The notes beneath the pieces are model-generated. The model ran no database searches. It was not told the origin of the DNA and saw only the letters and a program-made list of their open reading frames with translations. The position numbers and the translations under genes are program-made. From Curvibacter sp. (GTDB taxonomy: Bacteria > Pseudomonadota > Gammaproteobacteria > Burkholderiales > Burkholderiaceae_C): DNA of 64,000 nucleotides. Position 1 is the stretch's first letter, and each line of letters opens with the position of its first letter. Below are positions 1 to 64,000 of the stretch, in pieces. The stretch is from contig JAHRYV010000001.1 in NCBI GenBank assembly GCA_020621965.1, forward strand, positions 1 through 64,000. The letters run 5' to 3'.

Positions 1-366
<366 letters not shown>

Positions 367-443
367 CTATCCCCTGTGTATAACCCGTCTTTTCGGGGCC
401 CGCCGGGCCCCGGGATTACACCCGGTTTCAATCCTTGCCTGCC

Positions 444-749
444 ATGTCCCTGACCTCTGCCGACATTTCGCGCATCGCCAATCTGGCCCGGCTGGAACTC
501 AGCCCGGCCGAAAGCGACCGCATGCTCAACCGCATCAACGGCTTTTTCGCCCTCGTCGAGCAGATGCGCGCCGTCGACACCACCGGTGTCGAACCCCTGG
601 CCCACCCGACCATGGGCGCCGTGGCCGGACAGGCCGCCCTGCGCCTGCGCGCCGACGTGGCCAGCGAGCCGAACCAGCGCGAGGCCAACCAGCGCAGCGC
701 CCCCGCCGTCGAGCGCGGGCTTTTTCTCGTTCCCAAGGTGATTGAGTGA
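444..749 (+). CDS. gatC: Asp-tRNA(Asn)/Glu-tRNA(Gln) amidotransferase subunit C
   Basis: Small scaffold subunit of the GatCAB amidotransferase, which converts misacylated Glu-tRNA(Gln) and Asp-tRNA(Asn) to the correct forms in the cytoplasm. The 101-residue product has the GatC pattern: an [12 protein letters not shown]-type first helix, an acidic middle and the 'VEPLAHP' segment at about residues 48-54. An in-frame ATG exists three codons upstream (435), but MSLTSADI at 444 fits the family start better. Its stop overlaps the gatA start by one base (TGATG), indicating translational coupling in a gatCAB operon. Confidence 0.93.
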
Positions 750-2260
750 TGTCCGAACTGCACCAACTGTCGGTGGCCGAACTGGCCCGCCGGCTGCGCG
801 AGAAAAAGGTTTCCGCCGTCGAGACCGCGCAGCACTTCCTCGGCCGCATGGCTGCCCACCAGGACCTGGCCGCCTTTGTCGACGTGAACGAAGCGGCCAC
901 GCTGGCGCAGGCGCGCGCCGCCGACGCGGCGATTGCCGCCGGCAGCGCCGGGCCGTTGGCCGGTGTGCCGATCGCGCACAAGGACATCTTCGTCACCAAG
1001 GACTTTGCCTCCACCGCCGGCTCGAAAATGCTGGCCGGCTACCGCTCGCCCTTCGACGCCACCGTGGTGGCGCGGCTGGGCCCCGGCACGCCCGGCGGGC
1101 CTGCTGGTGCTGGCGCCGTGACCCTGGGCAAGCTCAGCTGCGACGAGTTCGCCATGGGCTCGGCCAACGAGAGCGTGGCCGTGCCCGCCGTGGGCCACAG
1201 CGCCCCGACACCGGTGCGCAACCCCTGGGATACCGGCCGCGTGGCCGGCGGCTCCTCGGGCGGCAGCGCCGCGGCCGTGGCCGCGCGCTTGGCGCCGGCC
1301 ACCAGCGGCACCGACACCGGCGGCTCGATCCGCCAGCCGGCCTCGTTCTGCGGTATCACCGGCATCAAACCCACCTACGGCCGCGCCAGCCGCTACGGCA
1401 TGATCGCCTACGCCTCCAGCCTGGACCAGGCCGGCCCGATGGCGCGCAGCGCCGAAGACTGCGCCTTGCTGCTGTCGGCGATGTGCGGCCCGGACCTGGA
1501 CCGTGACTCGACCTCGCTCGACGTGCCGGTCGAGGATTTCAGCCGCACGCTGAACGACAAGCTCGACGGCCTGCGCATCGGCATCCCGAAGGAGTTCTTC
1601 GGCGCGGGCCTCGCCGCCGACGTGCGCGCGGCCATCGACGGCGCGCTCAAGGACTACGAGAAGCTCGGCGCGAAGCTGGTGGAGATCTCGCTGCCGCGCA
1701 CCGAGCTGGCCATACCCGTCTACTACATCATCGCGCCGGCCGAAGCCAGCTCCAACCTGTCGCGCTTCGACGGCGTCAAGTTCGGGCATCGCGCCAAGGA
1801 CTACAGCGACCTGCTCGAGATGTACAAGAAGAGCCGCGCCGAAGGTTTCGGCGACGAGGTCAAGCGCCGCATCATGGTCGGCACCTATGTGCTCTCGCAC
1901 GGTTATTACGACGCCTACTACCTGCAGGCGCAGAAGATTCGCAAACTGATCGCCGATGATTTCCAGCAGGCTTTCAAGCAGTGCGACGTGATCGCCGGCC
2001 CGGTGGCCCCGAGCGTGGCCTGGTCGCTGGGCGACAAGACCGACGATCCGGTGGCGGCGTATCTGGCCGACATCTACACCCTGCCCGCCTCGCTGGCCGG
2101 TCTGCCCGGCATGAGCGTGCCGGCCGGCTTCGGTGCCGGCGGCATGCCCGTGGGCCTGCAGCTGATCGGCAACTACCTGCAGGAAGCGAAACTGCTGAAC
2201 ATGGCGCACCGCCTGCAGCAGGCCACCGATTTCCACCTCCGCACCCCGGAGGGCTTCTGA
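749..2260 (+). CDS. gatA: Asp-tRNA(Asn)/Glu-tRNA(Gln) amidotransferase subunit A
   Basis: Amidase-signature subunit that releases ammonia from glutamine for GatB. Motifs visible: the catalytic Lys in PIAHKDIF, the glycine/serine-rich loop ([13 protein letters not shown]) at about residues 166-178, and the catalytic Ser region [12 protein letters not shown]. Length of about 503 residues is normal or slightly long. ATG 749 overlaps the gatC stop; a GTG three bases upstream is the alternative. Oddity: between VVARLG and AVTLGK (about 1078-1122) there is an extra Gly/Pro-rich segment ([11 protein letters not shown]) that I do not recognise as typical of the family. It keeps the frame but may reflect sequence error, given the damage in the adjacent gatB. 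Confidence 0.92.
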
Positions 2261-2261
2261 C

Positions 2262-3744
2262 ATGAGCACCCCCAAACTCGTCCAGGGCTACGAAGTCGTG
2301 ATCGGCTTCGAGACACACGCCCAGCTCTCCACCCAGAGCAAGATCTTCAGCCGCGCTTCGGTCGCTTTCGGCGCCGAGCCCAACACCCAGGCCTGCGCCG
2401 TGGACCTGGCCCTGCCCGGCACGCTGCCGGTGATGAACGTGGGCGCGGTCGAGCGCGCCATCCGCTTCGGCCTGGCCATCGGCAGCACCATCGCGCCGCG
2501 CAGCATCTTTGCGCGCAAGAACTACTTCTACCCCGACCTGCCCAAGGGTTACCAGATCAGCCAGTTCGAGATCCCGGTGGTGCAGGGGGGCGAGGTGTCC
2601 TTCTTCCTCGGTGACGAAAAGAAGACCGTGCGCCTGGTGCGCGCCCACCTGGAAGAGGACGCCGGCAAGTCGCTGCACGAGGACTTCATCGGCCAGAGCG
2701 GCATCGACCTCAACCGCGCCGGCACGCCGCTGCTGGAGATCGTGACCGAACCCGACATGCGCTCCATGACGAGGCTGCCTACGCGCGCAGCACACAAGAT
2801 CGTGACCTGGATCGGCATCTGCGACGGCAATATGCGGAAGGAGCTTTCGCTGCGACGCCAACGTCTCGGAAAACCCGGCCAGCCCCTGCACACGGCGCGA
2901 GATCAAGAACCTGAACAGCTTCAAGTTCATGCAGCAGGCCATCGACTACGAGGCGCGCTGGCAGATCGAGCAGATCGAGGACGGCCACGCCATCCAGCAG
3001 GCCACCGTGCTGTTCGACCCCGACACCGGCGAGACGCGCGCCATGCGCACCAAGGAAGACGCGGCCGACTACCGCTACTTCCCCGACCCGGATCTGCCGC
3101 CGCTGGTGATCGGCGCCGACTGGGTGGAGCGGGTGCGGGCCGAGCTGCCCGAACTGCCGCGCGCCATGGCGCAGCGCTTCGTCACGGACTACGGCCTCTC
3201 GGAATATGACGCGACCACGCTAACGCAAAGCAAAGGTATCGCGAGCTATTTCGAAAAAGCAGCCAAAGCGAGTCAGCAGCCGAAGCTGGCAGCCAATTGG
3301 GTCACCAACGACGTGCGTCGCTTCATGACAGAAGGCGCACGTGATGAAGAAGGCGAACCGGTCGCAAGCCAAGTCCGGGAAGGCGGCCCCGGCAGTGAAG
3401 TCATTCGCGTGTCTGCCGAAGCTCTCGCGAAGATCATCACGCGCATCACGGACGGAACCATTTCGAATGCCGGCGCCAAGAAAGTCTTTGGCGAGCTTTG
3501 GACAAGCACGTCCGATGATGTTGATTCAGTGATTGAACGTCTGGGCCTCAAGCAGATGAACGACAGCGGCGCGCTGGAGCAGATCATCGACGAGGTGATC
3601 GCGGCCAACCCCGACAACGTGGCGCAGTTCAAGGCCGGCAAGGACAAGGCCTTCAACGCGCTGGTGGGTCAGGTCATGAAGGCCAGCAAGGGCAAGGCCA
3701 ACCCGCAGCAGGCGGGTGATCTGCTGCGCAGCAAACTGGCGTAG
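2262..3744 (+). pseudogene. gatB: Asp-tRNA(Asn)/Glu-tRNA(Gln) amidotransferase subunit B, frame-disrupted as sequenced
   Basis: GatB is the kinase/transamidase subunit of GatCAB. The N-terminal half (from ATG 2262, [20 protein letters not shown]) reads well to about 2765. The family sequence then moves between frames: DEAAYARS is in another frame, [14 protein letters not shown] returns to the first, and from about 2830 the expected [22 protein letters not shown] and FMQQAIDYE segments need several single-base corrections and one small deletion. From about 2925 the second frame is clean to the stop at 3744. About 3215-3545 also differs in composition from its flanks and encodes an atypical linker before the YqeY-like tail domain. 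GatCAB is normally essential where GlnRS or AsnRS is missing, so sequencing or assembly error is the first explanation; real decay is the alternative. Confidence 0.85.
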
Positions 3745-3789
3745 CGGGTGGCCGCGCGGTGGCGACCGGCCCCCGCCGGGGCGCCACGC

Positions 3790-4437
3790 TCAGTTGGCCG
3801 CGGTGCCGGCCTGGGCCCACAACTGCCTGAGCCGCTGCAGTTCCTCGTCGAAGCGGGCATTGACCCGCGCCATCTCGGCATCCTGCTCGGCGATGAAACG
3901 CTGCTGCACCGTCTGGCTGTGCGTGTTCTCGTCCACCAGGCGCGTGAGCGAGGGCGGCACCTTGGACGGATCCTGGGCATAGAACTCCAGCTCGAGGTCG
4001 AGCTGTTTGCGCTGGCGCCGCAGTTCGGTGACGCGGTGCAGCGCGGCCTGGCGCACCACGGCGATCTGGGACAGCGCTTCGGCGCGTTCCTTGTCGTGCA
4101 TAGAGCGGTTGGGGTAGCGGGTCAGCAGGGCGCGTTCGCGTCGTTTCTCCTCCGCCTCGCGCGCGCGCAGCTCGGCCTCTCGGCGCTGGCGGGCCTCCAG
4201 CGCCGCGCGCTCCGGTCCGGTCAGGGCCGGCGCCACGACGCCACGCACCGTGCCGCTCGGGTTGAGCACGCGCTGCTCGCGGTCGGCGCACTGGGGGATG
4301 GGACGGTCGGAGGTGAGGGTGCGCCCCTTGGCATCGGTACAGGTGTAGATGCCCTGGGCGGCGGACTGGGCCCAGGTCGGCACCGTCCAGACGCCCAGCA
4401 AGCACACCCCCAGCAGCATCCCCGTCCTCGTCTTCAT
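3790..4437 (-). CDS. DUF4124-type periplasmic protein with coiled-coil tail
   Basis: A 215-residue exported protein. It begins with a Sec signal peptide (MKTRTGMLLGVCLLGV, probable cleavage after TWAQ or nearby), followed by a short domain with YTCTDAKGRTLTSDRPIPQC, the hallmark of DUF4124 (function not established). After about residue 75 it is Arg/Glu/Ala-rich and predicted coiled coil, first around RQRREAELRAREAEEKRRE and again over the last 100 residues. It is convergent with gatB and lies 3 bp downstream of the pyrE stop on the same strand, so it is probably co-transcribed with pyrE. Confidence 0.75.
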   Translation of the reverse strand: MKTRTGMLLGVCLLGVWTVPTWAQSAAQGIYTCTDAKGRTLTSDRPIPQCADREQRVLNPSGTVRGVVAPALTGPERAALEARQRREAELRAREAEEKRRERALLTRYPNRSMHDKERAEALSQIAVVRQAALHRVTELRRQRKQLDLELEFYAQDPSKVPPSLTRLVDENTHSQTVQQRFIAEQDAEMARVNARFDEELQRLRQLWAQAGTAAN

Positions 4438-4440
4438 AAC

Positions 4441-5133
4441 TCAGCTTTCCTGCACACCGTAACGTTGTCGATACGCCAGCACGCGCCGATGGTCGGCATC
4501 CGAGCCGGCGCCGCTGTGCTGTTCCAGATACTGCAACAGGTCGGCCAGCCTCGCAATCGCGCAGACCTGCAAACCCAGGCGATTGCGGACATATTGCACG
4601 GCGCTGTAGGGCACGTCCTGGCCGCCCTCGGTGGCCATCTCCTGCCGGTCCAGGGCGATGACCACCGCGTGCGGCGTGGCGCCGGCCGCCTCGATCAGCG
4701 CGATCGATTCGCGCGCGGCCGTGCCGGCGGACATCACGTCGTCGACGATCAGCACCCGGCCCTTGAGCGGCGCGCCCACCAGGGTGCCGCCTTCGCCGTG
4801 GTCCTTGGCTTCCTTGCGGTTGTAGGCAAAAGGCACGTTGCGCCCGCGCCGCGCCAGTTCCACGGCCAGCGCCGCGCCCAGGGGGATGCCCTTGTAGGCG
4901 GGGCCGAAGATCATGTCGAACTCGATGCCGGAGTCGATCACGCGGCGGGCATAGAATTCGGCCAGGCGGCCCAGCTTGGCCCCGTCGTCGAACAGGCCCG
5001 CGTTGAAGAAATACGGCGAGAGCCGACCGGCCTTGGTCTTGAATTCGCCGAAACGCAGGACGCCGCACTCGACCGCAAAGGCCACGAAATCCTGGGCCAG
5101 ACTGTCCTGACCCGTCACCGCATTGTTTGCCAT
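4441..5133 (-). CDS. pyrE: Orotate phosphoribosyltransferase
   Basis: Transfers the phosphoribosyl group of PRPP to orotate, giving OMP in de novo pyrimidine synthesis. The 230-residue product has the PRPP-binding motif [13 protein letters not shown] at about residues 126-138, the [10 protein letters not shown] flexible loop and the YFFNAGLF substrate region, all typical of the bacterial enzyme. ATG 5133 is preceded by AAGGAA at suitable spacing. The start codon lies inside the same CATG that starts the divergent exonuclease gene, so its leader and promoter must lie within that gene's coding sequence. Confidence 0.95.
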
Positions 5134-5935
5134 GGGAAATTCCTTGTTCAAATTGGTCAGCCTCAACCTCAACGGCATCCGCTCGGCCACCAGCAAGGGG
5201 CTGGAGTCCTGGCTGGACCAGACCCGTCCGGATTGTATTTGTGTGCAGGAGGTGAAAGCGCAGGCCCCGGACGTGGCGGGCCGCTTCGAGGCCCTGGCCG
5301 GGCTGCGCGGCTACTTCCACTTTGCCGAGAAGAAAGGTTATTCCGGGGTGGGCGTCTACACCCGGCACGAGCCCAGCGAGGTCCGCATCGGCTACGGCTC
5401 GCCCGAGTTCGACGCCGAGGGCCGCTACGTCGAGCTGCGTTTCGACACGCCAAGCGCCAAGCTCTCCCTGATCAGCTGCTATTTCCCCAGCGGCTCCTCC
5501 GGCGAGGAGCGGCAGCAGGCCAAGTTCCGTTTCCTGGACGAGATCTTTCCGCACCTGCAGGCGCTCAAGCAGGAACGCGAGTTCATCCTCTGCGGCGACG
5601 TCAACATCGCGCACAAGGAGATGGACCTGAAGAACTGGAAAGGCAACCTCAAGAATTCCGGCTTCCTGCCGGAAGAGCGCGCCTGGATGACGAAGCTGCT
5701 GGACGAAGGCGGCCTGGTCGACGTCTACCGCCGGCTGCAGCCCGAGGCCACCGAGGCCGCCTACACCTGGTGGAGCAACCGCGGCCAGGCCTACGCCAAG
5801 AACGTGGGCTGGCGCATCGACTACCACCTGGCCACGCCGGCCCTGGCCGCATGCGCGCGCACGCAGGCCATCTACAAGGGCGAGAAGTTCAGCGACCATG
5901 CGCCGCTGACCATCGGCTACGACCTCAAGCTCTGA
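5132..5935 (+). CDS. xth: Exodeoxyribonuclease III / AP endonuclease (EEP family)
   Basis: Removes 3' blocking groups and incises abasic sites in base-excision repair. The family motifs are in order: LNLNGIRSA near the N-terminus, CVQEVKAQ (metal-binding Glu), [21 protein letters not shown] (catalytic Asp/Asn), [11 protein letters not shown] and the terminal SDHAPL with the catalytic Asp-His. Length about 267 residues. The start is ambiguous: ATG 5132 overlaps the pyrE ATG, while TTG 5144 (giving [11 protein letters not shown]) lies closer to the usual family N-terminus and has a GGGA upstream. Confidence 0.93.
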
Positions 5936-6091
5936 GATCGACCGCGCCTTGAGGTCGGCGCCACCGCGCGTCGCGCGTCAGTTCGGACGCCGGGTCGGGG
6001 GAAGATCGAGCACGTTGCCGGCGTTTGTGCGAACATCCATCATCCATCATCCCTCACGCCAGCAAAGCAGTAACCCTCACTGTCGTTGGAC

Positions 6092-8080
6092 ATGCTCTCC
6101 TCGACCCAGACTGATGACGCGGGGATGGCGGCGCCCTCCCCTTGGCGCCTGTTCCGCAATGAATGGCTGCTGCTCGCCGGCGCCTTGCTGCTGATTTGCG
6201 GCCTCACGGCCTACAACCTGTACGAGAAACACCAGACGCTAGAGAAGCGCGAACGGGAGCGCCTCGCCGGGCAGGCCCAGGTCATCCATGACAGCCTGAC
6301 GCGCCAGTTCGATTCGGTCAACCGCGCCTTGCTCAACGTGCGCGACGAGTGGCCGGCGAGCCGGCTCCAGGATGGCTCCGTTGCGTCGGCCGTCCCCCGC
6401 CTGAAGGCCTTTGTCGATGCCATGCCGGGGGTGCGCGGGATGTTCATCCTCGATGCCACCGGTACCCTGCGGGCCGCCAACTTCACCCAGCTCATCGGCC
6501 TCAATTTCAGTGATCGGGTCTATTTCCAGGCGGTCGCGAAGCAACCGCGGGTGGACACCCTGTACCTCAGCCCGCCCTTTCGCACCTCGCTCGACGTCTG
6601 GGCCGTGAACCTGGTGCGCATGATTCCCGGCCCCCGGGGCGAGTTTGCCGGCCTCGTTGCCGCCACATTGGATCCGGAGGAATTCAAGCTGATCCTGCGC
6701 TCGGTCAACTACGCGCCGGACGTCTGGTCCGCGCTGGCCCACGCCAACGGGCAGCTCTTCCTGATGGAACCCGGCCGGCCGGAGAAACTCGGCGCGGACC
6801 TGGCCCAGCCCGGCTCACTCTTCACCCGCCACATGGAGCAAGGCAAACCGGCCAGCGTCATGAGCGGCAGGGTGTACCTGACCGGCGAATCCCGCATCCT
6901 GGCCCAGCATACGATCCAGCCGGCGGAACTGCGGCTGGATCAGCCCATGGTGGTCGCGATCGGTCGCGAACGGCAGGTGCTGTTCGCCCCCTGGCGTGCC
7001 GAAGCGCTGGCGCGCGGCGGCCTGCTGGGCCTGCTGATCTTCAGCACTGCGTCGGGTCTGTTCCTGCTGCAACGGCGCAAGCTCAAGGCGCAACGCCAGG
7101 TGCGGCAGGCGCAGGAGGCCCTGCGCGAGAAGACCGCCGAGTTGCAGCATTACTTCGACTTCGCGCTCAACCTGCTGTGCATCGCCGACTTCGATGGCCG
7201 CTTCGTGAAGCTCAACCCGGCCTGGGAAAGCGTGCTGGGCTACCCGCCGCGGGAGCTCGAAGGCAAGGCCTTCCTGGGCTTCGTGCATCCGGACGACCGG
7301 GGCCGCACCCTGGCGGCACTCGAACAGCTCAGGCACGGCCACAAAGTGGTCGGCCTGAGCAACCGCTACCGTCACCGGGCCGGCACCTACCGCGACATCG
7401 AGTGGCAGGCCGTGCCGCATGGCGGGCTGATCTTCGCCGAGGCGCGCGATGTCACGCAGGAACGGCTCGACCAGCAATCGCTGATCGCCTTGAATGCCCA
7501 GCTCGAAAGCCAGAGCCAGACGCTGCGTTCGCTGGCCTTTCTGGATGGCCTGACCGGCGTGGCCAACCGGCGTCGCTTTGACGAAAGTCTGCAGACCGAG
7601 TGGCGCCAGGGCCTGCGCAACCCGACCGCGCTGGGCCTGCTGCTGCTGGATGTCGACTATTTCAAGCTCTACAACGATCACTATGGTCATCAGGCCGGCG
7701 ACGCCTGCCTGCAACTCGTCGCCAACGCCCTGCGCCAGCACATCGGCCGGCCGCACGACCTGCTGGCGCGTTATGGCGGCGAGGAGTTCGTCTGCCTGCT
7801 GCCCGGCACGGACCGCGAGGGCGTGCAGGCCAAGGCGGAGGAGCTGCGCCAGGCCGTGATGGCGCTGGGCCTGCCGCACGAGCGCTCGCCGGTCGCCAGG
7901 GTGGTCACGGTCAGCATCGGCTTCGCCAGCTGGATACCCACGGACCACGCCACCCCCGAGCAGCTGCTGCTCGCGGCCGATGCCGCACTTTACGAGGCCA
8001 AGAACGCCGGCCGCAACCGCGTCCGCGGCGCACCGACGTCCCTGGCGCCGGCCTCGGATCACGTGCCGCCGGGCGGGTAG
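6092..8080 (+). CDS. Membrane diguanylate cyclase: Cache-like sensor, PAS, GGDEF
   Basis: Predicted to make cyclic di-GMP in response to a periplasmic ligand. Order: transmembrane segment at about residues 20-40 (LLLAGALLLICGL), a periplasmic dCache-like domain of roughly 260 residues, a second membrane segment near 303-320 (GLLGLLIFSTASGLF), a PAS domain near 350-460 (YFDFALNLLCIADFDGRFVKL) and a GGDEF domain with an intact signature, GGEEF, near residue 561. No EAL domain follows. ATG 6092 is used; an in-frame TTG lies two codons upstream and neither has a strong ribosome site. The ligand is unknown. It is convergent with the DUF3422 gene. Confidence 0.88.
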   Translation: MLSSTQTDDAGMAAPSPWRLFRNEWLLLAGALLLICGLTAYNLYEKHQTLEKRERERLAGQAQVIHDSLTRQFDSVNRALLNVRDEWPASRLQDGSVASAVPRLKAFVDAMPGVRGMFILDATGTLRAANFTQLIGLNFSDRVYFQAVAKQPRVDTLYLSPPFRTSLDVWAVNLVRMIPGPRGEFAGLVAATLDPEEFKLILRSVNYAPDVWSALAHANGQLFLMEPGRPEKLGADLAQPGSLFTRHMEQGKPASVMSGRVYLTGESRILAQHTIQPAELRLDQPMVVAIGRERQVLFAPWRAEALARGGLLGLLIFSTASGLFLLQRRKLKAQRQVRQAQEALREKTAELQHYFDFALNLLCIADFDGRFVKLNPAWESVLGYPPRELEGKAFLGFVHPDDRGRTLAALEQLRHGHKVVGLSNRYRHRAGTYRDIEWQAVPHGGLIFAEARDVTQERLDQQSLIALNAQLESQSQTLRSLAFLDGLTGVANRRRFDESLQTEWRQGLRNPTALGLLLLDVDYFKLYNDHYGHQAGDACLQLVANALRQHIGRPHDLLARYGGEEFVCLLPGTDREGVQAKAEELRQAVMALGLPHERSPVARVVTVSIGFASWIPTDHATPEQLLLAADAALYEAKNAGRNRVRGAPTSLAPASDHVPPGG

Positions 8081-8113
8081 CGCCTACAGCCGCGCGGTCC
8101 GGCGGGCAACCCC

Positions 8114-9448
8114 TCAGTGCGGCGCGCGCAGCTTCTGGTGGATGCGCCGGGTGGTGCGCCACACGCCCCACAGCACCAGCGGGATCAGCGCGCCGATGGC
8201 GATCTCGGGGTTGAGCGGCACGCCCGCGGCCTTGACGGCCTTGACACCGTACAGCAGCAGGCTGACCACGTAGTAGGAGATGGCCGCGATCGACAGCCCT
8301 TCCACCGTGGTCTGCAGGCGCAGCTGCATTTCCTGGCCGCGCGTGAGTTTTTCCAGCAGCTGCTGGTTCTGCTGTTCGGTCGCGATGTCCACGCGCGTGC
8401 GCAGCAGGGCGCTGGCGCGCGACACGCGCTCGGACAGCGAGGCCAGCCGCTGCTCGGTGGCCGCCACGGTGGCAATGGCCGGCGAGAGGCGGCGCTGCAG
8501 GAACTCGCCCAGCGTCTGCGTGCCCGGCACGGGCTGCTCGCGCAACTCGGCCAGGCGCTGGCGCACCAGGGTGTCGTAGGCGCGGGTGGCGGAGAAGCGG
8601 TAGTCGTGCTCGGCCGTGGCGCGCTCGATGCGCGCGGCCAGCGCCACCAGGGTGTCGAGCAGTTCCTGCTCGGACGCGGCCTTGCTCTCGAGCCGGGCGG
8701 TGATGTCGGCCAGCTGCCCCTCGGCCTCGGCCAGCATGGGGCCCAGGCCCTTGGCCACCGGCAGGCCGCGCAAGGCCATGAGGCGGTAGGTCTCCAGCTC
8801 CAGCAGGCGCTGCGAAATGCGGCCGGTGCGGGTTTCGCTGATGCCGGGCTGGGCGACCACCAGCATGCGCTCGAAGCCGCTGTCGCGCAGCATGAAATCG
8901 GTCACGGCCCAGGAGTGGCCGTTGTTGCCCAGCACCGAGGCCACCACCGTGTGGTCGCCCAGCCAGCGGCGCGCCTGCGCCATGGTGGCCTCCGGCGTGC
9001 CCAGATCACCCGGCACCATGGCCAGCTTGATGGCGGCGATGGTGCGGCCGGGTATGTCGCGCAGCCACTCGGGCGGCACCACCAGGGCCGACAGCAGTTC
9101 CGGGTCGCTTGCGTCGAGCTGGGCGTGGGCGGGCAGCGGCTGCACGATGGAGTAGCGCGTGAACTCGGTATGCCTCTCCCACTTGACCGTGTAACCCTCG
9201 AAGCGCAGGCGCAGGAAGTTGCCCTGCAGCCGCTCCAGCGCCAGCGCCTGCTGCCCCGGCAGCCGGCGCAGGTGGGCGCACTCCTGTTCGCGGCCGATGC
9301 CCTCGTTGAGCACGGCCACGTAGATCACCAGCGCCGGCAGGCGGATGCGCGCCGGCGGGCGGGCGTGCACCTCGTTGTGCAGCACGGTGCGCTGTGTGTC
9401 GTCGTCGGGGAGCAGCCGGGACGCTGCGGCGGGGGCGGTCGGGTTCAT
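8114..9448 (-). CDS. DUF3422 family membrane protein
   Basis: A 444-residue protein matching the DUF3422 pattern: an N-terminal LHNEVHARPPARI motif at about residues 20-32, a long helical middle rich in Ala/Leu/Arg/Glu (predicted coiled coil around LADITARLESKAASEQEL), and two transmembrane helices near the C-terminus (AAISYYVVSLLLYGVK and IAIGALIPLVLWGVW). Function is not established; it is probably an inner-membrane protein. ATG 9448 was chosen because MNPTAPAAASRLLPDDD leads directly into the conserved motif. It lies 58 bp downstream of the GGDEF-EAL gene on the same strand and could be co-transcribed. Confidence 0.82.
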   Translation of the reverse strand: MNPTAPAAASRLLPDDDTQRTVLHNEVHARPPARIRLPALVIYVAVLNEGIGREQECAHLRRLPGQQALALERLQGNFLRLRFEGYTVKWERHTEFTRYSIVQPLPAHAQLDASDPELLSALVVPPEWLRDIPGRTIAAIKLAMVPGDLGTPEATMAQARRWLGDHTVVASVLGNNGHSWAVTDFMLRDSGFERMLVVAQPGISETRTGRISQRLLELETYRLMALRGLPVAKGLGPMLAEAEGQLADITARLESKAASEQELLDTLVALAARIERATAEHDYRFSATRAYDTLVRQRLAELREQPVPGTQTLGEFLQRRLSPAIATVAATEQRLASLSERVSRASALLRTRVDIATEQQNQQLLEKLTRGQEMQLRLQTTVEGLSIAAISYYVVSLLLYGVKAVKAAGVPLNPEIAIGALIPLVLWGVWRTTRRIHQKLRAPH

Positions 9449-9506
9449 GGCCCCGATTGTGCCGGCATTCCCCGGAAACATCGTGACGCAGCGGCGCAAC
9501 AGCGCC

Positions 9507-12077
9507 TCAGGACTGGGCAAACAGGGGCTGGGTGTCGAGCTCGCTGGCCGGACAGGGCCGCCCGAAGTGGAAACCCTGCAGCACGTCGACGCCCATCTCC
9601 CGCAGCACGCGGGCCGTCGCCTCTTCCTCCACCCCTTCGGCCACCGTGCGCAGCCGCAGGGCCTGGGCCATGCTCACGATGCCCTGCGTCATGCGCAGGC
9701 CCTCGTCGCTGTGCACCCGGCGCACGAAGGAGATGTCGATCTTCAGCTCCCCGATGGGCAGCTCGTGCAGCTGCGACAGCGAGGCGTAGCCGGTGCCGAA
9801 GTCGTCGATCGCCAGCGTGAAGCCGGCGCTGGCCAGGCGGCGCAGGCGCTCCTCGGCGAACTCCACGTCCATCAGGGCCACCGATTCGGTGATCTCGAGC
9901 ACCAGCGAGTGCGGATCGATGCCGTACTCCTCGACATCGGCCAGCAGGTTGGACATGAAATCGGTGGCGAACAGCTGGCGCTTGGAGATGTTGATGGACA
10001 GCGTCAGCCCGGGATGGGTGCGGCGCCAGGCGCGGAACTGCTCGAAGGCCTGGCGCCGCACCAGCAGGCCCAGCTCGCCGATCAGGCCCAGGTTCTCCGC
10101 CATCGGGATGAAACTGCCGGGCGAGATCCAGCCCAGGTCCGGGTCGTGCCAGCGCGCCAGGGCTTCCACCCCCGCCAGCCGGAGCTGGCCGTCGGGCAGG
10201 GTCTGGGCGGCGACCAGCGGCTGGAACCAGACCATGATGCGTCGTTCGCGGATCGCCTGGGCCAGCCGGGTCTGGATGTAGAGCTCCTTCTTGCCCAGGC
10301 CCTTGCTGGACATGTCGGCGAACAGCTGGAAGTTGTTGCGGCCCTGGGACTTGGCGTAGAACATGGCGCGATCGGCCTGGGCCAGCAGGCTGTCGATGTC
10401 GCCCTCGCTGTCGTCGTCGGGATAGACGGCGATGCCCATGCTGAAGGTTGCGGTGATGGACAGCCCCTCCAGCATCACGGTCTGGCGCATCGCGTCCACC
10501 ATCTTCTGCGCCACCTGGCGCACGGCGTCGGCGCTTTGCAGGTCCGGCAGCAGCACCACGAACTCGTCGCCGCCCCAGCGCGCCAGCGTATCGCCCTCGC
10601 GCAGGCAGCCCTTGAGCAGTTGCGCCAGGGTCAGCAGCAGAGCGTCGCCGGCCTTGTGGCCGTAGGCATCGTTGACGTTCTTGAAGTGGTCCAGGTCGAT
10701 GAAGCACACAGCCACATGGTTGCCGGTGCGCACGGCCTGCTGGATCGCCTGCGTGATGCGGTCCTCCAGCAGCACGCGATTGGGCAGGCCGGTGAGCGCG
10801 TCGTGCAGCGCCATGTAGGTGATGTGGCGCTCCTGCAGATAACTCTTGGTGATGTCGCGCAGCACACCGCGCGCGCCACTGATCTCCCCGTCCTCGTCGC
10901 GCTCGACCACGAAGCGGCACTCCAGCCACTGCTCGACGCGCGCCGGCGTCTGGAAACGGTAGCGCCCGCGGAATTCGTCCTTCTTGCCCGTCATCAGGCT
11001 GATGAAGTGGAGCTCGAAGGCGCTGCGGTCCTCCTCGTTCAGGTGCTCCATCAGGCTGACATCCTTGCGCGGTGTCGTGCCGATCAGCAGCCACCAGCCG
11101 CTGTTGGCGCTGGCGATGCGCGCGCGCGGGTCCAGCTCGATCACGGCTTCTTCCAGCAGGTCCAGCGTGCGCACGAAGGCGTGCTGCTCGGCCGCGCGGG
11201 TCTTCTCCTTCTCCAGCGCCTGGTGCAGGGCGTCGAAGGGCTGGCGCACGCAGTTGAGGAAGACCGCGCGGTAGATGAAGTAGTAGCTGACGATCTTGTA
11301 GACGTGCCCGGTGGCGTTGACCAGGTCGGTGGGGCGCGTGTAGCTGGCGAAGAACAGCTCGGACAGCGCGGCGATGGCGGCGGCCGCGAACAGGTCGATA
11401 TCACCGGGGTGGCTGGCCGCTCGGCGCGCCGGATGCAGGAACCGGGCGGCCAGCAGGACCGCCGCCACACTGTAGATCGCCACCAGCAGATACTCGAAGC
11501 GTATCTTGAGGGGCGTCAGGCCCTGACCGGGGACGAAGAAGGCCGGCACCAGGTCGGGACACAGCAGCAGCAGCCAGTACACCGCAACCACATAAACCAG
11601 CACCGCGGCCAGGAGCCCGTGGCGGGCCAGCGGCGAGCGCAGGGGCTGCCAGCGCTGCAGGGCAATCGCCAGCAGGCCCACGGCCACCAGCAGGCGCGCC
11701 GGCAGCCAGAAGCCGATCGATTTCTGTGTACTGCCCGGTGTGACGAATTCCGGCATGCCGCCGTAGGACAGGGTGTGGCCGAAGTCCAGCAGCGCAGCGC
11801 CGAACAGCACCACGCCCAGCACCACGATGTTGCCGGGCCGCTCGCGCGTGTAGGCATCCCAGGCAATGCCCCAGCCCAGCATGGACACGATGATGGAGGC
11901 CGTCTCCAGCGTCGTGTGCAGCACCAGGAAATGCGCCTCGGGGACGTCGATGTCGAGCCTGCCGACCCACAGCACGATGCTCAGCAGGGCCATGGCCGCC
12001 ACACCGGCCACGGCAGGCCTCCAGTTGCGGACCTCGCCCGCCGGGTACTTCTTGTAGTGCATGCTTGCCGCTGGCAT
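9507..12077 (-). CDS. MASE-type membrane sensor with PAS, GGDEF and EAL domains
   Basis: Bifunctional-architecture cyclic di-GMP protein of 856 residues. Residues about 15-260 form seven or eight transmembrane helices resembling a MASE3-type sensor. A PAS-like region follows at about 290-410 (LLEEAVIELDPRARI). The GGDEF domain has a canonical GGDEF signature near residue 501 and the EAL domain has EALARW near 637, with later conserved FGTGYASLSQL. Both signatures look intact, so synthesis, hydrolysis or both are possible. ATG 12077 is preferred over ATG 12062 because GGGAG lies 5-6 bases upstream of it. Confidence 0.88.
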   Translation of the reverse strand: MPAASMHYKKYPAGEVRNWRPAVAGVAAMALLSIVLWVGRLDIDVPEAHFLVLHTTLETASIIVSMLGWGIAWDAYTRERPGNIVVLGVVLFGAALLDFGHTLSYGGMPEFVTPGSTQKSIGFWLPARLLVAVGLLAIALQRWQPLRSPLARHGLLAAVLVYVVAVYWLLLLCPDLVPAFFVPGQGLTPLKIRFEYLLVAIYSVAAVLLAARFLHPARRAASHPGDIDLFAAAAIAALSELFFASYTRPTDLVNATGHVYKIVSYYFIYRAVFLNCVRQPFDALHQALEKEKTRAAEQHAFVRTLDLLEEAVIELDPRARIASANSGWWLLIGTTPRKDVSLMEHLNEEDRSAFELHFISLMTGKKDEFRGRYRFQTPARVEQWLECRFVVERDEDGEISGARGVLRDITKSYLQERHITYMALHDALTGLPNRVLLEDRITQAIQQAVRTGNHVAVCFIDLDHFKNVNDAYGHKAGDALLLTLAQLLKGCLREGDTLARWGGDEFVVLLPDLQSADAVRQVAQKMVDAMRQTVMLEGLSITATFSMGIAVYPDDDSEGDIDSLLAQADRAMFYAKSQGRNNFQLFADMSSKGLGKKELYIQTRLAQAIRERRIMVWFQPLVAAQTLPDGQLRLAGVEALARWHDPDLGWISPGSFIPMAENLGLIGELGLLVRRQAFEQFRAWRRTHPGLTLSINISKRQLFATDFMSNLLADVEEYGIDPHSLVLEITESVALMDVEFAEERLRRLASAGFTLAIDDFGTGYASLSQLHELPIGELKIDISFVRRVHSDEGLRMTQGIVSMAQALRLRTVAEGVEEEATARVLREMGVDVLQGFHFGRPCPASELDTQPLFAQS

Positions 12078-12234
12078 CCCGACTCCCTCGTGTCGTTTGT
12101 TATCGATGACACCCCGATGCCCGGCACTTGCGGCGCGCCGGTTCAGACCCGCTCCGCCTGGGGGCGGCAGACCATGCAAAATGTCGGCTCCAGCATACCA
12201 GCACCGGTTTGCGTTTCGCTTTCCTCCGACCACC

Positions 12235-12873
12235 ATGCTCAAGTACCTGACCGTCCCCGTGACCGCCTTCGAACAAAACTGCTCCATCGTCTGGTGTGAC
12301 GAGACCCTGGAAGCCGCCGTGATCGACCCGGGCGGCGATCTGCCGCGCATCACGGCAGCCGCCCAGCGGCTGGGCGTCACGCTCAAGGCGATCTGGCTTA
12401 CCCATGCCCACATCGACCATGCCGGCGGCACCGCCGAGCTGGCGCGGCAGCTGGGGCTGCCCATCGTCGGGCCGCATCCGGGGGACCAGTTCTGGATCGA
12501 CGGCCTGCCCGAACAGGGACGCCGTTTCGGCCTGCCGGCCTCGGAGGCCTTCGCCCCGACACGCTGGCTGCAGGACGGCGACACCGTCAGCATCGGCCAC
12601 TGCACCTTGAACGTGCGCCACTGCCCCGGCCACACCCCCGGCCACGTGGTATTCCATTCGCCCGAAGTCAAGCGCGCCTTCGTCGGCGACGTGCTGTTTG
12701 CCGGCTCGATCGGTCGCACCGACTTCCCCCAGGGCAACCATGGCGATCTGATCCGCAGCATCACCGAGCGCCTGTGGCCCATGGGCGATGACACGGTGTT
12801 CATTCCCGGCCACGGCCCGGAGAGCACCTTCGGCCGCGAACGCCAGACCAATCCCTTCGTCGGCGGCACCTGA
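12235..12873 (+). CDS. Metallo-beta-lactamase-fold hydrolase (glyoxalase II-like)
   Basis: A 212-residue cytoplasmic protein with the MBL-fold zinc motif THAHIDHAGG at about residues 58-67, a further metal His in CPGHTPGHVV near 131-140, the bridging Asp in FVGDVLFAGSIGRTD near 153-167 and the final His in IPGHGPES. This set resembles the YcbL-type glyoxalase II subgroup, which hydrolyses thioesters such as S-lactoylglutathione. The true substrate is not proven by sequence. It diverges from the GGDEF-EAL gene across about 157 bp. Confidence 0.88.
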   Translation: MLKYLTVPVTAFEQNCSIVWCDETLEAAVIDPGGDLPRITAAAQRLGVTLKAIWLTHAHIDHAGGTAELARQLGLPIVGPHPGDQFWIDGLPEQGRRFGLPASEAFAPTRWLQDGDTVSIGHCTLNVRHCPGHTPGHVVFHSPEVKRAFVGDVLFAGSIGRTDFPQGNHGDLIRSITERLWPMGDDTVFIPGHGPESTFGRERQTNPFVGGT

Positions 12874-12889
12874 GGCAACGCTGCGCGCC

Positions 12890-12926
12890 GGCCTGTCGTG
12901 CCGCACCAACGGCGGCATGACAGGCC
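12890..12926. terminator. 15-bp inverted repeat downstream of the MBL-fold gene
   Basis: The arms 12890-12904 and 12912-12926 (GGCCTGTCGTGCCGC and GCGGCATGACAGGCC) are complementary except for one G-T position, with a 7-base loop. There is no T-tract on either side, so if it terminates transcription it is not a classical intrinsic terminator. It could instead stabilise the upstream mRNA 3' end. It lies 16 bp after the hydrolase stop and about 90 bp before the next start. Confidence 0.5.
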
Positions 12927-13014
12927 GCGAGGGAGCGTGAAGTATTCACACCCCCGGCGCGTGCCGCGCCGGAATAATCGAAGTTCCTATTTTGTTGAGA
13001 TGAGGGGAGAAAGC

Positions 13015-13686
13015 ATGAAGAAGTCATTCATCCGTCTGGCCGTGCTCGCGGCACTCGGCTCGGCCGCAAGCCTGAGCCAGGCCCAAAGCCTCTACGGCGG
13101 CGTCGGTGTGCCCGGCATCTATACGCTGGGCTACGCCCACTCCATGGGCGCCAGCTGGGGCCTGCGCGGCGATTACGCCGGCGGCCTGTCCGCCAGCGGC
13201 ACCGGCACCGACAACGGCGTGCGTTATGAGGCCACCATCAAGGCCAGCCGCGCGGGCGTGTTTGCGGACTGGTTCCCCTTTGGCGGCGGCTTCCGTCTGG
13301 TGGGCGGCGTCACCGCCAACGACATGAAGGTCGACATCAACGCCGTCGGCACCGGCACCGCCAACATCAACGGCAAGCCCGTCGATATGGCCAATATCGA
13401 CGGTGCCGGCACCCGCGGCACCTTCAATGTGCGCGCAAAGTATCCGACGGCCTCGCCCTACCTGGGCCTGGGTTATGGCCACCAGGCCGGCAGCAAGGGC
13501 CTGGGCTTCTATTTCGACCTGGGCGTCATGATCGGCACCTTCACGGCCGATGTCGAAACCAATCTGGTCGGCCACGCCGGCATCACCCAGGCCGACGTCG
13601 ACAAGCAGAAGCAGGACATGAACGATTCGCTCGCCGGCATCAAGATGATTCCCAGCGTTTCGCTCGGGCTGCGCTACAACTTCTGA
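13015..13686 (+). CDS. Outer-membrane beta-barrel protein, exported, function unknown
   Basis: A 223-residue protein with a Sec signal peptide (MKKSFIRLAVLAALGSAASL, cleavage probably after SQA). The mature part is glycine- and aromatic-rich with alternating hydrophobic stretches, and it ends in LGLRYNF, a terminal Phe pattern typical of outer-membrane barrels recognised by BamA. GGGGAGA upstream is a strong ribosome site for ATG 13015. No ligand or transport role can be assigned. A clear intrinsic terminator follows. Confidence 0.78.
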   Translation: MKKSFIRLAVLAALGSAASLSQAQSLYGGVGVPGIYTLGYAHSMGASWGLRGDYAGGLSASGTGTDNGVRYEATIKASRAGVFADWFPFGGGFRLVGGVTANDMKVDINAVGTGTANINGKPVDMANIDGAGTRGTFNVRAKYPTASPYLGLGYGHQAGSKGLGFYFDLGVMIGTFTADVETNLVGHAGITQADVDKQKQDMNDSLAGIKMIPSVSLGLRYNF

Positions 13687-13710
13687 GCACAACGGCAACG
13701 CCTGTGCAGA

Positions 13711-13732
13711 CGCGGCCCCGGCCGCGTTTTTT
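13711..13732 (+). terminator. Rho-independent terminator of the outer-membrane protein gene
   Basis: CGCGGCC and GGCCGCG (13711-13717 and 13720-13726) form a 7-bp GC stem with a two-base core, which in practice opens to a larger loop. Six T follow directly (13727-13732). It sits 25 bp after the stop and ends at the stop of the convergent M48 gene. Confidence 0.85.
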
Positions 13733-14604
13733 CATGGCCGACGCGCAGGTGCCCCCGCACTGGCGGCTTGCGCCCGCGCGTACAGCGGCAACACCTTGGG
13801 CAGGTTCTGCTCGATCTCGGCGATGCGGCTCTGGCCCGAGGGATGGGTCGAGAGCCATTGCGGCGGCGCGCCCTTGCTGGCGGCGCTCATCTTGCGCCAC
13901 AGCGTGACGCCGGCGCGCGGGTCGTAGCCGGCGCGCGCGGCCAGCTCCAGCCCCACCAGATCGGCCTCGGATTCGTCGCCGCGGCTGAAGCTCAGTACCG
14001 CCAGATCGGCGCCGCCGCGCGCCACGGTGTCGGTCAGGCGCGGATCCACACCCAGCCAGGCCGACAGCACGGCGCCGCCCACGCGGGCCACGCCCTGGGT
14101 CACGGCGCCCTTGCCCATGCGTTCGCGCGCGTGCTCGCGCAAGGCGTGGGCGATCTCGTGACCCATGACCATGGCCACCTCGTCGTCGGTGAGTTTCAGC
14201 TGATCGAGGATGCCGGTGTAGAAGGCGATCTTGCCGCCCGGCATGCAGTAGGCATTGATCTGGGAGGAGCCGATCAGGTTCACCTCCCACTGCCACTCCC
14301 GGGCGCGCGGATTCCAGGCCTGGGCGTGCGGGATGAGGCGCTCGGCAATCGCGCGCAGGCGCTGCAGCTGCGGGTGGTCCTTCGGGGCCAGGGCACGTTT
14401 CTCGGCCGCCTTCTTCAGCTGCTGGCGATACTGTTGCAGGGCCAGCTGCTCGACCTCGGCCGCCGGCTTGAGCTTGGTGAACACCGAATTGCCGCCCACG
14501 TCCACCCCCTCGCGCGCGGGCGCGGCCGAACTGCCGGCCGCCAGCAGCAGGCCGATCAGCAGGGTGGCAACAGGGCGCGACAGCAGTGGTTTTGGATCTT
14601 TCAT
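13732..14604 (-). CDS. M48-family zinc metalloprotease, periplasmic
   Basis: A 290-residue protein of the M48 family that includes the HtpX/BepA/LoiP-type proteases of envelope quality control. It has an N-terminal signal or anchor (LLIGLLLAAGSSAAPA, about residues 13-28), the zinc-binding HEIAH near residue 148 and the third ligand Glu in DESEADLVGLELAARAGYDP. There are no TPR repeats, so it is LoiP/YcaL-like rather than a full BepA. ATG 14604 starts just before the signal sequence; an upstream in-frame ATG adds a non-signal-like tail. It is divergent from the AmpG-like gene, with about 41 bp between starts. Confidence 0.87.
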   Translation of the reverse strand: MKDPKPLLSRPVATLLIGLLLAAGSSAAPAREGVDVGGNSVFTKLKPAAEVEQLALQQYRQQLKKAAEKRALAPKDHPQLQRLRAIAERLIPHAQAWNPRAREWQWEVNLIGSSQINAYCMPGGKIAFYTGILDQLKLTDDEVAMVMGHEIAHALREHARERMGKGAVTQGVARVGGAVLSAWLGVDPRLTDTVARGGADLAVLSFSRGDESEADLVGLELAARAGYDPRAGVTLWRKMSAASKGAPPQWLSTHPSGQSRIAEIEQNLPKVLPLYARAQAASAGAPARRP

Positions 14605-14645
14605 CGGTACAGAGGCAGGCGACGGGCTGCGCTTATTATTCCCGC

Positions 14646-15986
14646 ATGACCTCAAGTGCGCCCGAAACGACCCAACCCAAGCCCTCGGCGCGCCCGTCCT
14701 GGGGCACCACTCTGCGGGTCTACCTCGAGCCGCCGACCCTGCGCATGCTGGCGCTGGGTTTTGCCGCCGGCCTGCCGCTGCTGCTGGTGCTGGGCACGCT
14801 GAGCTTTCGCCTGCGCGAGGCCGGCATCGACCGCGCCACGATCGGCCACCTGAGCTGGGTCGGCCTGGCCTACGCCTTCAAGTGGGCCTGGGCCCCGCTG
14901 GTGGACCGGCTGCCGCTGCCCGGCCTGACACGCTGGCTGGGCCTGCGCCGCAGCTGGCTGCTGCTGTCGCAGGGCGCCATCATGGTCGGGCTCGTCGGCA
15001 TGGCCTGGTCCGACCCGCAGCAGGGACTGCAGGCGGTGGTCTGGTGCGCCTTGCTAGTGGCCTTTGCCTCAGCCACCCAAGACATCGCGCTGGACGCCTT
15101 TCGCATCGAGTCGGCCGGTGCCGAGCGCCAGGCCGCGCTGGCGGCGGCCTACCAGACCGGTTACCGCATGGCCATGATCTGGGCCGGCGCCGGCGTGCTG
15201 TGGCTGGCCGCGCGCGCCGAGGTCGCCGCCGGCGGCTACCAGAACGCCGCCTGGCAGCTGGCCTACCTGGTCATGGCCGCGAGCATGCTGCCGGGCGTGC
15301 TGACCGTGCTGTGGTCCTCCGAGCCGGCGCGGCGCGAGCTGCCGCCCGCGCGCAATCTGGCCGAGTGGCTGCAGGGCGCTCTGGTCGAGCCCTTTGCCGA
15401 CTTCGTGCGCCGCTACCGCTGGCAGGCGGCCCTGGTGCTGGGGCTGATCGCCGTCTACCGCATCAGCGACGTGGTCATGGGCATCATGGCCAACCCCTTT
15501 TACGTCGACATGGGCTACACCAAGGACGAGGTGGCCGCCGTGACCAAGGTCTACGGCGTGATCATGACGCTAGTGGGCGCCTTCGTCGGCGGCGTGCTGG
15601 CCATGCGCCTGGGCGTGATGCGCGTGCTGTTGCTGGGTGCCGCCCTCAGTGCGGCCAGCAACCTGCTGTTCGCCTGGCTGGGCACACGCGGGCACGACCT
15701 CACGGCGCTGATCTTCGTCATCGCGGCTGACAATCTCTCCTCCGGCATCGCCTCGGCAGCCTTCATCGCCTACCTCTCCAGCCTCACCAACATCAGCTAT
15801 TCGGCCACGCAGTACGCGCTGTTCAGCTCCATGATGCTGCTGGCGCCCAAGTTCATCGCCGGCTTCTCGGGCGACTACGTCAACGCCTACGGCTACAGCC
15901 ATTTCTTCGTCTCCACCGCCCTGCTGGGCCTGCCGGTGCTGCTGCTGGTGGTGCTGGCTATGCGGGTCCACGCCCGCCCCGCCTGA
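14646..15986 (+). CDS. ampG: AmpG-like MFS permease (muropeptide uptake type)
   Basis: A 446-residue, roughly 12-helix inner-membrane transporter. The start of the transmembrane region (MLALGFAAGLPLLLVLGTLSFRL), the SWVGLAYAFKWAWAPLVDRL loop and the QDIALDAFRIES motif match the AmpG family, which imports anhydro-muropeptides for cell-wall recycling. The symbol is by family resemblance. It is followed after about 90 bp by a two-component pair that may be separately transcribed. Confidence 0.85.
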   Translation: MTSSAPETTQPKPSARPSWGTTLRVYLEPPTLRMLALGFAAGLPLLLVLGTLSFRLREAGIDRATIGHLSWVGLAYAFKWAWAPLVDRLPLPGLTRWLGLRRSWLLLSQGAIMVGLVGMAWSDPQQGLQAVVWCALLVAFASATQDIALDAFRIESAGAERQAALAAAYQTGYRMAMIWAGAGVLWLAARAEVAAGGYQNAAWQLAYLVMAASMLPGVLTVLWSSEPARRELPPARNLAEWLQGALVEPFADFVRRYRWQAALVLGLIAVYRISDVVMGIMANPFYVDMGYTKDEVAAVTKVYGVIMTLVGAFVGGVLAMRLGVMRVLLLGAALSAASNLLFAWLGTRGHDLTALIFVIAADNLSSGIASAAFIAYLSSLTNISYSATQYALFSSMMLLAPKFIAGFSGDYVNAYGYSHFFVSTALLGLPVLLLVVLAMRVHARPA

Positions 15987-16079
15987 GGCGCGCGGGTTTA
16001 CCTTTCTTTACGGCACCGACAAGCCCGCCTGACGCCGCACGCGCATCATGGCACCATGTCCCTGGGAGCAGACCCTGCG

Positions 16080-16790
16080 ATGAGCCAACCCTTGCTGATG
16101 ATCGAAGACGACGCCCGCCTGGCCGGCATGGTCGGCGAGTACCTCGGCCAGTCCGGTTATGCCCTCAGCGTGGCCGGCACGGGCGAGGCCGGCCTGGCCA
16201 GCCTGCAGACGGCCAGTCCGCCGCCACAGCTGCTCATCCTGGACCTCATGCTGCCCGACATGGACGGGCTGGAAATCTGCCGCCGCATCCGCGCCCTGCC
16301 CTCGGGCCTGGCGCAGACCCCCATCCTGATGCTGACCGCCAAGGGCGACCCGATGGACCGCGTGATCGGTCTGGAGATGGGCGCCGACGACTACCTGGCC
16401 AAACCTTTCGAGCCGCGCGAGTTGCTGGCGCGCATCCGCGCCGTGCTGCGCCGCCGCGGCAGCAGCGGCCCCGCGCCGGCCAGCCAGCTGCGCTTCGGCT
16501 CGCTGGCCATCGACCGCGACGCGCGCACCGTCACGGTCCACGGCAACGCGTGCGAACTCACCTCCTACCAGTTCGACCTGCTGGTGGCGCTGGCCGAGCG
16601 CGCCGGCCGCGTGCTTACGCGCGACCAGATCATGGAGGCGGTGCGCGGCCGCGAGCTGGAGGCCTTCGACCGCTCGATCGACGTGCACATGGGCCGCATC
16701 CGCGCCGCCATCGAGGCCGACCCCAAGACGCCCAAACGCATCCTGACCGTGCGCGGCGTGGGCTACGTCTTCGCGCGCCAACAGGATTAG
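16080..16790 (+). CDS. OmpR-family response regulator
   Basis: Receiver domain at about residues 1-120 with acidic pocket EDD near residues 8-10, phospho-acceptor Asp55 in LILDLMLPD, the Thr of MLTAK and the Lys of LAKPFEP. A winged-helix DNA-binding domain at about 135-233 ends in RILTVRGVGYVF. ATG 16080 is chosen because GGGAG lies 11 bases upstream; an earlier ATG at 16056 would place this GGGAG inside the coding region. It is followed 9 bp later by its cognate kinase. The signal and target genes are not evident; the envelope theme nearby (ampG, M48) suggests but does not prove an envelope role. Confidence 0.9.
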   Translation: MSQPLLMIEDDARLAGMVGEYLGQSGYALSVAGTGEAGLASLQTASPPPQLLILDLMLPDMDGLEICRRIRALPSGLAQTPILMLTAKGDPMDRVIGLEMGADDYLAKPFEPRELLARIRAVLRRRGSSGPAPASQLRFGSLAIDRDARTVTVHGNACELTSYQFDLLVALAERAGRVLTRDQIMEAVRGRELEAFDRSIDVHMGRIRAAIEADPKTPKRILTVRGVGYVFARQQD

Positions 16791-16799
16791 GACCGCCGG

Positions 16800-17984
16800 A
16801 TGTCCACCCCCCTGACCCAGCGCCTGTACATCCGCCTCTGGCTGGCCGTGGTGGTGGCCGTCGTGCTGCTGACCCTGGTGTTCGGCTGGGTCTGGCGCCT
16901 GGAGGCCGAGCGCGAGCGCGCCCAGCGCCCGGGGCGCGAGATCATCCTGCGCGACGCGCAGGGCGAGGTCCTGGGCCAGGCCGTGGCGCGAGGCAGCCGC
17001 GTGCCCGGCCAGGGCTGGGAATTCGAAGTGCCGCTGCGCGACGGCCAGACCGTGTTTGTGCAGCTGCCGCGCCCGGGCAACCGCCCGCCGCCGGTGCCCG
17101 CTCCCTCGTGGTGGCGGCCGCCCTTCAATCTGCTGTGGATGTTCGGCCTGATCGCGGCCGCCGTGGCGCTGGGGGCCTACCCCATCGCGCGCCGACTGAC
17201 CAAACGCCTGGAGACCTTGCAGCAAGGCGTGCAGCACTGGGGCGAAGGTGACCTGTCGCGGCGCCTACCCGAGGACGGCCAGGACGAGGTGGCTTTTCTG
17301 GCCCGGCGTTTCAACATCGCCGCCGAGCGTGTGCAGGCCCTGCTGCTGTCGCACAAGGCGCTGCTGGCCAATGCCTCGCATGAGCTGCGCTCGCCGCTGG
17401 CGCGCATCCGCATGGCGCTGGAGCTCACGCAGACCCAGCCGACGGCGGCCGTGCAGGCGGAGATTGCCCGCAACATCCACGAACTCGACCAGCTGATCGA
17501 CGAGATCCTGCTGGCCAGCCGCCTGGATGCCAGCCCCGACGAACTGGGCCCGCTGGAGACGGTGGATCTGGTGGGCCTGTGCGCCGAGGAATGCGCCCGC
17601 AGCGAAGCCGAACTGGACGTCCAGACCGGCGCCGCCATCCTGCTGGTGCCCGGTGTGACCCGGCTGCTGCGCCGCGCGCTGCGCAACCTGCTGGAAAACG
17701 CCCGGCGCCATGGCGGCGGCACGGTCACGCTGACGCTGCAGTCCCGGGGCGACCGGGCCCTGGTCCGGGTCTGCGACCAGGGCCCAGGGGTGCCGCCGCA
17801 GTACCGCGAGCGCATCTTCGAGCCCTTCTTCCGCCTGCCCGGCGCCTCGGAACGCGAGGGCGGCGTGGGTCTGGGCCTGGCGCTGGTGCGCAGCATCGCC
17901 TCACGCCACGCGGGCACGGTGCAGTGCGAGCAGGGCCCCGCTGGCGGCGCCTGCTTCGTGCTGCAGCTGCCGCTGGCCCGTTGA
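16800..17984 (+). CDS. Sensor histidine kinase partnered with the preceding regulator
   Basis: A 394-residue EnvZ/CpxA-type kinase. It has a first membrane segment at about residues 12-33, a short periplasmic domain of about 80 residues, a second membrane segment near 110-128, HAMP near 129-180, phospho-acceptor His194 in the ASHELRSPLARI H-box, an N-box LLENARRHGG, then DQGPGVPP and GLGLALVRS G-boxes. All catalytic boxes are intact. The periplasmic part is Pro/Arg-rich and too short for a known ligand domain. Operonic with the upstream regulator. Confidence 0.9.
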   Translation: MSTPLTQRLYIRLWLAVVVAVVLLTLVFGWVWRLEAERERAQRPGREIILRDAQGEVLGQAVARGSRVPGQGWEFEVPLRDGQTVFVQLPRPGNRPPPVPAPSWWRPPFNLLWMFGLIAAAVALGAYPIARRLTKRLETLQQGVQHWGEGDLSRRLPEDGQDEVAFLARRFNIAAERVQALLLSHKALLANASHELRSPLARIRMALELTQTQPTAAVQAEIARNIHELDQLIDEILLASRLDASPDELGPLETVDLVGLCAEECARSEAELDVQTGAAILLVPGVTRLLRRALRNLLENARRHGGGTVTLTLQSRGDRALVRVCDQGPGVPPQYRERIFEPFFRLPGASEREGGVGLGLALVRSIASRHAGTVQCEQGPAGGACFVLQLPLAR

Positions 17985-18015
17985 GCCAGGCAGGGCGCGC
18001 GGCCCGTTCACCGGG

Positions 18016-18045
18016 TTGGGTGTCCTCGGCTTCAATACGTATACT
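18016..18045 (+). promoter_or_regulatory. Candidate sigma-70 promoter with overlapping inverted repeat
   Basis: TTGGGT (18016-18021) and TATACT (18040-18045) are separated by 18 bases. The -10 lies in an imperfect palindrome, TTCAATACGTATACTGAA (18031-18048), that could be an operator. No open reading frame with a plausible start follows before the tandem hairpins at 18216-18264, so it would drive a non-coding transcript. Confidence 0.45.
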
Positions 18046-18051
18046 GAATGT

Positions 18052-18264
18052 CTTATTTCGCAACAAGCGAATGTGGTGGTATCCCCTATTTGTGGGATGG
18101 TCGGTATCAGGAAGGCTGGCTATAGTTGGTTCCTGTACTGCTGTCACAGTCAAACCAACATCCCGCGCCGGGCCACAGCGATGTGAGCGGCGATGAGGTC
18201 AAAGAACCCAACGACGTCCTTTCGAGGACTTTTCAAAGCCACCCCGCAAGGGTGGCTTTTTTTT
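18052..18264 (+). ncRNA. Candidate small RNA ending in tandem terminator hairpins
   Basis: About 210 bases between the two-component operon and the convergent waaF. It is AT-richer than its surroundings, has a promoter-like pair just upstream and ends in two terminator hairpins. I found no protein-like reading frame with conserved features. It does not match the 6S RNA, tmRNA or RNase P cores I know. An untranslated 3' tail of the kinase mRNA is the simplest alternative. Confidence 0.4.
18216..18264 (+). terminator. Two consecutive intrinsic terminators
   Basis: First hairpin: GTCCT (18216-18220), TTCG tetraloop, AGGAC (18225-18229), then TTTT. Second hairpin: GCCACCC (18238-18244), CGCAA loop, GGGTGGC (18250-18256), then eight T (18257-18264). 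The second is a strong plus-strand terminator. On the minus strand only three T follow, so it is not an obvious terminator for waaF, which ends 14 bp further on. Confidence 0.85.
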
Positions 18265-18277
18265 GCCCCGGATCGCC

Positions 18278-19321
18278 TCAGCAGGGTGCCTGCAGGGCCT
18301 GCTGCACGCGCTGGGCCGTGATGTCGTTGAGGCAGCGCAGATGGCCCAGCGGGCACTCGCGCTGGAAACAGGGCGCGCAGTCCAGCGGCGGCTGGTAAGC
18401 CGGGTCGTGCTTGAGCCAGAGCACGCGCGCGCGCGCACTCAGCGGCGGCGTGTGCTCGGGGCTGCTGGAGCCGAAGATCGCCACCTGGGGCACGTCCAGG
18501 GCGGCGGCCACGTGCATGAGCCCGGTGTCGTTGCTGATGACACGCCGCGCGCCGGCAATCAGCGCAAAGGCCTCGGCCAGGCTGGTGGCGCCGGCCAGGT
18601 TGCGGCAGTCGGCCCCGGTGGCCAGGGCGCCGATCTCGACCCCCAGCGGGGCCTCCTTGCCCGAGCCGAGCACCAGGACCGGGGCATCAAGCGCGCGCGC
18701 CAATTCGGCGTAACGCGCCACCGGCCAGCGTTTGGCCGGGCCGTACTCAGCGCCGGGCACGAACACGTAATAGCCCCCGCGCGTCAGCCCTTGCCGGGCC
18801 AGCACGGCGTCGACCTGCGCGGGATCGATCCGCAGCTGCGGCCGATCCGTCTCAAGGCCGGACTCGCCGCTGAGGGCCGAGTAGAAGGCCACCATGGGCG
18901 GCCGTTGGCCTTTGGGGGGATTCTTCAGGCGGTGCGTGAGCAGGCCCACACGCGCCTCGCCCAGGTAACCCACGCGTTTCGGGATGCTGGCCAGGAAGGG
19001 CAGCAGCGCACTCTTGAGGGAATTGGGCAGCACATAGGCCACGTCGAAGCGCCCCTTGAGCTGCTGCGCCAGAGCCCGCCGGGCCTTGAACTGCAGACCG
19101 CCGTGGGCAAAGGGAAATTCGATGACCTCGGCCACCTGGGGCATGGCACGGTAGACCGGCGCCACCCAGGGCAGGGCCCCGACGGTGAGCCGCTCGCCGC
19201 GCGCGGCCAGCCGGCGCAGCAGGGGCTCGGTCATGACCGCGTCCCCGATCCACTGGGGCGCAATGACCAGGGCCGCCGGCGCGCGGTCCTGGGGTTTAGT
19301 GGTGAGCGGCGAAATGCTCAC
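18278..19321 (-). CDS. waaF: ADP-heptose:LPS heptosyltransferase II
   Basis: Adds the second L-glycero-D-manno-heptose to the LPS inner core, at the cytoplasmic face of the inner membrane. The 347-residue GT9 protein starts with ALVIAPQWIGDAVMTEPLL (about residues 16-34), has VFVPGAEYGPAKRWP mid-chain and the nucleotide-sugar binding SNDTGLMHVAAALDVPQVAIFGSSSPEHTPP near 265-295, typical of WaaF rather than WaaC. The start is GTG 19321; no later ATG precedes the conserved N-terminus. It overlaps the upstream zinc-ribbon gene by 26 bp, implying translational coupling. Confidence 0.92.
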   Translation of the reverse strand: MSISPLTTKPQDRAPAALVIAPQWIGDAVMTEPLLRRLAARGERLTVGALPWVAPVYRAMPQVAEVIEFPFAHGGLQFKARRALAQQLKGRFDVAYVLPNSLKSALLPFLASIPKRVGYLGEARVGLLTHRLKNPPKGQRPPMVAFYSALSGESGLETDRPQLRIDPAQVDAVLARQGLTRGGYYVFVPGAEYGPAKRWPVARYAELARALDAPVLVLGSGKEAPLGVEIGALATGADCRNLAGATSLAEAFALIAGARRVISNDTGLMHVAAALDVPQVAIFGSSSPEHTPPLSARARVLWLKHDPAYQPPLDCAPCFQRECPLGHLRCLNDITAQRVQQALQAPC

Positions 19322-19502
19322 CGGCCTTCAGCTTGTACACGGTGCCGCAGTAGGGGCACTTGGCCTCGCCGGTGTGGGCCACATCCAGGTAGACCTTGGG
19401 GTGGCTGTTCCACAGCTTCATGTCGGCCTGGGGGCTGGGGCAGTACACGCCGCCCTGTGCGTTCAGGTCTTTGGCCAGCAGTTCAACCGTTTGCTTACTC
19501 AC
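19296..19502 (-). CDS. Small zinc-finger (CHCC-type) protein
   Basis: A 68-residue protein with a Cys-His-Cys-Cys arrangement: Cys in GGVYCPSP, His in NSHPKVYLD, and the pair in KCPYCGTVYKL. This is the zf-CHCC/NDUFS6-like domain found as a stand-alone protein in many proteobacteria, often beside ilvE and waaF. The start is GTG 19502 (VSKQTVELL); upstream in-frame codons run into the intergenic repeat and look non-coding. Function unknown; zinc binding is inferred. Confidence 0.82.
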   Translation of the reverse strand: MSKQTVELLAKDLNAQGGVYCPSPQADMKLWNSHPKVYLDVAHTGEAKCPYCGTVYKLKAGEHFAAHH

Positions 19503-19555
19503 GTGTGCCTCGTTTCTGTATGAATGCGCGGCCCTGGGTCTCATCGCGGAACGCC

Positions 19556-19640
19556 GTGGAACCGGCTTTGCCGGGCCACTGGCGTTGCCCCCTGCAAGGG
19601 GGTGGCGAAGCGACACGCAGTGCGCGCAGCCTGGGGGTGT
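19556..19640. repeat. GC-rich intergenic repeat of Comamonadaceae type
   Basis: The segment between ilvE and the zinc-finger gene contains GGCTTTGCCGGGCCACTGGC, a CCCCCT-GCA-AGGGGG hairpin (19588-19602), CGAAGCGACACG and GCGCGCAGCCTGGGGG. I recall this word order as a recurrent extragenic element in Comamonadaceae genomes; I see no second full copy in this window. It abuts the ilvE stop codon and may serve as its 3' end. Confidence 0.5.
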
Positions 19641-20579
19641 TCAAACTTTCGTCAGCCAGTGGGCGTATTTGGGATTGCGGCCGTTGACGATGTCGAAGAA
19701 GGCGCTCTGGATCTTCTCCGTGATGGGGCCACGCGAACCGATGCCGATCTCGATGCGGTCGAGTTCGCGGATCGGCGTCACTTCAGCGGCGGTACCGGTG
19801 AAGAAGGCTTCGTCGGCGATGTAGACCTCGTCACGCGTGATGCGCTTTTGCACCACGTCCAGGCCCAGGTCCTTGGCGATGTGCAGCACGGTGTTGCGGG
19901 TGATGCCATTGAGCGCGCCGGCCGACAGGTCGGGCGTGTAGATGACGCCGTTCTTGATGACGAAGATGTTCTCGCCGGCGCCTTCGGAGACGAAGCCGGC
20001 GGTGTCGAGCAGCAGGGCCTCGTCGTAGCCGTCGTCGGTGGCTTCCGTATTGGCCAGGATGGAGTTGCTGTAGTTGCTGACCGCCTTGGCCTGCGTCATG
20101 GTAATGTTGACGTGATGGCGCGAGTAGCTGGAAGTCTTGACGCGGATACCGCGCTTCATACCCTCTTCGCCCAGATAGGCGCCCCAGGCCCAGGCCGCCA
20201 CCATCAGGTGGATCGTGTTGCCCTTGGGCGAGACGCCCAGTTTCTTGTCGCCGATCCAGACCAGCGGACGGATGTAGCAGCTCTCCAGCTTGTTGGCGCG
20301 CACCACTTCCTTTTGCGCTTCGTTGATCTGTTCCTTCGTGAACGGGACCTTCATGCGCAGGATCTTGGCGCTGTTGAGCAGACGCTCGGTGTGCTCTTCC
20401 AGGCGGAAGATGGCCGTGCCATTGACGGTGTTGTAGGCACGCACCCCCTCGAAAGCGCCGCAGCCGTAGTGCATCGTATGGGTCAGCACGTGGACCTTGG
20501 CGTCGCGCCACTCCACGAGCTTGCCATCCATCCAGATTTTTCCGTCGCGGTCGGACATCGAGGTCGGTAGGGCGCTCAT
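19641..20579 (-). CDS. ilvE: Branched-chain amino acid aminotransferase
   Basis: PLP enzyme of fold type IV that interconverts Leu/Ile/Val and their keto acids. The 312-residue product shows MSDRDGKIWMDGKLV, HYGCGAFEGVRAY, the PLP-lysine region QAKAVSNYSNS near residue 165, the EATDDGYDEALLLD stretch and GITRNTVLHIAKDLG. ATG 20579 has AGGAA seven bases upstream; a second ATG eight codons in (20558) is less favoured. Probably transcribed with the zinc-finger gene and waaF downstream. Confidence 0.94.
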   Translation of the reverse strand: MSALPTSMSDRDGKIWMDGKLVEWRDAKVHVLTHTMHYGCGAFEGVRAYNTVNGTAIFRLEEHTERLLNSAKILRMKVPFTKEQINEAQKEVVRANKLESCYIRPLVWIGDKKLGVSPKGNTIHLMVAAWAWGAYLGEEGMKRGIRVKTSSYSRHHVNITMTQAKAVSNYSNSILANTEATDDGYDEALLLDTAGFVSEGAGENIFVIKNGVIYTPDLSAGALNGITRNTVLHIAKDLGLDVVQKRITRDEVYIADEAFFTGTAAEVTPIRELDRIEIGIGSRGPITEKIQSAFFDIVNGRNPKYAHWLTKV

Positions 20580-20630
20580 CGTTGAATTCCTAAGTGGGTC
20601 AGCCCGGCAAACGGGCACAAAAATGCCATT

Positions 20631-21056
20631 TTACGGGCCCGGACGGGTGGTCGCCCCCTCTTCGGCAGCCTCGGGGCGGCGCAGCTCCCAGCGCACCAGC
20701 TTGCCCTGCAGGAATTCACAGGTCACCGAGCTGTCGGAGGGGTCGGTCCAGCGGAAGATCTCGGGCTGGCTGTCGGGCGGGCTGAGCGGCTCGCCCAGGG
20801 CGCGCGTCAGCGCCACCACGTGCATCAGCGTCATGCCGGACTTGAGCTTGACCTGCAGCATGACCGCGCTGCCCACGTAACCCAGGGGGCTGTCAGCGGC
20901 GCGCTTGAGGACGTGCATGAGGCGGGTGAAGTGCAGCAGCAGCCACAGCATGAGGCCGCCCGCGGCCAGGGCCACGCCGGCCCAGCCCCAGACCCGGTAA
21001 CCGGCCATGACCAGCAGCACGCTGGCGATCGGGATCAGGATGTTCTGAATACGCAT
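20631..21056 (-). CDS. Small inner-membrane protein, function unknown
   Basis: A 141-residue protein with two predicted transmembrane helices near the N-terminus (ILIPIASVLLVMAGYRVWG and GVALAAGGLMLWLLLHF), then a cytoplasmic domain with SAVMLQVKLKSGMTLMHVVALT and a C-terminal SVTCEFLQGKLVRWELRRP. I do not recognise a named family. It lies 32 bp downstream of the QseC-like kinase on the same strand and may be the last gene of that operon. Confidence 0.7.
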   Translation of the reverse strand: MRIQNILIPIASVLLVMAGYRVWGWAGVALAAGGLMLWLLLHFTRLMHVLKRAADSPLGYVGSAVMLQVKLKSGMTLMHVVALTRALGEPLSPPDSQPEIFRWTDPSDSSVTCEFLQGKLVRWELRRPEAAEEGATTRPGP

Positions 21057-21088
21057 GCCCGGATTCTGACGCATGCCACCCGGCGGAT

Positions 21089-22438
21089 TCAGCCCGCGGC
21101 GGCCCCAGGCTGCGGCCAGTGCACCGTGACCGCCAGACCACCCAGCTGCGGCGAGCGGCCCAGTTCGATGCGCGCGCCGCTGACCTGGGCGATGCGCCGC
21201 ACGATGGACCAGCCCAGGCCGCTGCCGGACTGCGTCTGGCCCGGCGGGCGGTAGAAGCGCTCCCCCAGGCGGTCCAGCTCGGCCGGGGTCAGGCCGGGGC
21301 CGCTGTCCTCCACGGCCAGCACGGTCTGCCCGGCCTGCGTGTGCACACTCACGCGCACCGTGGCCGCCCCCGGGCTGTAACGCAGGGCGTTGTCGACCAG
21401 ATTGCGCAGCAGCACGCCCAGCAACAGTTCCTGGCCCGCCACGGGGCACGGACCGCTGGCGTCGAGCTCCAGCTGCTGGCGCCGCGCCAGCGCGCCGGGC
21501 GCCAGTTCGGCCAGCACCCGGCGCGCCAGTTCGCTCATGTCCAGCGGCAGGACCGGTGCCGCCGGCGCGGCCTCCAGGCGCGCCAGCGTCAGCAACTGCT
21601 CGACCAGATGGGTGGCGCGGTCGCAGCCAGCCAGCGTCGCCAGCAGGGCATGGCGGCGCCCGGCCTCGTCCTCGCCCGCACCCAGCGCCACCTGGGCCTG
21701 GGCACGGATGGCCGCGATCGGGGTGCGCAGTTCATGCGCGGCGTCGGCCGTGAAGCGGCGCTCGGCGTCCAGCAGGCCCGCAATGCGCTCCAGCAGGGCG
21801 TTGAGCGAGCGCACCAGCGGCTCCATCTCGATGGGCAAGCCGGCCAGCACCACCGGCTCCAGCGCGTCGGGCCGGCGCCGCTCCAGCGTCCGGCTCAGCT
21901 GATGCAGCGGCAGCAGGCCGCGGTACACCGCCCACCAGACCGCCAGCGCCAGCAGCGGCAGCGCGATGACCAGCGGCCACAACACGCTGCGCAGCACGGC
22001 GCGCAGGATCGCGCGGCGCGAGGCGATCTGCTCGCCGACATAGACCTGCACGTCGCGCTCGGCGCCCTGGGTGGCGTAGACGCGCCACTCGGCGCCGTCC
22101 TCCAGGCGCACGGTGGCAAAGCCGTCGTCGATCTGCGCCATGGGCGTGAGTCCGGCCCGGGCCGAATGCAGCACCAGCCGGCCTTCGTGAAAGACCTGGA
22201 AGGCCACACGCGGCGCGTACTTGTGCAGATCGGGGGCGTCGGCGTGTTCCTGGTCCTCGGGCTCGCCCGACTGGTTCACCACCAGCAGCGCGGCGGCCTG
22301 GGCCAGGTGACCGTCGAGCAGTTCATCGAGTTCGTGGCGCGCGTCGCGCCAGGTCATGAAGGCCGCGCCCAGCCAGACCACGATCACCAGCCCCAGCACC
22401 AGGGCCAGCAGGCGGGCCTGCAGCGAGTGCCGCTTCAT
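21089..22438 (-). CDS. qseC: QseC-like sensor histidine kinase
   Basis: A 449-residue kinase: membrane helix at about residues 8-28, a periplasmic domain of about 125 residues, a second helix near 152-172, HAMP to about 225, H-box His235 in ADAAHELRTPIAAI, N-box LLRNLVDNALRYSPG, then EDSGPGLTP and GSGLGWSIVRRI. The sequence order and the QseB-like partner support a QseC-type assignment. Its start overlaps the regulator stop by four bases (ATGA). In SHP/DHC/cytochrome b clusters, QseBC-like pairs are a known neighbour, so its signal may be redox or oxygen related (inference). Confidence 0.87.
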   Translation of the reverse strand: MKRHSLQARLLALVLGLVIVVWLGAAFMTWRDARHELDELLDGHLAQAAALLVVNQSGEPEDQEHADAPDLHKYAPRVAFQVFHEGRLVLHSARAGLTPMAQIDDGFATVRLEDGAEWRVYATQGAERDVQVYVGEQIASRRAILRAVLRSVLWPLVIALPLLALAVWWAVYRGLLPLHQLSRTLERRRPDALEPVVLAGLPIEMEPLVRSLNALLERIAGLLDAERRFTADAAHELRTPIAAIRAQAQVALGAGEDEAGRRHALLATLAGCDRATHLVEQLLTLARLEAAPAAPVLPLDMSELARRVLAELAPGALARRQQLELDASGPCPVAGQELLLGVLLRNLVDNALRYSPGAATVRVSVHTQAGQTVLAVEDSGPGLTPAELDRLGERFYRPPGQTQSGSGLGWSIVRRIAQVSGARIELGRSPQLGGLAVTVHWPQPGAAAG

Positions 22439-23106
22439 GGCGCCTCGCGCTCGCGCGCCATGGTGTAACCCACACCGCGCACGGTCTGGATCAGCTCGGC
22501 GGGCAGCTTGCGCCGCAGGTGGTGGATGTGCACCTCGATGGCGTTGCTCTCCACCTCGTGGCCCCAGCTGTAGAGCTGCTGTTCCAGCTGCTCTCGTGTG
22601 AGCACCCGGCCGGCATTGCGCATCAGCGCGTGCAGCAGATCGAATTCGCGTGTGGACAGGGCCACCGGCGCGCCGGCATGGCGCACCTGGCGCGCCGCCG
22701 GCTCCAGCACCACGGACCCGCAACGCAGGCTGTCCTGCACCTGCCCGTGGGCGCGGCGCACCAGCGCGCGCAGCCGTGCGCCCAGTTCGTGCAGGTCCAC
22801 CGGCTTGACCACGTAGTCGTCGGCGCCCAGGTCCAGGCCGCGGATGCGATCGGGCACGGCATCGCGCGCGGTCAGCACCAGCACCGGGGTGGTGGCGCCA
22901 CGCTCGCGCAGTTGCGCCAGCACATCCAGACCATCTTTCAGCGGCAGGCCCAGGTCGAGCACACCGGCGGCGTAGACGCCGCTGGCCAGTTCGCGCTCGG
23001 CGGCCTGGCCGTCGCGCACCCAGTCGACCTGAAACCCCTGCTGGCGCAGGCCGGCACGCAGGCCGTCGCCGAGCATGGGGTCATCTTCTGCCAGCAGGAT
23101 GCGCAT
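22435..23106 (-). CDS. qseB: QseB-like OmpR-family response regulator
   Basis: A 223-residue regulator with acidic residues in LLAEDDPML, phospho-acceptor Asp51 (GVLDLGLP), VLTARD and YVVKPVDL in the receiver, and a winged helix ending VHIHHLRRKL and TVRGVGYTM. PmrA/QseB-type regulators bind TTAA-containing direct repeats, and a matching repeat lies upstream of this operon at 24712-24728. It lies 2 bp after the cytochrome b gene and overlaps the kinase gene. Confidence 0.9.
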   Translation of the reverse strand: MRILLAEDDPMLGDGLRAGLRQQGFQVDWVRDGQAAERELASGVYAAGVLDLGLPLKDGLDVLAQLRERGATTPVLVLTARDAVPDRIRGLDLGADDYVVKPVDLHELGARLRALVRRAHGQVQDSLRCGSVVLEPAARQVRHAGAPVALSTREFDLLHALMRNAGRVLTREQLEQQLYSWGHEVESNAIEVHIHHLRRKLPAELIQTVRGVGYTMAREREAP

Positions 23107-23108
23107 CG

Positions 23109-23786
23109 TCAGTCGTCGTAGTCTTCGCTGTATTGTGCGCCCGCCGCCGGGGCCGGGGCGCTGCGCCATTGCTGCACCCAGAAGGCCAGCACCGCCAGCA
23201 GCAGCAGCACACCCAGCACGCGCCAGGCGCGGCGGATGCCCTCTTGCGGCGCGCCCTGCTTGCGACCGCTCACCATGGCGCGCACCAGGTTCTCGTGGTG
23301 CAGCCAGCCCGACAGCAGGACCGCGCCCACGTGCAGGCCGACCAGCGCCAGCATGGTGCCGGCCACGCCTTCGTGCAGGTCCTCCAGCCAATCGCCACCG
23401 ATGTCGTGGTAGATCGACCAGCCCGAGAGCACCAGCACGGCGCCCAGGGCCAGCAGCGCCACGATGGCCAGCGCGCCGGCCGGGTTGTGGCCCGTGTGGT
23501 GCTCGGGCCGTCCGGCGACGAGGGAACCCAGATAACGCAGCACCGCCGCCGGCCCGCGCACGAAGCTGGCAAAACGCGCGTGGCGCGTGCCCACCAGGCC
23601 CCAGAGCAGGCGGAAGACCAGCAGGCCGCCCACGGTATAGCCCAGCGTCACATGCACCAGGCGCCAGCGCTCGCTCTCGGCCGTCACATACGCGCCGGCA
23701 AAGCTCAGGGCCAACAGCCAGTGGAAGACGCGTGTGGGCAGGTCCCAGACCAGGATACGCATGGAAGTTGAGGTGTTGGTGCTCAT
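23109..23786 (-). CDS. Cytochrome b561-type membrane protein of the SHP/DHC cluster
   Basis: A 225-residue di-heme b-type cytochrome expected to pass electrons between quinol and the periplasmic c-cytochromes. Four to five transmembrane helices are visible, with heme-ligand candidates in VWDLPTRVFHWLLALSF, WRLVHVTLGY, LEDLHEGVAG and VGLHVGAVLLSGWLHHENLVRAM, the last being a typical ending of this family. It lies between the diheme cytochrome (3 bp) and qseB (2 bp), so it is certainly operonic. Confidence 0.88.
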   Translation of the reverse strand: MSTNTSTSMRILVWDLPTRVFHWLLALSFAGAYVTAESERWRLVHVTLGYTVGGLLVFRLLWGLVGTRHARFASFVRGPAAVLRYLGSLVAGRPEHHTGHNPAGALAIVALLALGAVLVLSGWSIYHDIGGDWLEDLHEGVAGTMLALVGLHVGAVLLSGWLHHENLVRAMVSGRKQGAPQEGIRRAWRVLGVLLLLAVLAFWVQQWRSAPAPAAGAQYSEDYDD

Positions 23787-23789
23787 GGT

Positions 23790-24269
23790 TTACCTCGGCA
23801 GACGGATGTCGCGTTCGTTGAAGCGGCCCTGGGCCGCGTTGGTGTGGCAGGCCGCGCAGTTGGCCGCGCTCTTGACCGCCGGATGGCGCCAGAGTTCCGG
23901 CGGCACTTCGTCGGCACGGTGCTTGCGCAGAAACCAGGCCGAGCGGGTGATGCGGTTCTCCGGCGGCGCCTCGTTCACGCGCTTGTAGGTGCCGGCGTGG
24001 CGGTCGAGCCAACCGGCGATCTCCTGCACGCCGGCGGCGTCGAGCGTGGCGTCGCTGCCGTAGTGCTGGTCGAGCGAGTTCATGAGGCGCTGCCACGACA
24101 CGGCCGGCAGCAGGCCGGGCGGATAGGCGATGTGGCAGGCGGCGCATTCCTGCTCGTACCGGGGCAGCAGGGGCACACGCGCGCCGGGGCCGTCGGCCCG
24201 GGCCGGCAGCAGCAAGGTCAGGAGCAGCACACCGGTCAGTGCGCGCAGCGTCGAATACAGGGTGGGCAT
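23790..24269 (-). CDS. Diheme cytochrome c (DHC-like)
   Basis: A 159-residue periplasmic cytochrome with a signal peptide (LTGVLLLTLLLPARA) and two CxxCH heme sites, both CAACH, one near residue 43 and one near residue 140. Size, spacing and gene order match the DHC proteins that partner SHP. It probably relays electrons between the membrane cytochrome b and the SHP protein encoded 10 bp upstream. Confidence 0.9.
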   Translation of the reverse strand: MPTLYSTLRALTGVLLLTLLLPARADGPGARVPLLPRYEQECAACHIAYPPGLLPAVSWQRLMNSLDQHYGSDATLDAAGVQEIAGWLDRHAGTYKRVNEAPPENRITRSAWFLRKHRADEVPPELWRHPAVKSAANCAACHTNAAQGRFNERDIRLPR

Positions 24270-24279
24270 GGTGGTCCTT

Positions 24280-24675
24280 TCAGCGTCCGGCGCTCAGCAG
24301 CCAGGCCAATACATCGGCTTTCTCGCCGGCACTGCACTCGCGCCCCAGCACGTCCTTGCAGTTGCGGCGGAACCATTTCTCGGTCTTGGCGGCATCGCTG
24401 AAGCGTTGCGGGTTCGCGCCCGGCGCCAGCGGTGCGATGGTCTTGCCCGTGCTCGCGTGCTGGCCTTCGGTCGTCGGCCGGCTCGTGTGACAGGAGCTGC
24501 AACTCCATTCACGGCCGTGGCGCTGCGTGAAAAACTGCTGGCCGCGGGCGGCGTCCGCCGCGGCACCGGCCTCTCGCGTATAGCCGGCAAGCTGTTCGGA
24601 TGCGGTGGTGGCATGGGCCGTTGTTGCCAGCAGCAGCGCGCTCAGACAGATGGGTACGAATTTCAGGGTTTTCAT
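24280..24675 (-). CDS. SHP-like monoheme cytochrome c (DUF1924)
   Basis: A 131-residue exported protein: signal peptide (ICLSALLLATTAHA), one heme site CSSCH near residue 59 after an FFTQRHGREW segment, and a C-terminal WFRRNCKDVLGREC containing an Asn flanked by two cysteines. In Sphaeroides heme protein an Asn is the sixth heme ligand that lets the reduced heme bind oxygen or NO, and a disulfide lies nearby; the RRNC...C pattern is the candidate equivalent. It is the first gene of the cytochrome/two-component operon. Confidence 0.83.
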   Translation of the reverse strand: MKTLKFVPICLSALLLATTAHATTASEQLAGYTREAGAAADAARGQQFFTQRHGREWSCSSCHTSRPTTEGQHASTGKTIAPLAPGANPQRFSDAAKTEKWFRRNCKDVLGRECSAGEKADVLAWLLSAGR

Positions 24676-24711
24676 GGCATCTCCTATGGAACGTCATGCT
24701 AGAGAGCCCGG

Positions 24712-24728
24712 ATTAATGTTTTCTTAAG
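24712..24728 (-). promoter_or_regulatory. Candidate QseB/PmrA-type box upstream of the cytochrome operon
   Basis: Reading the minus strand, CTTAAG-N5-ATTAAT lies 37-53 bases before the SHP start codon. This is a two-half-site direct TTAA repeat with the five-base spacing known for PmrA/QseB-class regulators. The operon encodes such a regulator, so autoregulation is plausible. GGAG is present as the ribosome site of the SHP gene (GGAGATGCC before ATG). Confidence 0.55.
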
Positions 24729-24853
24729 CGCGGCCTCACGACCCGCGCTGACATCGATGGCCGGCGTGGTTACCCGCGTTTACAAACACCTTGCGCTACG
24801 GCCGCGCGGCCGCGCTAAGCTGGGCCCAGGAGCCCCCCTCGCTGGCCACACAT

Positions 24854-25648
24854 ATGACGGACGCCATCACACCCCTGCTGATTTCGATCACCATCCCCCT
24901 GCTCTTCTGGTGGCTGGCGCGCAAGTACCCCGCGCCCGAGCTGAGCCAGGACGGCCCCAGCCTGGAAGAGCTGGCGCCCCGGTTTCGCAAGTGGGAATGG
25001 GTGCTCGTGCTCGTTTACATGGCGCTGTGGGCTCCGGTGGCCGCCGCGCTGGCGGCCCCTTTGCGCTGGCTGGCCGAATGGCAGGCGCGCTCCATGCAGG
25101 TGGACGCCCAGACCTTCGTCTTCTATATGGAAGACGCCGCCTGGTGGTTGCCGGCCTTTTTCATGGCGCTGCTGCTGTCCGGCCTGCTGCTGACACCGCT
25201 GCTCAAGGCCGTGCTCAAGCAGAGCTACCGCGATTACGAGCGCTACAACGCCTTGCGCTACGGTTTCGACCAGCGGCGTGTGCTCAAGGGCCTGGCCGTG
25301 CTCGTCTGCACGGGCTGCGCGCTGCTCATCTATGTGTTTTTCGATGCTTATGTCGTGGCCTCGCCCCGGGAGTTGCGCGTGAACACCCTGTTCGGGCCCG
25401 AGCGCCGCTACGAGTACCCACAGATCACCGAGATCGTCACGGCGCCGGCCCTCGTCGCCCCCAACGGCAACACCGTGTACCGGCGCGTTTTTCTGCTCCG
25501 GTTCGCCGACGGCAGCAGTTACAGCACCGACAACATGCCCCAGCAGGAGCTGGGCGGGCGCTCGCGCACGCAGTGGATCGAATTCATCGCCGGGCAAAGC
25601 GGCCGGTCCCCGACGGAGAAGGCCGTGTTCCAGCGCGGCGAGCTCTGA
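24854..25648 (+). CDS. Membrane protein of unknown function
   Basis: A 264-residue protein with about four transmembrane helices (ITPLLISITIPLLFWWLA, EWVLVLVYMALWAPVAAALA, WWLPAFFMALLLSGLLLTP and LAVLVCTGCALLIYVFFDAYVV), then a soluble domain of about 95 residues with RYEYPQITEIVTAPALV and VFLLRFADGSSYSTDNM. The tail resembles a PH-like or DUF-type beta domain, but I recognise no named family. ATG 24854 begins just before the first helix. It stands alone, convergent with the aldo/keto reductase gene. Confidence 0.7.
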   Translation: MTDAITPLLISITIPLLFWWLARKYPAPELSQDGPSLEELAPRFRKWEWVLVLVYMALWAPVAAALAAPLRWLAEWQARSMQVDAQTFVFYMEDAAWWLPAFFMALLLSGLLLTPLLKAVLKQSYRDYERYNALRYGFDQRRVLKGLAVLVCTGCALLIYVFFDAYVVASPRELRVNTLFGPERRYEYPQITEIVTAPALVAPNGNTVYRRVFLLRFADGSSYSTDNMPQQELGGRSRTQWIEFIAGQSGRSPTEKAVFQRGEL

Positions 25649-25670
25649 GCGGCTGCGGCGCTCCCGGGGC

Positions 25671-26504
25671 TCAGAGCATTTCCAGCGGCGTCGGACCCGT
25701 TGGCGGCGCGAACAGGCGGTCGAGTTCGGCCAGCTGCTCCACGCCCAGGACGATGTCGCGCGCGGCCGCGTTTTCTCGCACACGCGCCGGTGTGACGGAC
25801 TTCGGGATCGCGATCACGCCGTCTTGCGCCAGCAGCCAGGCCAGCGCGACCTGCGCGGCTGTCATGCCATGGCGGCGCGCAAAGTCCCGCAGACCGTGGT
25901 GCCGCAACAGCCGCCCCTGCTCGATGGGCGAATAGGCCATGGTGGCCACACCGTGCTGGCGCAGCCAGGGCAGCAGATCCCACTCGATGCCGCGGCGGCC
26001 CAGGTTGTAGAGCAGCTGGTTGGCCGCGCAGGCACTGCCACCCGGCACCTGCCAGAGTTCCTGCAGGTCGGCCAGGTCCAGGTTGCTCACGCCCCAGTGG
26101 CGGATCTTGCCGGCGTCTTGCAGGGCCGCGAAGGCCTCCACGGTCTCGGCCAGGGGATAGGAACCGCGCCAGTGCAAGAGATACAGATCAATGCGGTCGG
26201 TCTTCAGGCGCCTGAGGCTGCGCTCGCAGGCCGCGATGGCGCCCTGGCGCGAGGCGTTGTGCGGGTAGACCTTGCTGACCAGGAAGGCCTGCTCGCGCCG
26301 GCCGGCCAGGGCCTCGCCCACCACCTGCTCGGCCCCGCCCTCGGCATACATCTCGGCGGTGTCGATCAACGTCAGCCCCAGGTCCAGCCCCAGCTGCAGC
26401 GCGGCAATTTCATCCTTGCGCGCGCTGCGGTCCTCGCCCATGTACCAGCTGCCCTGGCCCAAGGCCGGAAGCAGTTCACCCGAGGGCAGGCGCACCTGTT
26501 TCAT
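25671..26504 (-). CDS. Aldo/keto reductase
   Basis: A 277-residue NAD(P)H-dependent TIM-barrel oxidoreductase. The catalytic tetrad is visible: Asp and Tyr in [12 protein letters not shown] near residues 47-58, Lys in [10 protein letters not shown] near 77, and His in LYLLHWRG near 108. The C-terminal cofactor site reads [14 protein letters not shown]. Substrate cannot be predicted. Its ATG overlaps the stop of the GlcG/HbpS-family gene by four bases, so the two are co-translated. Confidence 0.9.
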
Positions 26505-26908
26505 GCGGCGAACTTGCCGGCGATGAAGTCGGTGACCTGCTGGTCCTCTGCCGAGGTCAGGCCGCTGACGCCGATGGCGCCGCACAGCACACCGTCCCGG
26601 TCCTTGAGCGGCGAGCCGCCGGGCAGGGCGGTGAGCTGCGGGTCGCAGAAGTAGCCGATCTCGATCTGCTCGCGGTGCAGCCGCTCCAGCACGGCCTGGG
26701 TGGTGACGCCCAGACGCGCGGCACTGTAGGCCTTGCCCTGCGAGATGGCGACGCTGCGCAAGGGCGCACCGTCCATGCGCGCAAAGGCCACCAGCAGACC
26801 GGTGGCGTCGCACACGGCCACGCAGATCGGGCGTTTGAAATCCTGTTGCGCCTGGGCTTGCGCCTGGGCGATCAGCTGCTTGGTTAGTTCGAGGGTCAGG
26901 GCGGGCAT
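26501..26908 (-). CDS. GlcG/HbpS family protein
   Basis: A 135-residue single-domain protein of the GlcG/HbpS (DUF336) family, with [36 protein letters not shown] and the C-terminal [19 protein letters not shown], which is the family signature. Members include heme-binding sensors and glycolate-operon GlcG, but many have no known role. Four-base overlap with the aldo/keto reductase suggests a two-gene operon. Confidence 0.85.
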
Positions 26909-27025
26909 GAAAGTTCTCCTGCTGCGAAAGGCGAGATTGTCGGCGACGCCAGCCAGGGCCGGTGGTGTGTTCCAGGCGGGCCGGGCCGATGATGATTACA
27001 CTGCACTCAACGGGAGTGAACTCCG

Positions 27026-28039
27026 ATGAATTCCGCCCCGACACCGGTCCGGCAGGATGAACACGTGGCCATGGCGGTGCAGCTGTTGCGCCTGATGGCC
27101 GTGTTCGGCATCGTGGTCGCCGTCAGCGATTATTTCACCGGCAACCTGGTGTTCCCCAGCAACAGCGCGGGCATCGCGGTGCTCGCACCCCTGGTCCTGC
27201 TGCTCAGCCGCCATCCGCGCCTCACCCGCCTGCCCCTGCTGTTTTCCCACTGGCTGCTGTTCGCCACCTTCCTGGTGGGTTCCCTGAACCACTTCCCCTA
27301 CCGGCCGGAGCGGGCGGTCTGGATCACGCTGTTTCCGATGGCCTATTTCTACCTGGGCGGCCCGCGCGTGGGCCTGCGCCTGGCCACCCTCAGCCTGGCC
27401 ATCCTGGTCTTTGCCTACTTCGTCATGCCCGGGCTGCAGGGCAAGGCCGTTCAGCTCACGCCCTATGCCTTTGCGCAATGCATCGGCGCCTACGTCTTCA
27501 GCGCCATCCTGGCCTATCTCTACGAAAGGATCCGGACGCGGCAGACCCTGGCGCTGCAGGCCTTGGCGGACCGCGACGTACTGACCGGCCTGCTCAATCG
27601 GCGCGGCTTCGTCGCGCAGGCCGAGACGGCGCGTGAACAGGCGCAACGTTTCGACCAGGCCTTTGCCCTGGTGCTGCTGGACGTGGACGACTTCAAGCAG
27701 ATCAACGACCGCCGGGGCCACGCCGCGGGCGACCAGCTGCTGCAACAGGTCGCCAACCTGCTGACCCTGAGCATGCGCAGGTCCGACCTGCTGGCCCGCT
27801 GGGGCGGCGAGGAGTTCATCCTGCTGCTGCCGCACACGGATCTGGAACAGGCCCGGACCGCCGCCGAGAAGCTGCGCGGCGTCATCGGCACGCAGACGGG
27901 CGCTCACGGGCCCATCACCGTCAGTGTGGGTGTGGCCCTGCAGGCCCCGGGCGAGACGCTGGAGTCCGCCATCAACCGCGCTGACAAGGCCATGTACCGC
28001 GCCAAGGAAGGCGGCAAGAACCGCGTCGTCTGCGCCTGA
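27026..28039 (+). CDS. Membrane diguanylate cyclase (GGDEF)
   Basis: A 337-residue protein: about six transmembrane helices over residues 15-165 with short loops (no large periplasmic domain), then a GGDEF domain beginning [14 protein letters not shown] near 185, with the active signature GGEEF at residues 260-264 and [18 protein letters not shown] at the end. Predicted to synthesise cyclic di-GMP; it has no EAL domain and no obvious inhibitory RxxD site in the part I read. Third cyclic di-GMP gene of the window; convergent with radA. Confidence 0.88.
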
Positions 28040-28062
28040 GCCCGCCGGCTCGCCGCCGACCC

Positions 28063-29430
28063 TCAGTCCAGGGTGCGCAGGATCTGCAGCGCTTCTTCCA
28101 CCCGCTCCACCGCGTGGATGGTCAGGCCCTCGATGGCCTTCTTGGGCGCATTGGCCTTGGGCACCACGGCCACGCTGAAACCCAGCTTGGCCGCCTCCTT
28201 CAGGCGCTCCTGCCCGCGCGGCGCCGGGCGCACCTCGCCGGCCAGGCCCACTTCACCGAAGGCGAGGAATCCCTTGGGCAGGGGACGGCCGCGCAGCGAC
28301 GAGGTGATGGCCAGCATCACGGCCAGATCGGCCGCCGGCTCGCTGATGCGCACCCCGCCGACGGCATTGACAAACACGTCCTGGTCCAGGCAGGCCACAC
28401 CGGCATGGCGGTGCAACACGGCCAGCAACATGGCCAGACGATCCCGGTCCAGGCCCACCGACAGGCGCCGGGGCGACGGTCCGCCGCTGTCGACCAGGGC
28501 CTGAATCTCCACCAGCATGGGGCGTGTGCCTTCGAGTGTGACCATCACGCAGCTGCCGGGCACCGGCTCGGCATGCTGCGAGAGAAAGATGGCACTGGGG
28601 TTGCTCACGCCCTTGAGGCCTTTTTCCGTCATGGCGAAGACGCCGATCTCGTTGACGGCGCCGAAGCGGTTCTTGATGGCGCGGATCAGTCGGAAGCTGC
28701 TGTGCGTGTCGCCCTCGAAATAGAGCACCGTGTCCACCATGTGCTCCAGCACACGCGGGCCGGCCAGCGCGCCTTCTTTCGTCACGTGGCCCACCAGCAC
28801 GATGGCCGTGCCGCTGGCCTTGGCCGCGCGCGTGAGGTGCGCCGCGCATTCGCGCACCTGGGCCACCGAACCCGGCGCCGAGGTGAGCTGGTCGGAGTAG
28901 ACGGTCTGGATCGAATCGATCACGGCAATCGCCGGCTGGTGCGCATCCAGCGTGGCAAGAATTTTCTCGAGCTGGATCTCGGCCAGCACCTGCACCTGCG
29001 AGCCGTCCAGCCCCAGGCGGCGCGCGCGCAGCGCGACCTGGGCGCCGCTTTCTTCGCCGGTGACGTAGAGCGTCTTCTGCCCGGCGCGTTGCAGCGCATC
29101 GAGCGCCTGCAGCAGCAGCGTGGACTTGCCGATGCCCGGATCGCCGCCGATCAGCACCACGCCACCTTCGACGATGCCGCCGCCCAGCACCCGGTCCAGT
29201 TCGTCCTGGCCGGTCGGCGTGCGCTCGACGTCCGAAGCCTCGATGTCGGCCAGCGCGGCCACCTCGGCGGTTTTCGCCAGCGAAGCAAAACGGTTCTTCG
29301 CCGGCGCGGCGCTCTCGGCCACGGATTCGATCAGCGAGTTCCAGGCGTTGCAGTGCGGGCACTTGCCCAGCCACTTGGGGCTGGTGCCGCCGCACTCGTT
29401 GCAGGTGTAGATGGTTTTGTCCTTGGCCAT
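28063..29430 (-). CDS. radA: DNA repair protein RadA
   Basis: RecA-related branch-migration helicase that processes recombination intermediates. The 455-residue product has the N-terminal C4 zinc finger (CNECG...CPHC, residues 10-27), Walker A in GGDPGIGKSTLLLQ near 95-108, the RadA-specific KNRFGAVNE motif near 252-260, and the C-terminal Lon-protease-like domain with GGVRISEPAADLA. ATG 29430 begins MAKDKTIYTCNEC as usual. It is divergent from hpaR across about 124 bp. Confidence 0.96.
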   Translation of the reverse strand: MAKDKTIYTCNECGGTSPKWLGKCPHCNAWNSLIESVAESAAPAKNRFASLAKTAEVAALADIEASDVERTPTGQDELDRVLGGGIVEGGVVLIGGDPGIGKSTLLLQALDALQRAGQKTLYVTGEESGAQVALRARRLGLDGSQVQVLAEIQLEKILATLDAHQPAIAVIDSIQTVYSDQLTSAPGSVAQVRECAAHLTRAAKASGTAIVLVGHVTKEGALAGPRVLEHMVDTVLYFEGDTHSSFRLIRAIKNRFGAVNEIGVFAMTEKGLKGVSNPSAIFLSQHAEPVPGSCVMVTLEGTRPMLVEIQALVDSGGPSPRRLSVGLDRDRLAMLLAVLHRHAGVACLDQDVFVNAVGGVRISEPAADLAVMLAITSSLRGRPLPKGFLAFGEVGLAGEVRPAPRGQERLKEAAKLGFSVAVVPKANAPKKAIEGLTIHAVERVEEALQILRTLD

Positions 29431-29522
29431 GGGCCTATGTTAGCCGAATACTGTATGAACTTACAGCCCGGGTAAGTCCGGGCCCGGCGGGGTCTGGCCA
29501 GGCTTGAAGTTGCGTCGCAAAC

Positions 29523-29538
29523 ATTTAACATGTTAAAT
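29523..29538. promoter_or_regulatory. Perfect 16-bp palindrome before hpaR (likely HpaR operator)
   Basis: ATTTAACATGTTAAAT is exactly self-complementary and lies 16 bp upstream of the hpaR start, in the radA-hpaR intergenic region. MarR-family repressors bind such AT-rich palindromes, usually in front of their own operon. In this GC-rich genome a 16-bp AT-rich perfect palindrome is unlikely by chance. Confidence 0.75.
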
Positions 29539-29554
29539 AAATCAACATCGGCCC

Positions 29555-29989
29555 ATGTCCACCGCCTTTCGCCACCGCAATCTGCCTCGCCTGCTGCTGC
29601 AGGCGCGCGAGGCCGTGATGGCGCACACCCGTCCCGGCCTGCGCGCGCACGGCTTGAGCGACCAGCAGTGGCGCGTGCTGCGTGTGCTGGGCGAACACGG
29701 CGTGGTGGAGACCGGCCGGGTGGCGCGCGAGGCCTACATCCTGGGCCCCAGCCTGACCGGCGTGCTGGCGCGCATGGAGCGCGACGGCCTGATCCGGCGC
29801 GCGCGCGATGTTGCCGACCAGCGCCGCACCGTGGTCGAGGCCACGGACAAGGGTCGCCAACTGGTGGACGCGCTCGCGCACAACATCGAGGCCCATTACG
29901 CCCGGATGGAGCAGTCCCTGGGCAAGGAGAAGCTGGGCCAGCTGTACGCGCTGCTGGACGAGCTGATCGCGCTGGAGGAACCGGCATGA
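29555..29989 (+). CDS. hpaR: Homoprotocatechuate operon repressor HpaR (MarR family)
   Basis: A 144-residue MarR-type winged-helix regulator. The wHTH core is QQWRVLRVLGEHG, TGRVAREAYILGPSLTGVLARMERDGLI and RRTVVEATDKGRQLV. Opening motifs (RNLPRLLLQAREAVM) and first place in the hpa gene set match HpaR, which represses 4-hydroxyphenylacetate/homoprotocatechuate degradation until substrate is present. Its stop overlaps the hpaG1 start by four bases. Confidence 0.9.
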   Translation: MSTAFRHRNLPRLLLQAREAVMAHTRPGLRAHGLSDQQWRVLRVLGEHGVVETGRVAREAYILGPSLTGVLARMERDGLIRRARDVADQRRTVVEATDKGRQLVDALAHNIEAHYARMEQSLGKEKLGQLYALLDELIALEEPA

Positions 29990-30657
29990 CGGCCGCCCCG
30001 GTCCTGGCCGCCGGCACGGTCTACGGCGTGCTGCTCAATGCGCAGGACGAGTGGGCCGCCTGGGCCGCGCAGATGAGCGCGCCGCCCTACCAGGCCGCGC
30101 CCAAGGCGCCCGTGCTCTACATCAAGACCGCCAATACCTGGAGCGCTTGTGGTGCGACGATCGCCGTACCGACACGCGCGCCGCAGGTGGAGATCGGCGC
30201 CAGCCTGGCCATGGTGATCGGTATCCCTGCGCATCAGGTCACCGCGGCGCAAGCCTTGTCGCACGTCGCCGGCTATGTGCTGGTCAACGACCTGTCGCTG
30301 CCGCACGCCAGCTACTACCGACCGCCGGTCAAGTACAAGAACCTCGATGGTTTTCTCGGCATCGGCCCCAAGCTGGCGACACCGGCCGAGCTGGACGACC
30401 CGGGGCGGGTGCGACTGGAGGTGCGCGTCGACGGCACGCTGCGTCAGACCGTGGACTGCGCGCAGATGCTGCGCCCGGCCGCGCAGCTGATCGCCGATGT
30501 GAGTGAATTCATGACGCTGCACCGCGGCGACGTGCTGCTGCTGGGCCTGGGTGCGAACCGCCCGCGGGCGCGCGCCGGCCAGCGCATCGAGATTCGTGCC
30601 GCCGGCATTGCGGCGCTCGGCACCTTGACCAACACGCTGGTGCAGGAGGCCGCATGA
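29986..30657 (+). CDS. hpaG1: HpaG N-terminal-type subunit (2-hydroxyhepta-2,4-diene-1,7-dioate isomerase/OPET decarboxylase)
   Basis: A 223-residue fumarylacetoacetate-hydrolase-fold protein. GTVYGVLLNAQDEW, APVLYIKTANTW and GYVLVNDLSLPHASYYRPPVKYKNLDGF match the N-terminal half of the E. coli bifunctional HpaG, which decarboxylates 5-oxo-pent-3-ene-1,2,5-tricarboxylate and isomerises the product. Here the two halves are separate genes overlapping by four bases. Confidence 0.88.
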   Translation: MTAAPVLAAGTVYGVLLNAQDEWAAWAAQMSAPPYQAAPKAPVLYIKTANTWSACGATIAVPTRAPQVEIGASLAMVIGIPAHQVTAAQALSHVAGYVLVNDLSLPHASYYRPPVKYKNLDGFLGIGPKLATPAELDDPGRVRLEVRVDGTLRQTVDCAQMLRPAAQLIADVSEFMTLHRGDVLLLGLGANRPRARAGQRIEIRAAGIAALGTLTNTLVQEAA

Positions 30658-31403
30658 AACACGCCCGTGTGGCCTACGACGGCGCGCTCCACGACGCCAG
30701 CGAACACGACGGCCGCTTGCTGCTGGCCGACGGCCGCCTCGTCAATTTCGATGCCGTCACCTGGCTACCGCCGCTGGCCCCCGTGCCCTGGCCGCGCACC
30801 ATCCTGGCCCTGGGCCTGAACTACGCCGACCATGCGAAAGAGCTCGCCTTCAAGGCCCCCGAGGAGCCGCTGGTTTTCCTCAAGGGCGAAGGCTCGCTGA
30901 TCGGCCACCGCGCCCACACCGTACGCCCGGCCGGCGTCGGGAACATGCACTACGAAAACGAGCTGGCCGTGGTGATCGGCCGCCAGGCGAAGAAGGTCAA
31001 GCGCGAGGATGCCTACGACTTCGTGGCCGGCTACACCGTCGCCAACGACTACGCGGTCCGCGACTACCTGGAAAACTGGTACCGCCCCAATCTGCGTGTG
31101 AAGAACCGTGACACCGGCACGCCGCTGGGGCCCTGGCGGGTCGACGCCGCCGACATCCCCGACCCCATGAGCCTGGCGTTGCGCACCACGGTGAACGGCC
31201 AGCTCACACAAGCCGGCTCCACCCGCGACATGATCTTCGACCTGCCCTACCTGATCGAGTATTTCAGCAGCTTCATGACCCTCCAACCCGGCGACCTCAT
31301 CCTCACCGGCACGCCCGACGGCGTGGTGGACTGCCGGCCGGGTGATGTGATCGTCACCGAGATCGAAGGCCTCGGCGCCCTCGTCAACACCATTGCGCCA
31401 TGA
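30654..31403 (+). CDS. hpaG2: HpaG C-terminal-type subunit (OPET decarboxylase/isomerase)
   Basis: A 249-residue FAH-fold partner of HpaG1. It carries ILALGLNYADHAKE, the metal-binding YENELAVVIG (Glu-x-Glu pattern), YTVANDYAVRDYLENWYRPN and the family's GDLILTGTPDGV near the C-terminus. Overlaps of four bases at both ends (hpaG1 and hpaE) show tight translational coupling. Confidence 0.9.
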   Translation: MKHARVAYDGALHDASEHDGRLLLADGRLVNFDAVTWLPPLAPVPWPRTILALGLNYADHAKELAFKAPEEPLVFLKGEGSLIGHRAHTVRPAGVGNMHYENELAVVIGRQAKKVKREDAYDFVAGYTVANDYAVRDYLENWYRPNLRVKNRDTGTPLGPWRVDAADIPDPMSLALRTTVNGQLTQAGSTRDMIFDLPYLIEYFSSFMTLQPGDLILTGTPDGVVDCRPGDVIVTEIEGLGALVNTIAP

Positions 31404-32878
31404 CTACTGTGATCAACCACCTCATCAACGGCCAGCCCGTCAGCGGCACCGACTACTTCGAGACCGTCAACCCGGCCACGCAGGAGGTGCTGGCCGAGGT
31501 CGCCGCCGGCGGCGCCGCTGAAGTGCACGCCGCCGTGGCCGCTGCCAAGGACGCGTTCCCGAAGTGGGCCGGCCTGCCCGCCCCCGAACGCGCCAAACTG
31601 ATGCGCAAGCTCGGCGACCTGATCGCTCAGCACGTGCCCGAGATCGCGCGCACCGAGACCGACGACACCGGCCAGGTCATCGCCCAGACCGGCAAACAAC
31701 TCGTGCCGCGTGCCGCCGACAACTTTTATTACTTCGCCGAGATGTGCACGCGGGTGGACGGCCACACCTACCCCACGCCCACCCACCTGAACTACACCCT
31801 GTTCCACCCGGTGGGCGTGTGCGCGCTGATCAGCCCCTGGAACGTGCCCTTCATGACGGCGACCTGGAAGGTGGCGCCGGCCCTGGCCTTCGGCAACACG
31901 GCCGTGCTCAAGATGAGCGAACTCTCGCCGCTGACCGCTGCCCGCCTGGGCGAACTGGCGCTGGAAGCCGGCATCCCCGCCGGCGTGCTCAACATCGTGC
32001 ACGGCACCGGCCGCGAAGCCGGCGAGCCGCTGTGCGCCCACCCCGACGTGCGCGCCATCTCCTTCACCGGGTCGACGGCCACCGGCAACCGCATCGTCAA
32101 GGCGGCGGGCCTGAAGAAGTTCAGCATGGAGCTGGGCGGCAAGAGCCCCTTCGTGATCTTCGACGACGCCGATCTGGAGCGCGCGCTCGATGCCGCGGTC
32201 TTCATGATCTTTTCCAACAACGGCGAACGCTGCACCGCGGGCAGCCGCATCCTGGTGCAACAGAACATCTACGCCGACTTCGTGCAGAATTTTGCCGAGC
32301 GCGCCAAACGCATCACCGTGGGCGACCCGCAGGATGAGCAGACCATCATCGGCCCGATGATCAGTCAGGCCCACCTGGCCAAGGTGCGCAGCTACATCGA
32401 GCTCGGGCCCAAGGAAGGCGCCACGCTGGTCTGTGGCGGGCTGGACCGCCCGAGCTACGCGCCGGCACTGCCGGCGCGCGTGCAAAGGGGCAACTACATC
32501 TGGCCCACGGTCTTTGCCGACGTCGACAACCGCATGCGCATCGCGCAGGAGGAAATCTTCGGTCCCGTGGCCTGCCTGATCCCCTTCAAGGACGAGGCCG
32601 ATGCGATCAGCAAGGCCAACGACATCCCCTACGGCCTGAGCAGCTACGTCTGGAGCGAGAACCTCGGCCGCGCCCACCGCGTCGCTGGCGCCATCGAGGC
32701 CGGCATGTGCTTCGTCAACAGCCAGAATGTGCGGGACCTGCGCCAGCCCTTCGGCGGCACCAAGGCCAGCGGCACCGGCCGCGAGGGCGGCACCTGGAGC
32801 TACGAAGTCTTTCTGGAGCCCAAGAACGTGGCCGTCTCGCTTGGTTCACATCACATCCCACATTGGGGAAGGGCATGA
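31400..32878 (+). CDS. hpaE: 5-carboxymethyl-2-hydroxymuconate semialdehyde dehydrogenase
   Basis: A 492-residue NAD-dependent aldehyde dehydrogenase that oxidises the ring-cleavage product CHMS to CHM. Motifs: SPWNVPFMTATWKVAPAL, FTGSTATGNRIVKAAG, catalytic Glu in MELGGKSPF near 244-252, catalytic Cys in NNGERCTAGSRI near 285, and EEIFGPVACLIPF. The terminal SHHIPHWG is typical of HpaE. The last bases are part of a 10-bp hairpin (32865-32889). Confidence 0.94.
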   Translation: MTTVINHLINGQPVSGTDYFETVNPATQEVLAEVAAGGAAEVHAAVAAAKDAFPKWAGLPAPERAKLMRKLGDLIAQHVPEIARTETDDTGQVIAQTGKQLVPRAADNFYYFAEMCTRVDGHTYPTPTHLNYTLFHPVGVCALISPWNVPFMTATWKVAPALAFGNTAVLKMSELSPLTAARLGELALEAGIPAGVLNIVHGTGREAGEPLCAHPDVRAISFTGSTATGNRIVKAAGLKKFSMELGGKSPFVIFDDADLERALDAAVFMIFSNNGERCTAGSRILVQQNIYADFVQNFAERAKRITVGDPQDEQTIIGPMISQAHLAKVRSYIELGPKEGATLVCGGLDRPSYAPALPARVQRGNYIWPTVFADVDNRMRIAQEEIFGPVACLIPFKDEADAISKANDIPYGLSSYVWSENLGRAHRVAGAIEAGMCFVNSQNVRDLRQPFGGTKASGTGREGGTWSYEVFLEPKNVAVSLGSHHIPHWGRA

Positions 32879-32889
32879 CGCCCTTCCCC
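32865..32889 (+). repeat. Perfect 10-bp hairpin over the hpaE stop codon, with C-rich spacer
   Basis: GGGGAAGGGC (32865-32874), loop ATGAC, GCCCTTCCCC (32880-32889). The loop contains the hpaE stop. The following 75 bp (CTCACCCCAACCC, then CCCTCCCC...GAGGG) has the look of an interspersed REP-like repeat. No T-tract follows, so it is more likely an mRNA-processing or partial attenuation structure inside the operon than a terminator. Confidence 0.65.
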
Positions 32890-32965
32890 ACCAGGGGTGT
32901 AATGACGCTCACCCCAACCCGACCCTCCCCTTCCAGGCGAGGGCCAAGAGTCCAGGAGACCGCCC

Positions 32966-33889
32966 ATGGGTAAGCTCGCACTGGCCGCCAAGATCACTCA
33001 TGTGCCCTCGATGTACCTGAGCGAGCTGCCCGGCCCGCGCCAGGGCACGCGGCAGGATGCGATCGACGGCCACAAGGAGATCGGCCGGCGCTGCCGCGAA
33101 CTCGGCGTGGACACCATCGTGGTGTTCGACACGCACTGGCTGGTCAACGCCAACTACCACGTGAACTGCGCGCCGCATTTCAAGGGCCTGTACACCAGCA
33201 ACGAGTTGCCGCATTTCATCAGCAACCTGGCCTACGAATTCCCGGGCAACCCGGCGCTGGGCCAGCTGCTGGCGAAAGTGTGCACAGAGCACGGCGTGGA
33301 GACCCTGGCCCACCCGGCCACCACGCTGGCGCCGGAGTACGGCACCCTGGTGCCCATGCGTTACATGAACGCGGACCAGCACTTCCGGGTGATCTCGGTC
33401 TCGGCCCTGTGCCAGGTGCACTACCTCCACGACAGCGCGCGCCTAGGGTTTGCCATGCGCCGCGCGGTGGAAGAGCATTACGACGGCACGGTGGCTTTCC
33501 TGGCCAGCGGTTCGCTCAGCCACCGCTTTGCGCAGAACGGGCTGGCACCCGAATACGCCTTCAAGATCTGGAGCCCGTTCCTGGAAACGCTGGACCGGCA
33601 GGTGGTGCAGATGTGGCGGCAGGGTGACTGGCCGGCCTTCTGCGAAATGCTGCCCGAGTACGCCAGCAAGGGCCACGGCGAAGGTTTCATGCACGACACC
33701 GCCATGCTGCTGGGCGCGCTGGGCTGGTCCGAGTACACGGGCCAGGCCGAGATCATCACCCCCTACTTCGGCGCCTCCGGCACCGGCCAGCTCAATGCCG
33801 TGTTCCCGGTGCTGCCGGTCCAGGGCCACGCCATCCCGGCGGCCCAGGCATCTAGTGCCGAGGGCTATCGCGCCTTTCCCCGGCTCTGA
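32966..33889 (+). CDS. hpaD: 3,4-dihydroxyphenylacetate (homoprotocatechuate) 2,3-dioxygenase
   Basis: A 307-residue class III (LigB-type) extradiol dioxygenase that opens the aromatic ring of homoprotocatechuate using Fe(II). Visible: [15 protein letters not shown] at the start, [16 protein letters not shown] near 50-65, THxx-type His residues, [12 protein letters not shown] near 176-187 and [19 protein letters not shown]. It is the only gene of the operon separated by a sizeable gap (87 bp, with the hairpin). Confidence 0.93.
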
Positions 33890-33900
33890 AAGAGAACACC

Positions 33901-34326
33901 ATGCCCCACCTCGTCATCCTCTACACCGGCAACCTGGAAAAAGAGACCGACATGACAGCGCTGTGCCGCAGCCTGGCCGACGTGATGCTGGAACAGCAGG
34001 ACGAGAGCGGCCAGCAGGTCTTCCCCCCCGGCGGCACGCGTGTGCTGGCCTACCCGGCCGCGCACTACGCGGTGGCGGACGACGGCAGCGCCGGCCGGGC
34101 GGCGGGCGGCAACGGCGACTACGCCTTCGTCTACCTCAACCTGCGCATGGGCCGCGGCCGCTCGTCCGCCGTCCACAAGCGCGTGGGCGACGCGCTGCTG
34201 ATGGCCACCAAGGCGCATTTCCAGCCCGTGTTCTCGCAGCGCCATATCGGCGTGACGCTGCAGATCGACGAAGGCCCGGAGGTGTTCGACGCCAAACACA
34301 GCAATCTGCACCCCTTGTTCAAATGA
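33901..34326 (+). CDS. hpaF: 5-carboxymethyl-2-hydroxymuconate delta-isomerase
   Basis: A 141-residue tautomerase-superfamily protein with the expected N-terminal [13 protein letters not shown]: after Met removal, Pro1 is the catalytic base. It converts CHM to its keto isomer, between HpaE and HpaG. The segment [17 protein letters not shown] and the C-terminal [15 protein letters not shown]-like end fit the family. Four-base overlap with hpaH. Confidence 0.9.
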
Positions 34327-35144
34327 GCGCCTTCAGCCCCGAACTCACCCGGCAACTGGCCGCCGAGCTGCAGCAGGCGCAGGACACGCGCACGCAGCTC
34401 GAACATTTCTCCAAGCGTTTTGCCGGCATGAGCATCGAAGACGGCTACCGCGTCAGCCGCGCCTGGGTGGCGTTGCAGCTGGCCACCGGGCGCCAGGTCA
34501 TCGGCCACAAGATCGGCCTGACTTCGCGTGCCATGCAGCAGTCCAGCCAGATCGACGAACCCGACTACGGCACCCTGCTCGACTCCATGCTCTACACCTG
34601 CACACCGGGCCGGGTACTGGACATCCCGGCCGCGCGTTTCATCGCGCCGCGCGTGGAAGTGGAGCTGGCCTTCGTGCTCAAGGCGCCGTTGCAGGGGCCG
34701 AACGTCACGCTGGAGCAGGTGATCGCCGCCACCGACTACGTGACCCCGGCCATCGAGATCATCGACGCGCGCATCGAGCAGTTCGACCGCCATACGAAAG
34801 TCATGCGCAAGGTCTACGACACCATCAGCGACAACGCGGCCAACGCCGGCATCGTGGTCGGCGCCCAGCGGGCCGACCCGAAGCGCATCGACCTGCCCTG
34901 GGTGGGCGCCATCCTGCGCGTCAACGGCGTGGTGGAGGAAACCGGCCTGGCCGCCGGCGTGCAGGGCCACCCGGCCATCGGCATCGCCTGGCTGGCCAAC
35001 AAACTGGCGCCCTGGGGCGAGCATCTCGAAGCCGGGCAGATCGTGCTGGCCGGCTCCTTCACGCGCCCGGTGCCGGCCAGGGCCGGTGATCTGTTCGAGG
35101 CCGACTACGGCCCCCTGGGTCAACTCAACTTCAGATTCACATGA
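34323..35144 (+). CDS. hpaH: 2-oxo-hept-3-ene-1,7-dioate hydratase
   Basis: A 273-residue hydratase of the MhpD/HpaH family that adds water to the dienol before aldol cleavage. Motifs: [31 protein letters not shown], the metal-binding [11 protein letters not shown] near 98-108, and [15 protein letters not shown]. Starts inside the hpaF stop (ATGA) and ends four bases into hpaI. Confidence 0.93.
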
Positions 35145-35953
35145 AAACACCGACGAATCTTTTCAAACAAGCCATTGCCAAGCAGCAGCCGCAGATCGGC
35201 CTGTGGGTCAACCTGGGCCACCCCGTCAGCACCGAGATCTGCGCCGGCGCCGGTTTCGACTGGCTGCTGCTCGACGCCGAGCATTCGCCCAACACCCTGC
35301 CCACGCTGCTGTCGCAGTTGCAGGTGGTCGCGGCTTATCCCGGCACACACGCGGTAGGCCGCGTGCCGCTGGGCCACGGCGAGGCCGGCACGGCCATCAT
35401 CAAGCAGTTCCTGGATCTGGGCTTCCAGACCCTGCTGGTGCCCATGGTGGACACGGCGGCACAGGCCGCGGCCCTGGTGCAGGCCATGCGCTACCCGCCC
35501 GAGGGCGTGCGCGGCATGGCCGGCGCGCGCGCCGCGCGCTGGGGCCGTTACCCCAACTACGGCCGGGAGGCCAACGAGCAGGTCTGCCTGCTGGTGCAGG
35601 CCGAGTCGCGCACCGCGCTGGACAACCTGGAAGCCATCGCCAACACGCCCGGTGTGGACGGCGTGTTCATCGGCCCGGCCGACCTCTCGGCCTCGCTGGG
35701 CCACGTCGGCCAGGCCACGCATCCTGACGTGCAGGCCGCCATCACCGATGCCATCCGCCGCATCGTCAAGTGCGGCAAAGCCGCTGGCATCCTGGTCAGC
35801 GACGAGGCGCTGGCGCGCCACTACCTGGCCCTGGGCGCCAGCTTCGTCGCCGTCGGACTGGACACCCAGATCCTGGTGCGCCAGACTTCGGCGCTGGCCG
35901 CGCTGTACAAGGGCGACGTCCAGCCGCTGGCCGCCGGCGACAAGACCTATTGA
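35141..35953 (+). CDS. hpaI: 4-hydroxy-2-oxoheptanedioate aldolase
   Basis: A 270-residue class II (metal-dependent) HpcH/HpaI aldolase that releases pyruvate and succinate semialdehyde, closing the pathway. Motifs: [26 protein letters not shown] near 41-52, [14 protein letters not shown] near 100, [14 protein letters not shown] and [12 protein letters not shown] with the metal ligands. It overlaps hpaH by four bases. Confidence 0.94.
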
Positions 35954-35962
35954 GGAGCGCCC

Positions 35963-36742
35963 ATGAATGCCCTGCAACACCCGAGTGCGCCCGCCGGCAT
36001 GCACCGCGACGAGTGGGCGGCGCGCCAGCAGCTGGCCGCCTGCTACCGTGTCTTCGCCCTGCTGGGCTGGACCGAGATGATCTACAACCACATCACGCTG
36101 CGCCTGCCGGCCAGCATGAGCGGCGCCGACAAGCAGTTCCTGATCAACCCCTTCGGCCTGCACTACAGCGAAGTCACGGCCAGCAACCTGGTGAAGATCG
36201 ACCTGCAGGGCCGCGTGCTCGACGGCTCGCCGCACCCGATCAACCCGGCCGGCTACACCGTGCACGCGGCCATCCATGCCAGCCTCGAAGGCGCGCACTG
36301 CGTCATGCACACCCACACCACGGCCGGCGTGGCCGTGGCCTGCCAGCAGGGCGGCCTGGCCCAGAACAATTTCTATTCGGCCCAGCTGCACGACATGGTG
36401 GCCTACCATGACTTCGAGGGCATCACCATCCACGCCGAGGAGACGCCGCGCCTGCTCAGGAGCATCGGCAACAAGCCGGCGGTGATCCTGCGCAACCACG
36501 GCCTGCTGGCCTGGGGCGCCACGCTGCCGCAGACCTTCGCCATCCTGTGGACGCTGCAGCGCGCCTGCGAGATCCAGCTCGCGACCCTGAGCATGGGGCC
36601 GGCCATTGCGGTGCCCGAAGCCATCGCCGCCAAATGCACGCGTGACGCGCTGCAGTTCAACCCGAACCATGGCGCCGGCCAGGACGTGTTCGATGCCCTG
36701 GTGCGCCAGGTAGATCGTCTCGACGCTAGCTACAAGAACTGA
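35963..36742 (+). CDS. Class II aldolase/adducin-family protein
   Basis: A 259-residue zinc-dependent aldolase-fold protein. The zinc His pair is in CVMHTHTTAGVAVAC near residues 113-127 and a further His lies in ILRNHGLLAWG near 175-185; NHITLRLP and INPFGLHYSEVTASNL are also typical. Family members act on sugar phosphates or hydroxy-acids. It begins 9 bp after hpaI with GAGGAGC as ribosome site, so it is probably in the same operon, although it is not part of the standard hpa pathway. Confidence 0.87.
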   Translation: MNALQHPSAPAGMHRDEWAARQQLAACYRVFALLGWTEMIYNHITLRLPASMSGADKQFLINPFGLHYSEVTASNLVKIDLQGRVLDGSPHPINPAGYTVHAAIHASLEGAHCVMHTHTTAGVAVACQQGGLAQNNFYSAQLHDMVAYHDFEGITIHAEETPRLLRSIGNKPAVILRNHGLLAWGATLPQTFAILWTLQRACEIQLATLSMGPAIAVPEAIAAKCTRDALQFNPNHGAGQDVFDALVRQVDRLDASYKN

Positions 36743-36763
36743 TCACAGAAAGCGAGAGCAGGC

Positions 36764-37756
36764 ATGGGCGACACGCCTTACCGCAAGGTTTGCATCTACG
36801 GCGCCGGCGCCATCGGCGCCTGGATCGGCGCACGGCTGGGCCAGGCCGGCTGCAGCGTGAGTGTGGTGGCGCGCGGCGCCACGCTGCAGGCGCTGCAGCA
36901 GCACGGCCTGCGCTGCCAGCTCGACGGGCAGACGCTGAGCACACCGGCGCAGGCCAGCGCCGACCCCGCCACGCTGGGCGTGCAGGACCTGGTGATCATC
37001 GCCGTCAAGGCACCGGCCCTGCCCGAGGTGGCGCGCCGCATTGCCCCGCTGCTCGGGCCGCAGACCGTGGTGCTGACCGCCATGAACGGCGTGCCCTGGT
37101 GGTTCTTCGCCGGCTTCGGCGGCGCCTACGAGGGCACGCCACTGCAGGCCATCGACCCGCACGGCGAGATAACCGCCGCCATCCCCGCCCAGCAGGTCAT
37201 CGGTGGTGTGGTGCATGCCAGCTGTTCCCTGGCCGGTCCGGGTCATGCCCGGCACCATTTCGGCAACCGCCTCATCATCGGCGAACCCTCGGGCCAGCCG
37301 ACGCCGCGGGTGCAGCAGCTCGTGGCGCTGCTCACGCGCGCCGGCTTCGAGGCCGAGCTCTCGCCGCAGATCCAGCAGGACATCTGGTACAAGCTCTGGG
37401 GCAATATGACGGTCAACCCGGTCAGCGCGCGGACCGGCGCCACCACCGACCTGATCCTGGGTGACGAGCTGGTGCGCGACTTCATCTCGCGTGTGATGTA
37501 CGAGGCCAAGGAGATCGGCGCGCGCATCGGCCTGCCGATCGCCCAGCAGCCCGAAGACCGCCACGCCGTCACACTCAAGCTCGGCGCCTTCAAGACCTCG
37601 ATGCTGCAGGACGTCGAAGCCGGCCGAGCGGTGGAGCTCGACGCCCTGGTCACCGTGGTGCAGGAGCTGGGTGTCCTCACCGGCGTGCCCACGCCCTACA
37701 CCGACGTGCTGCTCGGCCTGGCCCGTCTGCAGGCCCGGGTGCGCGGCCTTTATTGA
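36764..37756 (+). CDS. 2-dehydropantoate 2-reductase-family protein
   Basis: A 330-residue NADP-dependent oxidoreductase with the dinucleotide-binding GAGAIGAWIG near residues 11-20, the catalytic-Lys region WYKLWGNMTVNPVSA near 209-223, and a C-terminal SMLQDVEAGRAVELDAL motif (substrate Ser/Asp). Ketopantoate reductase (PanE) is the named member, but paralogues in catabolic operons often use other 2-keto acids, so no symbol is given. It follows the aldolase-family gene by 21 bp. Confidence 0.85.
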   Translation: MGDTPYRKVCIYGAGAIGAWIGARLGQAGCSVSVVARGATLQALQQHGLRCQLDGQTLSTPAQASADPATLGVQDLVIIAVKAPALPEVARRIAPLLGPQTVVLTAMNGVPWWFFAGFGGAYEGTPLQAIDPHGEITAAIPAQQVIGGVVHASCSLAGPGHARHHFGNRLIIGEPSGQPTPRVQQLVALLTRAGFEAELSPQIQQDIWYKLWGNMTVNPVSARTGATTDLILGDELVRDFISRVMYEAKEIGARIGLPIAQQPEDRHAVTLKLGAFKTSMLQDVEAGRAVELDALVTVVQELGVLTGVPTPYTDVLLGLARLQARVRGLY

Positions 37757-37773
37757 TATCGCGGAAAGATCGC

Positions 37774-38679
37774 ATGCCTGCTTCCCCCCGCGCGCTCAGC
37801 CGCGCCGCTTTTTTCACCCTGCTCTTCACCGCCTGCCTGTTCGGCGCCAACCACGTGGCGGCGCGGCTGGCCTTCAACCACGGGCTGGACGTGGCCAGTG
37901 CCGTGACGGTGCGCAGCCTGCTCACCGCGGCCGTGGTCGGCTTGTTGGTGTGGCTGCAGCGCGCGCCGCACAGGGTCAGTCCCCGCCAGCGCGGCTTCCT
38001 GCTGCTCATCAGTGCGCTGGTGGCGGTGCAGAGCCTGTGTCTGTACGCCGCCGTGGCGCGCCTGCCGGTGGCGCTGGCCCTCCTCACGTTCAACACCTAT
38101 CCCTTGTGGACGGCGTTTTTCGCCTGGCTGCTGTACCGCCACCGGCCCGAGCGCGCGGTGCTGCTGGCCATGCCGGTGCTGCTGATCGGGCTGGCGCTGG
38201 CGCTCGATGCGCTGGGCGCGGCCTCGGGCCTGGGCGCGGTGGGGCAGTGGAGTCGCATCGGCGCCGGCGTGGCCTTTGCCATGGTGGCGGCGGCGGTGTT
38301 CGGCGCCGCGCTGGCGCTGACCCAGCACGAGGTGGCCAGTGTCGACGGCCGCCTGCGCACCACCATCACCATGGGCCTGGTCGGCCTGCTGGCGCTGGTG
38401 GCGGTGCAGCTGCAAGGCGGCTTTCACCTGCCGCAGGCCGCCGCCGGCTGGTGGGGCCTGGCCGGCCTGACGCTGTTCTACGGCACGGCCTTCACCATCA
38501 TGTTCACGCTGCTGCCCAAGCTGGGCGTGGTGGGCAGCTCGCCCATCATGAACGTGGAGCCGGTGGCCGCGCTCGTCATGGCCTGGGCCCTGCTGGGCCA
38601 GACCATCGCGCCGGTGCAGCTCGTCGGGGCGCTGATCGTGGTGGGCGCGGTGATGGCGCTCGGTTTGCGTAAACGCTAA
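37774..38679 (+). CDS. EamA/DMT-superfamily permease
   Basis: A 301-residue protein with about ten hydrophobic helices arranged as two EamA repeats (first ending near TFNTYPLWTAFFAWLLYRH, second near NVEPVAALVMAWALLGQTI, a typical repeat end). Such carriers export amino acids or other metabolites; the substrate is unknown. ATG 37774 with GGAAAG upstream is preferred over an in-frame TTG at 37753. It lies 17 bp after the reductase gene. Confidence 0.82.
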   Translation: MPASPRALSRAAFFTLLFTACLFGANHVAARLAFNHGLDVASAVTVRSLLTAAVVGLLVWLQRAPHRVSPRQRGFLLLISALVAVQSLCLYAAVARLPVALALLTFNTYPLWTAFFAWLLYRHRPERAVLLAMPVLLIGLALALDALGAASGLGAVGQWSRIGAGVAFAMVAAAVFGAALALTQHEVASVDGRLRTTITMGLVGLLALVAVQLQGGFHLPQAAAGWWGLAGLTLFYGTAFTIMFTLLPKLGVVGSSPIMNVEPVAALVMAWALLGQTIAPVQLVGALIVVGAVMALGLRKR

Positions 38680-38685
38680 ACCGCC

Positions 38686-39528
38686 ATGGCACTGGACGTC
38701 ATGGCCGTGGTGCTGCTGTCGGCCCTGCTGCATGCGGGCTGGAACGCCCTGGTGCGCGCCAGCCGCGACAAGTTTCTCGCCTCGCTGCACGTGGTCTGCG
38801 GCGCCGGCGCCATCGCTGCGCTGCTGCTGCCCGGTCTGCCGTTGCCGGCACCCGCCAGCTGGCCCTGGCTGCTGGCCTCGGCGCTGATCCACGTCGTCTA
38901 CTTCACGCTGGTGGCGCGCGCCTACCACGGGGCCGAGCTGGGTTTTGCCTACCCGCTGATGCGCGGCACGGCGCCGGCGCTGACTGCGCTGGGCGCGGCG
39001 CTGCTGCTGGGCGAGCCGCCCACGCCAGGCGGCTGGCTGGGCATCGCGCTGATCTGCGGCGGTGTGCTGACCCTGGCCGCAGGGGCCTGGCGCAACGGCG
39101 CCAGCCATCCGGTGGCGGTGGGGGCCGCGCTGGCCAATGCCGGCGTGATCGCGCTCTACACCCTGGTCGACGGCCGGGGCGTGCGCCTGTCCGGGCACGC
39201 CCTGAGCTACACCGGCTGGGTCTTCCTGCTCACCGCCGTGCTGATGCTGGCCTTTGCCGGCGTGCAGCGCGGCCGCAGCCTGCTGCGCCCGCCGGCCGGC
39301 GCCGCGCGCACGGCGCTGCTGGGCGGTGCCGGCACGCTGGTCGCCTACAGCCTGGTGCTGTGGGCCATGGCACAGGCACCGATCGCGCTGGTGGCCGCCT
39401 TGCGCGAGACGTCCATCGTGTTCGCCGCGCTGATCGGGGTACTGTTCCTGCGCGAGCGCCTGGGGCGACGGCGCCTGCTCGCGGCGCTGCTGGTGTGCGG
39501 CGGCGCCGTCGTGCTCAAGCTGGCCTGA
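38686..39528 (+). CDS. Second EamA/DMT-superfamily permease
   Basis: A 280-residue, roughly ten-helix transporter with two EamA repeats; conserved HAGWNALVRASRD at the N-terminus and ALRETSIVFAALIGVLFLRERLG at the end of the second repeat. It starts 6 bp after the previous permease, so the two are co-transcribed. Substrate unknown; it resembles the subset annotated as EamA-like with an N-terminal HAxWN motif. Confidence 0.82.
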   Translation: MALDVMAVVLLSALLHAGWNALVRASRDKFLASLHVVCGAGAIAALLLPGLPLPAPASWPWLLASALIHVVYFTLVARAYHGAELGFAYPLMRGTAPALTALGAALLLGEPPTPGGWLGIALICGGVLTLAAGAWRNGASHPVAVGAALANAGVIALYTLVDGRGVRLSGHALSYTGWVFLLTAVLMLAFAGVQRGRSLLRPPAGAARTALLGGAGTLVAYSLVLWAMAQAPIALVAALRETSIVFAALIGVLFLRERLGRRRLLAALLVCGGAVVLKLA

Positions 39529-39571
39529 GGCGGTCCTGCACACAAAAGGTCACCGTCCCACCCGCCGGGTT

Positions 39572-39600
39572 TTGTGGCACCGTTGATTAGTCGATATATT
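39572..39600 (+). promoter_or_regulatory. Candidate sigma-70 promoter before the Bug-type gene
   Basis: TTGTGG (39572-39577) and TATATT (39595-39600) with a 17-base spacer, in the 102-bp gap after the second EamA gene. It would start transcription about 25 bases before ATG 39631, giving the Bug-type gene its own promoter independent of the hpa operon. Confidence 0.5.
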
Positions 39601-39630
39601 GGCCGGTTTCCTCACCGGTAGGCCCTGGGT

Positions 39631-40653
39631 ATGTTCATGTCACGATTTCGCCGGCCCGTCCGGTCGCTGCTGCGGCCCGGCCTGCTGTGCCTGCTGCTGG
39701 GCTGGAGCAGCGCCTGGGCGCAGACCGCCGCCGTCGAGGCCCCGGCGGCGACCGGCTACCCGGCGCAGCCGATCCGGCTGGTCCTGCCCACACCGGCTGG
39801 GGGCGCCACCGACGTCTGGGCGCGCGTGATCGCCGAACGCCTGGGCCAGGTGCTGGGGCAGACGGTCCTGGTGGACAACCGCCCCGGCGCCGGCGGCACG
39901 CTGGCCGCCGAATTCGTGGCCCGCGCGCCGGCCGACGGCTACATCCTGCTGGCCGGCGACGTCGGCACCTACGCGCTGTATCCGCAGCTCCACCGCACGC
40001 CCGCTTATGACCCGGTGCGCGATTACGCGCCGGTGACACTCACCGCGCGCCAGTGGCTGGTGCTGGCCGTGCCGCGCGAGTCGGCCCTGGCCTCGGTGCC
40101 GGCACTGCTGGCCCAGGCGCGCGAGCGGCCGGGGGCACTGCGCTACGGCTCGCCCGGTGTGGGTAGCCCGCAGCATCTGGCCATGGAACTGCTGCAGCAA
40201 CGCGCCGGCATCCAACTCGCGCACCGGCCCTACCGCGCCGGCGCCCAGCTCACGGCCGCCATGCTGGCCGGCGAGCTCGACCTCGCCTTCCTGGACCTGC
40301 CCAGTGCGCTGCCGCATCTGCGCTCGGGCTGGCTGCGCGGCCTGGCCCTCGTGGCACCGCAGCGCCTGCCGTATCTGCCCGAGCTGCCGACGCTGGAAGA
40401 GTCCGGTCTGGCCGGCTTCGAGGCACAGGTCTGGCAGGGTCTGGTGGCGCCCGCGGGCACGCCGGCGGCGGTGGTGAGCCGCCTCAACGCGGCCTACGCC
40501 CGGGTCTGCGCAGAACCCGCGGTGCAGCGCCGCCTGGCCATGATCGGCATCGAGCTCACGCCCGGCAGCCCGCAGGCCTTCAAGGAGTTGCAGCAGGCCG
40601 AGGCGGCGCGCTGGGGCCAGTTGATCCGCGCGCTGGACCTGCGGCTGGATTAG
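39631..40653 (+). CDS. Bug/TctC-family periplasmic solute-binding protein
   Basis: A 340-residue exported protein with a signal peptide (LLRPGLLCLLLGWSSAWA, cleavage near AQT). The mature start YPAQPIRLVLPTPAGGATDVWAR and VDNRPGAGGTLAAEFVARAPADGY are the Bug/TctC signature; later APQRLPYLPELPTLEESG and AWQGLVAPAGTPAAVV-type segments agree. Bug proteins bind carboxylates and similar solutes, often without adjacent TctAB permease genes, as here. It ends directly against the convergent alr stop (0 bp). Confidence 0.9.
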   Translation: MFMSRFRRPVRSLLRPGLLCLLLGWSSAWAQTAAVEAPAATGYPAQPIRLVLPTPAGGATDVWARVIAERLGQVLGQTVLVDNRPGAGGTLAAEFVARAPADGYILLAGDVGTYALYPQLHRTPAYDPVRDYAPVTLTARQWLVLAVPRESALASVPALLAQARERPGALRYGSPGVGSPQHLAMELLQQRAGIQLAHRPYRAGAQLTAAMLAGELDLAFLDLPSALPHLRSGWLRGLALVAPQRLPYLPELPTLEESGLAGFEAQVWQGLVAPAGTPAAVVSRLNAAYARVCAEPAVQRRLAMIGIELTPGSPQAFKELQQAEAARWGQLIRALDLRLD

Positions 40654-41769
40654 TCAGACCAAGGTGACCGGCACACGCGTGGCCAGCGCGCACATCAGCT
40701 CGTAGCCGATGCTGCCGCCGGCGGCCGCCACCTCGTCGATGGACAGCTGCGCGCCGTTGGAGGCCCGGCCCCAGAGTGTGACTTCGGCGCCCATGCCGGC
40801 CGTCGGCACCGGCGTCAGGTCCACGGTGAGCAGGTCCATGCTGACACGACCCACCGTGCGCGTGCGCACGCCATCGACCAGCACCGGCGTGCCGCGCTCC
40901 ACCGTACCGGGACTCGCGCGCAGGTAACCATCGGCATAACCGCAGGCCACCACGCCGATGCGCATGGGCCGCGGCGCGACAAAGGTCGAGCCATACCCCA
41001 CGCTGTCGCCGGCGGCCAGCTGCTGGACGCCGACGACGCGCGAGCGCAAGGTCATCACCGGCTGCAGCGCCCAGTCGGCCGCGCTGTGCTCGGGGTAATC
41101 GGGCGAAGCGCCGTAGAGCACCACACCGGGCCGGATCCAGTCCGAGCGCAGACCGGCGGCGGCCTGCGGCCCCATGTGGCGCAGCACCGCCGCACTGTTG
41201 CTCAAGGAGCGCTCACCCGGCAGGTCCTGGGTGGCGGCGTTGAAGGCGACCAGCTGGCGCGCCACGCCCACCGGGCCGTCGGCGTCGCTGAAGTGGGTCA
41301 TGAGCGAAATCTCGTCCACCTGGGGCAGCGCGTTGAGCCGCGTCCAGGCGGCGCGGAACTGCGCCGGCGTGAAACCCAGGCGGTTCATGCCGCTGTTGAG
41401 CTTGAGGAAGACGCGGTGCGGCACGTGGGTCTTGTGCACGGCCAGCATGTCGATCTGCTCGCTGCAATGCACCACGTGCCAGAGATCCAGACGCGAGCAC
41501 AGCTCCAGGTCACGCTGCTCGAACACGCCTTCGAGCAACAGGATGGGGCCGCGCCAGCCCAGGGCGCGCAGCGCTGTAGCCTCGGCCAGGTCCAGCAGGG
41601 CAAAGCCGTCGGCGCCGCGCAGGCCCTCGTAGACGCGCTCGATGCCGTGGCCGTAGGCATTGGCCTTGACCACCGCCCAGACCCGCGCGTCCGGGGCCGA
41701 CTGCCGGGCCCGCGCCAGGTTGTGGCGCAGGGCGTCGACATGGATCAGGGCTTGGATGGGACGGGACAT
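40654..41769 (-). CDS. alr: Alanine racemase
   Basis: Fold type III PLP enzyme making D-alanine for peptidoglycan. The 371-residue product has the PLP-lysine motif [10 protein letters not shown] near residues 34-43 and the catalytic Tyr region [13 protein letters not shown] near 263-275, with the conserved [12 protein letters not shown] near 315. An anabolic (Alr) or catabolic (DadX) role cannot be separated from sequence; no dadA is adjacent. Divergent from lplT. Confidence 0.94.
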
Positions 41770-41891
41770 GCGGGCGGAAACGGGCTCAGGCCGGGGATTG
41801 TGACACTGCCCGGCATGCTATAACCCTTCGTCGCTTGGATTTCGTTACAAAAATTAACCTGCCGTACGCACGGCCCGCCCTCCCCCTGTAC

Positions 41892-43175
41892 ATGAAACGC
41901 GGTTTCTACACCATCATGTCGGCGCAGTTCTTCAGCTCGCTGGCTGACAACGCGCTGTTCGTCGGAGCCGTGCAACTGTTGCGTACCGAGGGCGCGCCCG
42001 AGTGGCAGCAGGCGGCCCTGGTGCCGATGTTCGCCCTGTTCTACGTGATCCTGGCGCCCTTCGTGGGCGCTTTTGCCGACGCCATGCCCAAGGGCAAGGT
42101 CATGCTGATCAGCAACGGCATCAAGATCATCGGCTGCCTGATGATGCTGTTCGGCACCCACCCGCTGATGGCCTATGCCATCGTCGGCCTGGGGGCGGCG
42201 GCCTATTCGCCGGCCAAGTACGGCATCCTCACCGAACTGCTGCCGGCCTCGCAGCTGGTCAAGGCCAACGGCTGGATCGAGGGCCTGACCATCGCCTCCA
42301 TCATCCTGGGCGTGCTGCTGGGCGGCCAGCTGGTCGGCGCCGCCGTCTCCAGCCAGCTGCTGGCCTTCGACCTGCCGCTGGTCACCACCGGCATCGACAG
42401 CGCGCCGGAGGCCGCCATCGCGGTGCTGATCCTGGTCTACCTGCTGGCGGCCTGGTACAACACCCGCATCCCGCACACCGGCGTCGAGATGCGGCCCATG
42501 CCGAAGAACCCGCTGGCCCTGCTGCCCGACTTCTGGCACTGCAACATCCGCCTGTGGCAGGACCGCCTGGGCCAGATCTCGCTCTCCACCACCACGCTGT
42601 TCTGGGGCGTGAGCGGCAACCTGCGCTACATCGTGCTGGCCTGGGCCGCCGCCGCGCTGGGCTACAGCGTCACGCAAGCCTCGTCGCTGGTCGGCGTGGT
42701 GGCCATCGGCACCGCCGTCGGCGCCGTGGTGGCCTCCATGCGCATGCGGCTGGAGGACGCCACCCGCGTCATGCCGCTGGGCATCGGCATGGGCGTGCTG
42801 GTGCTGATGCTCAACTTCATCGACAACGTCTGGCTGGCCGCGCCCTTCCTGGTGCTGCTGGGCGGTCTGGGCGGCTTCCTCGTGGTGCCCATGAACGCGC
42901 TGCTGCAGCACCGCGGCCACAACCTCATGGGCTCGGGCCGCTCGATTGCCGTGCAGAACTTCAACGAGCAGGCCTGCATCCTGGGCCTGGGTTTCCTCTA
43001 CAGCTTCTCCACCGGCATGGGCCTGTCGTCCTTCGGCGCCATCACCGGCTTCGGTCTGCTGGTGGCCGGCTTCATGTGGCTGATCCAGCGCTGGCACGCC
43101 AACAACTGTGCCAAGTACCCCGAGGAAGTCGAGCATCTCCTGGAGATTGCGCGCAACGACCACTTGCACGGCTAG
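41892..43175 (+). CDS. lplT: Lysophospholipid transporter LplT
   Basis: Twelve-helix MFS protein that flips lysophospholipids to the inner leaflet for re-acylation. The 427-residue product starts MKRGFYTIMSAQFFSSLADNALF, the classical LplT N-terminus, which favours ATG 41892 over an upstream in-frame TTG at 41835. Other matches include SPAKYGILTELLPASQLVKANGW and QHRGHNLMGSGRSIAVQNFNE. The partner acyltransferase aas is not adjacent. A downstream EamA gene starts 13 bp later. Confidence 0.92.
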   Translation: MKRGFYTIMSAQFFSSLADNALFVGAVQLLRTEGAPEWQQAALVPMFALFYVILAPFVGAFADAMPKGKVMLISNGIKIIGCLMMLFGTHPLMAYAIVGLGAAAYSPAKYGILTELLPASQLVKANGWIEGLTIASIILGVLLGGQLVGAAVSSQLLAFDLPLVTTGIDSAPEAAIAVLILVYLLAAWYNTRIPHTGVEMRPMPKNPLALLPDFWHCNIRLWQDRLGQISLSTTTLFWGVSGNLRYIVLAWAAAALGYSVTQASSLVGVVAIGTAVGAVVASMRMRLEDATRVMPLGIGMGVLVLMLNFIDNVWLAAPFLVLLGGLGGFLVVPMNALLQHRGHNLMGSGRSIAVQNFNEQACILGLGFLYSFSTGMGLSSFGAITGFGLLVAGFMWLIQRWHANNCAKYPEEVEHLLEIARNDHLHG

Positions 43176-43188
43176 ACCGCGGCCGGCC

Positions 43189-44079
43189 ATGACGCAGCAG
43201 CTCGCCGCCTGGGGCCTGGTCCTCAACGCCTTCGTCTGGGGCGTGTCCTGGTATCCCTTGCGCCTGCTGCAGCAGCAGGGCCTGCATCCGCTGTGGGCCA
43301 CGGTCTTCGTCTACGTCCTGGCCCTGGTGGCGGTGCAGCTCTGGCGCCCCGGCACCTGGCGCATCGTCGGCCAGTACCCGCTGCTGGGGCTGCTGATGCT
43401 GGCCTCGGGCATGACCAATGTGGGCTTCAACTGGGCGGTGACCGTGGGCGACGTGGTGCGCGTGGTCCTGCTGTTCTATCTGATGCCGGCCTGGACGGTG
43501 CTGCTGGCCTGGCTGCTGCTGGGCGACAAACCCACTGGGCGCGCGCTGGCGCGCCTGGCGCTGTCGCTGGCCGGCGTGGTCATCGTGCTCAAGACCCCGG
43601 ACTCGCCCTGGCCGCTGCCGGCCAGCTTGGCGGACGGGCTGGCCCTGGCCGGCGGCTTCAGTTTTGCGCTGACCAATGTGCTGCTGCTCAAGCTGAAGGA
43701 CACGCCGGACGAGGCGCGCGCCTTTGCCATGTTCGGCGGCGGCACGGCGCTGGCGCTGCTGGCGGCGCTGATCGGCCTGCCGCTGGGTCTGGTGGCGCTG
43801 CCGCCCCCGCCGGCCCTGGGCTGGCTGACCCTGGCCCTGCTCACCAGCACCGCCTTTCTGGCCGCCAACCTGGGCCTGCAGTACGGCGCGGCCCGCCTGT
43901 CGGCCAGCGCCACCTCACTGATCCTGCTGGTCGAGGTGGTCTTTGCCAGCGTGTCCTCGGTGCTGCTGGAGGCGGCCGACTTGCAGCCGCGCACCCTGCT
44001 CGGGGGCGCGCTGATCCTGCTGGCCGCGCTGTGGGCCACCCGGCCCGACCGTCGCGACCCGGGCCGCGCACCAGCCTGA
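43189..44079 (+). CDS. EamA/DMT-superfamily permease
   Basis: A 296-residue protein with about ten hydrophobic helices in two repeats; begins WGLVLNAFVWGVSWYPLR and closes its second repeat with LLVEVVFASVSSVLLEAADL. It is typical of DMT-type exporters with unknown substrate. It follows lplT by 13 bp on the same strand and is probably co-transcribed. Not closely alike the two EamA proteins at 37.8-39.5 kb by eye. Confidence 0.82.
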   Translation: MTQQLAAWGLVLNAFVWGVSWYPLRLLQQQGLHPLWATVFVYVLALVAVQLWRPGTWRIVGQYPLLGLLMLASGMTNVGFNWAVTVGDVVRVVLLFYLMPAWTVLLAWLLLGDKPTGRALARLALSLAGVVIVLKTPDSPWPLPASLADGLALAGGFSFALTNVLLLKLKDTPDEARAFAMFGGGTALALLAALIGLPLGLVALPPPPALGWLTLALLTSTAFLAANLGLQYGAARLSASATSLILLVEVVFASVSSVLLEAADLQPRTLLGGALILLAALWATRPDRRDPGRAPA

Positions 44080-44164
44080 CGCCGCAGGCCGGGCCGCGGT
44101 CGCCGCCCGCATGGCTTGCAGTATTATTTCAACGGCAGGCCGACGTCCTGCGCACGAGGATCGG

Positions 44165-45097
44165 ATGGCCCCCAAGAAGTCGCTTTACGAGATTCTGGAA
44201 GTTCCGGCGCACGCCACGTACGCCGAGATTCGCGCCTCCTATGAGCGGCTGGTGCAGGCGCTCGACAGCCGCCAGGCCGCCTTGAGCCGCGAGGACCACA
44301 CCATGCAGATGCGGCTGCTGCGGGTGGCCTACAACACGCTGGCCACACCCTCGTCCCGCGACGCCTACGACGCCAGCCTGGCCGTGCGCAACGAGCCGGC
44401 CCCAACCGGCACCGCCTTGCTGGTCATGCCGGCGGCCGTCAGCAGCGCCAGCCCCGGCGTCATGCGCGCCGACGCCATGATGATGCGCGCCGAAGCCATC
44501 GCCTTGCGCGCCGACGCCCTGGGGCTCAAGGCCGACCTGCTCAGCGGGCAGGTCCAGCCCGCCGCCTCCAACGTCCCGCCCGTGGTGGCGCGCCTGCTCC
44601 GCTACGCCAAGCGCACGCTGCTGACGCTGGGCACGCTGGCGGCCATCGGCATGGTGCTCAAGGTCGTGTTCCTGCTCAGCGTGAGCCGCCAGCCCGGCGG
44701 GGTGGTCGTCACCACCCCCGGCCCGGTCGACGACAAGGTTTTCCTGCAGGAGTACTACCAGACCTACGGCGTGCGCCCGGCCAACCGGGCCGAAGCCGCC
44801 TTGCTGGACGCCGAGCGGCGCAAGAACGAGGAGGCCCGCCGAGCCCAGAAACAGCAGGAAGACGCCGTCCGCAATGCCGAACTGGCCCAGCGCCGCTTCG
44901 AGGAAGACGCCCGCCGGCGCGGCGAACAGGCCTCGATCGAACTGCGCTACGCCGAAGAGCGGGCCCGCCAGGCGCAGCAGGAGGAAGAGCGCCAGCGCGA
45001 ATACGAAGCGCGCGCCAAGGAAGAGGCCGAACGCGAACGCACCGAGGCGATGCAGGAGAGATGGCGCCAGGAACTGAAATCCTCGGGCCGCAACTGA
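44165..45097 (+). CDS. Degenerate J-domain membrane protein with long charged coiled coil
   Basis: A 310-residue protein. Residues about 6-70 (SLYEILEVPAHATYAEIRAS ... YNTLATPSSRDAYDASL) follow the J-domain helix pattern, but the HPD tripeptide that activates Hsp70 is absent. A small repeat MMRAEAIALRADALGLKADL (about 100-120) is followed by one transmembrane helix (TLLTLGTLAAIGMVLKVVFLLSV, about 155-177) and a Glu/Arg/Gln-rich predicted coiled coil over the last 90 residues. ATG 44165. It probably forms a unit with the lipoprotein and J-domain genes downstream. Confidence 0.75.
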   Translation: MAPKKSLYEILEVPAHATYAEIRASYERLVQALDSRQAALSREDHTMQMRLLRVAYNTLATPSSRDAYDASLAVRNEPAPTGTALLVMPAAVSSASPGVMRADAMMMRAEAIALRADALGLKADLLSGQVQPAASNVPPVVARLLRYAKRTLLTLGTLAAIGMVLKVVFLLSVSRQPGGVVVTTPGPVDDKVFLQEYYQTYGVRPANRAEAALLDAERRKNEEARRAQKQQEDAVRNAELAQRRFEEDARRRGEQASIELRYAEERARQAQQEEERQREYEARAKEEAERERTEAMQERWRQELKSSGRN

Positions 45098-45116
45098 AGC
45101 CCGCCCGTATCGCCCC

Positions 45117-45479
45117 ATGACCCTCCCCTTGCGCCGGCATTTCTGGACCTGGGCCCTGGCCGCGGCGCTGCTGGGCCTGGCGCTGGTCGCCTGCGGCAAA
45201 CGCGACCCGTACAGCCCGGCCCTGTTCGTCGGCAAATGGAAATCCTCCAAGCTGGAGACACCACTGGTCCTGTACGAAAACGGCGAGTGGGAGATCCGCA
45301 AGGACGACGGCGGCGTCCTGCAGTACGGGCTCTGGGAGTACCGCGACGGCCGTCTCGTCTGGATCATCAAGATGGGCGGCGAGCTCCACCGCGACGTCAA
45401 CCCGGTGCTGTCGGCGGGCAAGAAGGAATTCCGCTTGCAGGAAGGGCCGCACGTCACCGTCTTCCATCGCCTCGATTGA
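45117..45479 (+). CDS. Small lipoprotein of unknown function
   Basis: A 120-residue protein with a lipoprotein signal: charged MTLPLRRHF, hydrophobic core WALAAALLGLALV and lipobox LVAC with acylated Cys26. The mature part (GKWKSSKLETPLVLYENGEWEIRKDDG...LWEYRDGRLVWIIKMGG) looks like a compact beta domain. No named family recognised. It sits 19 bp after the degenerate J-domain gene and 30 bp before the second J-domain gene. Confidence 0.75.
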   Translation: MTLPLRRHFWTWALAAALLGLALVACGKRDPYSPALFVGKWKSSKLETPLVLYENGEWEIRKDDGGVLQYGLWEYRDGRLVWIIKMGGELHRDVNPVLSAGKKEFRLQEGPHVTVFHRLD

Positions 45480-45509
45480 TCCCTTGCCCTTAACCCGCAG
45501 CGCACCGCC

Positions 45510-46382
45510 TTGAACCACTACGACATCCTGGAAGTCAGCCCGCGCGCCAGCGCCGAAGTCATCCGGGCCGCCTACCGCAGCCTGATGCAGCGCTACCATC
45601 CGGACCGCCATGCCGACGCAGCGCAGGCCACCGAGCGTGCAGCGGAAATCTCCCTCGCCTACGACGTGCTCAGCGACCCGGAACGCCGGCGCGCCTACGA
45701 CGAGACGCTGCGCCAGCAGCCGCCCACCGACGAGCCCGTCGGCGTGCGCGCCTACGCCGGGGTGACGATGCCGCGCGGACCGCAGAGCCAGGCGGCACCG
45801 GACGGTGGCTGGCGCAGCTGGTACGGCGGGCTGCTGATCCTGTGCATCGTCGGCGCCGGTTGGGCCATCTTCACTTTGCAGAAGAGGCCCACCGCGCAGT
45901 TGCTAGCACGGTCGGTACAACCCGTGCCGGCCGTCCCCGTGATGCCGGGCCCGGCCGACGCCCCCCAGCAGGCCGCCCTGAGCGCACCGCCGGGCGAAGG
46001 CGCCGCCATGCCACAGGTCCGCACGCTGGCCGCCTTCGTGACCGACCTGTCCATCGAGTTGACGCCGGCGACCCGGACCGCAGCCCCCCATGTGTTGCAG
46101 ATCCCGAACCTGGGCCTGCGGGTCAGCGCCGGCGACAGCGCGCGCCTGGCCGAGCGGGTGGAAGCGCAGCGCGCCCTGATCATCCAGCAGCTGCTGGGCA
46201 ACCTGGCCCGCGCCGACTACCACGAGCTCATCAAGACCGATGGCGATCTCTACCTCAAACGTCTGATCGAGGACACCGTGTGCTCGGGTCTGTGCCCCGA
46301 GCCGGTCGCAGGCCTGTCACCGTCCGCCCCCCCGCTGCGGCCGGTGGAGGCGCTGTTGCCGCTGTCCTACTCCGTCCGCTAG
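45510..46382 (+). CDS. J-domain membrane protein
   Basis: A 290-residue protein. Residues 1-67 are a full J domain: YDILEVSPRASAEVIRAAYRSL, HPD intact in RYHPDRHAD near residues 28-36, and DVLSDPERRRAYDE. A transmembrane helix follows (YGGLLILCIVGAGWAIFTL, about 105-123), then a Pro/Ala-rich linker and a domain with no recognised fold. An intact HPD predicts interaction with a DnaK-type chaperone on the cytoplasmic side. The start appears to be TTG 45510, since no ATG precedes the J domain; the ribosome site is weak, suggesting coupling to upstream translation. Confidence 0.8.
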   Translation: MNHYDILEVSPRASAEVIRAAYRSLMQRYHPDRHADAAQATERAAEISLAYDVLSDPERRRAYDETLRQQPPTDEPVGVRAYAGVTMPRGPQSQAAPDGGWRSWYGGLLILCIVGAGWAIFTLQKRPTAQLLARSVQPVPAVPVMPGPADAPQQAALSAPPGEGAAMPQVRTLAAFVTDLSIELTPATRTAAPHVLQIPNLGLRVSAGDSARLAERVEAQRALIIQQLLGNLARADYHELIKTDGDLYLKRLIEDTVCSGLCPEPVAGLSPSAPPLRPVEALLPLSYSVR

Positions 46383-46391
46383 GGATGGTGT

Positions 46392-47723
46392 TCAGGGCGG
46401 CGGCTGGTCGGGCTGGCCGCGCTGGCGCGCCAGGTACCACGCCATCAGTGGCTGCACTGATATGCCGTGTGCCAGGATGGAGACCGCCACGGTGATCAGG
46501 GTCAGGCTGACCAGCGTCCCGGCCAGCGGGCCGGAAACGCCGTGATTCAGGGCGTACATCAGATAAAACACCGAACCGATCCCGCGGATGCCGAACCAGG
46601 CAATCATGGTGCGCTGACGCCCAGGCGCGGACATGCCGAGCATGCCCACCACGACGGAAAGCGGCCGCACCAGCAGGAACAGCACCGGAATGAACCACAG
46701 CAGGTGCGGCGACCAGCTGGCGTAAGGCAGCATGGCACCGATGGTCAGCACGATGGCCAGCTCGGCAAGTTTCTCCAGTTGCTCGTTGAAGCCCTGCACG
46801 GCCAGGTTCATCGTGGCACTGGCGTGATGCGAGTGTGTCGCCCGGATTTCAGGTTGCGGGCGGTGCAGCAGTACGGCGACCCCCTTCTTGTCGAGAGAGA
46901 CGGTGCCGGCCATGGGATGCTCCCGCACACGCTGCAAGGCCAGGCCGGCCGCAAAGACGGCGAGAAATCCGGAGGCCAGGCAGAGCTGGGCCACGCCGTA
47001 GGAAAGGGCGACCAGCCCCAGGCTGAGAAACACGTCCAGCCCCAGGGCGTTCTGATGGCGGGTGCGCAGGTAGACCACCAGGATGCCGATGAAGCTGCCC
47101 AGTACCGCACCGATGGCCAGCCCGCCCAGGGTGGCCCACAGCAGATCCAGGGCCCACCAGCGCCAGCCCCACTCACCCATCTCGTGCAGTCCCATCAGGG
47201 CCAGCCCCAGCAACACGAAAGGATAGGCGGAGCCGTCGTTCAGCGCTCCTTCGCCGGCCAGACTGAAGCCCACACGATCCGGTTTCGCACCGGGTTCCGA
47301 CTGCACGCCGGAGGCGAGGACCGGGTCCGTGGGCGCCAGGATCCCGCCCAGCAACACCGCGGCGCCCACCGAAAGACCCAGGCCCCAGTAACCGAGGGCG
47401 GCGATCAGTCCCACGGTGGCGCTCATGGATACGAAGGCCAGGCGCCACGGCAACAGCCAACGCCGATCCAGCAGCGGGACACCCAGCTTCAGACCCACGG
47501 CAAAGAGCGAGATGAGCACGGCGACCTCGGCGACCAGTTCCAGCAAGCCGGCATGCGCGATCGGGTCCGCCGTTATGACGCCGAACCCGCCCGGGCCCAG
47601 CACATACCCCACCACCAGGTAGATCATGGCGCTGCTCAAGGGCAGGCGCGCCAGCAGCGTGCCCACCAGCACCATGGTGATGAGCAGGAGCCCGACAAAC
47701 AAGGTCCAGTGGTTAAAGGACAA
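46392..47723 (-). CDS. CPA1-type cation:proton antiporter
   Basis: A 443-residue membrane protein with about 12 helices. Diagnostic segments: AMIYLVVGYVLGP near 33-45, LLGGILAPTDPVLASGVQ near 123-140 (the helix with the functional Asp), FSLAGEGALNDGSAYPFVLLGLALMG near 153-178, and the C-terminal WFGIRGIGSVFYLMYAL typical of the Na+/H+ exchanger family. A His-rich cytoplasmic loop (RATHSHHAS) lies near 292-300. Ion specificity is unknown. Convergent with the J-domain gene. Confidence 0.88.
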   Translation of the reverse strand: MSFNHWTLFVGLLLITMVLVGTLLARLPLSSAMIYLVVGYVLGPGGFGVITADPIAHAGLLELVAEVAVLISLFAVGLKLGVPLLDRRWLLPWRLAFVSMSATVGLIAALGYWGLGLSVGAAVLLGGILAPTDPVLASGVQSEPGAKPDRVGFSLAGEGALNDGSAYPFVLLGLALMGLHEMGEWGWRWWALDLLWATLGGLAIGAVLGSFIGILVVYLRTRHQNALGLDVFLSLGLVALSYGVAQLCLASGFLAVFAAGLALQRVREHPMAGTVSLDKKGVAVLLHRPQPEIRATHSHHASATMNLAVQGFNEQLEKLAELAIVLTIGAMLPYASWSPHLLWFIPVLFLLVRPLSVVVGMLGMSAPGRQRTMIAWFGIRGIGSVFYLMYALNHGVSGPLAGTLVSLTLITVAVSILAHGISVQPLMAWYLARQRGQPDQPPP

Positions 47724-48157
47724 GACGATCTCCTTCGCGCATCACGCGGACCACACCGCAAGAACGTGACGGCCGGCGACCAGCGCTTCGGCCGCCGCGA
47801 TGATCGTCCGGGACGCGGCCTCCGGCGGGTGAGCAGGAACCTCGGCGGCGTCGCATGCATCGCGCGCGGTCCGGGACGCACTCATGCCGGACCCGGGCGC
47901 TGCGCCGATGCGGGAGGATGGCAAGCCGTCATGGCACCTCCGTATGCGTGGCGTTTGATCTTAGTCCTGTTCGTGCGAGATGTCTCCCGCGTACGGGGCG
48001 AGGGGAACTTCATGGGGATCGGATCAGCGCTTCGTCTTGAACCGCGGCGACACCGTATGGCGGCAGCGCAGCCGCTGAACGCTGCGCACCAGCGCTGGAC
48101 CATTTGCGCTGTTGTCAGGCAAAAGAAGACCTAACCCCTATACCTGTTGACCGTGCG
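47724..48157. other. 434-bp region without a convincing gene
   Basis: Upstream of the antiporter and downstream of the orphan membrane gene. The half nearest the antiporter is GC-rich; beyond about 47940 it becomes AT-richer toward the atypical segment. It should hold the antiporter promoter, but I could not place one. A short minus-strand frame (stop at 47742, possible start 47885) lacks a ribosome site and conserved features. Confidence 0.5.
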
Positions 48158-48784
48158 TCAGCTCGAATGATTAGAGTTAGGAGGGGTCTTGGCGCTCTCC
48201 GGAATATCGACGTCCGCCATGTCTTGCAGGAGATACAGATTCTCAAAGTCCTTCGGAGTGGTTACGAACACATGTCTTTTGCGGTAGACGTCGATACACG
48301 TTACACGGTACTTCTCGGTCTCAACAACGTGAAAGGTAGGATCGCCTGCAAAAACGATCCAGCCATGCAGCGGTTTCCCATACTCCACAGCGATATTCCT
48401 TCGGTAGATCAAATTGTCTGCGAAATTCGAGATCTTGATTTCCGTCCCGTCCGGAGCTAGAAAGCTCAGGTTTTTGATGTTGTGTATTCCGTATACACGT
48501 TGAAGGCGATGCCACTTACCACCGATTTGAGCCTCCATTTCGTAGTCGAGCATATGGACGCTATTTCGCCGCGTGTTCAGTAGATAGAGATAGGTCGTGA
48601 ATGCTGTGAGCATCTCTGATGGGCGCGCAGGATTCGGCATTTGCCCCCGCATCACGGTGAATATGCGCCCGCGAATACGAGGGCGTCCGGTCACGTAGTC
48701 AAAGATGACTTTCGCCCAGCCCGACAGCGCCAGCAATAGGCCGAGCAGTTGCAGCCAGAGAGGCGTTTCGGTCGGCATGCACAT
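48158..48784 (-). CDS. Orphan membrane-anchored protein, atypical composition
   Basis: A 206-208-residue protein with one N-terminal membrane helix (LWLQLLGLLLALSGWAKVIF, about residues 8-27), then a soluble beta-rich domain (MRGQMPNPARPSEMLTAFTTY, YEMEAQIGGKWHRLQRVYGI, FVTTPKDFENLYLLQDM). No family recognised. ATG 48784 or ATG 48778 could start it. Its coding sequence is clearly AT-richer and uses codons rare in its neighbours (e.g. ATA, AAA, TTT), and it adjoins an IS110 remnant, so acquisition by transfer is likely. Confidence 0.65.
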   Translation of the reverse strand: MCMPTETPLWLQLLGLLLALSGWAKVIFDYVTGRPRIRGRIFTVMRGQMPNPARPSEMLTAFTTYLYLLNTRRNSVHMLDYEMEAQIGGKWHRLQRVYGIHNIKNLSFLAPDGTEIKISNFADNLIYRRNIAVEYGKPLHGWIVFAGDPTFHVVETEKYRVTCIDVYRKRHVFVTTPKDFENLYLLQDMADVDIPESAKTPPNSNHSS

Positions 48785-48902
48785 CCTAACGAATGAAAGG
48801 GACGTCCCCGTCCCGAACTAGCCGCGAGTTGCGGCAAACGGCAACTGAGTGCCACGATGGGAGGTGCGAACTTTTCATCAACTCACCCGGAAGGAGAAGA
48901 CC

Positions 48903-48991
48903 ATGGCTATTGTCTATCTCGGTGTCGATCTCGCCAAGTCCGTGTTTGCCCTGCATGAGGTGGACGAAGCCGGCAAGCCGGCGCTAGCTTG
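48903..48991 (+). pseudogene. IS110-family transposase, 5' fragment
   Basis: From ATG 48903 with GGAGAAG upstream, the frame reads MAIVYLGVDLAKSVFALHEV then DEAGKPAL, the standard N-terminus of IS110-type DEDD transposases with the first catalytic Asp in GVDLAK. Similarity stops at about 48990; the frame continues 17 unrelated residues to a stop. The rest of the roughly 340-residue transposase and a clear right end are missing. This is a truncated, inactive copy. Confidence 0.8.
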
Positions 48992-49429
48992 GAATCTGTG
49001 GAATCTGGGGTCAAGTCTTGTCTTCTGCCATCTATCCATTTGAATTCACCCTCTCTTCGCTTAGCCACAATGCGGCTCACTCGGAAATAGTCCAGACAGG
49101 GGTGCTTGCCGATCGCCTTGTCTGTCAATGTACCCCTGAGCTTTCCTGGAGCTTTCCTGGGAGTGCGTCGGCGGGGCGCTGCATGATGTTGGGCCTTTGC
49201 TTTGTGATGCCTCACGTTATGGGAACGGCAAGGCCTGCAGTCTCAATCGCTCATCCCCTGCTTCAAGTCCATGTCAGCATTGGAGCAGTTCGCTTGCGTG
49301 TTGGCGATCTACACACGCACAAATAACCGGCAAGCCCGCAGAGGGTTCGCTGGATTCTAGGTAGCTCGGTCCTTTAGCGCCATCCCTACGCGGAAGGGGA
49401 CCCAGCCCCGCCGCCGGCCGGGTGCGGCC
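48992..49429. other. 438-bp AT-richer mobile-element scar, no convincing gene
   Basis: Starts with GGAATCTGTGGAATCTGGGG (a short direct duplication of GGAATCTG) right at the IS110 breakpoint. It has stops in all frames within short distances except a roughly 100-codon minus-strand frame (48907-49215) with a Lys/Arg-rich start (MRHHKAKAQHHAAPRRRTPR), which may be a fragment of another element. I cannot identify it. Confidence 0.5.
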
Positions 49430-49921
49430 TCAGTCTCTGCGCCGCGCGCGCAGCTTCTGCAGCAACACCTGCGGCAGCACGAGCGTGTCGATAGGCTTGA
49501 CGATGAAGCCGTTCATGCCGGCCTCCAGGCATTGCTGTTCCGCGTCGCGGTCGGCACGGGCGGTGAGGGCGATGATGGGCACGGGTGGATGCGGCTGCTC
49601 CGCCTCCCAGGCGCGGATCCAGCGCGTGGCAGCCAGGCCGTCCAGCACCGGCATGTCCAGGTCCATCAGCACGAGGTCGTAGCGCGCGCCGGCACGGATC
49701 ATCTCCAGGGCCTGACGGCCGTCGCTGGCCTGCGCCACCTGCCAGTTCAGGCGGACCAGCGCCGCGCGAACCAGGTAGCGGTTGAGCGCGTGGTCGTCCA
49801 CCACCAGCACATGCGGCTCGCGCCGCGGCGCCGGGCCGGCCGCGGCTTGCACAGGCACCGGCCGCACCGCCGGGGCGGACTCTGCGCCCGCTTGCCCCTT
49901 CGGTCGGCCCGGCGTGTCCAT
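49430..49921 (-). CDS. Single-domain response regulator (CheY-like receiver)
   Basis: A 163-residue protein: about 35 Pro/Ala-rich residues, then a receiver domain with VLVVDDHALNRYLVR, phospho-acceptor Asp in LVLMDLDMPVLDG near residue 87, ALTARAD and GFIVKPIDTLVLP. No output domain. Its ATG is 1 base after the glcF stop, so it is translated with glcEF. Receivers of this kind often accept phosphate from hybrid kinases located elsewhere; a role in glycolate metabolism is only suggested by position. Confidence 0.83.
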   Translation of the reverse strand: MDTPGRPKGQAGAESAPAVRPVPVQAAAGPAPRREPHVLVVDDHALNRYLVRAALVRLNWQVAQASDGRQALEMIRAGARYDLVLMDLDMPVLDGLAATRWIRAWEAEQPHPPVPIIALTARADRDAEQQCLEAGMNGFIVKPIDTLVLPQVLLQKLRARRRD

Positions 49922-49922
49922 G

Positions 49923-51149
49923 TCAGGGCCGCGCCAGCGCCTCGTCCAGCAGCTCCACCCAGTGCTTGACCGGCGTGCCGGTGCCGCTTTGCAGATGCGT
50001 GATGCAGCCGATGTTGGCCGAGACAATTTGCTCCGGCTGCATCTCGCCCAGGTTCTTGAGCTTGCGGTCGCGCAGTTCGTAGGCCAGCTTGGGATTGAGC
50101 ACGGAGTAGGTACCGGCGGAGCCGCAGCACAGGTGCGGCTCGACGCGGCAGGTCTGCACCTTGAAGCCGAGTTCGCCCATGTACCTCTCCACGCCGCCGC
50201 GCAACTGCTGGCCGTGCTGCAAGGTGCAGGGCGGGTGGAAGGCAATCTGGCCCGCCTTCGCGCTCACCTTGCCACGCAGCTGGTCGACCAGTTCGGGCAG
50301 CAGCTCGCTCAGGTCTTTCGTCAGGTCACTGATGCGCTGGGCTTTGGCGGCGTAGGCCGGATCGTCCTGCAGGATGTGGCCGTATTCCTTGACGGTGACA
50401 CCGCAGCCGGAGGCGTTCATGACGATGGCTTCCACGCCGGCCTCGATGTGCGGCCACCAGGCGTCGATGTTGGAGCGCATCTCGGCCTTGCCGCCGTCCT
50501 GGTCGTTGAGGTGGAACTTCACGGCGCCGCAGCAGCCGGCCTTGGCGGCCACGATGGTCTGCAGGCCGGCGGCGTCGAGCACGCGCGCCGTCGCCGTGTT
50601 GATGTTGGGCATCATGGCCGGCTGCACGCAGCCGGCCAGCATGAGCACCTTGCGCGCGTGGCTGCGTGTGGGCCAGGCGCCGGCGTTCTGCGCCGCGGGC
50701 ACCTTGGCCTTGAGGCTGGCCGGCATGAGACCGCGCACCAGCTGGCCCATCTTCATGGCCGGGCTGAACAGCGGCGAGGTCAGGCCCTCTTTCAGCGCCC
50801 AGCGCACGAAACGCTCGCCGGCCGGGCGCGCCACTTTCTCGTCCACGATCTTGCGGCCGATGTCGACCAGATGGCCGTAGGCCACGCCCGAGGGGCAGGT
50901 GCTTTCGCAGTTGCGGCAGGTGAGGCAGCGGTCCAGGTGGGCCTGGGTCTTGCGCGTGGGCGCCTGGCCCTCGAGCACCTGCTTGATCAGGTAGATGCGG
51001 CCGCGCGGGCCGTCGAGCTCGTCGCCGAGCAGCTGGTAGGTGGGGCAGGTGGCGGTGCAGAAGCCGCAGTGCACGCACTTGCGCAGGATGGCTTCGGCCA
51101 CGCGGCCGTCGGCCGTGTTCTTGAATTCGGGCGCGAGATTGGTTTGCAT
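49923..51149 (-). CDS. glcF: Glycolate oxidase iron-sulfur subunit
   Basis: A 408-residue subunit that carries electrons from the GlcD flavin to the respiratory chain. Two 4Fe-4S motifs are present: CVHCGFCTATCPT near residues 25-37 and CLTCRNCESTCPSG near 75-88. The two C-terminal CCG domains read AKAGCCGAVKFHL and EPHLCCGSAGTYS. It follows glcE by 6 bp. Confidence 0.93.
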   Translation of the reverse strand: MQTNLAPEFKNTADGRVAEAILRKCVHCGFCTATCPTYQLLGDELDGPRGRIYLIKQVLEGQAPTRKTQAHLDRCLTCRNCESTCPSGVAYGHLVDIGRKIVDEKVARPAGERFVRWALKEGLTSPLFSPAMKMGQLVRGLMPASLKAKVPAAQNAGAWPTRSHARKVLMLAGCVQPAMMPNINTATARVLDAAGLQTIVAAKAGCCGAVKFHLNDQDGGKAEMRSNIDAWWPHIEAGVEAIVMNASGCGVTVKEYGHILQDDPAYAAKAQRISDLTKDLSELLPELVDQLRGKVSAKAGQIAFHPPCTLQHGQQLRGGVERYMGELGFKVQTCRVEPHLCCGSAGTYSVLNPKLAYELRDRKLKNLGEMQPEQIVSANIGCITHLQSGTGTPVKHWVELLDEALARP

Positions 51150-51155
51150 GACGGC

Positions 51156-52235
51156 TTAGAAATCGGGGTACAGGCGGCCGCGGTTGAAGATGGCGGCCGG
51201 GTCGAACTGCTTTTTCAGTTCGCGCGAGATGCGCTCCAGCGGCGCGCCCAGCGGGGTGAAGACGCCGGCGCTCTTGTCCGTTGTGCGAAACAGCGTGGCG
51301 TGGCCGGAGTTGCCGGCCAGCAGGCGGCCCAGATCGGGGCGCTGCGCTTGCGCCAGCTTGAGCCAGCGCTGGGCACCGTGCCATTCGATCAGGGTGGGGC
51401 CCAGGTTCAGCGGCGCCGTGGTGTCGGGCACGCTCAGGCGCACCAGCGACTCGCCCGCGGCCAGCTGGAAGAAGGGCGCGGTCTGTTCGCGCAGGGCGTT
51501 CCACAGCAGCGTGGCCTGGCCGTCGTCCATGACCTGGCCGCCCATGGTTTTCTTGGCCGCGGCAATGGCGGCCTGGGCGCCGCGCAGGCGCACCGTGAGC
51601 CGGCCGTCCTGCCAGCAGGAGGCGTTGAGGGGCAGGGGCTGGGCGCCCCAGGCGTTGAGCTGCTTGAGCGCGCTGGCTTCGTCGAGCTCGAAGACGAGGG
51701 TGGCCTCGGCCACGGCGCGTGGCAGCACCTTGAGCGAGACCTCGACGAGGAGCCCGAGGGTGCCCATGGAGCCGGCCAGCAGGCGCGAAACGTCGTAACC
51801 GGCCACGTTCTTCATGACCTGGCCGCCGAAGGTGAGCAGCTCGGCGCGGCCGTTGAGCAGCTGGGCGCCCAGCACGTAGTCGCGCACGGCACCCACGCTG
51901 GCGCGCGCCGGGCCGTTCAGGCCGGCGGCGACCATGCCACCCGCGGTGGCCATGGCGCCGCCCGCGGCGAAATGCGGCGGCTCAAAGGGCAGATACTGGC
52001 CGCGCTCGGCCAGCACTTCCTCCACCTCGGCCAGCGAGGTGCCGGCGCGCACGGTGATGACGAGTTCGCTCGGTTCGTAGCTGACGATGCCCTGCAGCGG
52101 CCGGGTGTCGAGCACCTCACCCTGCAGGGACTGGCCGTAGAAATCTTTGCTGCCGCCGCCGCGCAGGCGCAGCGGGGTGCCGGTCGAGGCGGCCTGACGC
52201 ACGCGCTCGACGATGTTTTGCAGGGCTGTATCCAT
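51156..52235 (-). CDS. glcE: Glycolate oxidase FAD-binding subunit
   Basis: A 359-residue FAD-linked protein of the glycolate oxidase complex, which oxidises glycolate to glyoxylate. The PCMH-type FAD-binding motifs are LRLRGGGSKDFYGQ near 22-35, YEPSELVITVRAGT and the VKNVAGYDVSRLL-like segment QVMKNVAGYDVSRLLAGSMG near 139-158. ATG 52235 gives the usual length. In many genomes the order is glcD-glcE-glcF; here glcD is not directly upstream, where amtB is found behind a terminator. Confidence 0.92.
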   Translation of the reverse strand: MDTALQNIVERVRQAASTGTPLRLRGGGSKDFYGQSLQGEVLDTRPLQGIVSYEPSELVITVRAGTSLAEVEEVLAERGQYLPFEPPHFAAGGAMATAGGMVAAGLNGPARASVGAVRDYVLGAQLLNGRAELLTFGGQVMKNVAGYDVSRLLAGSMGTLGLLVEVSLKVLPRAVAEATLVFELDEASALKQLNAWGAQPLPLNASCWQDGRLTVRLRGAQAAIAAAKKTMGGQVMDDGQATLLWNALREQTAPFFQLAAGESLVRLSVPDTTAPLNLGPTLIEWHGAQRWLKLAQAQRPDLGRLLAGNSGHATLFRTTDKSAGVFTPLGAPLERISRELKKQFDPAAIFNRGRLYPDF

Positions 52236-52270
52236 CCCGCAATGGTAACGGTTGACCGTTCCGAGGGGCG

Positions 52271-52306
52271 AAAAAAAAGCCCGCCGGAGCCGAAGCTCTG
52301 GCGGGC
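52271..52306 (-). terminator. Intrinsic terminator downstream of amtB
   Basis: On the minus strand: GCCCGCCAGAG, CTTCGG loop, CTCCGGCGGGC, then eight T (plus-strand A 52271-52278). One mismatch in an 11-bp stem. It separates the amtB transcript from glcE, whose start is 36 bp further on, so glcEF must have a promoter overlapping or inside this short interval or rely on read-through. Confidence 0.85.
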
Positions 52307-52339
52307 CGGAACCAGAGGAGACTTTCGCTTGCTCTGGCG

Positions 52340-52370
52340 CGGCAGCCGGCACACGCGGTGCCGGCTGCCG
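52340..52370. repeat. Perfect 13-bp inverted repeat in the amtB-glcE intergenic region
   Basis: CGGCAGCCGGCAC (52340-52352), loop ACGCG, GTGCCGGCTGCCG (52358-52370). It has no adjacent T-tract and lies between the amtB stop (52545) and the terminator at 52271-52306. It may protect the amtB mRNA 3' end. The remaining interval to 52544 shows no reading frame of interest. Confidence 0.7.
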
Positions 52371-52544
52371 TCCATTGCTCTAGATCCGCTGAACCACCGA
52401 GATCCGTTCGGCGCTGTCCACGCGAGACGGGCGCGCTGCCGCGTTACAAATGCTCGCGATACCTGCGGGTATCGCTGCGCTTTGCGCCTTGCATCGCATC
52501 CCTTCTCGCATGTCCCTCGCCTCCGATCCCGGTGTTCCAGCGGA

Positions 52545-54047
52545 TTACCGGTTGTAGGCGGTTTCGCCGTGGGCGGTGATGTCCAGGCCCTGGCGCTCGT
52601 CTTCTTCGCTGACGCGCAGGCCGATGGTCAGATCCACGATCTTGTAGGCGAGGAAGGAGACCACACCCGACCAGACGATGGTGATCAGCACGCCCTTGAG
52701 CTGGGTCCAGACCTGGCCGGCGATGGAGAAGTCGGCCGGCGTGACCATGCTGGCCGTGACCCAGTCACCGACCAGGCTCGGGCCGCCCAGGGACGGGCTG
52801 TTGAAGACACCGGTCAGCAGGGCACCGACGATGCCGCCGACACCGTGCACACCGAAGACGTCGAGCGAGTCGTCGGCACCGAGCAGTTTCTTCAGGCCGG
52901 TCACACCCCACAGGCAGGCGAAGCCGGCGATCAGGCCGATGAGCAGCGCGCCACCGATGCCGACGTTGCCGGCCGCGGGGGTGATGGCCACCAGGCCGGC
53001 AACGGCGCCGGAGGCGGCACCCAGCATGGAGGCCTTGCCCTTGAGCAGCGCCTCACCCACACACCAGGCCAGCACGGCAGCGGCGGTGGCGACGAAGGTG
53101 TTGGCGAAGGCCAGGGCGGCAAAGCCGTTGGCTTCCAGGGCGGAGCCGGCGTTGAAGCCGAACCAGCCCACCCACAGCAGGGCGGCACCGACCATGGTCA
53201 GCGTCAGGCTGTGCGGGGCCATGGCTTCCTTGCCGTAGCCGATGCGCTTGCCCACCATGTAGGCACCGACCAGACCGGCGACGGCGGCGTTGATGTGCAC
53301 CACGGTGCCGCCGGCGAAGTCCAGGGCGCCCATCTGCCAGATGTAGCCGGCCTTGGCGTTCATGGCATCGACCACTTCCTTGGCGGTGTAGGCGTCCGGG
53401 CCCATCCAGAACCAGACCATGTGGGCCATGGGGATGTAGCTGAAGGTGAACCACAGCACCATGAACATCAGCACGGCGGCGAACTTCATGCGCTCGGCGA
53501 AGGCGCCAACGATCAGCGCGCAGGTGATGCCCGCGAAGGTGGCCTGGAAGGCGGCGAACACGATCTCCGGAATCACCACGCCCTTGCTGAAGGTGGCCGC
53601 GTTGGCGAAGGTGCCGGCGACGTTGTCCCAGATGCCCTTCATGAACAGACGGTCGAAGCCGCCGACGAAGGCATTGCCTTCCGTGAACGCCAGGCTGTAG
53701 CCATAGATGAACCACAGCACGACGATCAGCGAGAAGGTCACCATGACCTGCATCAGCGTCGACAGCATGTTCTTGCTGCGCACCAGGCCGCCGTAGAACA
53801 GGGCCAGGCCGGGCACCGTCATCAGGATGACGAGCAGCGTGGCCACCATCATCCAGGCGGTGTCGCCCTTGTTCGGCACGGGTGCCGGGGCCGCGGCAGG
53901 CGCCGCGGGGGCAGCCGCAGGAGCGGCGGCGGGAGCGGCAGCCTCGGTGGCGGCAGGTGCCGCGGCGGGAGCGGTCTGCGACCAGACCGCGGCCGAGCCG
54001 GCCAGCAGACCCAGGCCCAGCACGAAGGAGACAAGTAGTTTTTTCAT
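52545..54047 (-). CDS. amtB: Ammonium transporter AmtB
   Basis: A 500-residue trimeric ammonium channel. After a cleavable signal (MKKLLVSFVLGLGLLAG) comes a low-complexity Ala/Pro stretch (about residues 26-58), then the 11-helix Amt core: TAWMMVATLLVILMTVPGLALFYGGLVR, GAFAERMKFAAVLMF, the pore His regions DFAGGTVVHINAA and DSLDVFGVHGVGGIVGA, and a C-terminal tail EEDERQGLDITAHGE that binds GlnK. It lies 29 bp after glnK; the glnK-amtB pair is the universal ammonium-sensing arrangement. Confidence 0.95.
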   Translation of the reverse strand: MKKLLVSFVLGLGLLAGSAAVWSQTAPAAAPAATEAAAPAAAPAAAPAAPAAAPAPVPNKGDTAWMMVATLLVILMTVPGLALFYGGLVRSKNMLSTLMQVMVTFSLIVVLWFIYGYSLAFTEGNAFVGGFDRLFMKGIWDNVAGTFANAATFSKGVVIPEIVFAAFQATFAGITCALIVGAFAERMKFAAVLMFMVLWFTFSYIPMAHMVWFWMGPDAYTAKEVVDAMNAKAGYIWQMGALDFAGGTVVHINAAVAGLVGAYMVGKRIGYGKEAMAPHSLTLTMVGAALLWVGWFGFNAGSALEANGFAALAFANTFVATAAAVLAWCVGEALLKGKASMLGAASGAVAGLVAITPAAGNVGIGGALLIGLIAGFACLWGVTGLKKLLGADDSLDVFGVHGVGGIVGALLTGVFNSPSLGGPSLVGDWVTASMVTPADFSIAGQVWTQLKGVLITIVWSGVVSFLAYKIVDLTIGLRVSEEDERQGLDITAHGETAYNR

Positions 54048-54076
54048 GTCAGTGTTCTCTCGGTTGTGTGGGAGTC

Positions 54077-55188
<1,112 letters not shown>

Positions 55189-55224
55189 GTCGTACTCCAT
55201 AGTGGGTTGAGGGACGTACCCTTT

Positions 55225-55242
55225 AAGCACGGACCATGCCAA
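55225..55242 (-). promoter_or_regulatory. Sigma-54-type -24/-12 promoter for porin-glnK-amtB
   Basis: Reading the minus strand, TTGGCATGGTCCGTGCTT contains the invariant GG (-24) and GC (-12) separated by exactly ten bases, close to consensus TGGCAC-N5-TTGC. The predicted start is near 55216, about 28 bases before ATG 55188. NtrC-type enhancer sites were not recognised upstream. It fits the nitrogen-control genes it precedes. Confidence 0.72.
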
Positions 55243-55392
55243 CTCCCGGATCCTGAAATTCCACAAACCGGTGTGGACGTATGCGCCGACCCGCGCTAAG
55301 ATAGCTGTACAAACATCCAGTTACGCACCAACCGCGTGCATTTGTTGGGACCAACAGGCAAGAGACCTGCACCGTTATGCGGAGGAACCATC

Positions 55393-56910
55393 ATGAGCCT
55401 GTCCCTGGTGCACAGCCGGGCCCTATTAGGCCTGCAAGCCGCGGCCGTGACCGTCGAAGTTCACCTGGCCAACGGCCTGCCCAGCTTCACGCTGGTGGGC
55501 CTGGCCGAGACCGAGGTGAAGGAGGCACGTGAGCGCGTACGCTCGGCCATTCTCAATGCGGGCCTGGAGTTTCCGCACAACAAACGCATCACCGTCAACC
55601 TGGCGCCAGCCGATCTGCCCAAGGATTCCGGCCGCTTCGACCTGCCGATCGCGCTGGGCATCCTGGCCGCCAGCGGGCAGATCGATGGTGCCGCCCTGGC
55701 CGGGCATGAGTTTGCCGGCGAGCTGTCATTGTCCGGGGACCTGCGCCCGGTGCACGGCGCCCTGGCCATGGCGCTGGCGCTGCGCGGTGTGCCCACCCGG
55801 CTGGTGCTGCCCGCCGGCAGCGCCGAGGAAGCCGCCCTGGTGCCGGACCTCACGATCTACAGGGCCGGCCATCTGCTGGACGTGGTGCAGCAGTTCCTGC
55901 CCGGCCGCGTGCAGGCCAGCGGCGACGCGGCGGCGGGCTGGTCGCAGCTGGCGGCGCAGGCCCTGAAAGCGCACGGGGCCGGCCCCGATCTGGCCGACGT
56001 CAAGGGACAGGCTGCGCCCAAACGTGCGCTGGAGATTGCCGCCGCCGGTGGGCACAGCCTGCTCTTGAGCGGCCCGCCCGGCAGCGGCAAGTCCATGCTG
56101 GCCGAGCGCCTGGCCGGCCTGCTGCCCGCCATGTCGACCGACGAGGCGCTGGAGACGGCCGCCGTGGCCAGCCTGGCCGGGCGCTTCGAACTGGGGCACT
56201 GGGGCCGGCGCCCCACCTGCAGCCCGCACCATACGGCCAGTGCCGTCGCCCTGGTGGGCGGCGGCTCGCCGCCGCGCCCGGGTGAGATCTCGCTGGCCCA
56301 CCAAGGGGTGCTGTTCCTCGATGAGTTGCCGGAGTTTCCGCGTGCCGCCCTGGAGGCGCTGCGCGAGCCGCTGGAGTCCGGCCGCATCACCATCGCCCGC
56401 GCGGCGCGGCGGGCCGAATTCCCCGCGCGCTTCCAGCTGGTGGCGGCCATGAACCCCTGCCCCTGCGGCCATCTGGGCTCACCCTTGCGAGCCTGCCGCT
56501 GCACACCCGATCAGGTGGCGCGTTATCAGGGCCGCCTGTCCGGCCCGCTGCTGGACCGCATCGACCTGCATGTGGTGGTGGGCGCGCTGCCGGCAGCCGA
56601 GCTGCTGCAGGCGACGGCCGGCGAGGGCACGGTCGCGGTGCGCGCGCGCTGCAGCGCCGCGCGCGAGCGCGCCGTGGCACGCCAGGGCAAACCGAACCAC
56701 GCCCTGAGCGGGCAGGAGATCGACACCCACACCCAGCCTGAGGACGCGGCGCTGCGTTTTCTCGATGCCGCGGCCGTACGCCTGGGCTGGTCGGCGCGCG
56801 GCCTGCACCGCACGCTCAAGGTGGCACGCACCATCGCCGACTTGGCAGGGGCGCCGCAGATCGGCCTGGTCCACATGGCCGAGGCCCTGCAGTACCGCCC
56901 GACGCGCTGA
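55393..56910 (+). CDS. YifB/ComM-family Mg-chelatase-like AAA+ ATPase
   Basis: A 505-residue protein. The N-terminal ChlI-like domain reads LVHSRALLGLQAAAVTVEVHLANGLP and VGLAETEVKEARERVRSA; Walker A is GPPGSGKSMLAERL near residues 229-242 and Walker B is GVLFLDELPEF near 305-315, with the family's HHTASAVALVGGGSPPRPGEISLAH between, and AMNPCPCGHLG as zinc-like motif. ComM, the studied member, is a hexameric branch-migration helicase aiding natural transformation. GGAGGAA precedes ATG 55393. Confidence 0.92.
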   Translation: MSLSLVHSRALLGLQAAAVTVEVHLANGLPSFTLVGLAETEVKEARERVRSAILNAGLEFPHNKRITVNLAPADLPKDSGRFDLPIALGILAASGQIDGAALAGHEFAGELSLSGDLRPVHGALAMALALRGVPTRLVLPAGSAEEAALVPDLTIYRAGHLLDVVQQFLPGRVQASGDAAAGWSQLAAQALKAHGAGPDLADVKGQAAPKRALEIAAAGGHSLLLSGPPGSGKSMLAERLAGLLPAMSTDEALETAAVASLAGRFELGHWGRRPTCSPHHTASAVALVGGGSPPRPGEISLAHQGVLFLDELPEFPRAALEALREPLESGRITIARAARRAEFPARFQLVAAMNPCPCGHLGSPLRACRCTPDQVARYQGRLSGPLLDRIDLHVVVGALPAAELLQATAGEGTVAVRARCSAARERAVARQGKPNHALSGQEIDTHTQPEDAALRFLDAAAVRLGWSARGLHRTLKVARTIADLAGAPQIGLVHMAEALQYRPTR

Positions 56911-56925
56911 GCCGGCGGCTGACGC

Positions 56926-58146
56926 TCAGGACGACGCCAGCAGGCTGGAACGCCGGCGCAGCGCGCTGGCGAAATACAGGCCCACGGCCACCAGCACGGC
57001 GCTGCCCCCGGCAATCACGGCGGTGGAGCCCAGCAGCCCGGCCAGGCCGGCCGCCAGCAGCACGCCGATGGACTGGCCGAGAAAGAGGAAGGAGGCAAAC
57101 AACGAGACCGCGGTACCGCGGGCGGCCGGTGCCATCTGTGTGGCATTGGTCTGCATGGTGTTGTGGAACATGAAAAATCCGAAACCCGCCAGCAGGCTGG
57201 CCGGCACCATGGGCCACCAGAGCGGCGAAAAGGCGATCACCAGCGCGCACAGGCCCAGCAGGGTGACACCGGCACGCGCCAGGCCGTGCTCGCCCAGGCG
57301 CGGGATGAGCCAGCGCGCCAGCGCCATGTAGAGCATGCCGCCCAGGCCGAACAGCGCCACGATGGCGCCGGAGAACGAGAGCGACAGGCCCAGCTCCTGG
57401 TGCAGATGCGAGGCCCAGATCGCCAGCACACCAAAGCCGGAGGCGCCTTCGATCAGCGCCACGACGAGCACGATGCGTGACCAGCGCCCCGTCACGATCT
57501 GCAGCGCCTGGCGCACGAAACCGGGGCGCACCGCGGGCGGTGCTTGCGGCGTGATGGGCGCCGTCGCGCGCTGACGGCGCCCATCACGCCACAGCAGCAG
57601 GCCGACGCCGGCGAACAGCAGGGTCATGAAGGCGAAGGCCCAGCGCCAGCCCAGGGTGTCGGCGAACACACCGCCGAGCAGCTGGCCGCCGGTGATGCCC
57701 AGCGTGGTGCCCAGACCGACCCGCGCCAGCGTCTCCTGGCGCAGCTCGTAAGCCACGGCGTCGCCGATCCAGGCCAGCGAGAGCGGGATGATGGCGGCCG
57801 CACCCAGCGCCACCAGCATGCGCGCCAGCACCAGCTGGTCCAGGCTGGTCGCGAACACCGCCAGCACGCTGCCCACGCTGCAGCCCAGCGTGGCCCAGGT
57901 GACGATGCGGAACTTGCCCAGGCGGTCGCCCAGCGGGCCGTAGAACAGCTGGCACAGGCCGTAGACCACGGCGAAGACGGAGACCACTTGCGCCGCTTCG
58001 GCCAGGCTGACCTGGAACACGCTGGAGAGCTCGGGCAGCATGGCGTCGCACAGGCGCTGCGCCGCCATGCTGGCGAAGGTGGCGAAGGACAGCAGCAGGA
58101 CCGAGCGGCGCGTGGCGGGGGAGACGGTGGCGGAGCCGGTGCTCAT
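56926..58146 (-). CDS. MFS transporter (DHA1-type)
   Basis: A 406-residue, 12-helix major-facilitator permease. N-terminal helix pairs show LPELSSVFQVSLAEAAQVVSVFAVVYGLCQLFYGPLGDRLGK-type organisation with the MFS motif-A loop GPLGDRLGKFR, and GFFMFHNTMQTNATQMAP in the second half is typical of a drug/sugar-efflux subgroup. Start is ATG 58146; a GTG eight codons upstream (58170) is possible, and neither has a good ribosome site. It is divergent from the next MFS gene with about 60 bp between starts. Substrate unknown. Confidence 0.85.
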   Translation of the reverse strand: MSTGSATVSPATRRSVLLLSFATFASMAAQRLCDAMLPELSSVFQVSLAEAAQVVSVFAVVYGLCQLFYGPLGDRLGKFRIVTWATLGCSVGSVLAVFATSLDQLVLARMLVALGAAAIIPLSLAWIGDAVAYELRQETLARVGLGTTLGITGGQLLGGVFADTLGWRWAFAFMTLLFAGVGLLLWRDGRRQRATAPITPQAPPAVRPGFVRQALQIVTGRWSRIVLVVALIEGASGFGVLAIWASHLHQELGLSLSFSGAIVALFGLGGMLYMALARWLIPRLGEHGLARAGVTLLGLCALVIAFSPLWWPMVPASLLAGFGFFMFHNTMQTNATQMAPAARGTAVSLFASFLFLGQSIGVLLAAGLAGLLGSTAVIAGGSAVLVAVGLYFASALRRRSSLLASS

Positions 58147-58205
58147 GGAGGAGGGGGGTGCTGCGGACACGGCTTCGTTCAGTCTGCTGAATCATAATCG
58201 TCGCC

Positions 58206-59417
58206 ATGTCGCCGCGCTCGTCTCCCTCGCTGATCGGCTGGCTGTCGCTGGCCCAGCTCATCAGCTGGGGCAGCGTGTTCTACACCTTTGCCCTGCTGCT
58301 GGAGCCGGTGGAACGCGAACTGGGCCTGAGCCGCGCCGATGCCTCCGTCGCCTTCAGCCTGGCCCTGCTGGCCGAAGGGCTGCTGGCCTGGCCCGTGGGC
58401 CGCCTGATCGACCGCGGCCATGAACGCGCGGTGATGACCACCGGCTCGCTGGTGCTCGGCCTGTGCCTGCTGCTGCACAGCGCGGTCGACAGCCAACTGG
58501 GTTTTTATCTGGTCTGGCTGGGCCTGGGCGTGGGCCTGGCCGGCACCCTCTACCCGCCGGCCTTTGCGGTGGTGATCCGGCGCTACCCGCACAACTTCCG
58601 CCGCGCCATCATCGTCATGACCTTTCTCGGCGGACTGGCCAGCACGGTCTTCATGCCGCTGACGGCCTGGCTGATCGCCGGCCTGGGCTGGCGTCAGGCC
58701 CTGTGGCCGCTGGCCGCGCTGCAGCTGCTGGTGTGCGCACCCATCCATGCCCTGATGTTGCGCCACGCACCACCGCCCGTGACCGCGCAGGTGGCGACCC
58801 CGCATGCGCCGCTGCGCCGCCATCTGCTCAGCGCGCCCTACTGGCTGGTGGGTGTTTTCGTCGTGCTGCTCATGGGCGTGACCGCCGCGCTGCCGGCCCA
58901 TATGGTGAGCCTGCTGCGCGGCTACGCCTTGCCGGAACACTGGGTGATCGCCCTGCCGGCCGCCATCGGTGTACTGCAGGTGGCCGGGCGCGCGCTGCTG
59001 TTCTTCTTCGAGCACCATCTGGATCTGCACCGGGTCAACCGGCTCATCCCCGGCCTGATCCCGCTGGGCCTGCTGGCCCTGCTGCTGGCGCCGCTGGCGG
59101 GCAGCGCGCAGGTCGCCGTGGTGCTGCTGTTCGTCGTGATCTACGGCGTGGGCAATGGCATGTTCACCATCGTCAAGGGCACGGCCGTGGCCGAGTACGT
59201 GAGCCGCGCGCAGGCCGCCAGCCTCAACGGCGCGCTGGGCCTGCCCATGGCGCTGAGCCGCGCGGCCGCGCCCTGGCTGCTGGGGCTGCTGTGGACACCC
59301 GAAGGCGGCTACGCTCGCGGCCTGTGGCTGCTGCTGGGCCTGAGCCTGCTGGGGTTGCTGGCGTTGGTGCTGGCGCAGCGCCTGGCAGGCGCCGCACACC
59401 GCCCGGCCCGGGCTTAG
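58206..59417 (+). CDS. MFS transporter (OFA/monocarboxylate-like)
   Basis: A 403-residue permease with about 12 helices, beginning SLIGWLSLAQLISWGSVFYTFALLLEPVERELG, a pattern of the MFS subgroup near monocarboxylate/oxalate-formate carriers. GTLYPPAFAVVIRRYPHNFRRA and a central charged loop follow. Substrate is not predictable. Its stop overlaps the convergent glycine-zipper gene by four bases. Confidence 0.85.
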   Translation: MSPRSSPSLIGWLSLAQLISWGSVFYTFALLLEPVERELGLSRADASVAFSLALLAEGLLAWPVGRLIDRGHERAVMTTGSLVLGLCLLLHSAVDSQLGFYLVWLGLGVGLAGTLYPPAFAVVIRRYPHNFRRAIIVMTFLGGLASTVFMPLTAWLIAGLGWRQALWPLAALQLLVCAPIHALMLRHAPPPVTAQVATPHAPLRRHLLSAPYWLVGVFVVLLMGVTAALPAHMVSLLRGYALPEHWVIALPAAIGVLQVAGRALLFFFEHHLDLHRVNRLIPGLIPLGLLALLLAPLAGSAQVAVVLLFVVIYGVGNGMFTIVKGTAVAEYVSRAQAASLNGALGLPMALSRAAAPWLLGLLWTPEGGYARGLWLLLGLSLLGLLALVLAQRLAGAAHRPARA

Positions 59418-60058
59418 CCGCCGCTGCTCAAGGGCGACAGCACACTGCCGTTGACGCGCACCCGCGCGCCCACTGCAGCGGGTTCTGACTGCTCCAGCGT
59501 ACGGCGGCTGCCGTCGTCCATGCGCAGCTCCACCTGGTAGACCGTCACCTTCTTCATCTTCTTTTCCACCTGGTTGCCAGCGATGCCACCACCGATGGCG
59601 CCGATGACGGTGGCCACGTCCTTGCCCTGGCCTTGCCCCACCTGGTTGCCGACGATGGCACCGAGCAGGCCGCCGGCCACCGCGCCGGTGCCGCTGCCCT
59701 GGCCTTCACGCTCGACCGCCGTCACGGCCGTGACCGTGGCGCAGTCCACGCACAGGGGCTTGGCTGCGGGTTTCGTCGCCTCCGCCACCGGCGCCGGCCG
59801 GGCCGCGGTCTTCGGCGCTGCCGGCTTGGGAGCCGCCACGGGGGCCGGGGCCTTTTTTTCCACGGCCGCCGCGCGGGCCTCGGGCTCGGGGGTGGCGGCC
59901 GGGGCCGTCACGGCGGCGGGCGCCTGGGCTTCGGGTGTCTTCTGCGTCTGTGTGTAGTACAAGGCGCCGCCCAGGCCCACCACGGCTGCGCCGAGCACGC
60001 CCACGGCTGCCCACAAGGCCTTGCCGCTGGCGGCTGCGGTTGTCGAAATTCCGTTCAT
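59414..60058 (-). CDS. Glycine-zipper 2TM-domain envelope protein
   Basis: A 214-residue protein: short N-terminus, one membrane helix (ALWAAVGVLGAAVVGLGGALYY, about 14-35), an Ala/Pro/Lys-rich linker (about 40-98), then a glycine-zipper (GAVAGGLLGAIVGNQVGQGQG and VIGAIGGGIAGNQVEKKM) with the family's CVDCATVTAV just before and a C-terminal beta segment (TVYQVELRMDDGSRRTLEQ). Related to the SlyB/Pcp-like surface-antigen repeats; here it is anchored by a helix and not lipidated. Role unknown, probably envelope integrity. Confidence 0.83.
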   Translation of the reverse strand: MNGISTTAAASGKALWAAVGVLGAAVVGLGGALYYTQTQKTPEAQAPAAVTAPAATPEPEARAAAVEKKAPAPVAAPKPAAPKTAARPAPVAEATKPAAKPLCVDCATVTAVTAVEREGQGSGTGAVAGGLLGAIVGNQVGQGQGKDVATVIGAIGGGIAGNQVEKKMKKVTVYQVELRMDDGSRRTLEQSEPAAVGARVRVNGSVLSPLSSGG

Positions 60059-60196
60059 GTCTGTTTCCTTCCTGCGAGTGGTTGAAGATAGGCAACCGCG
60101 TCGCCTATTTCAAACTTCAACGTTGAACCGGGCCGATGGTAGACAGCTCCTGCCCCGGCCCGGCGGCGGCAGGTGTAAAACTGCGTAAAGCCGCGC

Positions 60197-62917
<2,721 letters not shown>

Positions 62918-62920
62918 GGG

Positions 62921-62951
62921 GCTCACCTGTGGGAATCGAAAGCAGGTGAGC
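62921..62951 (-). promoter_or_regulatory. Expression platform: alternative helix that hides the metH ribosome site
   Basis: GCTCACCTG (62951-62943, the 3' edge of the aptamer) is perfectly complementary to CAGGTGAGC (62929-62921), which contains the AGG ribosome site of metH. When SAH is absent the site can be paired. When SAH is bound, the first strand is drawn into the aptamer pseudoknot and the site is freed. This predicts a translational ON switch. Confidence 0.75.
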
Positions 62952-63012
62952 GTCGTTGGGACATCCAAGCCTGACAGCACGGCGGGGTGCTGCTGCAACG
63001 CTCCTTGGATGG
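62942..63012 (-). promoter_or_regulatory. S-adenosylhomocysteine (SAH) riboswitch aptamer
   Basis: Minus strand, 5' to 3': CCATCCAAGGAGCGTTGC at 63012-62995, a GC hairpin (GCAGCACCCCGCCGTGCTGT), AGGCTTGGATG closing the basal stem with CATCCAAG, then AACGACGCTCACC. The CCAAGGAGCGTTGC, AGGCTTGG and AACG-CGCTC blocks are the conserved core of the SAH riboswitch, whose pseudoknot pairs the GGAGCG with CGCTC. SAH riboswitches control SAH-recycling genes such as ahcY and metH in Burkholderiales; here metH follows. A TGTAAAAT -10-like element (63024-63017) ends just before the aptamer. Confidence 0.93.
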
Positions 63013-63071
63013 CGGTATTTTACAGGGGCCGGCCCGCGCCCGGTGTCCGGCCCCCCGGAGACGGCGCCGCC

Positions 63072-63671
63072 TCAGTAGTAGAACAGCATGCTGACGCCCA
63101 GGTGGCTGCCGTCGCGGGTTTCCGCGCTGCCGTTCACGCGCTTGAAGCTTTCGCTGACCAGTCGCACGCCCAGGCCCCAGCGGGCCTTGCGTTCCGCGCT
63201 GTAGGGCTGGAAGAAGTATTGCCCTTCCAGCACCACGCCCATGGTGCTCTCGTAGGCGCCGGGCGTCACCACGGTGAGGCCCGCGCCGGTGGCCGTGAGT
63301 TCGGCGTTCTGCGCCTTGCGCACGCCGCCGCCGAGGCGGAATTTTTCGCTCATGTCATAAAAGGCCAGCAGTTCGACCGGCGAGCGTTTGAAGGCGATCT
63401 CGCCGTTGTCGGCATTGGTCTGGTCGACATGGCTGCCGAACGTCGCCTGCAGCGTGAGCGCGTCCGTCACCCTGACGTCGGCCCCCAGCGCCAGGATCAG
63501 GCCGCTGCCGGCGCTGACGCGGTACGAGGTGCCGTTGGTGTAGTTCCCCGAGGCCAGCGTCGCGCCGCCAACGCTGTAGCCGAGATTGCCGTGGAAACGC
63601 ACCGTTGGCGCCTGGGCCTGTGCCAGCGTGCTGCCCAGGACGAGCATGGAACCGATCAACCAGTTTTTCAT
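63072..63671 (-). CDS. Outer-membrane beta-barrel protein, exported, function unknown
   Basis: A 199-residue protein with signal peptide (LIGSMLVLGSTLAQA, about residues 5-19) and a glycine/aromatic-rich barrel-like mature part (VRFHGNLGYSVGGATLASGNY, YDMSEKFRLGGGVRKAQN), ending LGVSMLFYY, aromatic-terminated as in BamA substrates. AGGGG precedes ATG 63671 at six bases. It is similar in size and style to the barrel at 13.0 kb but not an obvious duplicate. No ligand assigned. Confidence 0.78.
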   Translation of the reverse strand: MKNWLIGSMLVLGSTLAQAQAPTVRFHGNLGYSVGGATLASGNYTNGTSYRVSAGSGLILALGADVRVTDALTLQATFGSHVDQTNADNGEIAFKRSPVELLAFYDMSEKFRLGGGVRKAQNAELTATGAGLTVVTPGAYESTMGVVLEGQYFFQPYSAERKARWGLGVRLVSESFKRVNGSAETRDGSHLGVSMLFYY

Positions 63672-63819
63672 TGTTACCCCTTGAGTCGATTGAATAAATA
63701 GGAATCTGATTTTTCCATGGCGTTTGTCGATACCCAAGCGCACCCCGCTTGCGGACGCGATCGGCGTTGCAGCGGCGCCACCATCCCGGTGGGCCGGACG
63801 GGCGCGCGGGCGTCGCAGC

Positions 63820-64000
63820 TCAGGTCCGCAGGGTGTGTAGCGGGATCACCGGGCGCGCCGGCGTCGGCCCGGCCTGCACGGCGCGCGCGCGCAGCTGGCC
63901 GCAGCCGGCGTCGACGTCCTGGCCCGCCGACTGCCGCAGCTTGGTCAGGATGCCGCGCGCGTGCAGGCGGCGCGCCAGGGCCGCAGCCTGCTGCGGCTCC
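63820..64000 (-). CDS. rlmN: 23S rRNA/tRNA adenine-C2 methyltransferase RlmN, C-terminal end (runs off the window)
   Basis: The last 60 codons read EPQQAAALARRLHARGILTK followed by LRQSAGQDVDAGCGQLRARA, the conserved C-terminus of radical-SAM RlmN containing the catalytic Cys of the GxxC motif (DAGCGQL). The protein ends PVIPLHTLRT. The start and the rest lie beyond the window edge. It precedes the outer-membrane gene by about 150 bp on the same strand. Confidence 0.92.
   Translation of the reverse strand, partial: EPQQAAALARRLHARGILTKLRQSAGQDVDAGCGQLRARAVQAGPTPARPVIPLHTLRT

Follow-up and report, generated by a model that had tools for sequence, protein, structure and literature searches.

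Why would a gene for a core translation enzyme change its composition and its nearest relatives for a few hundred bases and then change back? The question is raised by gatB in the window, the 64-kb stretch of DNA analysed here, which lies on contig C70 of a 3.04-Mb genome in 82 contigs that is 86% complete (hereafter W). The first-pass annotation of this DNA placed a low-GC patch inside the gene at 3215-3545 and offered two readings of it, an in-gene replacement from another lineage or a chimeric contig.

The patch and its host gene

The gene spans 2262-3744 on the forward strand, follows gatC and gatA (gatC being named by place and sequence), and occupies a single place in the source genome. 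Judged from its sequence, the product is GatB, the predicted amidotransferase subunit for Asp-tRNA(Asn)/Glu-tRNA(Gln). The gene is divided into an ORF at 2262-3209 and an overlapping one at 2929-3744 by small gaps near 2766-2890, where about 14 bases present in the genus mate G015 are absent as at least eight small gaps; this frame break is probably an error of the consensus sequence, unless it is a true lesion. The Pfam models GatB_N and GatB_Yqey score above their curated cut-offs on the two ORF pieces, and the NCBIfam whole-protein GatB model gives the pieces 290 and 318 bits, missing its cut-off of 414 because each is partial. In the neighbouring gene, gatA at 1068-1110 is 24 bases longer than its G015 counterpart, in frame, and the surrounding stretch is poorly alike.

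The outer limits of the low-GC, foreign-type segment are 3214-3546 (forward strand, as for all features here), where sliding identity shifts at both edges and GC3 is 0.59 against 0.94 in the flanks. The segment corresponds to residues 96-205 of the fragment encoded from 2929 onward and to about residues 319-428 of the G015 protein, which is intact at 497 residues. In the protein, the catalytic cradle and the YqeY-like tail are separated by the helical domain, most of which falls within the segment. The upstream flank, 2929-3213, is native in type and holds the end of the cradle domain and the start of the helical region, with about 89-91% nucleotide identity (over 2900-3213) to G013, G018, G015, and G024. 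The downstream flank, 3547-3741, is likewise native, encodes the YqeY-like tail recognised by GatB_Yqey, and has about 90-93% identity to the same four genomes. Against the standard-type relative G013, the sharpest low-identity block runs from 3256 to 3543 (nucleotide identity 44% inside, 90% outside, z 14), so that the patch as first proposed ends exactly at the right edge and begins about 40 bases too early on the left.

GC content is 56.1% in the patch and 69.8% and 64.6% in the flanks, and counted by codon, GC3 is 64/109 in the patch and 150/159 in the flanks (p 1e-12). The hand counts of the first pass (44, 33, 35, 27, and 40 G+C of 60 in the lines beginning at 3061, 3241, 3301, 3481, and 3601) were exact, and the change of codon choice that it saw at the edges is borne out: the ratio of GAA, AAA, CGT, and GAT to GAG, AAG, CGC, and GAC is 20:9 within 3217-3543, as against 6:37 in the flanks (Fisher p 3e-6). 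Across the whole window, 100-codon windows have a mean GC3 of 0.90 (sd 0.066). When the lowest such value is taken for each of the 53 high-GC3 ORFs in the window, gatB (0.59) ranks third lowest, and the two ORFs below it (0.46 and 0.47) have their low stretches at the 5' end, where they look out of frame by eye. We judge the gatB patch to have the lowest 100-codon GC3 of the genes taken to be real in the 64 kb. The change of -0.35 from flank to patch is also the largest drop among 143 GatB rows (mean -0.046, sd 0.067), counted after duplicate removal and with 21 loci yielding no row.

The encoded linker is, as first suspected, longer than expected, by 16 residues relative to standard-type GatB. 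The extra loop lies approximately at 3349-3396, opposite a 16-residue gap in the standard-type rows, and pLDDT is below 50 at 3364-3396. In the predicted model of the fragment (mean pLDDT 74, pTM 0.58), confident helices flank the loop, which falls at fragment residues 146-156. A Foldseek search with this model, the N-terminal part of which is poorly modelled, gave 13 matches at E up to 0.001, all of them GatB chains (TMq 0.36-0.58). The patch aligns with the helical domain in the helical/YqeY tRNA-anchoring region described for GatCAB and GatFAB (PMC4027206; PDB 4wj3, 3al0, 3h0l), both flanks align with their counterparts, and the model retains the helices; unlike the aligned PDB chains, the patch carries a flexible insertion and a sequence type absent there. 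For yeast GatB, the helical and YqeY domains have both been modelled on the tRNA D-loop, and activity is reported to be lost in mutants without the YqeY domain or without both domains (PMC4027206). A review describes the tail domain of GatB as touching the tRNA elbow (PMC4810234). Insertions of about 19 residues (L027, in G020) and about 17 residues (L191, in G1284) occur elsewhere in the GatB helical region.

Carriers of the segment and conflicting trees

Within the genus, the patch allele of W (hereafter W-type) is present in 2 of 26 genomes, W and G015. A query with its 86-residue core (3286-3543, aligned with G015, G419, and G863) scores 142 bits in G015 and 44 in the next genome, with three genomes giving no match at E 0.001. 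G015 is a 4-contig genome, in which the W-type stands in frame on a 3.6-Mb contig, and the 271-residue query matches 813 bases there at 87% identity. The only other carrier in a family draw of 399 genomes is G419, from another genus (65% identity over 108 residues, 133 bits; next 74); no other carrier is among the 5 genomes of that genus. A draw of 399 genomes from the order added G863 from another family (68% identity), the single carrier among 158 genomes of that family (core query 116 bits, next 38.5). Wider sampling, with 398 genomes drawn from the phylum and 274 from the class, yielded no further W-type carrier; the four draws overlap.

The carriers bear directly on the chimeric contig that the first pass had allowed for. 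The assembly does have frame faults, with 6 of 43 G015 ORFs, gatB included, matching the window in more than one frame, and this gives an assembly artefact some initial appeal. Yet a segment of the same length stands in frame in G015, and a near-equal one stands in frame in the 10-contig genome G863, and this rules out an assembly join in the window's contig as its origin; the chimera is refuted, and we leave an artefact of any kind practically no probability. The other multi-frame places are 1-409, 14231-15920, 32707-33886, 34161-35284, and 49929-51504, and these five ORFs may represent frame faults or differences in start site.

The patch is lower in GC3 than its flanks in all four hosts, at 0.59 and 0.94 in W, 0.70 and 0.89 in G015, 0.61 and 0.82 in G419, and 0.40 and 0.81 in G863. 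The four patches differ by 16-45% in protein, share the 16-residue insertion, and are invariant at 55 of the 109 window residues. It might be supposed that relaxed constraint alone lets the helical domain evolve quickly, its low GC3 reflecting lost codon adaptation and the likeness of the carriers convergence, and the region is indeed the least conserved part of gatB in standard types, pairs of which diverge more there. We find this very hard to credit given the common insertion and the many invariant residues, as well as the identity between W and G863, which at 67% in the patch equals the flank level despite their different families. The sharp block edges in one pair of sister genomes, described below, also count against it.

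When patch and flanks are compared separately, they do not have the same close relatives. As far as about residue 96, W runs near eight standard-type genus mates; it is distant from them to about residue 205 and then near again, whereas its identity to G863 follows the opposite course, rising over residues ~96-205. The nearest relatives of the flanks are standard-type genus mates, and those of the patch are G015, G863, and G419. Trees of 54 rows chosen from 171 conflict accordingly: patch columns (77) unite W, G015, G419, and G863 with support of 100, whereas flank columns place each carrier among its own kin, which needs four changes. Forcing the four together is rejected on the flank columns (AU p 6e-42), and in a set of 28 rows the patch columns reject placing carriers with their own kin (p 7e-13 for W and G015, 0.003 for G863, and 3e-6 for G419). 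The gene thus has the marks of a mosaic, namely differing nearest relatives, a contrast in composition, and defined edges within conserved sequence. The in-gene replacement from another lineage that the first pass proposed is supported by these differing relatives and the uneven GC, and we consider it very probable that the patch is an allelic replacement, part of a repeated domain exchange by homologous recombination between conserved anchors.

The distance between the four copies shows that the type is old, and no donor appeared in the genome draws, both of which would fit an ancient, order-wide allele that survives as a rare polymorphism after loss from most lineages, with no import at all. 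Carriers as sparse as 2 of 26, 1 of 5, and 1 of 158 would nonetheless call for very many independent losses, and the patches depart from the GC3 of their host flanks in the same direction in all four hosts, which together make this account improbable.

Allelic replacement also raises the question of how often the segment entered the genus of the window. A tree built on 4.3 kb from 13 of the 26 genus genomes, with the patch excluded, pairs G015 with G013 (100/100) and places W with G002, G024, and G025 (98/98); W and G015 as sisters are rejected (AU p 1.5e-64). Since the two are not sisters, there were either two entries into the genus or a single one followed by back-replacement in other members. 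Synonymous divergence between W and G015 is higher in the patch (dS 1.14) than in the flanks (0.37 and 0.33), and we considered this as an argument for separate acquisition but do not regard it as conclusive, since this region is the more divergent one in standard-type pairs too: their difference at third positions between flank and patch averages 0.15 and reaches 0.29, with W and G015 at 0.25.

Atypical helical domains in other gatB genes

Other atypical low-GC3 segments are found in this domain in the genus mates G007 (L023), G023 (L015), G020 (L027), and G006 (L018). Hydrogenophaga taeniospiralis (L068), which lies outside the genus, has one there as well. With W, G015, and G419, these make up the eight largest GC3 drops among the 143 rows. 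G017 (L014) has the first half of the domain in common with G006, although its GC3 is not low; in G113 (L121) and G012 (L011) it is the second half that is atypical, and the drop is milder. The cleanest case of recurrent exchange is that of the sister genomes G003 and G007, whose gatB genes are 95.3% identical outside and 52.9% identical inside a 342-bp block with sharp edges. These edges strongly indicate a replacement in G007; in the remaining atypical cases a replacement is only likely. Taken with the W-type, the atypical versions in genus mates suggest that the helical domain has been replaced repeatedly.

Pairwise comparison places this variation in one part of the protein. Among 13 genus genomes, with W entered as its 271-residue part, a block at or below 55% identity occurs in 51 of 78 pairs for GatB and in 6 of 78 for the GatA control. 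In the top 12 GatB pairs listed, all such blocks fall within residues 309-444 of G015. The top three of the six GatA pairs involve residues ~21-96 of G003 (L233), at 9-16% identity; outside these residues its gatA has about 81-82% identity to three genus mates, and the stretch may reflect either a faulty reading frame or a further replacement. Where the flanks of genus pairs are at least 85% identical, the patch is at or below 55% in 47 of 123 (20 members, 190 pairs), and in 79 rows of named records this holds for 44 of 677 pairs, 39 of which involve H. taeniospiralis. Across 83 loci, GC3 dips of -0.20 or lower occur in 2 gatA and 5 gatB genes, and at -0.15 the counts are 9 and 13. The deepest of these dips lie in the gatB helical region, and the gatA dips are milder. 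The broken gatB of the window kept it out of this set.

Two of these segments were each compared with 125 genomes drawn from the order: the best matches of the G007 segment reached 49-50% identity (G176 and G162, both of the window's family), and the best match of the H. taeniospiralis segment reached 32 bits and 34% identity. Since relatives of these two segments were not found, replacement has been demonstrated for the W-type only.

Source, mechanism, and precedents

Under allelic replacement, DNA from a lower-GC bacterium would have been taken up and exchanged with the resident gatB by homologous recombination in the conserved sequences that border the domain, the end of the cradle and the start of the tail serving as anchors. 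Most of the helical domain would thereby be exchanged and a longer loop gained, leaving native flanks and a frame open across both junctions. At least three branches of the order would have received this segment type in gatB, namely the window's genus, the genus of G419, and the family of G863. The exchanged domain most likely survives because it tolerates variation that the flanks do not, as we propose. A more far-reaching reading, which we hold to be doubtful though worth stating, is that the helical domain is an exchange hot spot, with a pool of low-GC alleles swapped across genera and families and kept by selection and not by chance uptake alone. The selective agents may then be escape from something that acts on GatCAB or the tuning of tRNA recognition and translation fidelity; in mycobacteria, mutations in GatCAB have been reported to bear on translational fidelity (PMC8406222).

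A donor with the segment in its native context was not seen in the family, order, phylum, and class draws, and all four carriers look like recipients. As no donor was found, the source is deduced from GC alone: the pool looks low in GC, and we infer a donor GC3 of about 0.4 or less. A phage, plasmid, or viral source was considered and ruled out, as the best matches in plasmids and phages have about 30-35% identity, the level of ordinary GatB, and two scans of IMG/VR gave zero relatives of the segment.

Mosaic penicillin-binding protein genes are a familiar result of intragenic recombination in transformable bacteria. Mosaic aminoglycoside resistance genes have likewise been attributed to intragenic recombination (PMC4437187), and interspecies recombination at core loci has been described in pneumococci (PMC8321556). 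Like the mosaic genes of transformable bacteria, gatB has a few hundred bases swapped in frame between native flanks, with conflicting trees and foreign composition. Unlike them, it encodes a tRNA amidotransferase subunit under no evident drug selection, its exchange partners belong to different genera and families, and it is the same domain that is struck repeatedly. In Wolbachia, gatB is a typing gene that also undergoes recombination (PMC8571607); judging by titles and the openings of abstracts, that exchange is among Wolbachia strains and does not extend to a domain exchanged across families. Among the top-ranked open-licence papers in literature searches there was no recognisable report of sub-gene exchange in gatB outside Wolbachia typing. 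Intragenic mosaics are of a known kind, and what is unusual here is that one domain of a translation enzyme is affected recurrently and that one allele occurs in different families.

Mosaic genes are familiar under drug or immunity selection, but here they affect a core enzyme of translation; what is exchanged is a single tRNA-anchoring domain, of which one allele is shared across families. Should selection be the driver, GatCAB would be under some pressure in nature. A practical caution is that gatB is not a purely vertical marker in this group.

A mobile element, intron, or intein at the site was also considered and set aside, as the split gatB genes of the genus mates G005 and G011 contain no inserted element. 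In G011 (L240, L241), two contigs terminate inside gatB at a conserved stretch. G005 (L239, L230) has two unmerged, overlapping gatB contigs that are 92.8% alike, and the assembly probably represents a mixture of strains.
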